Of a stretch of DNA of 47,478 nucleotides, positions 1 through 47,478 are shown piece by piece. Every line of letters begins with the position of its first letter. The stretch's first letter is position 1. The DNA lies in NCBI GenBank assembly GCA_017994695.1, contig JAGOKF010000022.1:1-47478 (forward strand), read 5' to 3'. The translations under genes and the position numbers were made by a program. The notes beneath the pieces are model-generated. The model saw only the letters and a list, made by a program, of their open reading frames with translations, did no database searches and was not told where the DNA came from. Source of the DNA: Myxococcota bacterium (GTDB taxonomy: Bacteria; Myxococcota_A; UBA9042; DTJE01).

Positions 1-620
1 AGGACCCGGATGTCCAGGCACCGCGCGGCCTCCAGCAGCCGGGCCGTGAACCGGACGTCCTCGGGGCTCGGGGTCGGGTCCCCCGACGGATGGTTGTGGA
101 CGAAGACCACCCGTCCCGCGGACTCTTTCACCAGCACCGTGAAGACCTGCCGCGGCGTCAGGTTGACCCCCGACTCCCATCCCCGGGCCAGCACCCACTC
201 CCCGACCAGCCGGTTCCGGCTGTTCACCGCCAGGGCCAGGAAGGCCTCGTTGGGTTCGAAGGCCAGGCGGCGGCAGTGGTCGGCCACGGCCCGGGAGGTG
301 TCCAGCACCGCGTCCGCGTCCGGGGTTTCCAGCAGCACCCGGCGCCCCATCTCCCAGGCGGCCGCCAGGCGTCCGGCCTTGGCGATCCCCAGGCCGTGGA
401 GGCGCGCCAGTTCCCCCGGCCGCCGATCGGCCAGGCGCCGGAGGGACCCGGCCTCTCGCAGCAGTTGCCTTGCCAGGGCCGGGCCCGGGAGCCTCCGGGT
501 GCCCGGGGACAGGATCAGCGTCAGCAGTTCCTCGTCGGCCAGGGCCTCCACCCCGACGCCGATCATCCGCTCCCGGGGCCCCATGGGTGCCTTCTGGTCC
601 CGGCATTCCTCCGTCGCCAT
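1..620 (-). CDS. radC: RadC-family JAB/MPN-domain protein, 3' part cut by window edge
   Basis: The protein starts with ATG at 618-620 after a GGGGGAA ribosome binding site and runs off the left edge. About 206 residues are visible. The N-terminal part holds a helix-hairpin-helix-like stretch ending in LHGLGIAKAG. The JAB metallo-domain follows, with the signature HNHPSGDPTPS (first two His and the Ser-Gly-Asp segment of the zinc site) close to the edge. The end of the domain, with the final Asp ligand, lies outside. RadC proteins (DUF2466) were named for DNA repair, but that role is disputed and many are linked to mobile elements or natural transformation. An in-frame ATG 12 codons downstream is an alternative start. 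It is on the same strand as the pnt genes but separated by 179 bases, so probably a separate unit. Confidence 0.88.
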   Translation of the reverse strand, partial: MATEECRDQKAPMGPRERMIGVGVEALADEELLTLILSPGTRRLPGPALARQLLREAGSLRRLADRRPGELARLHGLGIAKAGRLAAAWEMGRRVLLETPDADAVLDTSRAVADHCRRLAFEPNEAFLALAVNSRNRLVGEWVLARGWESGVNLTPRQVFTVLVKESAGRVVFVHNHPSGDPTPSPEDVRFTARLLEAARCLDIRV

Positions 621-799
621 GTCCATTCCCCCGTTCCAGTCGACCCGCCTTCCTTGCAGGACGGATGCCGGTTCCGAGGAGATGCAACCTGCGGATTTTC
701 TTGGGACAAGCGGCGTACATGCCGGAACGGAGGGCGGGGACCGGCTGCACCGTCCAGTCCAGGTCCAGCCGGCGGTCGATTCGGGGAGGATCCGTGCGG

Positions 800-2212
800 T
801 CAGGACCCCTTCAGTTCCTCGAGGATGCCGTTCAGGGCCGCCTTGGCGTCGGAAAAGACCATCAGGGTGTTCGGGGCCTCGAACAGTTCGTTCTTGATCC
901 CCGCGAAGCCGGACCCCAGGCTTCGCTTCACCACCAGCACCGTCCGGGCCTCGTGGACGTTCAGGATGGGCATCCCGTAGATGGGGCTCTTCTGGTCCCG
1001 GTTGGCCGCCGGGTTCACCACGTCGTTGGCCCCGAGGACCACCACCACGTCGGTGTTCCGGAACTCCGGGTTGATCTGGTCCATCTCCACCAGTTGTTCG
1101 TAGGGGACGTTCGCCTCGGCCAGCAGCACGTTCATGTGCCCCGGCATCCGTCCGGCCACGGGATGGATCGCGTAGCGGACCTGGATACCCCGGCGCTGCA
1201 GGGCCTCGGCCAGGTCCCGCAGGGCGTGCTGGGCCTGGGCCACGGCCATGCCGTACCCCGGGACGAAGATCACGCTCTGGGCTCCCTCCAGGATCACCGC
1301 CGCCTCGTCGAGCCCGGCGGACTTCACGTTCTGGTACTCCCCCTGGGTGCCCGTCGAGGTGTCCGCGGCCCCGAATCCCCCGAACATCACGTTGGCCAGG
1401 GACCGGTTCATCGCCTTGCACATGATGCGCGTCAGGATGATCCCGGCGGCTCCGACCAGCGACCCGGTGATGATCAGCATCTGGTTTCGGATCACGAAGC
1501 CCGTCATGGCCGCGGCGAGTCCCGAGTAGGAGTTCAGCAGGGAGATCACGACCGGCATGTCGGCCCCGCCGATGGGGATGACCAGCAGCACGCCCAGGAC
1601 CAGGGACAGCCCCGTCAGCACCCAGAGGGCCGCCTGGATCTGCCCGTGGCCGCTCGCGAAGCCCGCCAGCCAGGTTCCGGCCGCCAGCGTGCCCAGGCCG
1701 ACCACCGCCAGGATCCCGTGGCGCCCCGGCAGCAGGGTCGGGTTCCCCGGGAGCAGTTCCTGGAGTTTCCCGAAGGCGACCAGGGACCCGGTCAGCGTCA
1801 CGCCCCCGATCAGGATCGACAGCGCCACCGTGATCGCAGCGTCCATCCCCATCGCGGTCCCGATGTCCGGCACGCTCCGTTCCAGCACGTCGTGGTACAC
1901 CAGGGACAGGGCCACGACCGCCGAGGCCCCGCCGCCCAGCCCGTTGAAGACGGCGATCATCTGCGGCATCGCCGTCATCTTCACCCGGTAGGCGAAGAAC
2001 AGGCCGATCGCGGAACCGATCACCAGCCCCGCGAGGATGAAGGTCCAGTCCACCTTCCCCAGGCCCACCAGGGTCACCACGACGGCCAGCAGCATGCCCA
2101 CGGCCGACAGCAGGTTCCCCTTCCGGGCGGTCGGCACCCGCTGCTGCATCTTCAGGCCGATGATGAACAGGGACGCGGCCACCAGGTTCAGCACCACCAC
2201 CAGCGAGTTCAT
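800..2212 (-). CDS. pntB: NAD(P) transhydrogenase subunit beta
   Basis: This is the 470-residue beta subunit of the proton-translocating transhydrogenase. The enzyme uses the proton gradient to move hydride from NADH to NADP+ in the inner membrane. Residues 1-260 hold many hydrophobic helices beginning MNSLVVVLNLVAASLF. The C-terminal 180 residues form the NADP(H)-binding dIII domain, with VPGYGMAVAQAQHA, HPVAGRMPGHMNVLLAEA and VVLGANDVVNPAA, all family hallmarks. Length matches known PntB. It is the last gene of a pntAA-pntAB-pntB operon, starting 4 bases after the pntAB stop with a GGAAGGGGAAG ribosome binding site. It probably supplies NADPH. Confidence 0.97.
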   Translation of the reverse strand: MNSLVVVLNLVAASLFIIGLKMQQRVPTARKGNLLSAVGMLLAVVVTLVGLGKVDWTFILAGLVIGSAIGLFFAYRVKMTAMPQMIAVFNGLGGGASAVVALSLVYHDVLERSVPDIGTAMGMDAAITVALSILIGGVTLTGSLVAFGKLQELLPGNPTLLPGRHGILAVVGLGTLAAGTWLAGFASGHGQIQAALWVLTGLSLVLGVLLVIPIGGADMPVVISLLNSYSGLAAAMTGFVIRNQMLIITGSLVGAAGIILTRIMCKAMNRSLANVMFGGFGAADTSTGTQGEYQNVKSAGLDEAAVILEGAQSVIFVPGYGMAVAQAQHALRDLAEALQRRGIQVRYAIHPVAGRMPGHMNVLLAEANVPYEQLVEMDQINPEFRNTDVVVVLGANDVVNPAANRDQKSPIYGMPILNVHEARTVLVVKRSLGSGFAGIKNELFEAPNTLMVFSDAKAALNGILEELKGS

Positions 2213-2216
2213 GGCT

Positions 2217-2498
2217 TCACTTCCCCTTCCGGAACATCTTCATCATCCGGTCCGTCACGGCGTAGCCGCCCACCACGTTCACCGTCGCCAGCACCACGGC
2301 CAGCAGGCCCAGGAGCCCCGCCACGTCCGCCTGGGCGCTCGCCGCGGTGTAGAGAGCACCGACCAGGGTCACCCCGGAAATGGCGTTGGCGCCGGACATC
2401 AGCGGCGTGTGCAGTGTCGGGGGCACCTTGCTGATGACCTCGAAGCCCAGGAACACCGCCAGCACGAACACGGTCAATCCCGCCAGGAACGCTTCCAT
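2217..2498 (-). CDS. pntAB: NAD(P) transhydrogenase alpha subunit 2 (membrane part)
   Basis: A 93-residue membrane protein equal to the C-terminal membrane segment of the E. coli PntA chain. It begins MEAFLAGLTVFVLAVFLGFE, continues with SKVPPTLHTPLMSGANAISG (the conserved loop of this family) and has three hydrophobic helices. Its ATG (2496-2498) overlaps the TGA of pntAA by one base (TGATG), so translation is probably coupled. A split alpha subunit (PntAA plus PntAB) occurs in Rhodospirillum rubrum and many other bacteria and is not an artefact. With PntB it forms the proton channel. Confidence 0.95.
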   Translation of the reverse strand: MEAFLAGLTVFVLAVFLGFEVISKVPPTLHTPLMSGANAISGVTLVGALYTAASAQADVAGLLGLLAVVLATVNVVGGYAVTDRMMKMFRKGK

Positions 2499-3646
2499 CA
2501 GCCATTTCCTCCCTGTTCGAGGGCCGCCGCGACGTCGGCCTGCCGGATTTCGCCGTGATGCACGACCAGCGCCCCGGCGACGATCGGGTCCTCCAGGTTC
2601 ACCAGGGGCTCGCCTTTCGGAAGCAGCAGGCGCACCGCCTCCAGCAGGTTGCGGGCATAGACCTCGCTGGCGTTCCGGGGAAGGGTCGAGGGCAGGTTCC
2701 GCAGGCCGATGATCGTGACCCCCCGGTGTTCCACCGTGCGTCCCGGCTGGGACAACTCGCAGTTGCCCCCCTGTTCCACGGCCATGTCCACGATCACGGA
2801 CCCCGGGCGCATCTCCTCGACCATCTCCCGGGTCACCAGCACCGGGGCCCGCTTTCCGGGGACCAGGGCCGTCGTGATCACGGCGTCCGCCGCCGCGATG
2901 CGCCGCCGGACCTCGGCCTTCTGCCGATCCAGGAACTCGGCCGAGGCCTCCTTCGCGTAGCCCCCCTCCCCTTCCAGGTCCCCCATCCCCTCGACCTCGA
3001 TGAACCGGGCCCCGAGGCTCTGGACCTGCTCCTTCACGGCGGCCCGGACGTCTGACACCTCCACCACGGCCCCCAGGCGCCGGGCCGTCGCGATGGCCTG
3101 GAGCCCCGCGACCCCCGCACCCAGGACCACCACCCGGGCCGGGGTGATCGTCCCGGCCGCCGTCATCAGCAGCGGCATCATCCGAGGCAAAGCGTCGGCG
3201 GCCAGCAGGGCGGCCTTGTACCCCGCGATGTTGCTCTGGGAGGACAGGGCGTCCATCGACTGGGCCCGGCTGATCCGCGGGACCCGGTCCAGGGCGAAGG
3301 CCGAAGCCTTGCGTTCCACCAGGGCCCGGACCTGGTCGCGGTTCTGCAGGGGCCACAGGAACGATACCAGGATGGCCCCCTCCTTCATCCCGCGCAGGAA
3401 GGACGGCTCCGGGGGATTCACCGCCAGGACCGCGTCCGCCGAAGCGATCGCCCCGGCGTCCTCGGCCGGCGCCAGGGTCGCCCCGGCCGCCCGGTAGTCC
3501 TCGTCGGACCAGAAGGCGCCCTGCCCCGCTCCCTGCTGGACCACCACCTCCAGGCCCTTCTTCGCCATCGCCTGGACGGTCTCCGGAGAGGCCGCGACCC
3601 GCCGCTCCCCCTCCTGCGTCTCCCGTCGAACCAGGATCCTCGCCAT
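2498..3646 (-). CDS. pntAA: NAD(P) transhydrogenase alpha subunit 1 (NAD-binding part)
   Basis: The 382-residue soluble dI subunit binds NAD(H) on the cytoplasmic face of the transhydrogenase and belongs to the alanine dehydrogenase/PNT superfamily. Visible signatures are RISRAQSMDALSSQSNIAGY at about residues 122-141, the Rossmann loop VVVLGAGVAGLQA, and DMAVEQGGNCELS near residue 300. The ATG at 3644-3646 follows GGGGAGCGGGG. It is the first gene of the pnt operon. The 125-base gap to the upstream dprE2-like stop suggests a separate promoter, but I could not pick convincing -35/-10 boxes in it. Confidence 0.97.
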   Translation of the reverse strand: MARILVRRETQEGERRVAASPETVQAMAKKGLEVVVQQGAGQGAFWSDEDYRAAGATLAPAEDAGAIASADAVLAVNPPEPSFLRGMKEGAILVSFLWPLQNRDQVRALVERKASAFALDRVPRISRAQSMDALSSQSNIAGYKAALLAADALPRMMPLLMTAAGTITPARVVVLGAGVAGLQAIATARRLGAVVEVSDVRAAVKEQVQSLGARFIEVEGMGDLEGEGGYAKEASAEFLDRQKAEVRRRIAAADAVITTALVPGKRAPVLVTREMVEEMRPGSVIVDMAVEQGGNCELSQPGRTVEHRGVTIIGLRNLPSTLPRNASEVYARNLLEAVRLLLPKGEPLVNLEDPIVAGALVVHHGEIRQADVAAALEQGGNG

Positions 3647-3771
3647 CGCCCCGCTCCCCTGTCCAGAGAAAAACGGAATCCGGAGTCGGGAAAAAGGTAA
3701 TCACCGGGGAAAGCATGGCAAGAGGCCCGGCGATCCGGCGGGTTGGAAGCAGACGGGGCCGTCCGGGGCGC

Positions 3772-4512
3772 CTACAGGTGCATCTTCTTGAAGAGGCCTT
3801 CGGGGACGTGGATGACCCCCAGGAGGATCGGCTTCCAGAACGGCGGCAGGTACACCACGTCCTTCCGGCGGTCCATGGCCCGGACGATGCCCTTTCCGAC
3901 CTTCTGCGGCGAGGCGAAGAGGGGGGACTTCCGCAGGTGGGCCGTCATCGGCGTGTCCACGAAGCCGGGCTTGATCGTCACCACCGCGACGCCGCTCCTC
4001 CACAGGCGGTTCCGGAGCCCCTGGAGGAAGGTCGCCACGGCGGCCTTGGACGTCCCGTAGAGGTAGTTGCTCTGGCGGCCCCGGTCCCCGGCCACCGACC
4101 CGATCACCGCGATCACCCCGTGTTTCCGGGCCTCGAAGGCGTTGGCGATGGGCGTCAGGATCGATACCACGCTGAGGAAGTTCACCCGGAGGTCCCGCTC
4201 GGCCACGGCGAAGTCCTCCCGCCCCCGGGCCTCGTCGGACAGCACCCCGTGGGCCAGCAGCACCTGGTTCACCGGCCCTCCCAGGGCCTGCTCGGCGGTC
4301 TCCAGCAGCGACGGGTGCCGGTCGAAGTCCAGGGCGTCCATCACCAGCGTTTCCACCTGGGCCGCGCCCCGGGTCCGCAGGTCCCCCGCCAGGGCCTCCA
4401 GTTTCCTCGGGTCCCGGGCGACCAGGAACAGCCGTTCCTTCCGGGAGGCCCAGATCCGTGCTGCCTCGATGGCGATGGCACTGGTGCATCCGAAGACGAG
4501 GATCCGGGACAT
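3772..4512 (-). CDS. SDR-family reductase, DprE2-like
   Basis: A 246-residue short-chain dehydrogenase. The N-terminal ILVFGCTSAIAIEAAR is a Rossmann nucleotide loop of the DprE2 type. Catalytic Ser is in IGSVAGDRG, and the YxxxK pair is Tyr152/Lys156 in YGTSK. In mycobacteria DprE2 reduces the keto-sugar made by DprE1, completing epimerisation of decaprenylphosphoryl ribose to arabinose. Here the ATG overlaps the TGA of the DprE1-like gene (TGATG), which strongly supports the same two-step role on a polyprenyl-phosphate sugar. The true lipid and sugar are unknown. The C-terminus ends in a hydrophobic amphipathic segment that could touch the membrane. Confidence 0.85.
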   Translation of the reverse strand: MSRILVFGCTSAIAIEAARIWASRKERLFLVARDPRKLEALAGDLRTRGAAQVETLVMDALDFDRHPSLLETAEQALGGPVNQVLLAHGVLSDEARGREDFAVAERDLRVNFLSVVSILTPIANAFEARKHGVIAVIGSVAGDRGRQSNYLYGTSKAAVATFLQGLRNRLWRSGVAVVTIKPGFVDTPMTAHLRKSPLFASPQKVGKGIVRAMDRRKDVVYLPPFWKPILLGVIHVPEGLFKKMHL

Positions 4513-5855
4513 CACCACACCTCCTGGGGCATCACCCGACGCCAGAAGCCCGAGGACAGGGCCGGGTCCCTGTGGCGCAGGAACTCCTCGAGCCTCGGGA
4601 AGAAGGCCCGGAAGGACGCGGGGCTCATCCGGGCGTCCTTGGCGGGATAGACTGCGCCCCCGACGTCCCGGACCCGGGCGTCCAGGCGCTCGCAGAGGTC
4701 CAGCACGTCCTGTCCCGACATCGGGAAGTCCATCGCCAGCGTCACCCCTCGCCCCTGCATGAAGGACAGCAGCCCTTCCGGGGCCATCGCGCCGCAGGTC
4801 TTCATCACCGACACCGGGCTTCCGAGCCCCGACGCCGCGACCTCCTGGAGGATGCCCCGGATTCCCGGGCGGGCCTGGTCCCAGGGCACCAGGCACTGCC
4901 ACTGCAAGAAGCCCCGCTTCCCGTAGCCCCGGTTCCAGTCCCGGATGGCGTCCAGGGGGTAGAAGAACGGCTCGAAGTGCCCCACCGCGTGGACCCGGTC
5001 CCGGAACTGCTTCGCGTAGTAGAGCCGGTTGAACCAGCGGATCGTGAAGGGGTTCAGCAGGAAGCCGGGGAGGTCGAAGGGCACCGACAGCCGGGGCTCC
5101 TTCGGCGGGAGCAGCCGCCGGTCTTCCGGGAGGCGTTCGGCCCATTCCCTGGAGGCGAAGCGGCCCCGGTTGAACAGGCCCCGGCCCAGGCCGCGGCCGG
5201 ACGCCGTGACGTCCACCCAGGACACGATGAAGGGCCAGTCGGCCTCGCTGGCCTCGCTGAGGTCGAAGAACTCGTCCAGGTCCCGGGTCTTGATGGATTC
5301 GCTTTCGATGCCGTGGCTGTCGATGGGCACCAGGGGGAACTCGGCCCAGGTGATGATTCCGGTCAGGCCCAGGCCGCCGATGGTGGCCCGGAACAGGTCG
5401 CCGTGCTCTTCCCGGGAGCAGACGACGCGGCTTCCGTCGGATCGGGCCAGTTCCAGGCGGCGGACCAGGGCCCCGAAGGTTCCCACCTGGTGGTGGTTCT
5501 TGCCGTGGACGTCGTTCGCGATGGCCCCGCCCACCGTCACGAAGCGCGTGCCCGGCGTGGTCGGCAGGAAGAAGCCCCGGGGCACGAAGACCCGCAGCAG
5601 GGTGTCCAGCGACACGCCCGCCTCGCACTGCAGCAGGCCCGTGACCGGGTCGAACCGGAGCAGGCGGTCCATGGGGACCATGTCCAGCAGCGTGCCTCCC
5701 GGATTGAGGCAGGAATCGCCGTAACTGCGTCCGAGGCCCCGGGGCAGGAAGGATCGTCCTTGCGCCCGCAGGTCCGGGAGTTGATGGCTCCAGAAGACGG
5801 GCAGGACTTCCTGGTCCTCGGCTGTCGGGTATCGTCCCCAGCACGGGCGGTTCAC
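4512..5855 (-). CDS. FAD-linked oxidase, DprE1-like
   Basis: A 447-residue FAD-dependent oxidase of the VAO fold. The FAD domain has RGLGRSYGDSCLN (about 39-51) and TVGGAIANDVHGKNHHQVG, with ATIGGLGLTGII further on. The C-terminal part carries MDFPMSGQ and VYPAKDARMS, matching mycobacterial DprE1, including the active-site Lys (here Lys406). The DprE1 cysteine hit by benzothiazinones aligns, from memory of that region, with Ala374. The start is GTG (5853-5855) behind GGGGGGAA. Together with the overlapping reductase it should 2'-epimerise a polyprenylphosphoryl pentose for a cell-envelope glycan. Upstream 5856-6097 holds no gene and probably the promoter. Confidence 0.87.
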   Translation of the reverse strand: MNRPCWGRYPTAEDQEVLPVFWSHQLPDLRAQGRSFLPRGLGRSYGDSCLNPGGTLLDMVPMDRLLRFDPVTGLLQCEAGVSLDTLLRVFVPRGFFLPTTPGTRFVTVGGAIANDVHGKNHHQVGTFGALVRRLELARSDGSRVVCSREEHGDLFRATIGGLGLTGIITWAEFPLVPIDSHGIESESIKTRDLDEFFDLSEASEADWPFIVSWVDVTASGRGLGRGLFNRGRFASREWAERLPEDRRLLPPKEPRLSVPFDLPGFLLNPFTIRWFNRLYYAKQFRDRVHAVGHFEPFFYPLDAIRDWNRGYGKRGFLQWQCLVPWDQARPGIRGILQEVAASGLGSPVSVMKTCGAMAPEGLLSFMQGRGVTLAMDFPMSGQDVLDLCERLDARVRDVGGAVYPAKDARMSPASFRAFFPRLEEFLRHRDPALSSGFWRRVMPQEVW

Positions 5856-6097
5856 GTCGGTTCCCCCCGGACCCGTTCCCGGGTCATTCTACACGGAGCC
5901 GTGTCCGCTGCCACGGCAAACGCCGTGCCCCTGGGGGGCGTTCGGCCGGGCCCACCGGGAGGTGGAGGCCGGGTGCCTGCGGCCAGGACCTGGAACCAGG
6001 CCGATTCGGAGCGGAACGTCGGCGGTTCCTTCGAGGCTTCCGGGCGGCGGTTTTCCCGGGAACATTGGGGAGTTCGGAGGAGCGGCCGCAATGCTGC

Positions 6098-6127
6098 TTG
6101 CCAAGGTCGGGTTCCTTGTGCTACAAA
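6098..6127 (+). promoter_or_regulatory. Candidate sigma70-type promoter of tRNA-Pro
   Basis: The -35 box TTGCCA (6098-6103) matches TTGACA at five of six bases. After 18 bases comes TACAAA (6122-6127; CTACAA gives 17). Transcription would begin near 6134, about 12 bases before the mature tRNA 5' end. Confidence 0.55.
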
Positions 6128-6145
6128 GTCGGCGCTTTTCGGGCC

Positions 6146-6220
6146 CGGGGCGTAGCGCAGTCTGGTTAGCGCACTTGACTGGGGGTCAAGGGGTCACTGG
6201 TTCAAATCCAGCCGCCCCGA
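6146..6220 (+). tRNA. tRNA-Pro (anticodon GGG)
   Basis: A 75-base cloverleaf. The acceptor stem CGGGGCG (6146-6152) pairs with CGCCCCG (6213-6219), discriminator A6220. The D stem is GCGC/GCGC. The anticodon stem CTTGA/TCAAG encloses the seven-base loop CTGGGGG, giving anticodon GGG, which reads CCC proline codons. The T arm has TTCAAAT with one A-C mismatch at the base of its stem. CCA is not encoded; the next bases are CCGG. It has its own promoter and terminator. The integrase remnant 105 bases downstream shows that this tRNA was an integration site. Confidence 0.95.
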
Positions 6221-6230
6221 CCGGGGAGAG

Positions 6231-6273
6231 CCCGCGGGACTCAAGGGAAAATCCCAAAAGTCCCGCGGGTTTT
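6231..6273 (+). terminator. Rho-independent terminator of tRNA-Pro
   Basis: A perfect 11-base stem, CCCGCGGGACT (6231-6241) with AGTCCCGCGGG (6259-6269), is followed by TTTT (6270-6273). The 17-base loop contains GGGA/TCCC. It lies 11 bases past the tRNA. Confidence 0.85.
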
Positions 6274-6325
6274 CGTGCTTTCGATCCCCGCGTTTTCCGC
6301 CCGATTTTCAACCGCCGTCTTCCGG

Positions 6326-7177
6326 CTAACCGCGTCCGCCAGACGAAATGCCAGACGAAATCCCGTCCGCCTCGCCCTCGTCCATGCCCCCGATCAGGAC
6401 CCTCAGCGCCGGCCGGCGCTCCGGGGCGCCCACGTAGTGGCGCGTCGCCGTGCGGCCCTCGTCGCCGTGCCGCAGCGCGTTCGCGATGTCCCCGATCCCC
6501 CGGCCCAGCAGGACCCGCAGCAGCGTCGCGTGCGTCCCGCGCAGCCCGTGCGGGCAGACCTTCCGCACCGGCTGGCCGACCACGTCCGACTTCCCGCAGA
6601 CCTCGACGACCAGGTCGCGGAGCCAGCCGCGCGTGTGGGGCCTGCCCTCCCGGTCGCGCAGCAGGAACTCCTCGGGCTTCCGGTCCGCCGTCAGCCAGGC
6701 CAGGTCCGCGCGCAGGACCTGGGGAATCTCCCACTCGCCGTTGCGCGCCGCCGTCTTCACGTGCCAGCCGTCCACCTCGTCGGCCCCCTGGTCCCGGACG
6801 TACCCGATCCCGGCCGCGAGGTCGATGTCGCCCCCCTTCAGGTGCAGGACCTCGCCCGACGCGAGCCCGCACAGCAGAGGCAGGGCCGACGCCACCCGGC
6901 GTTCCGCGCCGATCTGCTCGCGGAACTTCTTCGGCGCCGTGTCCGGGTGCGTCAGCGCCAGGCCGACCGCCAGGTACGCCTCGACCTCTCGCAGGTTCCG
7001 AAGTTGCGCCTTCCCCCGCCCGAGTTCCCGGCTGCCGTTCCGGGTGCGCCAGGGAAGCGGCTCGTCCATGCGGTCCCGCTGGCGCAGGTACACCGCGACG
7101 ATGTCCTTGTGCAGCACCCCCTTCCGGCGAAGCCACTCCGCGAACCGCACGTATCCCGCGCCCGGTTTCCTTGGACA
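6326..7177 (-). pseudogene. Tyrosine recombinase (integrase) remnant, N-terminus missing
   Basis: About 280 residues of a XerC/D-type integrase without its own start codon, ending at TAG (6326-6328). Part of the SAM-like core-binding domain is visible (YVRFAEWLRRKGV), then the catalytic domain. It has the box II motif PHGLRGTHAT (His-x-x-Arg), the later His in ALRHGD, the Tyr nucleophile in TRHYVG, and a Lys in HVKTAARNG. The box I Arg, usually in GLR-type motifs, is Ala in LLCGLASGEV, so it should be catalytically dead. Its 3' end faces tRNA-Pro(GGG), the usual layout for tRNA-integrating elements. No duplicate of the tRNA 3' end was seen in the window, so the other attachment site is lost or outside. 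Confidence 0.85.
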
Positions 7178-8761
7178 CGCACTTGAGGTAATTGCCCTGA
7201 GGGAGGAGGTTCGAGGATATAGAGAGGGACAAGAGGGACGAGCGGAGCGAGGACCGGGGTCATCAGCCGGGGACAGCGGAAGCGGAGCCCCGGCTCTCTG
7301 CAAGCAGTGCAGGGGAGGACGTGCCTGCGGCACGTCCGATAGCCTGGAGTAGAGTCCACGGAAGTGGTGTACGAGGGGGAGTCCCAGGGAATTGGGGCTT
7401 TCGAGCGAAGCGAGGGGAAGGGCCGGGGGTTGAGGAGGGCGTAGCCCGACGAGACCCCCGGCGGGGGCCCCTGGGCGGACAAGCGACCACAGCATCGCGG
7501 CCAGATTGTTCAGGGTCCCGATCCGCAGCACGTACACGAATAAGTCCTGGTTCCGGTAGGCCAGCCCGCGATCCTCTGGGTCGAACCATCCCACCGGTTC
7601 CCAGAGGGGCTTGGGATCCTCGGTGGGCCGCGGCCGGGCCTGCCCCTGGTCGAGGAAGTACCCGGCCGCCGTGGCCATTCCCTCGTTGAACCCGGTGTGG
7701 CTCTTGTAGCACCACTTCCTCCCGGCGTCCTCGTAGTCGAAGCAGCGGTAGGGAATGTCGTAATTGCGGAAGATTGCGTGGAACATCTCGTGGGCGATCG
7801 AGGCCAGGACGCTCCCCAGGTCGTCCGTGGACGCGGCGTCGATGCGCTTCGTGGACACGAACAGGCGCCCGAAATGCTCGGCGGGGTCCGCGGCGGCCGG
7901 CCGGGTGTTGCCGTCGAAGGAACTGCCGCCGGCGGTCAGGTGGATGTGCCAGCGGGGTCCGAGGACCGTGGTCTCCAGGTACAGGAAGGGTTCCTTCAGG
8001 CCCGCCGACGAATAGGCCGCCGCGGCCTTCATCGCCGCCCGAAGCACCTTCTTCGCCTGGGCCACGGTGACCCGCTGGCCGTCGAAGTCGAGGGTCCACT
8101 GGGTCGCGGGCCAGCCGCCGACCGGCGGGTCGGGCATCAGGGCCGACTGGAGGGGACCCCCTTCCAGTGCCTCGGTGGCATCCATCCGGCGGACGGCTTC
8201 CCGGAACACGACGGCGAAGGTGAAGGAGGGCGGCAGGCCCAGCAGGGTCGCCGTGAACCGGCCGGTGCCCGGATCGAAGGCGCCGTCCAGGGGGACCTCG
8301 TCCCCTCCCGGCAGGACCGCCCACAACTGGAGCCCGGGATGCCCGATGGCCTCGGGAGGAGGGTCCGCGGGGACCGACAGCCGGATCGGCGCATCGGGCC
8401 CCGTCGCCAGGTCGTTGACGTCCGCCGCGGCGTCGTACCAGTCCGACACGGCGATCGCGCCGGAATCCAGGGAGGGTTCCTCGGCGGCCGGACGCAGGGC
8501 CAGGGTCACGGGTTCCTTCAAGCCGCCGCTCACCGACAGAGTCGGACCGCCCGGAAGGGTCACGGCGTCTCCGCTGCCGGAGACCGTTCCGAACGCGGCG
8601 TAGCCCTGCAGATCGATCCCGGAACGGTTGTCCCCGACCCTTCGGTCCGACAAATCCTCCGTTCCGTTCCCCGGTCCCGATCCCCCGCCGGAATCGCATC
8701 CGGCCGATCCGATCAGGGAAAGCAGCGCCCACCAGGACACGAGGGTCCAGGATCTTTCCAT
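6326..8761 (-). CDS. Chimeric open frame: truncated metallopeptidase lipoprotein running into integrase remnant
   Basis: One 811-codon frame joins three unrelated parts. Residues 1 to about 430 (8761 to about 7475) are a lipoprotein: signal peptide MERSWTLVSWWALLSL with lipobox ending at Cys22, a beta-rich region, then a zincin site HEMFH (His324, Glu325, His328) with NEGMATAAGY about 35 residues later supplying a likely third Glu ligand. Conservation-like sequence ends near MLWSLVR. Residues 430-528 are Pro/Ser/Leu-rich translation of a hairpin-rich spacer. Residues 529-811 are the C-terminal part of a tyrosine recombinase. Read-through is probably accidental, because GC-rich DNA rarely has stops. 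The biological gene is likely the lipoprotein, cut short at its C-terminus by a recombination event. Start ATG at 8759-8761; lipoprotein part 0.8 certain, fusion as a working protein unlikely. Confidence 0.7.
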   Translation of the reverse strand: MERSWTLVSWWALLSLIGSAGCDSGGGSGPGNGTEDLSDRRVGDNRSGIDLQGYAAFGTVSGSGDAVTLPGGPTLSVSGGLKEPVTLALRPAAEEPSLDSGAIAVSDWYDAAADVNDLATGPDAPIRLSVPADPPPEAIGHPGLQLWAVLPGGDEVPLDGAFDPGTGRFTATLLGLPPSFTFAVVFREAVRRMDATEALEGGPLQSALMPDPPVGGWPATQWTLDFDGQRVTVAQAKKVLRAAMKAAAAYSSAGLKEPFLYLETTVLGPRWHIHLTAGGSSFDGNTRPAAADPAEHFGRLFVSTKRIDAASTDDLGSVLASIAHEMFHAIFRNYDIPYRCFDYEDAGRKWCYKSHTGFNEGMATAAGYFLDQGQARPRPTEDPKPLWEPVGWFDPEDRGLAYRNQDLFVYVLRIGTLNNLAAMLWSLVRPGAPAGGLVGLRPPQPPALPLASLESPNSLGLPLVHHFRGLYSRLSDVPQARPPLHCLQRAGAPLPLSPADDPGPRSARPSCPSLYPRTSSLRAITSSACPRKPGAGYVRFAEWLRRKGVLHKDIVAVYLRQRDRMDEPLPWRTRNGSRELGRGKAQLRNLREVEAYLAVGLALTHPDTAPKKFREQIGAERRVASALPLLCGLASGEVLHLKGGDIDLAAGIGYVRDQGADEVDGWHVKTAARNGEWEIPQVLRADLAWLTADRKPEEFLLRDREGRPHTRGWLRDLVVEVCGKSDVVGQPVRKVCPHGLRGTHATLLRVLLGRGIGDIANALRHGDEGRTATRHYVGAPERRPALRVLIGGMDEGEADGISSGISSGGRG
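6338..6361. repeat. 12-base tandem duplication in integrase 3' end
   Basis: GCCAGACGAAAT occurs twice head to tail (6338-6349, 6350-6361). It is in frame with the integrase remnant and doubles the tetrapeptide GISS near the C-terminus. Confidence 0.9.
7178..7474. other. Hairpin-rich spacer of unknown origin between two gene remnants
   Basis: About 300 bases between the end of recognisable integrase and the end of recognisable lipoprotein sequence. It has a perfect 9-base hairpin with loop TGC (7317-7325 / 7329-7337), an 8-base inverted repeat AGCCGGGG (7265-7272) with CCCCGGCT (7288-7295), and short motifs such as GAGCGGAGCGAG and CGAGCGAAGCGAG. No coding signal was recognised on either strand. 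It could be a structured repeat, a palindromic element or an attachment scar. Boundaries are approximate. Confidence 0.5.
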
Positions 8762-8989
8762 GGTGGCCGACTCCCGGCGTAGCCCAATGAGGCTACGGTA
8801 TCATCGCCTCACCGCGCCTCCAAGCGGCCCGAACCCCACAGCCCCTGCGTCTTCGCCAGGGGGATACCCGGAAGGCAGCGCCGCTGCCGGGGGAACCGGT
8901 CCCCATGCCGATCGGAATGCCCGCCCGCTCCGGACTGCCGCGTCGGTACGGCGGAGGCTCCCGGTGCGGCGTCCGCGGGCCGGGCGACC

Positions 8990-9018
8990 TTGTGAAAGAA
9001 CGCGACTTCGCTTATACA
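8990..9018 (+). promoter_or_regulatory. Candidate promoter of the repeat lipoprotein gene
   Basis: TTGTGA (8990-8995), 17 bases, then TATACA (9013-9018). Transcription would begin near 9025, leaving a 35-base leader with GGGAGGG before the ATG at 9060. The 298-base divergent gap 8762-9059 otherwise holds no gene I can support. Confidence 0.5.
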
Positions 9019-9059
9019 TCGCCCTCCGCGGAAGGGTCGTATCACGTCGGGAGGGTTCC

Positions 9060-11456
9060 ATGGGAAGGACAGGATGGCTGGCGATCGGGGCCTTGGCATG
9101 GACCGTGGCCTGTGATGCGCCCCTGGACCGGGAAGGTCCCCTGGGGACCGAGGCCCCGGGATTCCTGGACGACATGGCCTCGGGGGCACTGAAGGTGGAC
9201 TACGAGGCGGTGGTCCGCTTCCAGGCCGACTGGTCGGAGGTCCCGGTCGTGACGCCGGTCTTCGCGGGCGGCCGGCTGCGCCTGGAGTACGACCCGGCCC
9301 GCCTTCCCTGGTGCCGGGCGACCTACAACGGGATGCCGGCCTGGTCCATCGTGGCCCGGTGGAAGGCCCTTCCGGGGGGAACCGTCCGGGAGGCGCCGCT
9401 GGTGGCCGGCGGGGCGTGGATGCAGGCGGTGATCCAGGTCCCCGAGGACGCGACGTCCCTGGAGATCTGGTTCGTGAACACGGACCGCCAGGGCTGCCGC
9501 CAGGTGGACTCGGACTTCGAGCGGAACTACCGCTTCGAAACCACCCTGCCCTCCCCTCCCGTGGACCTGGTCTTCGGGGCCGACTGGACCGAGGAAAGCC
9601 GCGGGATCCTCCGGCAGGGGGGCATCGCCCGCCTGGTCTATGCGCCCCAGCGCCTGACGGCCTGCCGGGCCTCCGAGAACGGCGCCCGGGCCTGGAACAT
9701 CCTGGCCTCCTGGCGCTTCTCCCCCGGTGGCCAGACGGGAAGCATCGCCCTCTACGAGGGGGATTTCTACGGCGGCGACGGGGCGATCCGGCAGCCCCTG
9801 GTGCCGATCCCGGCCGACGCGACGTCGGTGGCCTTCTGGTTCGGCAACACCGACCGTACCGGTTGCCAGGCCTGGGATAGCGACTTCGGGCGCAACTACC
9901 TCTTTCCCGTCTCGGCCAGGGACGCCACGGTCCGGGTCGGCTGGGCCGGGGACTTCGACTTCGTGTGGTTCCACCGGGACCCGGCCTGGCACCGGGGGGA
10001 CGTGGACCCCGCCTGGTACTTCGACACGATGGCAGGGGCCGAGGTGGCCACGTCGGTGGAGGTCCAGGTCTGGGCCCCGGGGCTCACGGATCGGCCCTGG
10101 GGCAGCGATGCCGAGGCCCGGGCGGCGGCCGAGGCGACCCTCCGGGCCGAAGCGGTCACCGACGCGATCCCGGGACCCGTGGAGGGATTCGGCACCGTGC
10201 CGTTGACCTTCCTGCGCCGGCAGGGGAACAACTTCGTCTATTCGTGGTCGCTGGTCGCCCTCCGCAGGGCCGTGGCCCGGGACGGGCTCTATCGGTACTA
10301 CGTCCGCTTCAGCGCCGACGGCGGGACCTCCTGGGTCGTCGCGGGCCGCGACGGGGACCGGATGCGGCGCTTGGTGCTGGCCGGGACCCAGGACTGCTCG
10401 CTGTTCCCGGACCACCCGCCCGAGGGATGCCCGGTGGACCGGGTCGTCCAGTGGGCGGGGGACCTGGGACGGATCGCCACCCATTCCTGCTCCTTCAGCC
10501 TGGGGATTCCCGATCCCGTGACCTTCTACAAGTCGGCCCTGGGGCACGACTGCATGGCTCTCACCGTGGACGTGTACGTCCCGGGCCTCACCGATTCCGG
10601 GGGGAATCCCGAGGCCATCCAGGCCGAGGTGGAGACCGACGTGGGCTTCTCGGGGGGCCCTCTGGCGTCCCCAGCGCGCTACCCCCTGGCCTTCCTGGGT
10701 CGGGAAGGCAACAACCACCGGTTCGTCTGGTGGGTCCAGGAGCACGTGGGTCGAGCGGACCGGGGGGACTACCGCTACCGGTTCCGGCTGTCGGCGGACC
10801 AGGGCAGGACCTGGTACGTCGTGGGGAAGCAGTCGGGTCCGTCGGACCCCACCTGGAGGACGCTCCGGATCCGGAACGATTCCCTGGACGGGGACCAGGT
10901 GTCGGTCTGCGACGGGGTCTTCCGCTTCGAGGGCCCCACCAGCGTCTTCCCGGCCTGTTTCGACTACGAGACGCCGCCCTCCTACGATGCCCGGTACTGC
11001 GAGTTCTGGCCGAACGCCCTGGGACGGGGGTCCCTGAGCCACAACGGGGCCTCGGCATCCTGGATCGAGGCCTGGATCCGGATCGGTCCCGTCGAGGGCA
11101 CTCCCCGGAACGTGGGCCTCTGGGTCCGGACCCGGGACGGCGACGGCAGCCGGGAGTCCTTCGTGACAGGACGGGAGGTGGAGCCGGGCTACTGGTTCAC
11201 GGGGTACACCTACGCGCGAACGGTCCCGGGCCAGGGATCCTTCACGCAGACCGTGGAGGCCCTGGCGTTCTTCCTGGACGTCCAGCGCCCCGAAGGGGAG
11301 ATCGTGCGCCTGTGGCAGAGCCGCGGAGGCGCCAACTGGACCGTGGACGAGAACTTCCGGGAACCGGGGTTCGTGAAGAACATCGGCGTGGGGCAGATCG
11401 AGTACTGCGTGGAGTCGGCCCCGGTGCTGCAGCCGAAGCATGCCTGCAACCCCTGA
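9060..11456 (+). CDS. Large exported lipoprotein with two kinds of internal repeat
   Basis: A 798-residue protein with signal peptide MGRTGWLAIGALAWTVAC and probable lipidated Cys18. Residues about 45-165 and 168-290 are a repeat pair: each starts with a DW segment, has a C-R-A cysteine motif followed by AWxI, and ends DSDFERNYRF or DSDFGRNYLF. This resembles the DUF6209 family as I recall it. Residues about 295-440 and 460-600 form a second pair with VQVWAPGLTD or VDVYVPGLTD, LTFLRRQGNN or LAFLGREGNN and FSADGGTSW or LSADQGRTW. The C-terminal 200 residues look like a beta-sandwich with paired cysteines. No catalytic motif was seen; a surface binding or structural role is inference. The ATG at 9060 follows GGGAGGG; longer frames upstream are non-coding. 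Confidence 0.85.
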   Translation: MGRTGWLAIGALAWTVACDAPLDREGPLGTEAPGFLDDMASGALKVDYEAVVRFQADWSEVPVVTPVFAGGRLRLEYDPARLPWCRATYNGMPAWSIVARWKALPGGTVREAPLVAGGAWMQAVIQVPEDATSLEIWFVNTDRQGCRQVDSDFERNYRFETTLPSPPVDLVFGADWTEESRGILRQGGIARLVYAPQRLTACRASENGARAWNILASWRFSPGGQTGSIALYEGDFYGGDGAIRQPLVPIPADATSVAFWFGNTDRTGCQAWDSDFGRNYLFPVSARDATVRVGWAGDFDFVWFHRDPAWHRGDVDPAWYFDTMAGAEVATSVEVQVWAPGLTDRPWGSDAEARAAAEATLRAEAVTDAIPGPVEGFGTVPLTFLRRQGNNFVYSWSLVALRRAVARDGLYRYYVRFSADGGTSWVVAGRDGDRMRRLVLAGTQDCSLFPDHPPEGCPVDRVVQWAGDLGRIATHSCSFSLGIPDPVTFYKSALGHDCMALTVDVYVPGLTDSGGNPEAIQAEVETDVGFSGGPLASPARYPLAFLGREGNNHRFVWWVQEHVGRADRGDYRYRFRLSADQGRTWYVVGKQSGPSDPTWRTLRIRNDSLDGDQVSVCDGVFRFEGPTSVFPACFDYETPPSYDARYCEFWPNALGRGSLSHNGASASWIEAWIRIGPVEGTPRNVGLWVRTRDGDGSRESFVTGREVEPGYWFTGYTYARTVPGQGSFTQTVEALAFFLDVQRPEGEIVRLWQSRGGANWTVDENFREPGFVKNIGVGQIEYCVESAPVLQPKHACNP

Positions 11457-11482
11457 CCGGGGAAGGAATCGGGAGACGGACG

Positions 11483-12742
11483 ATGAGACGCATGGTGGCG
11501 GGATGCATGGCGGTCCTGGTCACGGCGTGCGCCGGGACCTCGAATCCGGCGGACCTGGACGATCCAGGAGGCCCGTCAGCGGACCTCCCGGGGCATCGGG
11601 ACCTGGTTCGCGACGACGGGGATCTCCCGGGCCCCGAAGACATCCCTGGGGATGAGGCGGCGCAGGAGGTGGACGCGGGATCGGCCGATGCGGGTTTCCA
11701 GGACGGGACGATCCGGGATCCCGGGAACCAGGACGTGGATGCAGCCTCGTGGTGCGGGACGTGGGCGGAAGCCTGGTGCGGCTTCCAGGTCCGATGCGGC
11801 TGGAGGGCCTCTGCCGCCGCAGGCGCCTGCCGGGAAGAACTGGCCGACGAGTGCCCGGGGGCGCTTCTGGCCACGGTCCGGGACCAGGGAGGAGTCGGGT
11901 TCGACGGCGGTGCGGCCCGCGACTGCCTGGAGGCGCTTTCCTCGCTTGCCTGCGGGGAATGGTGGACCGCATTCCGGGAAGGTCGGGACCCCTTCCCGGC
12001 CTGCCGGGAGGTCCTCCGGGGCCTGCGGGGCTTCGAGGGCCCCTGCTCCTTCCCCTTCGAGTGTCCATCCGGAGGCTGGTGCGACCTGTCGGCCTGCCCG
12101 GGAACGTGCCGGGCATTCGCCGAGGTCGGCGGGGCCTGCGGCATCGACCGCCCCTGCGACCCCCTGAAGGCGCTCTGCCGGGAAGGGGTCTGCGTCGTTC
12201 TTCCGGGGATCGAGGAGGCCTGTCCGGAGGGGGTCTGCGCCTGGCCTCTCCGGTGCGACGGGGGAACGTGCCGCAGTCCGGTCGGGCCCGGGGAGGCCTG
12301 CCTGGTCGCCGCGGGGGACTGCCTGGCGGGCATGGTCTGCCGGGGGCAGGAGCCCGGTTCCGGCCGCTGCGGGCCTCCCGCCGGCCCCCAGGAACCCTGT
12401 TTCCGGACCGTCGAGTGCGCCGACCCCGAGGGGCGGACGCCGCTGGTGTGCATGTCCGGCCGCTGCATCGAGGCTCCGGGCCCCGGGGAGCCGTGCCCCG
12501 ACCTGGCCTGCTCCGGGGCCTGGTGCGACCTCGGCGGGGAGGTCCCCCTCTGCAAGGCGCTTCCCGGGGACCAAGAGACCTGCCTCGACGGCTTGAGGTG
12601 CGCCGAGGGGCTCTGGTGCCGCCAGGGGCGATGCACGCCACGGCTGGGCGACGGAAGTCCCTGCGACGGCCCCTGGCAGTGCGAATCGGGGCGGTGCGTG
12701 GCGGGGACCTGCCGCTCTCCCGGCGCCCTGCCCTGTCCCTGA
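11483..12742 (+). CDS. Cys-rich exported lipoprotein
   Basis: A 419-residue protein beginning MRRMVAGCMAVLVTAC, with lipobox LVTAC (Cys16), then an Asp/Gly/Pro-rich linker to about residue 90. The rest has more than 40 cysteines in EGF-like or dickkopf-like short repeats such as GPCSFPFECPSGGWCD, GEPCPDLACSGAWCD and GSPCDGPWQCESGRC. Such lipoproteins are abundant in Myxococcota-like genomes and are assumed to be disulfide-bonded surface proteins; function is unknown. The start follows GGGAGACGG, 26 bases after the previous stop, so the two genes are probably co-transcribed. Confidence 0.87.
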   Translation: MRRMVAGCMAVLVTACAGTSNPADLDDPGGPSADLPGHRDLVRDDGDLPGPEDIPGDEAAQEVDAGSADAGFQDGTIRDPGNQDVDAASWCGTWAEAWCGFQVRCGWRASAAAGACREELADECPGALLATVRDQGGVGFDGGAARDCLEALSSLACGEWWTAFREGRDPFPACREVLRGLRGFEGPCSFPFECPSGGWCDLSACPGTCRAFAEVGGACGIDRPCDPLKALCREGVCVVLPGIEEACPEGVCAWPLRCDGGTCRSPVGPGEACLVAAGDCLAGMVCRGQEPGSGRCGPPAGPQEPCFRTVECADPEGRTPLVCMSGRCIEAPGPGEPCPDLACSGAWCDLGGEVPLCKALPGDQETCLDGLRCAEGLWCRQGRCTPRLGDGSPCDGPWQCESGRCVAGTCRSPGALPCP

Positions 12743-12802
12743 AGGACCGATGCCGTCACGGCGCCGGTCGTCCGATCCTGGCAGGGCACCCGGCCGGCCG
12801 GT

Positions 12803-14206
12803 TCACGACCGGTGGACGTGGACCGGCAGGCCGCCCGCCACCTCGGCCACCTCCAAGGTCAATTCCGAAAAGGTCGGGTGGGGGTGGATCGTGCCGACGA
12901 GGTCCTCCAGCGTGGCGCCCATCTCCAGGGCCAGGGTCCCCTCGGCGATGAGTTCCGAGGCCATCGGGCTGACGATGGCCTGCCCGAGCACCCGGCCGGT
13001 CCGGGGGTCGTAGAGGACCTTCGAGAAGCCCTCGGTGTCCCCGGTGGTCCAGGCCCGGCCCAGGGCCGTCAGGGGGAAGCGCGCGACCGCGTGGTCGATT
13101 CCCTCCCGCCGGGCCTCCTGCTCGGTCATCCCCGTCCAGGCCACCTCGGGGTCCGTGAAGGCCGCCGCGGGGATGGCGTGGTGATCGAAGGCCGAGGGCC
13201 GTCCGGCCAGGACCTCGGCCGCGACCTTCCCCTCCCGGGAGGCCTTGTGGGCCAGCATCGGTCCCGGGGTGACGTCTCCGATGGCCAGGATGTGGGGGAC
13301 CGAAGTCCGTCGCTGCTCGTCCACGACGACGAACTCCCGGTCATCGAGGCCCACCCCGGCCCGGTCCAGGCCGATGTCGTCGGTGTTCGGCCTGCGCCCG
13401 GCCGCCACCAGGACCCGGTCGAAGCGTTCGGTCCGCGTCCCGCCAGGACCCTCCAGCGTGGCCCGGAACCCGTCGCCTTCGGGTCCGGCCGCGACGACCC
13501 GCGTGTCCAGGAGGACCGCTTCGAGGGTCCGGCCCAGGCGTCGGTGAAGGGCCCTCGAGATGTCCTCGTCGGCCCCGGGGACCAGGGTCCGGGCCATTTC
13601 CACCACGGTGACCCGGGAACCGAGCCCGGCGTAGATGGACCCGATCTCCAGGCCGATGTACCCGCCCCCGATCACCAGCAGGCGTTCGGGAATCTCCGGG
13701 ATCTCCAGGGCCTCCCGGGCGGTCCATGCCCCCTCGATTCCCCGGGGGATCACCGGGCGGGACCCGGTGGCGACGATGGCCTGGCGGAAATCGATCCCCG
13801 CGACCTCGCCCTCGATCACGTCCAGGGACCTGGGCCCGGTGAAGCGGGCCCGGCCGCGGATCACCTCGACGCCGCGCTGTCGCAGCAGCCCCGCCACCCC
13901 CTGGCTCAGCCGATCCACGATGCCGTTCTTCCAGGCCCGGAGCCTGTCCGGGTCCAGGCGAAGCCCCTCCACCGTCAGGCCGAATGCGCCTCCGTTCCGG
14001 GCCGCCTCGGCGACCCCCACGGCGTGGATCAGAGCCTTGGACGGGATGCAGCCCTCCAGCAGGCAGGTGCCCCCGGGGCGTTCCCGCTCGTCCACCAGCA
14101 CCACCTCCAGGCCCAGGTCGGCCGCCCGGAGCGCGGCGACGTACCCCCCGGGCCCGGCGCCGATCACCACTAGTTGCGTCTGCTGTCGCAGCGATCCCAT
14201 CACCAT
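12803..14206 (-). CDS. lpdA: Dihydrolipoyl dehydrogenase (E3)
   Basis: A 467-residue flavoprotein that reoxidises the dihydrolipoyl arm of E2 and passes electrons to NAD+. FAD-binding VVIGAGPGGYVAALRAA is at 13-29. The redox disulfide is Cys48/Cys53 in GGTCLLEGCIPSKAL; the usual Asn-Val between the cysteines is Leu-Glu here. NAD-binding VIGGGYIGLEIGS follows, and the C-terminal HPHPTFSE holds the catalytic His (His443). The ATG at 14204-14206 has GGAGGG upstream and lies 4 bases after the E2 stop. It is the last gene of the E1alpha-E1beta-E2-E3 operon. Confidence 0.96.
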   Translation of the reverse strand: MVMGSLRQQTQLVVIGAGPGGYVAALRAADLGLEVVLVDERERPGGTCLLEGCIPSKALIHAVGVAEAARNGGAFGLTVEGLRLDPDRLRAWKNGIVDRLSQGVAGLLRQRGVEVIRGRARFTGPRSLDVIEGEVAGIDFRQAIVATGSRPVIPRGIEGAWTAREALEIPEIPERLLVIGGGYIGLEIGSIYAGLGSRVTVVEMARTLVPGADEDISRALHRRLGRTLEAVLLDTRVVAAGPEGDGFRATLEGPGGTRTERFDRVLVAAGRRPNTDDIGLDRAGVGLDDREFVVVDEQRRTSVPHILAIGDVTPGPMLAHKASREGKVAAEVLAGRPSAFDHHAIPAAAFTDPEVAWTGMTEQEARREGIDHAVARFPLTALGRAWTTGDTEGFSKVLYDPRTGRVLGQAIVSPMASELIAEGTLALEMGATLEDLVGTIHPHPTFSELTLEVAEVAGGLPVHVHRS

Positions 14207-14210
14207 GGCG

Positions 14211-15605
14211 TCATCCCTCCACCGCCAGTCGCAGGGGGTCCTGGAGCAGGTCCCGGACCAGGCCCAGGAAACGGGCCGCCTCGGCCCCGTCGGCGATCCG
14301 GTGATCGAACGACAGCGTCATCGGCAGCATCGTGCGGACGACCACCTGCCCGTCCCGGACCACGGGTCGATCCGTCGCCCGGCCCATTCCCAGGATGGCC
14401 GACTCGGGGTAGTGGATCGCCGGCACGAAGGAGGTGCCGCCCAGGACGCCGATGTTCGTGATGGTGAACGTCCCGCCCTGGAGTTCCTCCAGCCGGATGC
14501 CTCCCTCCCGGGCTCGGCGGGCCAGGTCCTCGATCCCCGCGGCGATGTCCTCGACCGACCGGCGGTCGGCGTCCTTCAGGTTGGGGACGATGAGGCCCCG
14601 ATCGGTGTCCACGGCGATGCCGACGTGGTAGTAGCGCTTGAAGAAGATCTCCTCCCGGAAGGGGTCCAGGGTCGCGTTGAAGACCGGGTGGCGCTTCAGG
14701 GCGATGGACACCGCCCGGACGGCGAAGGCCAGCAGCGTCAGCCGGGTGCCTCCGGCGGAGCGGCGGGCGTTCTCTCGGCGGCGGAAGGCCTCGAGTTCCG
14801 TCACATCGGCCTCGTCCATGTGGGCGACGTGGGGGATCAGGACCATCGCGGTGACGGTGTTCCGGGCCACCTTGCGCCGGATGGACCGGACCGGTTCCCG
14901 GACCACCTCGCCCCATCGTCCGAAATCGGGAAGCGGCTGGAGGTCCAGGTAGGGAATGACCGCGTTTCCGGGGACCGGCAGGGGCGTCGTCGCCTCCTCG
15001 ACGTTCCCGGACGTGTCCCCAACGACGGCTCCCGCCGGGACGGGACCGGCCGCGAAGGCCCGGACGTCCTCGGGGGTCACCCGACCTCCGGGGCCCGTGC
15101 CGGGGACCAGGCGGATGTCCACGCCCAGTTCCCGGGCGAGCCTGCGGGTAGCCGGGGCCGCCGCGACCCGCTGGGCGGACCCCTTTCCCGGACCCGAGGT
15201 CCCCTGGGAGCCAGGGATCGCCGTGGCCTGCCCCTGGTCGATCCCGGGCCAGCCGGTGGCGACCCCGAATGCTGCACCCAGAGCCCCTGGTCCCTGGCGT
15301 GTCGCCGGTTCGGAAGCGGTGGTCGGGTGGACAGGAGCGGGACTGTCCGGAACGGCCGCCGACTCCGGCCCCTCCGCCTCCAGCACCACCAGCACCTGGC
15401 CCACCCGGACCATGTCGCCCTCCCGGGCGCGCAGTTCCATGACCCGACCCCCTTTCGGGGAGGGGATCGTCACGGCGGCCTTGTCCGTTTCCACGTCCAC
15501 CAGCGGTGCGTCCTCGGGGATGATCTCCCCGGGTTTCACGTGCCACCGGAGCACCTCGCCCTCGTGGATGCCCTCCCCGAGGTCCGGCAGTCGAAACTCG
15601 TACAT
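14211..15605 (-). CDS. 2-oxoacid dehydrogenase dihydrolipoamide acyltransferase (E2)
   Basis: A 464-residue E2 core protein. Lipoyl domain 1-78 with the lipoylated Lys42 in ETDKAAV, a Pro/Ala/Ser/Gly-rich linker, a subunit-binding domain at about 150-185 ([24 protein letters not shown]), and the acyltransferase domain from about 215 with HxxxDG in FDHRIADG (His435, Asp439). I chose ATG 15603-15605 because GAGGGGGAAGC stands directly before it; a GTG five codons upstream overlaps the E1beta stop. It has a single lipoyl domain. Substrate (pyruvate or branched-chain 2-oxoacids) cannot be fixed from sequence alone. Confidence 0.94.
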
Positions 15606-15616
15606 GCTTCCCCCTC

Positions 15617-16588
15617 TCACGGATGCAGGGTCCTGCGGACCGCCTCCTGGACCCGGGCCGCATCGGGCAGATACAGGTTCTCGCGGGCGAAGTACGGGGT
15701 GATCACGTCGTATCCCGTCACCCGCTGGACCGGCGCCTCGAGGTCCCAGAAGACCTCGTCCAGCACCGCGGCGACGACCTCCGAGGCCGGGCCGAAGGCC
15801 CGGTAGCCCTCCTGGACCACCACCAGGCGCCCCGTCTTCCGGACCGACGACGCCACGGTGCCCACGTCCATGGGATGCAGCGTCAGGAGGTCCACCACCT
15901 CCACCGAGGCCTCGGACGACAGGCCCTCCGCAGCCTCCAGCACGGGACGCATCATCGCGCCCCAGGACACCACCGTGACGTCCGATCCCTCCCGGACCAC
16001 CTCGGCCCGTCCGATGACCCCGACCTCCTCCTCGTCCGGGACCTCCTCCTTGAAGGCCCGGTAGGACCGCTTGGGCTCCAGGAACACCACCGGGTCCGGG
16101 TCCCGGATCGCCGCGACCAGCAGGCTCCGGGCATTCCGGGGCCCCGACGGGATCACGACCTTGACGCCCGGCAGGGCGTAGAGGGCCTCCCGGGCCTCGG
16201 AGTGGTGCTCCAGGGCCCGGACGCCGCCTCCGTAGGGGAACCGCAGGACCAGGGAGGCCGGCCAGCGACCCCGCGACCGGGATCCGTAGCGCGACACGTT
16301 CCCCTCCAGTTGACCCATCGCGTTGAAGGTGAACCCGTCGAACTGGATCTCGGCGACCGGTTTCAACCCCCCGATGGCCATCCCCAGGGCCGAACCCAGG
16401 ATGCCCGCCTCGACCAGGGGGGTGTCCAGCACCCGGTCCCCGCCGAAGCGGGCGTGCAGCCCGTCGGTCACGCGGAAGACGCCACCGTTGACGCCGACGT
16501 CCTGGCCGAGGACCACCACGGACGGGTCCCGCTCCATCTCCTGGCGGAGTGCCAGGTTCAGGGCTTCCACCATGTTCCTTCTTGCCAT
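15617..16588 (-). CDS. 2-oxoacid dehydrogenase E1 component, beta subunit
   Basis: A 323-residue transketolase-like beta subunit. It starts [18 protein letters not shown], has [19 protein letters not shown], the cofactor-side Glu in [25 protein letters not shown] and [10 protein letters not shown], and ends with a transketolase C-terminal domain ([11 protein letters not shown]). This is the standard BkdA2/PdhB/AcoB layout. It pairs with E1alpha to decarboxylate the 2-oxoacid with thiamine diphosphate and transfer the acyl group to E2. Its ATG (16586-16588) lies one base after the E1alpha stop. Confidence 0.95.
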
Positions 16589-16589
16589 G

Positions 16590-17678
16590 TCACGCCTCCC
16601 TTCGGACCCGTTGCAGGAATGCCTCCCGCTGGGCCTGGAGGGCCGGGGGAGGCGCGGCGTACATGTGGTCGAAGGCGGCGTCGGGGCGTTCCCGGAGCAG
16701 GCGCTCCGCCTCGGCCTCGAACTCCCGGACCGCCTGGTCGATCTCCTTCCGGATCTCGGCCACCAGGGCTTCATCCCGGGAGGCCTCCCACCAGCCCCGC
16801 TGCTCCAGGTATCCCCGCAGGCGCGGGATCGGGTCCCTCGCCTTCCAGGCCTCCACCTCCGCATCGTCTCGGTAGCGCTTCGGATCGTCCGCGGTCGTGT
16901 GCATGCGCATCCGGTAGGTCACCGCCTCGACGACCGTCGGTCCGCCTCCGGACCGTGCCCGGTCGAGGGCCTCCCGGACCGCCCGCACCATGGCCAGGGC
17001 GTCGTTCCCGTCCACCCGGATCCCCGGGATTCCCGCCGCCACCGCCCTCTGGGCCAGGGTTTCCGCCCGGGTCTGGCGGGACAGGGGCGTCGAGATGGCC
17101 CAGTGGTTGTTCTGGATCACGAAGACCACCGGCACCTGCCAGACTCCGGCCAGGTTCATCGCCTCGAAGAAATCCCCCTGGGAACTGGCCCCGTCCCCCA
17201 GGTAGGTCAGGACCGCCGAATCCCGTTCGCCACGGATCTTCATCGCGTAGGCGACCCCCACGGCATGAAGGGTCTGGGAGGCCACGATCACCGCCAGGGG
17301 CAGGTTCCGGGACCCCTCGGGGATCTCGTTCCCCTCTTCGAATCCCCCGTCGTACAGGAGGATCCGGGACAGGGGGACGCCGCGCATCCACTGGGCCGGA
17401 GCCTCCCGGAAGGACACAGCCATCCAGTCCCGTTCCGACAGGCAGAGGGCCGGTCCGCAGATCGCGGCCTCCTGGCCCGTGGTGGGCGCGAAGGTCCCGA
17501 TGCGGCCCTGGCGCTGCAGTTTCAGTCTCCGGTCGTCCAGTTCCCGGCCCGTCACCATGGCCCGGTAGAGGCGAAGGGCCTCTTCCCGGGACAGCCCGGG
17601 GTCCTTCTTCCGGTCGATCCTCCCGTGCTCGTCGAGCACCTGGAGGTAGGGGATCGTGAACGTCGCCGCAGCGGGCAT
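16590..17678 (-). CDS. 2-oxoacid dehydrogenase E1 component, alpha subunit
   Basis: A 362-residue thiamine-diphosphate enzyme subunit. The TPP motif runs from GDGASSQGDFFEA to VFVIQNN (GDG-X-NN). APTTGQEAAICGPAL and the phosphorylation-loop region YRMRMHTTADDPKRYR are family features; the former resembles the Bacillus-type pyruvate dehydrogenase alpha chain. The ATG at 17676-17678 is set by GAGGAGG 5 bases upstream; a longer frame using TTG at 17738 is unlikely. It is the first gene of the operon, divergent from a lipoate-ligase-family gene. The upstream region is unusually A/T-rich for this genome and carries a repeat/palindrome described separately. Confidence 0.95.
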   Translation of the reverse strand: MPAAATFTIPYLQVLDEHGRIDRKKDPGLSREEALRLYRAMVTGRELDDRRLKLQRQGRIGTFAPTTGQEAAICGPALCLSERDWMAVSFREAPAQWMRGVPLSRILLYDGGFEEGNEIPEGSRNLPLAVIVASQTLHAVGVAYAMKIRGERDSAVLTYLGDGASSQGDFFEAMNLAGVWQVPVVFVIQNNHWAISTPLSRQTRAETLAQRAVAAGIPGIRVDGNDALAMVRAVREALDRARSGGGPTVVEAVTYRMRMHTTADDPKRYRDDAEVEAWKARDPIPRLRGYLEQRGWWEASRDEALVAEIRKEIDQAVREFEAEAERLLRERPDAAFDHMYAAPPPALQAQREAFLQRVRREA

Positions 17679-17706
17679 CGCGTCCTCCTCGATGACGGGA
17701 AACTGG

Positions 17707-17734
17707 GAATAACAGAACTCGGAATCCGAATAAC
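17707..17734. promoter_or_regulatory. Candidate operator before the 2-oxoacid dehydrogenase operon
   Basis: GAATAAC occurs at 17707-17713 and 17728-17734, 21 bases (two helical turns) apart. Between them is the palindrome TCGGA-A-TCCGA (17719-17729). It sits 29-56 bases upstream of the E1alpha ATG in an A/T-rich patch. A regulator-binding site is inference. Confidence 0.4.
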
Positions 17735-17864
17735 CCAATTTGGCCAGGACCGGGGGATGTCAAGTCGTCGGGGTCCGGGAAATGACCGGGCCGGCACCGG
17801 CGGACGGGGGCTCCGGGGAACCCGTGGCCGTGTATCATGACGGGGTCGCAAGGGGGCATCCCCG

Positions 17865-18572
17865 ATGCGTTCCACGGTGTCCGAAGGACTGCGGGTCGTC
17901 CGGTCCTGCCCAGGGGATCCCCAAGGGGACCTTGCCCTGGAGGAACAACTGCTTCTGGGAGTTCCGAAACCCTGCCTGTTCCTGTATTCCTGGCCCCGTC
18001 CCGTCGTGGTGCTGGGCTGCGGCCAGCCCGAAACCGACGTGGATCGGGCGTTCTGCCGGTCGATGGGGATCCCGGTGCTGCGCCGGTCCTCGGGAGGGAC
18101 CGGGGTGGTTCACCACGATGACCTCTCGGTTTCCCTGGTGCTGCCTGCGGCGCATCCCTGGGCCCGGAGAATCGGGGATCTCTACGACCGATTCCTGGAG
18201 GTCGTCCAGGAGACCCTGGGCCGGGTGGGGGCCGAAACGGAACGATATCAGGGGCCCACCATGCCCGTTCGGCCTCGATCCCCGATCTGCTTCGAGGGGA
18301 TGGGCCGGGAAACCCTGCTGGTCGGGGGAAGGAAGGCCGTCGGCTGCGCCCAGGCCCGGCGTCGCCACGCGGTGATGGTCCACGGGACGTTGATGCTGCA
18401 CCTGGACCCGGTGCTCCACGGTGGGGTCTTCGGGGTGTCGCCGGATCGCATCGCCGCCTCCCTGGCTCCCCTGCCGCCGCTGGATCGGGAGGCCCTGTGC
18501 CAGTTCCTGGAAGTGGGTTTCCGGGAGGCGCTCCGGGACGCCGCTGCACCGGGGGAAGGGGACCGGCGGTGA
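17865..18572 (+). CDS. Lipoate-protein ligase / octanoyltransferase family protein
   Basis: A 235-residue member of the BPL/LplA/LipB superfamily. RRSSGGTGVVHHDDLSVSLVLP corresponds to the conserved RRxSGGGAVxHDxGNLNxS motif of lipoate ligases, and GRKAVGCAQARRRHAVMVHG matches the region with the substrate Lys (GxKIxGxAQ...HG). Two Gly/Ala changes (GTG for GGA) are present. The protein is short compared with E. coli LplA (about 337), lacking the C-terminal domain, as in LipM-type octanoyltransferases. Divergent placement next to the E2 operon suggests it attaches the lipoyl or octanoyl group to Lys42 of that E2. ATG at 17865 after AGGGGG. Confidence 0.85.
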   Translation: MRSTVSEGLRVVRSCPGDPQGDLALEEQLLLGVPKPCLFLYSWPRPVVVLGCGQPETDVDRAFCRSMGIPVLRRSSGGTGVVHHDDLSVSLVLPAAHPWARRIGDLYDRFLEVVQETLGRVGAETERYQGPTMPVRPRSPICFEGMGRETLLVGGRKAVGCAQARRRHAVMVHGTLMLHLDPVLHGGVFGVSPDRIAASLAPLPPLDREALCQFLEVGFREALRDAAAPGEGDRR

Positions 18573-18685
18573 CCGTGGATCCGGGAATGGGCCGGGAACG
18601 GCAGACCCGACCGGACGGGAGGCTGGAGAAGGCGAAGACCCCGGGGAACGGCCGTTGCCGGGACCGGGAGGGAGGAGAGGGACCG

Positions 18686-20089
18686 ATGCAGAGCGATCGC
18701 CAGTCCTTCGACGCGGTGGTGCTGGGGGCGGGGTCCGCCGGTTCCGCGGCGGCGGCGTTCCTGGCCGAGGCGGGCCTGAGGACGGCCCTGGTGGACGCCC
18801 AGGCTCCATCCCGGGCGGGAGCCGGTTGGGTGAACGCGGTGCCGTTTTGGTTCTATGACCGGGCGGGCATCGCCAGGCCCAGGCCCCCGGAGGCGGTCTC
18901 GCCGGGAAAGGCCCTGGTGATGCGGTCGGTCCGGGACACCGGCGGCTTCCGGATCGACCCGGCCCCGGCCCCGACGGTGGACATGGCGCTGCTGGTGGAA
19001 CGGATCCGGCGGCAGGCCCGGGACGCGGGCGTCCGGATCGCGGCGCCGGTTCGGGAGATCCGCATCCGGTTCGAAGGGGAGCGACCGGTGGAGATGGCCG
19101 GCGTTCACGTCCCGGAAGACGGTCCCCCGTTGCGTCTGGAGTGGCGCGCCAGGCTCTTCGTGGAGGCCACCGGACTCGGGGGGTTCCTCCGTCAACAGGT
19201 GCCCTTGCTGCGCCGGGACTGTCCCGTGCCGGGCGGCGAAGACCTCTGCGCCGCCATCCAGGAGGACTGCGAGGTGACGGACCGCCAGGCCGCCTCGGCC
19301 TTCCTGGAGGAACGGGGGATGGTTCCCGGGGACGTGGCCGGGTGGGTCGGCGTCCGGGGCGGCTACTCGACGGGCATGGTCCACGTCCACGAGGGACTGG
19401 ACCGGGCGGGACTCCTGATCGGCGTGACCGGGGACGGCAGGAACGGCACCGCGGGGGAATTCCTGGCGGCCTGGAAGGCCCGGTTTCCCTTCCTGGGAAG
19501 GGGCCTCCGGACGGGCGCGGGCCTGATCCCCGTCCGCAGGCCCCTGGATCGCCTGGTGGCGCCGGGGGTCGCCTGCGTGGGGGACGCCGCCTGCCAGGTC
19601 TTCCCGGGTCATGCCAGCGGGGTCGGGATGGGACTGCTGGCCGCCCGCATGCTGGCGGAGGCCTGCGGCGCAGGCGCCGAGGATCCCGGTGCGCTGGAGG
19701 TCCTGTGGAGGTACGCGTCGCGGTTCCAGCGGACCCATGGCCCGATCCTGGGGGCCTTCGACGTGTTCCGGCGCATGGTCTGGAACATGCCCGAGGAGGA
19801 CGTCCAGGCCCTCACCGACCTGGGGTTCGTGGGACCGGGCGCCACCCGGATGGCCCTCTCCCAGCGGATCGGCGTTCCCGATCCCGGGGAACTCTTCCGG
19901 CTGGGGTCCGGGTCCCTCCGGCGACCCGACCTGGCGGCGCGCCTGGCCCGGACCGGGCCCCGGATGGCCGCGGTGGCCGCCCTCTATCGGGCGTACCCAG
20001 AATCCCCGGACCCGGCATCCCTGGCCCGGTGGTCCCGTGCCCTCGGCGTCGCCGGGGGCGTGCTTCCCGACGTGGCCCCTCCCGGGTGA
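18686..20089 (+). CDS. FAD-dependent oxidoreductase, geranylgeranyl-reductase/halogenase-like
   Basis: A 467-residue flavoprotein of the p-hydroxybenzoate hydroxylase fold. FAD-binding AVVLGAGSAGSAAAAFLAEAG lies near residues 10-30 and GDAACQVFPGHASGVGMGLLAARML is the second FAD motif (GD). An inner VEATGLGGFLR follows the substrate domain. The family includes prenyl reductases, FixC and tryptophan halogenases, so the substrate is open. The ATG at 18686 has a strong GGAGGAGAGGG upstream. It lies 113 bases after the lipoate-ligase gene on the same strand; a functional link to lipoate or E2 is unproven. Confidence 0.8.
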   Translation: MQSDRQSFDAVVLGAGSAGSAAAAFLAEAGLRTALVDAQAPSRAGAGWVNAVPFWFYDRAGIARPRPPEAVSPGKALVMRSVRDTGGFRIDPAPAPTVDMALLVERIRRQARDAGVRIAAPVREIRIRFEGERPVEMAGVHVPEDGPPLRLEWRARLFVEATGLGGFLRQQVPLLRRDCPVPGGEDLCAAIQEDCEVTDRQAASAFLEERGMVPGDVAGWVGVRGGYSTGMVHVHEGLDRAGLLIGVTGDGRNGTAGEFLAAWKARFPFLGRGLRTGAGLIPVRRPLDRLVAPGVACVGDAACQVFPGHASGVGMGLLAARMLAEACGAGAEDPGALEVLWRYASRFQRTHGPILGAFDVFRRMVWNMPEEDVQALTDLGFVGPGATRMALSQRIGVPDPGELFRLGSGSLRRPDLAARLARTGPRMAAVAALYRAYPESPDPASLARWSRALGVAGGVLPDVAPPG

Positions 20090-20147
20090 ATCCGCGGCCG
20101 TCCTGGGCAAACGCCAGGAAGAGATCCGGTTCCGGGGCCCGAGCGCC

Positions 20148-20177
20148 TTGACCCGGCCCCGAGGCCGTCCCGATACT
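20148..20177 (+). promoter_or_regulatory. Candidate promoter of pyk
   Basis: TTGACC (20148-20153, five of six to consensus), 18 bases, GATACT (20172-20177). The ATG of pyk is at 20216 behind GGCGGGAGG. Confidence 0.5.
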
Positions 20178-20215
20178 CCCACCGTCCTTGGGGACGAGGC
20201 GGCGGGAGGATTCCG

Positions 20216-21685
20216 ATGAAACGCCTGGCGATGCGGACGAAGATCGTGGCGACCCTGGGACCCGCCTCCAGCGCCCCGGAGATGATCCGGGCGCTGCTGG
20301 AGGCCGGGGTCAGCGTCTTCCGGCTGAACTTCTCCCACTCCTCGGCCGCCGATGCCCGGGAGGCCATCGGGAGGATCCGGGAGGCCCGGGCCGAAATGGA
20401 CCTGCCCGTGGCCATCATGGCGGACATCAAGGGGCCCGCCATCCGGGTGTACGGCTACGACCAGCCGATCCCCCTGGAAGCCGGGGACCTGCTGGAGATC
20501 GAGTCCCGTCCGGCGGAGGGGATCGAGGCCCTGGCGTCCCCGACTCCGCGGCGCATCTTCACGAACCTGCCGGACATCGACTCCCTCTGCGCCGATGGCC
20601 AGCGGATCCTGCTGATGGACGGGCTGCTGGCCGGGGAGGTGGTCGGCAGGGAGCGGGGCGTCGTGACGGTCCGCCTGGGCAACGGGGGATCGCTTCGCCC
20701 GAAGGCGCACCTGACCATTCCCCATGTGGATTATCCCATCCCGTTCTTGTCGGAAAAGGACATCCGGGACATCACCCAGGCGGTGGAGGCCGAGGTGGAG
20801 TACCTTGCCCTGTCCTTCGTCCGGGAGGCGACGGACGTGGAGGAGGTGCGACGGCTGGTCGGCCGGTGCCGGACCGCGTCGGGAAGGCCCCCGGCCACCC
20901 GGATCATCGCCAAGATCGAGAACGCGATGGGGCTCCGGAACGCCGAGGCCATCGTCCGGGCCTCCGACGGCATCATGGTGGCCCGGGGCGATTTGGGGGT
21001 GGAGGTGGCCATCGAGCGGGTCCCCATCGCACAGAAACAGTTGATCCGCACGGGGTACCTGGATGCCAAGCCGGTCATCACGGCGACCCAGATGCTGGAG
21101 TCGATGATCCAGAGCCCGATGCCGACCCGGGCCGAGGCCAGCGATGTCGCCAACGCGGTCTTCGATTCCACGTCGGCGGTGATGCTGTCGGGGGAGACGG
21201 CCATCGGCCGATATCCCGTGCGGGTGGTGGAGACGATGGTGGCGATCATCCGGGAGGTCGAGGCGAACCTGGACCTGGACACCCATTCCCGGGCCATTCC
21301 TCCCGAGATCCAGAAAGGCGACCTTCCCACCATCCTGTCGTGCAGCGCCGTGTCCGTGGCCCGCCAGTGCCACGCGGCGGCCATCGTGGTCCTGACCGAG
21401 ACGGGCCACACGGCCCGGCTGCTGTCCCGCCTGCGCCCCCCGGTGCCGGTGTACGCGTTCATGAAGGACGATCGGGTGTACCACCAGCTCGCCATCAACT
21501 GGGGCGTCTATCCGTTCCTGCTGGAGGGGGCCGAGGAGAAACTGGACGCGATGGTGGTCCAGACGCTTCGCACCTGCAAGGCGAAGGGGGCCCTGGCCTC
21601 GGGGGACCGGGTGGTGTTCCTGGCCGGCCTTCCCCTGTCCCGCCGGGGCACCACCAACGTGATCCGCGTCGAGACCGTTCCCTAG
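20216..21685 (+). CDS. pyk: Pyruvate kinase
   Basis: A 489-residue glycolytic enzyme converting phosphoenolpyruvate and ADP to pyruvate and ATP. Family motifs are TKIVATLGPAS, FRLNFSH (Asn38, Ser40), the catalytic IIAKIENAMG, MVARGDLGVEV and TATQMLESM. The segment usually written DTKGPEIR reads DIKGPAIR here (Asp70, Ile71, Lys72, Ala75): the K+-site Thr is Ile, and the Glu that sets K+ dependence in muscle enzyme is Ala. The C-terminal allosteric domain is present but its effector is unknown. It sits near the 2-oxoacid dehydrogenase genes, so if that complex uses pyruvate the two act in sequence. Confidence 0.96.
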   Translation: MKRLAMRTKIVATLGPASSAPEMIRALLEAGVSVFRLNFSHSSAADAREAIGRIREARAEMDLPVAIMADIKGPAIRVYGYDQPIPLEAGDLLEIESRPAEGIEALASPTPRRIFTNLPDIDSLCADGQRILLMDGLLAGEVVGRERGVVTVRLGNGGSLRPKAHLTIPHVDYPIPFLSEKDIRDITQAVEAEVEYLALSFVREATDVEEVRRLVGRCRTASGRPPATRIIAKIENAMGLRNAEAIVRASDGIMVARGDLGVEVAIERVPIAQKQLIRTGYLDAKPVITATQMLESMIQSPMPTRAEASDVANAVFDSTSAVMLSGETAIGRYPVRVVETMVAIIREVEANLDLDTHSRAIPPEIQKGDLPTILSCSAVSVARQCHAAAIVVLTETGHTARLLSRLRPPVPVYAFMKDDRVYHQLAINWGVYPFLLEGAEEKLDAMVVQTLRTCKAKGALASGDRVVFLAGLPLSRRGTTNVIRVETVP

Positions 21686-21791
21686 GAATCCCGGGCCGGT
21701 CCTGCCGCGGCCACCCGGGTCTTGCCAGCAATGCCGCGGACGGGAGACGATGCACGGTGCGTACCCGTGGCTTCCTTTCGGGAGAGGACCC

Positions 21792-23225
21792 ATGGCACGT
21801 CGATGGGGCATGGCGTTGATCCTGGCGGGGATGGTGGCCTGCGGAGGGGTTTCCGGCGGTCGGGATGCCCCGTCCGAGGTGCCCGATGCGGACGATTCCT
21901 CCGGGGCGGACGAGGAAGCATCCGCCCCGGAAGTCCCGGGCGACATCGAATCCGATTCGGGACCTCCCCTCCCCTGCCCCCCCGGTTCCTGGCCGCGAGG
22001 ACCCTTCGCCCCCTTCGGGGAACTGGGCAACCCGATGATCCAGATCCACCCGGCGGTGGTCTTCGACGGGCAGTCCCTGTGGTGGGCCTTCAACCTCCCG
22101 GCTGGCGACGGGTCCGGCAACCTGTCGCCCTGGGCCGCCAGGACGGCCTGTGACGGGACGGTCGAGGTCGCCCCCTTCCCGGTCGCGACGGCCGGTCACA
22201 ACGCCGTGGACCCGGCCGTCGCCTGGTCCGAGGAAACGGTTCTGGTGGCCTGGCAGGCCGACGTTCCCGAGGAGGCCCCCGCCAACATGAGCGTCCGGGT
22301 CCGGGCCTTCGACCGGGACGGCAACCCCCGCACCTCTGATGCGATCCGGGTCGTCCCGAGACCTGCCGGCACGGAGACGGTCGCCACGCTGTGGCTGCCT
22401 TCCCTGGCCCCCGCCGCGACCGGCTTTCTGCTTTCGGCCACCCTGGCGGATCCGGCCCGGGGAAGATTCCAGGCCCTGTTGTCCCGGCTGGGGATCGACG
22501 GCAACCCACTGGTGGCGGGGGACGGGGAGGAAGGCGACTGGATGCCCGCTCCGGAGGAGGGGGTGAACCAGGCGTACTCAGTGGCCGTGGAACAGGACGG
22601 CCTCTGGATCGCCTGGGTGCGAAGCCCCGACGAGGACCCCGACCAGGTGCAGATCGCCCGGGCGAGGTCCTTCGGGGGGCCCCTGGACGGGCCGCCGGAG
22701 CCGTTCCCCGACGCCTTGACTGCCGGAAGCGCACCGGTGCTGGCTTCCAGGGGCGGGGCGACCCCGGTCGTGATCCTGGGGGCTTCCATCGGGGCGTCCG
22801 ATGCCTCCATCCGGATCCGCCAGGTCCACCCGGTTCCTCCCGGGGCAACGGACCTGGTGATCGATGCGCCGGGCCGCCAGGACCTGGCGCCGGCCCTGGC
22901 CCTGGACGACACCGGGGGCGCGGTCGCCTGGTTCCGGATCCGCTCGGGCTACCTGGCGGACGTGCGGTTCCAGGCATTCGCCCGGGAACCCGGCGAACTG
23001 AGGGCCCTGGGGGATGAGATGCTGCTGAACGAGGGCGAAGGCGGGGAACCCCACGATGCGATCGCCGCCTACCCGGTTGCCATCACCTCCGTGGGCACCG
23101 GGGCCTACCTGGTTTCCTGGGTCGAGAGGCGGAAGGTAGCCGGGCAGGATCCACGGTACCAGGTGATGGCTCGCTTCCTGGGCTCCGGGGGCATCCCCCG
23201 GATCCCCGGGAATTCGAGTCCTTGA
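21792..23225 (+). CDS. Exported lipoprotein of unknown function
   Basis: A 477-residue protein with signal peptide MARRWGMALILAGMVAC, lipobox GMVAC (Cys17), then an acidic Ser/Asp/Glu-rich linker to about residue 60. The rest is a beta-rich repeat pattern: segments such as HPAVVFDGQSLWWAF, DPAVAWSEETVLVAWQ, AYSVAVEQDGLWIAW and APALALDDTGGAVAWF recur about every 60-80 residues, which suggests a beta-propeller. No catalytic motif was seen. The ATG at 21792 follows GGAGAGGACC; an upstream in-frame ATG has no such site. The stop overlaps the -35 box of the histidine kinase promoter. Confidence 0.82.
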   Translation: MARRWGMALILAGMVACGGVSGGRDAPSEVPDADDSSGADEEASAPEVPGDIESDSGPPLPCPPGSWPRGPFAPFGELGNPMIQIHPAVVFDGQSLWWAFNLPAGDGSGNLSPWAARTACDGTVEVAPFPVATAGHNAVDPAVAWSEETVLVAWQADVPEEAPANMSVRVRAFDRDGNPRTSDAIRVVPRPAGTETVATLWLPSLAPAATGFLLSATLADPARGRFQALLSRLGIDGNPLVAGDGEEGDWMPAPEEGVNQAYSVAVEQDGLWIAWVRSPDEDPDQVQIARARSFGGPLDGPPEPFPDALTAGSAPVLASRGGATPVVILGASIGASDASIRIRQVHPVPPGATDLVIDAPGRQDLAPALALDDTGGAVAWFRIRSGYLADVRFQAFAREPGELRALGDEMLLNEGEGGEPHDAIAAYPVAITSVGTGAYLVSWVERRKVAGQDPRYQVMARFLGSGGIPRIPGNSSP

Positions 23226-23250
23226 TTTCGGAAATCCGTTGGTGTAGAAT
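23222..23250 (+). promoter_or_regulatory. Candidate promoter of the hybrid histidine kinase gene
   Basis: TTGATT (23222-23227), exactly 17 bases, TAGAAT (23245-23250). The -35 box includes the TGA stop of the preceding lipoprotein gene. Start of transcription near 23257, 20 bases before the GTG start codon. Confidence 0.6.
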
Positions 23251-23276
23251 GAATCTCTCCGTTTCGTGGGTGGGGG

Positions 23277-25232
23277 GTGCCTCCGGCGCAGGACAGTCCC
23301 CTGGAACGAAACGACTCTTCTCCAGAGGACGATCTCTTCATCGAGGCCTGTCCCGCGGAGGTCCTGGAGCGCCTTCGGATCCTGGTGGACGAGATCCCCG
23401 GGTTCCTGGCGATGACCGACTCCAGGGGGCGCTACCTGCTGGTGAACAGGAAATACCTGGAGACCTTCGGGAAGACCGCCGAGGAGTTCGCGGGGCATCA
23501 TTACCGGGAGGTGCTTCCCGAGGACATCTGGCGCCGTCACGAACCCTGGGTCTTGCGTTGCCTGGCCGGTGAGACGGTGCCCTTCGAGGATTCCATTTCC
23601 CTGAGCGGTCGATCCCCCATGCACGTGCGAGGGATCTACCGCCCCGTGTTCGACACCGGTGGCCGTTTCCGGTTCCTCACGGTTGTGTCCTGGGACGTCT
23701 CGGAACAGGTGGAAGCGGAACGGGCCCTGCAGCGCAATGAGGAGCGCCTGTCGGTGACCCTGGGAAGCATCGGCGATGGCGTCGTCTCCACCGACAACGA
23801 AGGAAGCATCGTGACCATCAACGATGTCGCCGCGGAACTGGTCGGATGGCCGTCATCCGAGGCCATCGGCCAACTGCTGGAAACGGTGCTCCGGGTGGAT
23901 GGCCTGCAGTCTGGGACGGGGCCGATGGGGGAGGGGCCGGCGGGGTGCCGGAGCGGTCTGCTTCGGAGGAGAAACGGCGGGACGCTGCCCGTCGAGGAGC
24001 GGGTTTCGCCGATTCGAGGGGCGGACGGAACGGTCCTGGGAAACGTCGTGGTGATCCATGACAACAGCGCGAGCCTGCGGAGGGAGGAACAGCGGGTGCT
24101 GTCCCACAAACTCGAGTCCCTGGCCCTGCTGGCCGGGGGCATCGCCCACGACTTCAACAACCTGCTAACCGGCATCCAGGGAAACCTGTCGATGGCGCTG
24201 GAGCGCGCGGATCTGCCGCGGGAGATTCGGTCATTGCTGGAGGACGCGATCGCCGCGTCGGAGTGTTCCCAGGGCCTGACCAGGCAGTTGCTGACCTTCG
24301 CCCGGGGCGGTGAGCCCGTTCGTCGGGTGTCGGAGATCGGACCGATCCTACGGCGGGTGGCTCTGCTTGAACGCCGGAATTCGTCGGTGGCCTTGCCCGT
24401 GGAACTGCCGCCGGGCCTCTGGTGCATGGACGGGGATCCCGGACAGATCGGGCAGGTCGTCCAGAACCTGGTGAAAAATGGCATCGAGGCGTCCTTCGCC
24501 GGTTCCGAGGTTCGGATCCAGGCTTGCAACGTCCGGCTGGAGGAGGGAAACGAGGCGGGGCTTCCTGCAGGACCCTACCTCTGCGTGGACGTCCTCGACC
24601 GGGGGACCGGCATTCCCGACGAGATCCGCGCCCGGGTCTTCGACCCCTATTTCTCGACCAAGTCGCGCCACAGCGGTCTGGGTCTGGCGATCGCCCACTC
24701 CATCATCGCCCGGCATGGAGGGGCCATCCTGGTCGATAGCGCGGTCGGGACGGGATCGAGGTTCCGGGTGCTGCTGCCCGCGGTTCCGGGCACGACCGAA
24801 ACGGCCAGAGGGGAGGAAGCCGGTGCCGCTGCGCTCCCGGGCGGTCGGGCCCTGGTGATGGATGACGATGCCGGCGTGCAGCGCGTCTGTCAGCGATCCC
24901 TCTCGAAATTGGGATTCGACGTCGTCGTGGCCTCCGACGGACGGGAGGCGATCGAACGGTACCGGCAGGCACTGTCCCTGGGCAGCCGGTTCGACGTCGT
25001 CCTCCTGGACCTGACGGTGCCGGGAGGCATGGGTGGGGTCCAGACGATGGTCGTCCTGAGGGAACTGGACCCGGAGGTCCGGGCGATCGTGACCTCGGGA
25101 TACTCCGAGGACCCGGTGCTGGCCCGTTTCCGCCAATACGGCTTCTCGGCCGTGCTGCCCAAGCCGTTCTCCCTCGACGACCTCCGGAAGGCCCTGTGGT
25201 CGATCCGTTCCCGACCCACGGGTCCGGATTGA
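23277..25232 (+). CDS. PAS-domain hybrid sensor histidine kinase with receiver domain
   Basis: A 651-residue cytoplasmic kinase; no membrane helix or signal peptide. Two PAS domains lie at about 30-145 and 152-265. The phosphoacceptor is His291 in GGIAHDFNNLL, a form typical of NtrB-like/hybrid kinases. ATPase boxes: N box NLVKNGIEA (Asn401; Gly402 replaces the common Ala), G1 DRGTGIPDE, F box FDPYFSTK, G2 GLGLAIAH. The C-terminal receiver domain (about 525-640) has MDDD acids, the phosphoacceptor Asp578 in LLDLTVPGG, Ser/Thr in VTSGYS and Lys629 in LPKPF. Start is GTG (23277) behind GGGTGGGG. No response regulator gene is adjacent, so the output partner is elsewhere. Confidence 0.93.
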   Translation: MPPAQDSPLERNDSSPEDDLFIEACPAEVLERLRILVDEIPGFLAMTDSRGRYLLVNRKYLETFGKTAEEFAGHHYREVLPEDIWRRHEPWVLRCLAGETVPFEDSISLSGRSPMHVRGIYRPVFDTGGRFRFLTVVSWDVSEQVEAERALQRNEERLSVTLGSIGDGVVSTDNEGSIVTINDVAAELVGWPSSEAIGQLLETVLRVDGLQSGTGPMGEGPAGCRSGLLRRRNGGTLPVEERVSPIRGADGTVLGNVVVIHDNSASLRREEQRVLSHKLESLALLAGGIAHDFNNLLTGIQGNLSMALERADLPREIRSLLEDAIAASECSQGLTRQLLTFARGGEPVRRVSEIGPILRRVALLERRNSSVALPVELPPGLWCMDGDPGQIGQVVQNLVKNGIEASFAGSEVRIQACNVRLEEGNEAGLPAGPYLCVDVLDRGTGIPDEIRARVFDPYFSTKSRHSGLGLAIAHSIIARHGGAILVDSAVGTGSRFRVLLPAVPGTTETARGEEAGAAALPGGRALVMDDDAGVQRVCQRSLSKLGFDVVVASDGREAIERYRQALSLGSRFDVVLLDLTVPGGMGGVQTMVVLRELDPEVRAIVTSGYSEDPVLARFRQYGFSAVLPKPFSLDDLRKALWSIRSRPTGPD

Positions 25233-25314
25233 ACGGGAAAGGCCCGGTGTCACCCCGACCGCGAGTGGGCCACGGGAGTCCTGACCGTGCGTTCCAACAG
25301 TCCCGGGGACGTCT

Positions 25315-26760
25315 TCAGGGGACCGTCACGGTCCGGGACCGCCAGGAGGAATTCCCGGTGCGGTCCACCGCCCAGACCAGCACCTCGTAGGATCCCGGAG
25401 CGGGCCAGGTGTGGGTGACCTCGGTGCCGGCAGCCGAGGAGAGGTCCCCGAAGGACCAGAAGATTCCCGAAATCCCGTCGTCGTCCGTGGCATCGACCCG
25501 GAGGCGGGCCGTGAGACCCTTCGACTGGACGATCTCCGGGTCCGTCAGGACGGGATCCGCGTTGGGCTCCCGGGGCCACTGTTCCGCTGGAATCGGCGCG
25601 GGGGCCTGGACCGGGAGGACCCAGGTCTCCCCCTCGGGTCCCGACTCGATCCGCCCCCCCGCCAGCGCTACGGCCTCCCGGGCCAGTCGCTCCGTGGCGT
25701 CCAGGGACCTGCGGACCGACCAGTCCGTGTAGTCGAAGGTCTTGTCCCAGTCCATCTCCGACACGTATTCCGGCGGGATGCCCGACAGGCCCAGGAAGGT
25801 CCCGAGGATCCCCCCGACCGTCGAGGCGTTGCAGTCGCTGTCCTGGCCGCCCCGCATCGCGATGACGATGCTCTTCCAGAAGTCCCCCTTCCCGTAGAGG
25901 AGCCCCATCAGCACGTAGCCGGCATTCATCTTCGCGTCGATGTTGTAGGGCTTGTCCTTCCCCACGGGGCAGCGGTCCCGGTCGCCCCACTTCCGCTCCA
26001 ACTCGTCCCAGGTCGCCGTCCAGTCGTCCGGGTGTGCCCGGTGACCGTCCACGACGTCCTGGAGCAGGCGGCGGAAATCGGTTTCCGGGGGCACGGCATC
26101 CAGTCCCGCCTGGATGACCTCGTCGAGGGTCCCGGCGGTGAAGGCGGCGGCATGCATCGCCGCGACGAAGATCCCGCCCATCACCCCGTCCCCGAACCCG
26201 ACGAGGTGGCCGTGGCGCCAGGCCAGTTCGGCCGCCGTGGCCGGGAGTCCCGGGCTCATCAGGCCCAGGAAGTCCGCCTCAATCTGCCAGTCGATGTCGT
26301 CGCAGTGTTCGTTGTTCCGGTAGTGTCCGGAATCGGGCGCCGGAATGCCGTTCCGCAGGTTGTTCCGCGCCGCCTCGTTGCCGTGCCACAGCATGAAGCC
26401 GGTCGCCGCGAAGGAATCCCCCAGGTCCTTCCACGACGCCCGGACCCCGTGGCGGTCCATCGCGTCCAGGAACGGGATCTCGACGTAGAGGTCATCCTGC
26501 ATCCAGGCCGTGAAGAAGGCCATCGGGTCCCATTCCGGGACCTCGCCCTCGGGGATGATCCGTCCCAGGTAGCCGAACTCGGTGAAGCCCGCGGCCACCA
26601 CCCCCACCATCTGGCCCACCCAGCCGCCGGCCATCCGGTCCCGCACCAGGTCGCCGGAAAGACGGACGACGGGGGTCTCCTCCCCGGGGGAAGCCTGGCA
26701 GCCCGTCCCCGCCAGGACCGCCAGGAACCAGATCGCCGCAAGGCCGCGCATTCCTGCCAT
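25315..26760 (-). CDS. Exported ADP-ribosylglycohydrolase-like lipoprotein with C-terminal PKD-like domain
   Basis: A 481-residue protein. Signal peptide MAGMRGLAAIWFLAVLAGTGC, lipobox ending at Cys21. Residues about 38-375 resemble the ADP-ribosylglycohydrolase/DraG fold: DRMAGGWVGQMVG at the place of the first helix, MQDDLYVE where the family has TDDT, DDIDWQIE, and GGQDSDCNASTVGGILG, the equivalent of the metal-binding GGDxDTxA motif. The C-terminal about 80 residues (DATDDDGISGIFWSFGD, PGSYEVLVWAVDRTGN) look like a PKD domain. ADP-ribosylglycohydrolases are usually cytosolic, so an outer-envelope lipoprotein form is notable. Substrate unknown. ATG at 26758-26760 after GGGAG; 32 bases after the gene above it, likely one operon. 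Confidence 0.82.
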   Translation of the reverse strand: MAGMRGLAAIWFLAVLAGTGCQASPGEETPVVRLSGDLVRDRMAGGWVGQMVGVVAAGFTEFGYLGRIIPEGEVPEWDPMAFFTAWMQDDLYVEIPFLDAMDRHGVRASWKDLGDSFAATGFMLWHGNEAARNNLRNGIPAPDSGHYRNNEHCDDIDWQIEADFLGLMSPGLPATAAELAWRHGHLVGFGDGVMGGIFVAAMHAAAFTAGTLDEVIQAGLDAVPPETDFRRLLQDVVDGHRAHPDDWTATWDELERKWGDRDRCPVGKDKPYNIDAKMNAGYVLMGLLYGKGDFWKSIVIAMRGGQDSDCNASTVGGILGTFLGLSGIPPEYVSEMDWDKTFDYTDWSVRRSLDATERLAREAVALAGGRIESGPEGETWVLPVQAPAPIPAEQWPREPNADPVLTDPEIVQSKGLTARLRVDATDDDGISGIFWSFGDLSSAAGTEVTHTWPAPGSYEVLVWAVDRTGNSSWRSRTVTVP

Positions 26761-26792
26761 GGTCACTGCTCCCGACGAGTTGGTAAGGAACG

Positions 26793-27749
26793 TCAGAGCG
26801 ACTCGACGCTCTCGGCAACGCGCAGCGGGAAGGCCGTCCCGAAGGCCACCAGGAGGTTCTTGCGGGCCTTTGCGAGCAGGGATGCTGGCGCCCGGTGTCC
26901 CCGCCAGGACACGGCGTCCGGTCCGAAGAAGAACGCCTTGGGATCGGTCTCGCCGATGCATTGGGCGATCTCGTCGTCGGCCAGGACCTTCCCGTGGATC
27001 AGCGCCGAGGCCACCAGCAGGTTGATGAAGCCGTGGTGCCAGTGCTCGCCCACGATCCTCCGGAACGGCACGTGCAGGCCTCCGGTGGCCTTCAGGGGAA
27101 CCCCGTGGGCCGCACAGAGGGACAGCATCCGGGCGACCCGTTCCACCGGCGGGAAGGACTCTGGCTGGGTGCCTCCGCACCGGATCTTCGCCCCGAACCG
27201 GGCCGTTCCGCCGACGTCGGCCAGCCCTTCCACCAGCATCCGGTCCGCCTCCTCGGAGGCGTCCTCGGCGCTTCCCTCGACGAAGAAATCCACCGCCGAG
27301 GGGACCGCGTCCTCCAGGGCTTCCAGGCTCCGTACGCAGAAGGAACGGGCCCGCTCGGCCTTCATGGTGGCCTGGACGTCCCGGGGAAGACGGGCCTCGA
27401 CGGCCTCCAGGGAAAAGAAGCGTGGACCGGAACCCCGGGCCCGGACGGTCGCCATGATGTCCCCGTCGGTCCGGATGCGCCCCAGGACGTCCACTTCGTT
27501 GTCCCCGCCTCCCAGGATCACCGAGATCCGCCAGGGATTTCCGTTCGCCAGGGCGATTTCCTGGGCCAGGCTCTTCGATTCGGGCAGTCGGGCGACGGGC
27601 ACCACGAACCGCCCGAGCATCCAGCCGATCTCGCTTCGGGCCAGCCGCGCGTGGGCGAGCATCGCCCCGGTGAGGTCCAGCGCGGCGGGGGGGAACACCG
27701 ACGCGTCGTCCACCGCCAGGGTCAGCAGGTTCTTCAGGGTCGCCTCCAT
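26793..27749 (-). CDS. Conserved protein of unknown function
   Basis: A 318-residue soluble protein with no signal peptide. I do not recognise a named family. A pattern I recall from uncharacterised bacterial proteins is KIRCGG with ESFPP and later VPLKATGGLHVPFR, where a Lys-x-Thr-Gly-Gly-Leu-His core would fit a phosphate or metal site on an alpha/beta barrel. Its C-terminal half also has NLLVASALIHG. It is the first gene of a likely operon with the exported ADP-ribosylglycohydrolase. The ATG at 27747-27749 follows AAAGGAGTCCGGTGG. The pairing suggests a shared substrate path, but that is inference. Confidence 0.75.
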   Translation of the reverse strand: MEATLKNLLTLAVDDASVFPPAALDLTGAMLAHARLARSEIGWMLGRFVVPVARLPESKSLAQEIALANGNPWRISVILGGGDNEVDVLGRIRTDGDIMATVRARGSGPRFFSLEAVEARLPRDVQATMKAERARSFCVRSLEALEDAVPSAVDFFVEGSAEDASEEADRMLVEGLADVGGTARFGAKIRCGGTQPESFPPVERVARMLSLCAAHGVPLKATGGLHVPFRRIVGEHWHHGFINLLVASALIHGKVLADDEIAQCIGETDPKAFFFGPDAVSWRGHRAPASLLAKARKNLLVAFGTAFPLRVAESVESL

Positions 27750-27784
27750 GCCACCGGACTCCTTTCCCGGAAAGGGCGAAGGTC

Positions 27785-27814
27785 ACTATGCGATGAGCCG
27801 CGGGGATTCGTAAA
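27785..27814 (-). promoter_or_regulatory. Candidate promoter of the 318-residue protein and its operon
   Basis: On the minus strand TTTACG (27814-27809), 18 bases, CATAGT (27790-27785). Each box matches consensus at four of six bases. Confidence 0.35.
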
Positions 27815-27852
27815 GAGGAAAATTGAGGGGGCGGACGCATCCACCCGACGGA

Positions 27853-28440
27853 TCAGCCGTGCTTCCGGAAGAACTCCTGGGCCCCTTCGGGGTCGGCCTT
27901 CATCGTGTCGCTTCCCGGGGTCCAGTTCGCGGGGCAGACCTCCCCGTGGATCCGGGTGTACTGGATGGCGTCGAGGACCCGGAGCGTCTCGTCCACGCTG
28001 CGGCCGATGCCGAGGTCATGGACGACCTGGTAGGCGATCTTCCCTTCGGGGTCGATGATGAAGAGGCCCCGGAGCGCGATGCCGGGATCGACCAGCACGC
28101 CGTAGTCCGAGGAGATCTTCTTCGAGATGTCCGAGACCAGGGGGTAATGGATTTCCCCGAGGCCGCCCTTGCTCCGGGGGGTCTGGATCCAGGCCAGGTG
28201 GCTGTACTCGCTGTCCACGGACACGCCCAGGATCTCGGCGTTCCGCTTCCGGAACTCCTCGATCCGGTCGCTGAAGGCCGTGATTTCCGTCGGGCAGACG
28301 AACGTGAAGTCCAGGGGATAGAAGAAGAGGACCACCCACTTGCCCCGGTAGGACGCGAGGTCCACCGTCACGAATTCCTTTCCCGAAACCGCTTTGGCGA
28401 TGAACTGAGGGGCCTGCGTGGTCACCAGGGGAGCTGCCAT
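27853..28440 (-). CDS. ahpC: Peroxiredoxin, typical 2-Cys AhpC/Prx1 type
   Basis: A 195-residue thiol peroxidase that reduces hydrogen peroxide and organic hydroperoxides. The peroxidatic Cys49 is in DFTFVCPTE with preceding FFYPLD; the resolving Cys169 is in GEVCPANW, as in the AhpC/Prx1 subfamily. Length and the [13 protein letters not shown] segment are typical. It lacks an adjacent ahpF, so the reductant is probably a thioredoxin-like system elsewhere. The ATG at 28438-28440 has a perfect AAGGAGG. It is divergent from glnS across a 135-base gap. Confidence 0.96.
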
Positions 28441-28512
28441 GGAACAACCTCCTTGCGGTTGAAGAACCTTGCCGTATCGTCCAGGCGCCAGAACCAGGAC
28501 CGTAGGCATCCG

Positions 28513-28542
28513 GGAATATGGGCCTTCCCAAGCGTTCGTCAA
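28513..28542 (-). promoter_or_regulatory. Candidate promoter of ahpC
   Basis: Minus strand TTGACG (28542-28537, five of six), 18 bases, TATTCC (28518-28513). It lies in the ahpC/glnS divergent gap; a weak plus-strand box TACACT (28549-28554) could serve glnS. Confidence 0.45.
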
Positions 28543-28575
28543 TGGGGGTACACTTCCGCGACCTTGGAGGACGCC

Positions 28576-30756
<2,181 letters not shown>

Positions 30757-30841
30757 GCGGTCCCCTTCCGGCGCCACATCCCGCGGTTCCTTTCGGCGGT
30801 CACCGGCAGGCGCGACGAAAATCCCTCCAGGACAGAACCGG

Positions 30842-31605
30842 CTACCAGATCCCGGGGAGAATCGCCCTTCGATCGGGGGGGTAGTCCGGGAAACGGTCCC
30901 GGTACCAGGCGTGGTGGGCCACGGCCCGGGGGAACAGGTTGGCCGCGGTCCAGATGGAGAAGACGAGCCCGCCGACCGACCAGGTGAGGATGGCCCACCC
31001 GGTCCACTGCACCCACTCGCCCAGGTAGTTCGGGGAAGTGACCCACCGGAACAGGCCACCCCGGGGGATCCGGTACCCCGTCTCGCCGGGGGCCCGGAGG
31101 TTCCGCAGGATGTGGTCCGAGTGGACGTGGGTCGCGAGGCCGCCCAGGAACAGCACCAACCCCAGCAGGAAGCGCGGATCCCGGAGCCACTCCACGGGCC
31201 GGGGTTCGTGGACCAGGAACAGGCCGCCTCCGTTCAGGAAGGCGTTGCCGACGTTGAAGAGGAACCCCATCGCCACCACGACCACCGGGACGGGATTCCC
31301 CGACCGGATCAGGAACGGATAGACGAGGGTCCGGTAGCCGTAATGCGTCAGCCAGAGGGCCAGGAAGACCCATGCGGTCGCGTGCTGGAATGGAACGGGC
31401 GTCCCACCAGGAAGAACAGGATCGTGGCCAGGATCGCCGGGCTTTCCATCAGCACCCAGGCGGGCCGGGCCGCGAGGGCCGGGCCCCATCGGCGGCCGCC
31501 GTGGCGCCCGTATCCCGCCGGGAGCCGGAGCAGCACCAGGAAGACCACCACCGCCAGTCCGAGGTAGGCCCGGACGACCCAGGCGTAGAGTTCCTGCCAG
31601 TTCAT
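30842..31605 (-). pseudogene. Steroid 5-alpha-reductase-like membrane protein, broken by a frameshift
   Basis: Two frames together encode one membrane protein of about 254 residues. The 5' part (ATG 31603-31605, MNWQELYAWVVRAYLGLA) ends at about 31400 in LFFLVGR; the rest continues in another frame from PVPFQHATAW. The C-terminal half closely follows animal 3-oxo-5-alpha-steroid 4-dehydrogenases (SRD5A): [43 protein letters not shown], then [13 protein letters not shown]. These enzymes use NADPH to reduce a C4-C5 double bond in steroids or polyprenols. The frames fit loss of one base near 31400; no slippery heptamer is present. It may be an assembly error or a recent mutation. The ATG overlaps the Rrf2 gene stop (ATGA), so they form an operon. 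Confidence 0.82.
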
Positions 31606-32027
31606 GGGGCCCCCGGAGTCTGGCTGGCCTGGAACTCGGCCAGGGAGGTCCGGGCCAGGCGATCCCGCACGTCCCGGGTCGCCCGGACCAGGGTGTCGCC
31701 GAAGAGGCAGCGTCCCGCAGGGCAGCGGGGGTGGTCCATCAGGCAGCCTCCCGGGTGCAGGGGGCCGTCGATCGCCTCGTAGATTTCCAGCAGCGTGTAC
31801 TCCTCGGGGGACCGCGAGAGCCGGAACCCCCCGTGGGGCCCCCTGACCGACGCCAGCAGCCCCAGGCGCGCCAAGCGCTGGAGCACCTTGGCGAGGTGGG
31901 CCGTCGAGACGGGCAGTTCCTCCTTGAAGTCCTTCACCGACAGCCAGCGGGCCGGATCCCGGGCCAGGATGACCATCGCGTGCAGGCCGATCGATGCGGC
32001 TTCCGAGACCCGGACCAGCGGATTCAT
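31602..32027 (-). CDS. Rrf2-family transcriptional regulator
   Basis: A 141-residue winged-helix regulator. Helix-turn-helix region STAHLAKVLQRLARLGLL at about 41-58, then the wing SVRGPHGGFRLSR, both hallmarks of Rrf2. Three cysteines, Cys95, Cys102 and Cys107, could ligate an iron-sulfur cluster as in IscR and NsrR, although spacing here is C-x6-C-x4-C, not the IscR pattern. The ATG at 32025-32027 follows GAGGGGG. It is the first gene of a unit with the steroid-reductase-like gene and probably autoregulates through the inverted repeat in its promoter. Confidence 0.92.
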   Translation of the reverse strand: MNPLVRVSEAASIGLHAMVILARDPARWLSVKDFKEELPVSTAHLAKVLQRLARLGLLASVRGPHGGFRLSRSPEEYTLLEIYEAIDGPLHPGGCLMDHPRCPAGRCLFGDTLVRATRDVRDRLARTSLAEFQASQTPGAP

Positions 32028-32042
32028 GGGACCCCCTCGAGT

Positions 32043-32090
32043 CCAAACGCCGGAAAGGCAGGGCTTCCATAGTGGAAATCCGGCATTTGG
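32043..32090. promoter_or_regulatory. Candidate Rrf2 operator: long imperfect inverted repeat plus inner palindrome
   Basis: CCAAACGCCGGA (32043-32054) and TCCGGCATTTGG (32079-32090) are inverted repeats matching at 11 of 12 bases. Inside is TTCCA-TAG-TGGAA (32065-32077), a perfect palindrome lying on the Rrf2 -10 box. The outer right arm overlaps both -35 boxes of the divergent promoters. Confidence 0.5.
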
Positions 32091-32094
32091 TCAA
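32066..32094 (-). promoter_or_regulatory. Candidate promoter of the Rrf2 regulator
   Basis: Minus strand TTGACC (32094-32089, five of six), 17 bases, TATGGA (32071-32066). It faces away from murI and shares bases with the murI -35 box. Confidence 0.55.
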
Positions 32095-32116
32095 TCTTCG
32101 GGTTCCGGGACATACT
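32087..32116 (+). promoter_or_regulatory. Candidate promoter of murI
   Basis: TTGGTC (32087-32092), 18 bases, CATACT (32111-32116). The -35 box overlaps that of the divergent Rrf2 promoter, so the two may compete. Confidence 0.4.
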
Positions 32117-32152
32117 CGGAACGCCACGGGACCGGCGGTCGGGAGGCGGTCG

Positions 32153-33031
32153 ATGCAGCGGGGACCGATCGGGGTGTTCGACTCGGGCTTCGGGGGACTG
32201 ACGGTCCTCCACAGCCTCTGGGAACGGCTTCCCGGCTACGACTACCTCTACCTGGGGGACAGCGCACGGACCCCCTACGGGACCCGGAGCCACGAGCGGG
32301 TGCTGGAATTCACCCGGGAGTCGGTGGAGGCCCTGTTCGACGCCGGCTGCCCGCTGGTCGTCGTGGCATGCAACACCGCCTCCGCCCGGGCCCTCCGGGT
32401 GCTGCAGCAGCGCCACCTGCCCCGCTTCCGCCCGGACCGGAGGCTGTTGGGTGTGGTCCGACCCTCGGTGGAGGCCCTGGCCGGCCTGCCGCCCGGTGCC
32501 CTTCCCGGATCCACGCCGCCCTCGACGGTCCGCGGCACCGTTGCGGTGCTGGGGACGCCCGGGACCATCGCCTCGGGGACCTATGCCGTGGAACTGGGCC
32601 ACCTGGCCCCGGGGCTGCGGGTCATCCAGCAGGCGTGTCCTCTGTGGGTGCCCCTGGTGGAGGCAGGGGAGATCGAGGGACCGGGGTGCGAGTGGTTCCT
32701 CCATCGATACCTGGACCCGCTCTTCGAGGATCCGGCCCCCCCGACCCGGATCCTGCTGGGATGCACCCACTACCCGCTGCTGCGGCCGGGGATCCTCCGG
32801 ATCGTGCCCCCGGGGACCGACGTGCTGTCCCAGGGGCCCCTGGTGGCCGAGCGCCTGGAGGACTGGCTGCGACGGCACCCCGAGTTCGAGGAGAGGTGTT
32901 CCCGGAACGGAGGCGTCGCCTACTGGACCACCGACGATCCCGGGCGGTTCGACGAGGTGGGCGGCAGGCTGATGGGGACTCCCATCCGGTCCCGCCGGGT
33001 GGACCTTCCGGCATTCTCCGGGGGAACATAG
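32153..33031 (+). CDS. murI: Glutamate racemase
   Basis: A 292-residue cofactor-independent racemase that makes D-glutamate for peptidoglycan. FDSGFGG with Asp10 near the N-terminus, first catalytic Cys73 in VVACNTASA, second Cys204 in LLGCTHYPLL with His206. Length is slightly above the usual 260-280 because of a Pro/Gly insertion at about 108-125. The ATG at 32153 has GGGAGG upstream. It is divergent from the Rrf2 regulator and convergent with the M16 peptidase, from which only 19 bases separate it. Confidence 0.96.
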   Translation: MQRGPIGVFDSGFGGLTVLHSLWERLPGYDYLYLGDSARTPYGTRSHERVLEFTRESVEALFDAGCPLVVVACNTASARALRVLQQRHLPRFRPDRRLLGVVRPSVEALAGLPPGALPGSTPPSTVRGTVAVLGTPGTIASGTYAVELGHLAPGLRVIQQACPLWVPLVEAGEIEGPGCEWFLHRYLDPLFEDPAPPTRILLGCTHYPLLRPGILRIVPPGTDVLSQGPLVAERLEDWLRRHPEFEERCSRNGGVAYWTTDDPGRFDEVGGRLMGTPIRSRRVDLPAFSGGT

Positions 33032-33050
33032 GTTCCCTTTCGGACGCCGG

Positions 33051-35801
33051 TCAGAGCGGGTTGCCGTCGGGATCCAGCGGCACCACGGGCCCTCGGTCCA
33101 GGGCTTCCAGGTCCTTCCGGATCCGCGACGCGTCACCCACCACCACGATGGAGATGCGTCCCAGGTCCAGGTAGCGGGACGCCACCTGCCGTAGGTCCTC
33201 CGACGAGACCCCCCGGATCATGGCCGGATAGCGGTCCAGAGTCTGGTCGGGAAGACCGTAGAGGATCAGGTCCAGGTAGCGGGAGGCGACCTTCTGGAGG
33301 GTCTCGAAGCGCCGGGGATAGCCGTTCACCAGGCTGTTGATCGCGTAGTCCAGTTCCTCGCCCTGCACCGGGCGCTTTCCCCGGACCTCGTCCAGTTCCC
33401 GCAGAATTTCCTGCAGGGCCGGCACGGTGACCTGGGTCTCGACGGGGGCCGTCGCCACCAGGGCCCCGGCGGACCGGGAGTACTGGAACTGGGCCCGGGC
33501 GCCGTAGGTGTAGCCCTTGTCCTCCCGGAGGTTCAGGTTCAGTCGGCTGACGAACTGGCCCCCCAGGGCGGCCTCCAGCACCTCCAGGGAGGGGAAGTCC
33601 GGGGTGTCGCGGGCAGGGCCCGGCAGGGCGGCGACCAGGACCGACTGGGCGGCGCCGGGGCGATCGACCAGGTAGATCCTCGGCGAGTCCGGGACCGGAG
33701 CCGGAGGGAGGACGGGCGCCGGATCGCCGGATGGACCCTTCCAGTTCCCGAACAGGTCCCTCAGCATCGGCTCCAGGGTCCGGCGATCGATGTCGCCGAC
33801 GACCAGAAGACGGGCTCCGACGGGCCGGGCCTGGGAACGCCACCAGCGGGCCACGTCCTCCGGGCGGATGGCCTTCAGGCCCGCCTCGGTTCCCATCGGC
33901 GACCTCCCGTAGGGATGGTCCCGGAAGAGGACCTTCCGGGCGACCTGGGCGGCGATCCAGGCCGGGACGTCCCGGGACTGGACCAGATCCACGAGGTGCA
34001 GATCCCGCTGCCGTTCCACCTCGTCCGCCGGGAAGTCGGGACGCAGCAGAAGATCCGCAAAGAGGCCCAGGGACTCGGACAGGCGCGGCCGGATCAGGGA
34101 CATGCGGGCCAGCACGGCGTCGTTGACCGCCTGGGCCTCGAACTGCGCTCCCAGTCGCTCGAGGGCCTCGGCGATCTCCCGGGAGGATTTCCCGGCAGCG
34201 CCTTCTTCCAGCAGGTCAGTCGTCAGGGATGCCAGTCCCGGAAGATCGGCGGGCTCGGCCGAGAGGCCGCCCGGGAGGATCATCCCCAGGAACACCAGGG
34301 GGACCTGGTGGCGCTCCACCAGGCTGACCTCCAGCCCGTTGGCCAGCGTGAACACCTGTCGCGCCGGGAGGTGGAAATCCGATTCCCGTCCCCGCCCGGG
34401 CATCGAGGCGCGTTCTTCCGGAGAGGCCGTCCCCTCTGAGACGGGGCCGAGGGACGCCGGGCGGGGATGCACCCGGAGCGTCACCCTGGGGGCCCGAAGG
34501 ACCCTCCGGGCGGCCTCCCGGACCTGTTCCCGGGTCAGCCCCAGGTACCGGTCCAGATCCCAGCGGAAGCGGTCCGGGTCCCCCAGGTGCTGGGCATAGA
34601 GGTTCATCCGGTCGGCGATGCCGCCGAAGCCCCCGATGTTCTCCATCGACCGGATGAAGTCCGCGGCGATGGACGTGACGGTGCGTTCCAGTTCCTCCCG
34701 GGTGATCCCGTCCCGGACGATCTCGTCGATGACCGCGGACGCGGCCGCCTCGACGTCCTCCAGGGAGCGGCCGGGCTTGGGCGTCAGCACCACCTGCAGG
34801 ACCCCCGACAGTTGGGAGGAACCGTGGAAGGCACTGGCATCCTGGGCGATCTGCATCCGGTGCACCAGTTGCTGGTAGAGGCGCGACGTCTTGCCCCCGC
34901 CGAGCACCTGGGCCAGGACGTCCATCGCCGCATCGTCCGGCGAAAAGAGGGGAACCGAGTGCCAGGTCCAGTAGGTTCGGGGCAACTGGACGCGATCCTC
35001 CATTTCCACCGACACGTCCCGGCCCAGGGAGGGAACCCAGTCCCGGACCTGGGCCCGGGGCGGACCCGGAGGAAAGGCCCCGAAATACTTGCGCACCAGT
35101 GCCAGGGCCTCCGCGGGGTCGAAGTCCCCGACGATTGCCAGGGTGGCGTTGTCGGGGCCGTACCAGGTCCGGAAGAAGTCCTTGACGTCCTCCAGGCTGG
35201 CGGCGTCGAGGTCCGCCATCGAGCCGATGGTGGGCCAGGAGTAGGGATGGTTCGGCGGATAGAGGACCTGGAGGATCCGCTCCCAGACCAGGCCGTAGGG
35301 CCGGTTCTCGTAGTTCTGGCGACGCTCGTTCTGGACCACGGACCGCTGGTTGTCCAGGCGCTCCTGGTTGATCGCGTCCAGCAGGAAACCCATCCGGTCC
35401 GACTCGAGCCACAGGGCCCGTTCCATCCAGGCCGACGGGACCACCTCCCAGTAGCGGGTGCGGTCCGTGCTCGTGGCCCCGTTCACGGCGCCCCCGATGT
35501 CCTGGAGGGGCTTGAAGAAGTCGTCGTTGAAGTGGGCGGACCCCTGGAACATCAGGTGCTCGAAGAGGTGGGCGAAGCCGGTCCTTCCCGGCCGCTCGTT
35601 CCTGGAACCCACCCGGTAGTTGATGTCGATGGCCACCAGGGGCGCCCGGGTGTCCTGGAGCAGGAACACCGTCAGGCCGTTCTCCAGGCGATGCACCTGG
35701 GGCTTCAGCAGCGTCAACGGGTTTTCCATCATCTTCCCTCTCGCCTCCTGTCCGGGAACACACAGCGCGACCAGGACCATCCAGCCGAGGAACTTTCTCA
35801 T
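33051..35801 (-). CDS. Exported M16-family zinc peptidase (two-domain)
   Basis: A 916-residue pitrilysin-family protease with signal peptide MRKFLGWMVLVALCVPGQEARG. The N-terminal half has the inverted zinc motif HLFEH (His78, Glu81, His82) and distal Glu159 in VVQNERRQ; the signature HLFEHLMFQG and GAVNGATSTDRT are typical. The second half (from about 465) repeats the M16 fold without the zinc motif (FLGMILPGGLSAEP, GYTYGARAQ), as in the fused PqqL/zinc protease type. It probably works in the periplasm. ATG at 35799-35801 after GAGGAGG. It follows the unknown 824-residue protein by 65 bases on the same strand. Confidence 0.94.
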   Translation of the reverse strand: MRKFLGWMVLVALCVPGQEARGKMMENPLTLLKPQVHRLENGLTVFLLQDTRAPLVAIDINYRVGSRNERPGRTGFAHLFEHLMFQGSAHFNDDFFKPLQDIGGAVNGATSTDRTRYWEVVPSAWMERALWLESDRMGFLLDAINQERLDNQRSVVQNERRQNYENRPYGLVWERILQVLYPPNHPYSWPTIGSMADLDAASLEDVKDFFRTWYGPDNATLAIVGDFDPAEALALVRKYFGAFPPGPPRAQVRDWVPSLGRDVSVEMEDRVQLPRTYWTWHSVPLFSPDDAAMDVLAQVLGGGKTSRLYQQLVHRMQIAQDASAFHGSSQLSGVLQVVLTPKPGRSLEDVEAAASAVIDEIVRDGITREELERTVTSIAADFIRSMENIGGFGGIADRMNLYAQHLGDPDRFRWDLDRYLGLTREQVREAARRVLRAPRVTLRVHPRPASLGPVSEGTASPEERASMPGRGRESDFHLPARQVFTLANGLEVSLVERHQVPLVFLGMILPGGLSAEPADLPGLASLTTDLLEEGAAGKSSREIAEALERLGAQFEAQAVNDAVLARMSLIRPRLSESLGLFADLLLRPDFPADEVERQRDLHLVDLVQSRDVPAWIAAQVARKVLFRDHPYGRSPMGTEAGLKAIRPEDVARWWRSQARPVGARLLVVGDIDRRTLEPMLRDLFGNWKGPSGDPAPVLPPAPVPDSPRIYLVDRPGAAQSVLVAALPGPARDTPDFPSLEVLEAALGGQFVSRLNLNLREDKGYTYGARAQFQYSRSAGALVATAPVETQVTVPALQEILRELDEVRGKRPVQGEELDYAINSLVNGYPRRFETLQKVASRYLDLILYGLPDQTLDRYPAMIRGVSSEDLRQVASRYLDLGRISIVVVGDASRIRKDLEALDRGPVVPLDPDGNPL

Positions 35802-35866
35802 TCCGGCGCCTCCTCGAGGGGAAAGGATAGCCGTTTTCCACGGGATGCCCACGGGTCCCCGGGGCG

Positions 35867-38341
35867 TCACGAGCGGATCGCCCACCAGGCCATCGTGCCC
35901 GCGACCAGGATCGCCAGGAGGATCCAGGGAATCCATCGCCGGAAGGCCCCCCGGCTCGGCAGGGCCTGGCGGAGGGTCTGGAGCGAGGGATTCTGGGGGT
36001 CGAGCGTCTCGATGCGGCGCAACAGGTCCTGCTGCTGTTCGGCGTTCCGGGCCGACTGGAGAGCCTTGAGCAGGTGCTGCCCCGTGGTCCGGCGGACGGC
36101 CGAGGCCGATTCGCTCCGGAGCACCCCGGCCAGCCACACGCCGGTCTCGGAGGCCTCGGGGAAGGACGGATCGTCGGCCTGGATCGTCGCCATGGTCTCC
36201 CGGTACCAGGCGGCGATCCGGCCCTCCACCTCCGGGTCTCCCCTGCCCCACTCCAGCAGCCGGTCCAGGTGGTCCCGGCGGTCGGCCCAGGACCTTCGGT
36301 CCAACACCTCGTCCAGGCGTTCCACGACCTCCCGTTTCAGGAGTTCCCGGATCGCCCGGCAGGCCGGGGAACGGGGTTGCGCGGCCAGGAGTCCCGCGAT
36401 GCGGAAGCCGTCCCGGCTGGACAGCGGGAGGAACCGGGAGCCGGTATCCAGGTACCACCGACCCAGGGAATCGAGGAAGTCGTCCGGAGGAAGGGTGTCC
36501 AGCACGGTCTGGACCATCTCGACCCAGGCGCCGGTTTCCCGGGGGTCCTGGAGCCAGGCGAAGGCCTCCTGTCGGAGCGCCTCGCCGCAGGCCTTTCCGG
36601 CGTCTCCCCGGAGCCGTGCCCAGATCCGGCGACCGTGGCGGATGGTCTCCTGGCGGCGGGGCCCCTGGCCCACCAGGCGACGGGAGGCCATCCAGAGGTC
36701 CAGGACCACCCGGTCGGGGACGTCGGGAAGCCGCTCGTAGAGGTCCAGCAGGGCCAGGGCCTCCCCGGTCTTCCCCGACAGGTCCAGCTGCCGAATCCGT
36801 TCCAGGGCGATGGATCGGGACCCCCGAAGGGCCGGAAAGATCCGCAAGAGGGATTCGAGGGATTCGCCCCGGGCCTCCCGGGACTGCAGGTATGCCAGGA
36901 AGGAACGGGCCACCTCCCGGGCCGGGACCGGGGATTCCAGCGCCTGAAGGAGGAGGCCGCGGAGTTCCCCGGGAACGTCCGGCAGAGTGTCCAGGTTGCA
37001 ACGGGCGGCCTCCGCCGGGTCCAACCGGACCTCCCGGGTCCAGGGCGCATCGCCAAGAGCGGCGTCCACGTCCGTTGCGTCCAGCAGGTCGGCCAGCATC
37101 AGGTCCAGGCGCGCTCGTCGTTCCTCCCAGAAGGCCTGGAGGACGGGGCCGCGGTTCCCGGCCCCCTGGAAGAGGGAGGCGACGTCCCGTTCCCGGTGCC
37201 GCGCGGCCTGTTCGACCCAGGCGGCAGGGGGCTCGGCCAGGCCCAGTTCGTTCGCGCGTCCACCCGCCTGTTCCCAGAGGAGGAAGACCGGTGCCTGGAA
37301 GGGGTCTCCGGGACGGCGGAACAGCGGGAGGTCCCGGGCCATCCGGTCCAGGGCATCCCGGGCGTCCTCGGGGTAGTCCCGGGCCAGGGCCAGGCGGGCC
37401 CTCCAGATGGCGACGTCCCAGAGGCAGAACCGTTTCGCCAGCAACTGGTCCAGGATCCGGGCCGCACTGGCCACCTCTCCGGTGTAGGCCTCGATCCGGG
37501 CCAGGGAGAGTTCGATGAAGCACTGCAGAAAGGGGTCGCGGTTCAGCGTGGCCGCCTGGACCTCCATGACCTCCCGGGTCAGGATGGCCCCTTCCTCTTT
37601 CAGGCCGGCCTGCTCCCGGGGCGAGGGACGTCTGGGTCGGGCCGGGACTCCCTCCCCGACGGTCTCCAGGAGGCGGTCGTTCAGGGCGATCATCCGGTGG
37701 AGGTCGTCCAGGTAGGTTCCCGAGGCCTTCTCCTGGGCCAGGGCGACCTGCATTCCGAGGGTCGCCCGGACCTCGGTCGCAAAGGCCAGGTGGTCCACGA
37801 CGCCGGACCGTTCCTCCAGCAGGTGCAGCCAGGAGACCTGTCGTGGGTCGGCCAGTCCCGCCTCCAGGGTCACCCGGAGCAGGCGGGCGGCGGTCCGGAC
37901 CGCCGGCAGGGGGGAACGGCGCACCAGGTCGGCCGCCTCCTCGAGGGCCACGTCCGACGGGCGTCCCAGAAGCCGGTTGCAGTGCAGGAGGTCCAGCAGT
38001 TCCCATGCCAGGGCCTGGAGATCCGCATCCAGGCAGGGGAACCATGCTTCCCAGCGCCTCGTCTCTTCCAGGGCGCCTTCCACGAATGGGATCGGCAGGG
38101 AGTCGGGGCGATCGGCGCCGTCGATGACCTCCTGAATGGCCAGGATGAGAACCCGGGCGGCCCGGAAGTGGTCTTCCAGGGGGAGGCCGGCGTCCACGGC
38201 CTCCCGGAGTTTCCGGACCCGCTCCGGGAAGTCCTGGGGACCCAGGCGGACGTCCAGGGAATCGACCTGCCGTTCCAGTTCCTGGATCCTGGGCTGCCCC
38301 GGATAGGACAGCCGGGAGGTGAAAGTCGGGTTCTCGGTCAT
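35867..38341 (-). CDS. Large helical protein with one C-terminal membrane anchor, function unknown
   Basis: An 824-residue mostly alpha-helical protein, no signal peptide, ending in one hydrophobic segment RRWIPWILLAILVAGTMAWW before a short Arg-Ser tail, so probably anchored in the inner membrane with the body in the cytoplasm. Repeated Leu/Ala/Glu/Arg helices of 30-40 residues suggest TPR-like or HEAT-like repeats, but I could not set repeat borders. No catalytic motif was seen. ATG at 38339-38341 has GGGGA just upstream; a GTG 12 codons earlier is an alternative. It sits between serC and an M16 peptidase on one strand with gaps of 58 and 65 bases, so co-transcription is likely. A scaffold role is inference. 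Confidence 0.75.
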   Translation of the reverse strand: MTENPTFTSRLSYPGQPRIQELERQVDSLDVRLGPQDFPERVRKLREAVDAGLPLEDHFRAARVLILAIQEVIDGADRPDSLPIPFVEGALEETRRWEAWFPCLDADLQALAWELLDLLHCNRLLGRPSDVALEEAADLVRRSPLPAVRTAARLLRVTLEAGLADPRQVSWLHLLEERSGVVDHLAFATEVRATLGMQVALAQEKASGTYLDDLHRMIALNDRLLETVGEGVPARPRRPSPREQAGLKEEGAILTREVMEVQAATLNRDPFLQCFIELSLARIEAYTGEVASAARILDQLLAKRFCLWDVAIWRARLALARDYPEDARDALDRMARDLPLFRRPGDPFQAPVFLLWEQAGGRANELGLAEPPAAWVEQAARHRERDVASLFQGAGNRGPVLQAFWEERRARLDLMLADLLDATDVDAALGDAPWTREVRLDPAEAARCNLDTLPDVPGELRGLLLQALESPVPAREVARSFLAYLQSREARGESLESLLRIFPALRGSRSIALERIRQLDLSGKTGEALALLDLYERLPDVPDRVVLDLWMASRRLVGQGPRRQETIRHGRRIWARLRGDAGKACGEALRQEAFAWLQDPRETGAWVEMVQTVLDTLPPDDFLDSLGRWYLDTGSRFLPLSSRDGFRIAGLLAAQPRSPACRAIRELLKREVVERLDEVLDRRSWADRRDHLDRLLEWGRGDPEVEGRIAAWYRETMATIQADDPSFPEASETGVWLAGVLRSESASAVRRTTGQHLLKALQSARNAEQQQDLLRRIETLDPQNPSLQTLRQALPSRGAFRRWIPWILLAILVAGTMAWWAIRS

Positions 38342-38399
38342 GTCCCCAGCATAGCGGCGATCGACCGAGCGGTCCACCCGGTCCCGAGGAAACCCGGCT

Positions 38400-39497
38400 T
38401 CATCCGTGGCGGGAAACGAAGTCCTCCATGAACGACACGAGCGTCTGGACCTGGTCCACCGTCACCGCGTTGTACATCGACACCCGGATGCCCCCCAGGT
38501 CCCGGTAGCCCTTCAGCCCCACCATCCCGGCCTGCTTCGCCTCCTTCACGAAGAGGTCGTCGAGTTCGGGCGTGGGAAGACGGAAATCCACGTTCATCAG
38601 GGACCGGTCCTCGGGGACCGTGACGTAGCTCTGGTAGAAGTCGGGATGGCGGTCGATGCACCCGTAGAGGATCTCGCCCTTCCGCCGGTTGGCCGCCTCG
38701 ATGGCCTTCAACCCCCCGATCTCCCGATTGTAGGCCAGGACGTTCCTCAGGATGTAGATGGACCACGTGGGTGGCGTGTTGAACAGGCTGTTCGCGTCGG
38801 CATGGGTCTTGTAGTTCAGCATCTTCGGGAGATCCGGGCGGCACTGGGCCAGCAGGTCCTTTCGGATCAGCACCACCACGAGTCCCGAGGGGCCCAGGTT
38901 CTTCTGGGCTCCGGCGTAGATCAGCCCGAATGGCCGGACGTCGAAGGGGCGCCACAGGAAGTCCGAGGACATGTCGCAGACCAGGGGAATGCCTCCAGTG
39001 TCGGGGAATCTCTTCCACTGGGTGCCGTAGATGGTGTTGTTGCTGCAGAAGTGGACGTAGGTGCTGTCCTCGTGGACCCGGATCTCCTCGGGCCGGGGGA
39101 GCCGGCGGAATCCCTCGGACTCGGTGCTGGCGATGCAGCGCGCCGCATCCCCGGCCACGACCCGGGCTTCCTGGAAGGCCTTCTTGGCCCAGGAACCGGT
39201 GACGATGTAGTCGGCCTTCCGACCGCCCCACAGCAGGTTCATCGGGACCATCGCGAACTGGAGGTTCCCGCCGCCCTGGAGCAGCAGGACGTGGAAGTCC
39301 TCGGGAACTTCCAGCAGTTCCCGGACCAGGTCGATGGCTTCCTGGTGGACGGCCTCGTATTCCTTGCTCCGGTGGGAGATCTCCATCACCGACATCCCGG
39401 TGCCCGCGAAGTCCAGCAGTTCGTCCCGGGCCCGTTCCAGGGGCTTCAGAGGCAGGGCGGCGGGACCGGCGTAGAAGTTGATGACCCTCTTTCCCAT
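38400..39497 (-). CDS. serC: Phosphoserine aminotransferase
   Basis: A 365-residue class V aminotransferase making phosphoserine from 3-phosphohydroxypyruvate and glutamate. The start MGKRVINFYAGPAALP is typical. MSVMEISHRSKEY, LLLQGGGNLQFAMVPMNLL and the PLP-binding Lys199 in AGAQKNLGPSG follow the SerC pattern, and GYRDLGGIRVSMYNAV near the end binds substrate. ATG at 39495-39497 has GGGAGG upstream; a longer frame extends 29 codons upstream without such a site. It heads a likely operon with the two genes after it. Confidence 0.95.
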   Translation of the reverse strand: MGKRVINFYAGPAALPLKPLERARDELLDFAGTGMSVMEISHRSKEYEAVHQEAIDLVRELLEVPEDFHVLLLQGGGNLQFAMVPMNLLWGGRKADYIVTGSWAKKAFQEARVVAGDAARCIASTESEGFRRLPRPEEIRVHEDSTYVHFCSNNTIYGTQWKRFPDTGGIPLVCDMSSDFLWRPFDVRPFGLIYAGAQKNLGPSGLVVVLIRKDLLAQCRPDLPKMLNYKTHADANSLFNTPPTWSIYILRNVLAYNREIGGLKAIEAANRRKGEILYGCIDRHPDFYQSYVTVPEDRSLMNVDFRLPTPELDDLFVKEAKQAGMVGLKGYRDLGGIRVSMYNAVTVDQVQTLVSFMEDFVSRHG

Positions 39498-39531
39498 GGC
39501 ATCCTCCCAGTCTTCAAGGGGAAAACAGGCA

Positions 39532-39634
39532 CCGGGCACGATGCTAGCGGGTCCTTCGAGGAAGGCAACCGGAAACCCGGTCATTCCGCCCCGACGAAGC
39601 CGCTTTTGCCCGGGACCCCGCCGGGCACGATGCT
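39532..39634. repeat. 14-base direct repeat in the serC / Cys-rich gene divergent gap
   Basis: CCGGGCACGATGCT occurs at 39532-39545 and 39621-39634, 89 bases apart. The second copy leads directly into TATGAT (39637-39642), a good -10 box for the plus-strand gene. A shared regulatory element is possible. Confidence 0.5.
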
Positions 39635-39681
39635 GCTATGATCGGGGGGCGCACCGGAAGGCCAGCATCGGAGGGGAAGCC

Positions 39682-40161
39682 ATGAGGACCGGAAAAGGGG
39701 CCGTTTCGATCGGGATGCTCGTGGTGATGGGGGCAGTCGCCTGGCAGTGCGAAACGGAGGGACGCCGCAAGGTCTTCGGAGCGGTCTGTGCCGACGGGGC
39801 GGAATGCGAGAGCAACGAGTGCTGGGAGGGGCGGTGCGTGTCCCGGGGCAAGGCCTGTGCCACGATGGCGGAATGCGACGACGGGCAGGAGTGTTCGCTG
39901 GACGAGTGCGGGGGGGACGGGCGCTGCTGGTACCGGGTCAACCTCGCCCTTCCCTCCTGTGTTCCGCTGGGCACCGCCACCTGCGCCTGTGGGGAATCGG
40001 GTGTCCGGGTGCTTTCGAACGGCTGCACGTGGCCCGATGCCACGGAGTGCAGCGGATGGCACTCGGTGGTGATGGCCCAGCAACGGGAGGGGGAGGAACG
40101 GTTCCAGGACGGGACCACGCTGTGCATGGAGGACTGCTGCCTCACGATCCAGTGCCCCTGA
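39682..40161 (+). CDS. Small Cys-rich exported protein
   Basis: A 159-residue protein with 18-20 cysteines after an N-terminal hydrophobic segment (AVSIGMLVVMGAVAW). The first Cys follows AVAWQ, which is a poor lipobox, so signal peptidase I cleavage after AVA is about as likely as lipidation. Spaced CADGAECESNECWEGRC and CATMAECDDGQECS resemble the Cys-rich repeats of the larger lipoprotein at 11483-12742. The end DGTTLCMEDCC has a vicinal Cys pair. The ATG at 39682 follows GAGGGGAAGCC. Function unknown. Confidence 0.8.
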   Translation: MRTGKGAVSIGMLVVMGAVAWQCETEGRRKVFGAVCADGAECESNECWEGRCVSRGKACATMAECDDGQECSLDECGGDGRCWYRVNLALPSCVPLGTATCACGESGVRVLSNGCTWPDATECSGWHSVVMAQQREGEERFQDGTTLCMEDCCLTIQCP

Positions 40162-40224
40162 CGGGCGTCCTGCCCCCAAGAGCACCGGCAAGACGAGGAA
40201 TCCATTGACGGGAAAGGGGGACGA

Positions 40225-41430
40225 ATGATCCTTCTGGGCTCGTTCCTGCACCGGGAGACCCTGGCCGAACTGGTCGGGAAGGCCCTGGAAGACCGCTTCG
40301 GCGAGCAGGACGCGGTGCTGTGGAAGCGGCTGGTCAGCCTGAATGCCTGGGCGGTCCGGGTCTGGTCGGATCGGTTCGCCTCGGACCTGTTCCTGGCCCT
40401 GTACGGGCAGGTGCCTCCGTCCTTCCCGGCGTCCACCAAGGCGGAACTGAAGGACCTGGTCGTGGCGAACCCGCCGGTCCGGTCCCCTCGCATCGACGAG
40501 TTGATCGAGGCGTACCGGCGCTTCCCCGAGGACTTCTACCGGGAGACACCCTACGACGGGCGGGTCTTCACGCTGGGGGACCCGCCACGGTACGTGGGAA
40601 GCCGCCGGATCAAGCGGGTCCGCCGCATCGCCGAAAAGACCTCCCGCCGGCTGATCGACTACCTCTTCGACCAGATCCGCCAGCGGGCCGACGAACTGGC
40701 CGAGGAGCGGGCCCGGCGGATGGGCGTCCAGAAGGAGCGTCTGGTCACGCCTCCGGACGAGATGGCCCGGGAGTTCGCCCACGCCGAGCGGCGGGTCCTG
40801 AAGTCCATCCGGGACCGGCTCTTCGTCGCTGCGATGCCCCTGTTCCACATCGACGACATCGTGGGGGTCCGGGTCCTGATGGAAGACGGGCTGCGGGATC
40901 CCTTCGCCCGGTGGCTGGAATCCCACCCGGACCTTTCCGTGGTGGACGAGAAGCACTTCACGGGGAATTTCCGCGGAAACAACATGGTGGTGGCCCTCCG
41001 GCTTCCGATGGATCGCATCCGGGAGTTCCCCGTGCCGTCGGAGGTCGCCGAGCGATGGGTGATCCGGGGGGTGGTTCCCCGGAAGGAGGACGCGGACGGC
41101 CTCTGGAAGGAGTTCCTGGACGGGAGCGAGGGACACGTCCGGCTGGAACTGCTCCAGGTGGACTACGAGGGGCTCCTGGAATCGGAGATCGGCCGGAGCA
41201 TGCACGAGGCCCACATCCTGGAGCAGCGGGAGAACGCGGCCTACAAGGGGCGTCTGGCCACGAACCTGGAGGCCCTGATGGACTGGCTGCTGGCCTATGC
41301 CCTGTCCCCGGTCCGGACCTTCGAGGGAATCCCCATCGTGTTGCGGGGCACCTACCTGCCGGACTACTTCGACCGGATTCACCGGCGGCTCTATCAGCCC
41401 GCGGCGGGAAACACCGGACTCACCCTTTGA
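40225..41430 (+). CDS. Uncharacterised protein with possible RelA/SpoT-like nucleotidyltransferase fold
   Basis: A 401-residue soluble protein, helical up to about residue 205. Then DDIVGVRVLMED resembles the strand in RelA/SpoT synthetase domains that reads D-L-x-G-x-R-V. FRGNNMVVAL lies where those have GYRSLH-type sequence. VRLELLQVDYEGLLESEI with SMHEAHILEQRE follows where they have E-V-Q-I-R-T and a His-containing helix. The (p)ppGpp synthetase catalytic residues are not clearly kept, so any activity may differ. This is my reading of spacing, not a match to a known profile. ATG at 40225 after AAAGGGGGA. Its 3' end overlaps the convergent giant gene by 11 bases. Confidence 0.7.
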   Translation: MILLGSFLHRETLAELVGKALEDRFGEQDAVLWKRLVSLNAWAVRVWSDRFASDLFLALYGQVPPSFPASTKAELKDLVVANPPVRSPRIDELIEAYRRFPEDFYRETPYDGRVFTLGDPPRYVGSRRIKRVRRIAEKTSRRLIDYLFDQIRQRADELAEERARRMGVQKERLVTPPDEMAREFAHAERRVLKSIRDRLFVAAMPLFHIDDIVGVRVLMEDGLRDPFARWLESHPDLSVVDEKHFTGNFRGNNMVVALRLPMDRIREFPVPSEVAERWVIRGVVPRKEDADGLWKEFLDGSEGHVRLELLQVDYEGLLESEIGRSMHEAHILEQRENAAYKGRLATNLEALMDWLLAYALSPVRTFEGIPIVLRGTYLPDYFDRIHRRLYQPAAGNTGLTL

Positions 41431-44400
41431 TTCGTGGAATGCGCCCGAAACGGGCCAGGGCCTCGATCCACGGGACGACGTGGCGGTCCTTCGGGGACCG
41501 ATAGACCGCCCGTTCCCGGTCCCGCGGGGTCGTGATCCGTTCGATTTCGGCCGTCAGGGGGGACCAGTGGTGGGCCCGCTGGACCGCCGAGGGGATCTCG
41601 CAGCGGGCCATCTCCTCCGTCCGGAGGTTCCGGACGCGGGTCGCGTGGCCCACCGCCTCGTCGAAGGGCACCTGGCTGTCGTGGAGCGCGCCGGGCAACT
41701 GGTGGGTGTGCATCCACCAGAGCCATTCCAGCACCTCGGGACAGTGGTCCAGGTCCGTGATCCCCCGGGTCACGCTGGTCGGGACCCAGGTGGCGAACTG
41801 GCCGTCCCGGTGCAGCGCCACGGCCCGCTCCAGCGTCAGGGAATGCGCTCCGGCAAGGACCTCGACGAAATGGCGGCTGTCCAGCACCACCTGGACCGCC
41901 CGGAGGAAGCCGTCGATCAGGCTCTGGGAGTAGAGGACCTGGTAGTGCTTCAGGAACCGCTCCCCCTGCTCCATTGCGAGTCGCATCTTCTGGGCGCCGC
42001 AGGTCCCGTGGACGCTACCGTTGGCGGCGGAGTAGATCAACTGGCGGCCGACCAGGCGCCCCAGGGCCTCCTGCTGGTCGGGCGTGCCGCCCCGGAGGAA
42101 GGACTCGGCCAGCAGGCCGTTGGCGCACCCCTGGGAGTACCCGATCCAAGCCCAGGGGCCCCGGACTCCGTGGAGGGCCCGGAGAATCGCCGAGGCGTTG
42201 TATTCCAGGCTGCGGAACAGGCCCGTATCGGCCCGGACCAGCCGGATGCCCCTCCGGGCCTCGATGCGCCTCCAGGCGTCCTCCAGTTCCCGTCCGTCCT
42301 TCCCATCGGTGATGACGCCCATCGCGCTGACGACCGTCAGGTCGTACCGTCCCGGCGGCGGGGCCACCAGCAGGCGCACCAGGGGGTCCCGGGACAGGAC
42401 CTCCCGGTCCTCGGGGAACCAGTACAGAGCCTCGATGACCGCGTCCACCAGGTCGGATTCCCTGGAGGGAACCGGCCTTCCGAGCGTCGTGGCCATCCAT
42501 TCCCGCACGTCGTCCACGTCCTCCCGGACGTTGTCCACCACGGACCAGACCCGCAGGGCCTCCTCGTGGCGCTGCCAGACCTTCTTCATCCAGGGGATCT
42601 GGAAGCCCGCCGGGACGGCCTGCAGGAAGGCCGAGCATGCCTCGCAGGCCTGGAGGTAGGACGTCCGGACGCCCCGCAGGGACGCCTGGGAATCCCGGCC
42701 ATCCAGGGACAGGGACGATGCGGCGTCGTCTGCCGCCTCGCAGGCCCGGCGGGCCTCCCGTTCCAGGGAGGCGGCGGTTCCCTTCGAGGGACGCGGGGCC
42801 GGAACGGGCGGGTGGTGGACCTCCCGGAGACGTGCCCTCCGGGCCTGCCAGGGCTGGGAACGGGTGAGGATTTCCGAGGCCAGGTCGGTCAGGGCTCCGA
42901 AATAGGACTCCCGGACCCGGCATCCGCCGGCCAGGAAATCCTCCCTGCGGGGCACGGGAATCCCCAGTTTCTCCTCGACCATCGAGGGAATGTCCAGGGG
43001 GGACAGGATGGCCGACTGGGGCTGGTGGAACAGGGCCATCAACACCCCGGCCAGGATGTGGGGCGCCTGCTGGGAGCACTCGAACAGCACCGCGACGAGA
43101 AAGTCGGAATCCCGGATCCGCAGGAGTTCCATCAGCAGCCGGTTGTTCCACTGGGTCGCCGCGGAACCGAAGGGGTCCGCCAGACCGATCTGGAGCAGGT
43201 CGGCCACGTCCATCGGCCCCAGCGCGCAGGGTGGAGGCCAGTCAGGCGAGGATTCGAGGATCGGAAGGGGCCCCAGGACCTCTCCCAGGAACGACGCGAT
43301 GGCCGCGGCGCGACCCGGGGACTCCAGGGGACCGGTCGCCGCATCGACCCGGGCCACGGATCGCTTCGCGGCACGGACCCATGCCAGTCGGCGGACGTCC
43401 TCCTCGGGCCATCGGTCCCGGATCCGGGGCAGGATCCAGTCCAGTTGCGCCAGGGTCAGGGAGGTCGCGACCTCCAGCAGCCGCTGCCGGTCCTCCGGCG
43501 AGGGGGAGGCCTCCCGGGCGATCCGGTACAGCGTTCCGGCATCGGGGATGCCCTCCAGGGCACTTGCCCACCGGTCATCCCGGTCGATGGGAGGCGCCTC
43601 GACGGCCACGGGCGGCGGCTGGGGCAGACCCGGGCGCGTGATCAGGTCCAGCCACCGGAGAATCCCGTCCACCTCGTAGTCGGCCTCGAGGTCGGGGAGC
43701 GCTTCCCGGACCCAGTCCTTGGCCGCCCGAAGGTCCAGGCCGCGGCCCTCGGTAACGTCCCGGACCAGGGGCTCCAGGGAGGCCCCCCACCGGGGCGTGC
43801 CGGTCAGCAGGCGGGAAATCATCCGGCAGAGCACAGGCCGGGGGATCAGGTCCCCCGGGGACCGGATGCCTTCCTCGTCCAGGTGGGACTTCCAGGAAGC
43901 GATCCGGTCGCGAAGACCGGCAATCCGGGTCCCGAGCCCGGGATCGAAATGGGCCAGGACCACCCCCGCGGTGTTCAGGATTTCGCCGATCCGGAAGGGA
44001 TCGTCCGGAAGCCTGCCGGAACGGAGGATGTCCTGCCAGTGGGAGAAGGGGCCGACCCCTTCGGGAAGGCGGAGGTCCAGTCGGCCGCCGGGACCGAACC
44101 GGATGACCAGCGACCCCTGTTCCAGGCCGGGAAGGGTGAAGCGGGACGGAGGATGTCGGGAAGAGGTCATCGTGAAGGGATCGGGGGGAAGTTCCCACCG
44201 GAGGTCCATCGCCAGGTCCTCGATGCCCCTGGACAGGACGATTCCCTTCCGCCAGCCCAGTTCGACCCGGGCGCCGGGTTCCATCGTGACCTGCCGCCCC
44301 GAAAGTTCCGCCCGGGCTTCCTCCAACGACAGCACAATCCCTCCCGCAGGCTCGTACTGCACCGTTCCTCCCGCGCCGCCCGGAGGGGCGATGCGGACCC

Positions 44401-46066
44401 GGGCGTCCAGGTCCAGGCGCGAAAGGACGTGCATCCGAAGCAGGGGATCGGAGATGGCCAGTTCGGGGATCGAGGGGACCTGGGCCTGGATGGCCTGCCG
44501 CAACCGACCCTCCAGCCGGATCCGGCCCTGGATGCCGTGGCGGGGACGTCCGGTCTTCCACGACGCCTCCAGGACGCCCTCGTCCAGTTCCAGGAACCAC
44601 CCCAGGTCCTCGCCGCCCCGGAGGTCCCGCAGGGGCATGGAGACCTTTCCGGCCAGGGACAAGCCGCCGCCCGGGAACAGGAGTTCGCTTCCCTCGGGGC
44701 CGTGGGAAACATGGACTCCCCCCTGGATCCGGAGGCTTTCCAGGCGGACCTTCAGGGTGGTCTGGCCCTTCAGCGACGGGTGCCAGGAACGACCCTCCAG
44801 GTCCAGGAACGGGATTCGGCATCCCGGACGGGCGGCCACCAGCACCTCGGCCCGGGTGATCCGGGGCCGGGAGGAATCGTCGGGGCCGTCGAAGTCCACC
44901 GAGACGCTTCCCTCCGACCGCAGACGGATGGCGCTTTCGGGAAAGGCCAGGACCAGCGTGGGGGCCCGGAACGACAGCGTGTCCCGGGAGCGGCGGATGC
45001 TTCCCTGGACCTGCAGTCGGAAGGACTCGGGCGTGGTCGCCTGCCCGAGGAGCCGGGTCCCGTCCACCATCGTCGTGCCCACGGAACACCGGGGAAGGAT
45101 TCCCTCTCCCTCGAGGGTTCCCTCCCCGTGATCCAGGAGGCCCCAGAGGAACCGGAGGATTCCGAGCGTCTGGAGGCGCTCCGCGTGGAGGTGCCCCGTG
45201 GCCAGGGGGGATCCTCCCAGGATGGCCGGAAGGGACGCGTGGGGCACCGGGAGGATGGCCGCGGGCAGGGTGACGTTCCGGAAGGGCCAGGTCGCTCGAT
45301 CCATCAGGCGCACCTGCCCCGAGAAGGACAGTTCCATCTCCCAACGGCGCGCCTGGGCGTTCCAGCGCGGAAGCCCCCGGACCGACGACAGGTGGACCTC
45401 TCCGGGCTCCAGTTGCCCCTCGATCAGGGATTCCTTGAGGTGCTGGAGGGTGTCCCGGGTCTCCTTCCACAGGCGGCCCATGAGGGATTCCCTCCCGGGA
45501 ACGATCCACTGGGCCAGGGGGGACCGTTCCAGTTCACGCACCCACTCTTCGCCGCGTCGCCGAACCTCCCGGGACAACGGATCCTGGAGGAGTGCCCGGA
45601 GGGATTCCAGGGACCGGTCGTCGAAGAGGTGACGAAGATCCCAGAGGGCCTGGAGGACGTTGGGAAGAACCACCGCGGGCAGGAACGTCACCTCCATTTC
45701 CTGGACGATGGGCCCTGCATCGAGGGATCCTTCCGGGGCTGGTCCCACCCGGGCTCGGATCACCGCCTGGCACGGCCCCGTGACCTGGCACTGGAGCCCC
45801 GGGGTGCGGGCCAGGGGAAGCAGGTGGGTGCCGGGGACCAGCAGGGCGGTCAGTTGGCAGTTCCCCTTCTGGAGCAGGGTCGTTTCCAGGTCGCCCAGGC
45901 GGACGTGGGCATCGTCCGGGGCCATGAATCCCCCGAGGGCCTCGGGGACCTTCCGGAAGTGTCCTTTCCGACGCAACTCGAGGTGGACCCGCGGCGGATC
46001 ACCGGTCCGGACCCGATCCCAGGACGTTCGGAAGCGGAATCCTTCGGGGGATTCTCGTTCGGCCAT
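41420..46066 (-). CDS. Giant 1548-residue protein with alpha/beta-hydrolase-like C-terminus
   Basis: One of the largest genes here. No signal peptide or membrane helix. Residues 1 to about 750 are beta-rich with alternating hydrophobic strands (GTHLLPLARTPGL, SFSGQVRLMDRATW, GSVSVDFDGPDD). Residues about 770-1230 are helical. From about 1250 comes a putative alpha/beta hydrolase: YDLTVVSAMGVITD, then nucleophile elbow WIGYSQGCANGLLAESF (Ser1311), then late His candidates in AHHWSPLT and SPKDRHVVPW (about 1529). The acid residue could not be assigned. No known family was recognised over the whole length. The ATG (46064-46066) follows GGAGATCGG. It is convergent with the RelA-like gene and divergent from a metallopeptidase lipoprotein. 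Confidence 0.82.
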   Translation of the reverse strand: MAERESPEGFRFRTSWDRVRTGDPPRVHLELRRKGHFRKVPEALGGFMAPDDAHVRLGDLETTLLQKGNCQLTALLVPGTHLLPLARTPGLQCQVTGPCQAVIRARVGPAPEGSLDAGPIVQEMEVTFLPAVVLPNVLQALWDLRHLFDDRSLESLRALLQDPLSREVRRRGEEWVRELERSPLAQWIVPGRESLMGRLWKETRDTLQHLKESLIEGQLEPGEVHLSSVRGLPRWNAQARRWEMELSFSGQVRLMDRATWPFRNVTLPAAILPVPHASLPAILGGSPLATGHLHAERLQTLGILRFLWGLLDHGEGTLEGEGILPRCSVGTTMVDGTRLLGQATTPESFRLQVQGSIRRSRDTLSFRAPTLVLAFPESAIRLRSEGSVSVDFDGPDDSSRPRITRAEVLVAARPGCRIPFLDLEGRSWHPSLKGQTTLKVRLESLRIQGGVHVSHGPEGSELLFPGGGLSLAGKVSMPLRDLRGGEDLGWFLELDEGVLEASWKTGRPRHGIQGRIRLEGRLRQAIQAQVPSIPELAISDPLLRMHVLSRLDLDARVRIAPPGGAGGTVQYEPAGGIVLSLEEARAELSGRQVTMEPGARVELGWRKGIVLSRGIEDLAMDLRWELPPDPFTMTSSRHPPSRFTLPGLEQGSLVIRFGPGGRLDLRLPEGVGPFSHWQDILRSGRLPDDPFRIGEILNTAGVVLAHFDPGLGTRIAGLRDRIASWKSHLDEEGIRSPGDLIPRPVLCRMISRLLTGTPRWGASLEPLVRDVTEGRGLDLRAAKDWVREALPDLEADYEVDGILRWLDLITRPGLPQPPPVAVEAPPIDRDDRWASALEGIPDAGTLYRIAREASPSPEDRQRLLEVATSLTLAQLDWILPRIRDRWPEEDVRRLAWVRAAKRSVARVDAATGPLESPGRAAAIASFLGEVLGPLPILESSPDWPPPCALGPMDVADLLQIGLADPFGSAATQWNNRLLMELLRIRDSDFLVAVLFECSQQAPHILAGVLMALFHQPQSAILSPLDIPSMVEEKLGIPVPRREDFLAGGCRVRESYFGALTDLASEILTRSQPWQARRARLREVHHPPVPAPRPSKGTAASLEREARRACEAADDAASSLSLDGRDSQASLRGVRTSYLQACEACSAFLQAVPAGFQIPWMKKVWQRHEEALRVWSVVDNVREDVDDVREWMATTLGRPVPSRESDLVDAVIEALYWFPEDREVLSRDPLVRLLVAPPPGRYDLTVVSAMGVITDGKDGRELEDAWRRIEARRGIRLVRADTGLFRSLEYNASAILRALHGVRGPWAWIGYSQGCANGLLAESFLRGGTPDQQEALGRLVGRQLIYSAANGSVHGTCGAQKMRLAMEQGERFLKHYQVLYSQSLIDGFLRAVQVVLDSRHFVEVLAGAHSLTLERAVALHRDGQFATWVPTSVTRGITDLDHCPEVLEWLWWMHTHQLPGALHDSQVPFDEAVGHATRVRNLRTEEMARCEIPSAVQRAHHWSPLTAEIERITTPRDRERAVYRSPKDRHVVPWIEALARFGRIPRIKG

Positions 46067-46224
46067 CGTCCGATCTCCGCTGCCGGTGGCACGGAAAGTG
46101 TAGCATCGCCCCGGAGGTTGCAGCAGAGGCCGCGTGGTCGTGTTTCCGCGCGGTCGCGGATGCCGGAATCCTTGACGCGGGCCGGGGAAACCGGAACCAT
46201 TCCAGCCCGGGACGGGGGCTTTGG

Positions 46225-47478
46225 ATGGATCGGGCCCGGAACGAATCGTGGTGCCTGCTGGTGATCCCGCTGGTCCTCGGGTCCTGCACGACCGGCGGTT
46301 CGCGCCGGGTCCCCCCTCCCCTCTCTTGCACGCCGTACTGCGAGGACCGGACCTGTGGCGAGGACGGATGCGGAGGCACCTGCGGCACCTGCGAAGAGGG
46401 GACCTTCTGCGAACCCTTCCTGGGACGCTGTTTCGAGGGATCCGGTGGCGTCCTGACCGGTTCCCTGGGACTGATGCAGCGTCCCGGGCACCTGCTCCCG
46501 GGCGGGGGCGTCGAACTGGAGGATGCCCGGTGGATCGGAGCCCTGGGCGCGATTCTGGTGGTCGCATCGGCCGACGGCGAGGTCCTCGGGGCGGGGGAGG
46601 TGAACTCCCGGGACGGGGACTTCCGGGTGACGACCTCCCGGGCCCTGCGTCCGGGGGATCGGCTGGTGGTCACCACCTGGTGGGCCCCGAAGGGAACCGT
46701 GGTGCTGGCGGTGCTGCGCCCGCCCGAGGGGGAATTCCACGAATCCACGCCCCTTTCGCCCTGGTCCTGGGTCGTGGAGACCGGGGGTCGGGCGGACCTG
46801 GGGACCCTGACCGTCACCGAGGCGGAAGGTTCCGGGGCGCTCTACCTCTTCGTCCTGGCCCGCCAGGTCCAGCAATCGGTCCTCGACTCGGTGCTCTCGG
46901 GCGACGCACTTCCCCTGGTTCGCCTGGGGGTCGTCTGGGGGCCCGGGACCGTGTTCGGCTGCGGGGCATGCTTCGCATCCACCCTGGGTTTCCAGATCGA
47001 GGGCGGCCCGCGGATGCTGCAGAGCGTCCTCATCGACGACGACCCGACCATGGGGGGGCCGTGGTCCTGGCCGGTCCTGCTCCACGAGATGGGGCACTAC
47101 GTGGCGGAGAACTACAGCCGGGACGATTCCCCGGGAGGCAGCCACTTCCTGGGCCAGAAACTGCCCCCCGCCTTCGCCTGGTCCGAGGGATGGGCCTCCT
47201 TCTTCGGAGCGATGATCGCCTCGGAGTGGTCCGGGGAGCCGCAGCCGTATTACTGGGACATCCAGCCCGGCGGATCGTTCTGGATCGACTATGACGCGGG
47301 CCGGGTGGACGATCGCTCGGACGTCCGCCCCCCGGTCCCCGCCCAGGGCCAGAACCAGGTCCTGGACGAGACCTGGGTGACCCATTTCCTGTGGCACCTG
47401 CGGGAGGGGGACGGAGGCGCGGCGACCCGGGGAGGCCTCTACGACGACCCCGGGATCCTCTGGACGTTCGGGTCGAAG
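46225..47478 (+). CDS. Metallopeptidase lipoprotein, cut by right window edge
   Basis: Residues 1-418 are visible. Signal peptide with lipobox VLGSC (Cys21), a short Cys-rich segment (CEDRTCGEDGCGGTCGTC, about 38-55) typical of myxobacterial surface lipoproteins, then a beta-rich domain and a zincin site HEMGH (His287, Glu288, His291) with likely third ligand Glu321 in SEGWASFFG. This Glu-zincin pattern matches the truncated lipoprotein at 7475-8761 in layout but not in overall sequence. ATG at 46225; GGGACGGGGG stands 6 bases upstream. Weak TTGACG (46172-46177) and AACCAT (46195-46200) could be its promoter. Substrate unknown, presumably an external protein. Confidence 0.88.
   Translation, partial: MDRARNESWCLLVIPLVLGSCTTGGSRRVPPPLSCTPYCEDRTCGEDGCGGTCGTCEEGTFCEPFLGRCFEGSGGVLTGSLGLMQRPGHLLPGGGVELEDARWIGALGAILVVASADGEVLGAGEVNSRDGDFRVTTSRALRPGDRLVVTTWWAPKGTVVLAVLRPPEGEFHESTPLSPWSWVVETGGRADLGTLTVTEAEGSGALYLFVLARQVQQSVLDSVLSGDALPLVRLGVVWGPGTVFGCGACFASTLGFQIEGGPRMLQSVLIDDDPTMGGPWSWPVLLHEMGHYVAENYSRDDSPGGSHFLGQKLPPAFAWSEGWASFFGAMIASEWSGEPQPYYWDIQPGGSFWIDYDAGRVDDRSDVRPPVPAQGQNQVLDETWVTHFLWHLREGDGGAATRGGLYDDPGILWTFGSK

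Follow-up and report, generated by a model that had tools for sequence, protein, structure and literature searches.

A large protein family of the Myxococcota with a predicted C-terminal alpha/beta-hydrolase-type catalytic region

The window, which is the whole 47,478-nucleotide stretch of DNA analysed here, carries on its minus strand a single intact frame of 1548 codons that runs from 46066 to 41420. This frame and the features within and around it are listed in Table 1. The earlier note had described the frame as intact and well started; this was borne out, and the strand, which it had left unstated, is the minus strand. The frame stays open upstream of 46066, where the first ATG is found at 46567. 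Despite this longer open frame, 46066 is the likely start because a GGAG ribosome-binding-like site and its surrounding bases are kept before this codon in the sister genome L016, which is assigned to the phylum Myxococcota.

Table 1. Coordinates of the 1548-residue protein gene, its regions and selected residues, and the adjacent features of the window.
Feature	Position	Strand	Remarks
1548-aa protein gene	41420-46066	-	ATG at 46066, stop 41420-41422; frame intact
GGAG ribosome-binding-like site	46075-46078	-	9-12 bases upstream of ATG 46066; conserved in L016
Residues 1-220, N-terminal region	45407-46066	-	Least conserved part
Residues 221-690, strongly beta-alternating	43997-45406	-	Beta moment z 4.3
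Residues 701-1205, middle with helical periodicity	42452-43966	-	Alpha moment z 2.7
Residues 1206-1548, predicted alpha/beta-hydrolase-type catalytic region	41423-42451	-	Best conserved part
Ser1311 codon in GYSQG, predicted nucleophile	42134-42136	-	27/27 homologues
His1353 codon in ANGSxH, invariant	42008-42010	-	27/27 homologues
Asp1463 codon in HDSQV, predicted catalytic acid	41678-41680	-	27/27 homologues
His1499-His1500 codons in HHW, predicted to hold catalytic base	41567-41572	-	26/26 complete copies
Antisense open frame	41297-46264	+	1655 codons, covers the whole 1548-aa protein gene
Convergent neighbour gene, 401 aa	40225-41430	+	Overlaps the stop of the 1548-aa protein gene by 11 bases
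serC (phosphoserine transaminase)	38400-39584	-	
1664-aa frame, tandem M16 peptidase halves	33051-38045	-	YfmH-like then YfmF-like
Divergent gene, cut by contig end	46225-47478	+	Lipoprotein-like start VLGSC, HEMGH metallopeptidase-like motif

The long open frame antisense to the gene was considered as a coding sequence and rejected. In the sister genome two stops interrupt it while the minus-strand protein is conserved, and homologues across the phylum track the minus-strand frame at the protein level; the antisense frame is therefore attributed to the 70% GC content. Between the window and L016, identity at the three codon positions is 88, 92 and 63%. The encoded proteins share 83% of their amino acids, with a dN of 0.104, a dS of 0.639 and a dN/dS of about 0.16. 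The gene is real and under purifying selection. In the same comparison, dN is lowest in the C-terminal region (0.023, versus 0.12-0.14 elsewhere).

The search for homologues proposed in the earlier note recovered a family of such proteins. They occur in 11 of the 13 genomes of the window's own taxonomic family (f1), including all eight of good quality. At wider ranks, 16 of the class's 52 genomes and 30 of 284 genomes sampled across the phylum carry one. When public genomes were searched by one pattern scan that used the window protein as its sole query, L016 alone was retrieved. Where copies are not cut by contig ends, most frames encode approximately 1500-1670 residues; a few are longer, solely because the frame is open upstream of the likely start. 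No relative was found in the viral contigs or plasmids searched. As far as could be searched, the family may be private to the Myxococcota.

The tree built from the C-terminal region is closely congruent with the taxonomy. It requires nine label changes, the minimum possible, with one f12 sequence placed within the f1 group. This agreement suggests that the family was inherited vertically from early on, with many losses, rather than spread recently. It would thus be an old family; it spans many Myxococcota families, retains a length of approximately 1550 residues and is absent from the catalogues searched. The misplaced sequence (L041, from genome G037) is the only hydrolase homologue found in f12 and branches inside f1 with joint-group support of 100/97; it was possibly acquired by horizontal transfer.

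The earlier note assigned the protein to no recognised family, and searches of Pfam, NCBIfam, PADLOC and PDB sequences bear this out. The window protein has no match in the first three, and the PADLOC anti-phage defence models returned no families for it or for its downstream neighbour frames. Nothing convincing was found among PDB sequences with either the whole protein or profiles of its three regions. Likewise, literature searched for the motif together with the phylum, and for GYSQG cutinase and LysB proteins, contained no description of the 1548-residue protein. The family is uncatalogued, in that every catalogue of protein families consulted here lacks it.

When the C-terminal regions of 27 homologues were scanned singly, only sub-threshold matches were obtained. 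Those to hydrolases with a GxSxG motif comprised FSH1 (PF03959) in four members, PE-PPE (PF08237) in one and the PHROG 102 endolysin in four. The FSH1 matches had E-values of up to 1, the best being 0.034; none of the 27 members reached the Pfam gathering cut-off and the window protein gave no match. The single PE-PPE match (E 0.074) is also below its gathering cut-off, and cutinase (PF01083) matched none of the 27. Other weak matches, such as those to PHROG 9390 in eight members and to Peripla_BP_6 and Arginase in one apiece, are ill-fitting and mark the noise level of the scan.

Conservation is far higher in the C-terminal 340 or so residues than in any other part of the protein. The GYSQG motif lies where the earlier note placed it, at residues 1309-1313 with Ser1311 at its centre, and is present in all 27 homologues. 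Simple propensities indicate a strand-like stretch before the motif and a helix-like stretch after it. Ser1311, Asp1463 and the His1499/His1500 pair are invariant among the 26-27 homologues and follow one another in the sequence order of an alpha/beta-hydrolase triad. The earlier note had drawn attention to late histidines in general. Those of HHW (1499-1500) are invariant, and this motif likely holds the catalytic histidine. The late histidine of DRHV varies, several homologues having another residue there, and is not catalytic.

Profile comparisons point in the same direction. The C-terminal profile scores 35.9 against FSH1, 30.3 against Abhydrolase_6, 28.1 against Abhydrolase_2 and 26.0 against cutinase. 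All four values exceed every column-shuffled null (maxima of 19.1-23.0 in 58-60 trials per profile), and unrelated profiles score 16.6-18.3 against the same region. In the comparisons for which alignments were printed, the confident local alignment places GYSQG on the GxSxG nucleophile elbow, and the match is short, covering about 13-55 columns around it. In the same set-up, cutinase itself scores only 38-41 against other alpha/beta-hydrolase profiles. A protein remotely related within the fold would accordingly be expected to match weakly, and the C-terminal scores are near the level at which this fold is detectable in the set-up used. Together with the invariant Ser-Asp-His order, the match in register at the elbow argues for the hydrolase-like C-terminal domain that the earlier note had proposed.

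Structure prediction was also attempted. AlphaFold2 gave no usable model, with a pLDDT of 37 for residues 1148-1548 and of 30 for residues 240-690, in both cases from an alignment of the window protein and its L016 counterpart. These low values arise because the alignment held only two near-identical sequences, and the fold is therefore one that we infer.

FSH1 is the best profile match of those tried. Its nucleophile elbow reads GFSQGC, compared with GYSQGC in the 1548-residue protein, and FSH1 serine hydrolases are soluble, as the latter is predicted to be. However, FSH1 proteins have about 200-250 residues and lack the 1200-residue N-terminal part. Most cutinase, PE-PPE and mycobacteriophage LysB enzymes are short proteins whose substrates, cutin, mycolate or wall esters, are extracellular. 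This group (PF01083, PF08237) has in common with the 1548-residue protein the GYSQG pentapeptide and the order Ser, Asp, His. LysB-D29, which carries a long insertion, and several cutinases have been reported to contain GYSQG together with a triad of Ser, Asp and His (PMC7022511). In contrast to these enzymes, the protein described here is longer, has no secretion signal and has no relatives in viral contigs; in addition, cutinase gives the lowest score of the four hydrolase profiles.

The remainder of the protein differs in character from its C-terminal region. Periodicity was expressed as z, the hydrophobic moment at the beta or helix angle in standard deviations above shuffled sequence. The beta-rich N-terminal half and helical middle described in the earlier note were recovered, with a z of 4.3 at the beta angle for residues 221-690 and of 2.7 at the helix angle for residues 700-1205. 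Internal repeats in the N-terminal half are confined to one weak pair (300-430 versus 500-620, score 23.3). No transmembrane-like or signal segment is present in 24 homologues, the maximum 19-residue hydropathy being 1.2-1.7 in all. This agrees with the earlier note, which saw no secretion signal and thought an intracellular role possible, and indicates that the protein is most probably soluble and cytoplasmic.

The N-terminal half was compared with AsmA/TamB-like proteins (PF05170). The alternation is equally strong in the AsmA-like proteins of the same genomes (z 4.6), whereas five globular control sets gave -1.4 to 0.6. None of these control sets consists of beta-rich proteins, so the resemblance does not single out AsmA. 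In hhalign, the N-terminal half scores 25.8 against the AsmA profile and 22.8 against the reversed profile, and none of 24 members matches AsmA. Since the profile is not separated from its reversal and the N-terminal membrane anchor of AsmA/TamB-like proteins is absent from the protein and its homologues, the N-terminal half is not assigned to AsmA, and kinship with AsmA/TamB is unsupported.

On the basis of these observations, we consider it probable (approximately 0.72) that the protein is a serine hydrolase that is stand-alone, soluble and cytoplasmic, belongs to a family private to the Myxococcota as far as searched, and has a C-terminal alpha/beta-hydrolase-type domain and a probably acyl-bearing substrate. 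The activity is most likely that of a serine esterase, lipase or thioesterase. In the proposed mechanism, the C-terminal 340 or so residues would form the alpha/beta-hydrolase-type domain, in which Ser1311 of the GYSQG elbow would attack an ester or thioester carbonyl with the help of Asp1463 and His1500 (or His1499). A large lid or cap may be made up of the approximately 150 residues between the serine and the aspartate. Substrate binding or positioning would fall to the 1200 or so residues that precede the domain, beta-alternating and then helical. The enzyme may act on lipids, polymers or acyl chains, as raised in the earlier note. Against the hydrolase reading, no library match is significant alone, and the invariant His1353 lies off the canonical triad order and could signify a different arrangement. 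The predicted active site is directly testable at Ser1311.

The main rival to the hydrolase reading is acyltransferase activity on the same fold, as in mycolyltransferases, which have the alpha/beta-hydrolase fold and pass an acyl-serine intermediate to an acceptor. The acyl group on Ser1311 would then be passed to an alcohol or amine, and the N-terminal regions would bind the donor or acceptor. Identical residues would be conserved in such an enzyme, and an enzyme that is cytoplasmic and has so large a substrate-binding portion could serve synthesis no less than degradation. We nevertheless regard this activity as unlikely, as no positive evidence sets it apart from hydrolysis and, outside the window's own family, the gene has no conserved biosynthetic neighbourhood.

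There is likewise a small chance that the GYSQG domain has some other fold, for example that of a binding domain, and that the likeness reflects convergence limited to a short glycine-serine motif. That no curated hydrolase model is matched significantly, that profile similarity is restricted to the motif region and that the two-sequence structure prediction was uninformative would all be expected in this case. It is harder to reconcile with four alpha/beta-hydrolase profiles scoring above every shuffle, with the register expected wherever alignments were printed, and with an invariant aspartate and histidine that come after the serine in the expected order.

A more speculative architecture may also be envisaged. 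A single polypeptide would combine an elongated amphipathic beta lipid groove with its own serine lipase or acyltransferase, and would shuttle and process acyl lipids; this would be a new architecture for the Myxococcota, and we hold it to be doubtful. The groove would be loosely comparable to AsmA/TamB-type sheets in the way it works, not in descent. Should the beta-alternating region prove to carry lipids, lipid handling and lipolysis would be fused, unusually, in one cytoplasmic protein; otherwise, the protein would still represent an uncatalogued family of large hydrolases.

The convergent neighbour belongs to a separate uncatalogued family, found in seven of the 52 genomes of the class with 41-100% identity. 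By eye, its stretch FHIDDIVGVRV resembles RelA/SpoT-like synthetases. The earlier note suggested that the two genes form an undescribed system, and they are adjacent and convergent in two genera, g1 and g2 (five genomes); as a general feature this is refuted and very improbable, since the neighbour is in far fewer genomes of the class (7/52, versus 16 for the hydrolase homologues), lies on a different contig from the hydrolase gene in G006, occurs without it in G022 and is not between it and the directly following serC in G004 and G010, and convergent genes share no promoter.

Outside the window's own family, no convincing recurring neighbour and no conserved operon were found. serC is downstream of the hydrolase gene in seven loci, all within f1. 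Homologues of the divergent gene adjoin the hydrolase gene in L017, L019, L020 and L021, and those of L017 and L019 have no Pfam match. In the 1664-residue frame beyond serC, the M16 matches begin only near residue 790, which leaves the first 780 or so residues unassigned.
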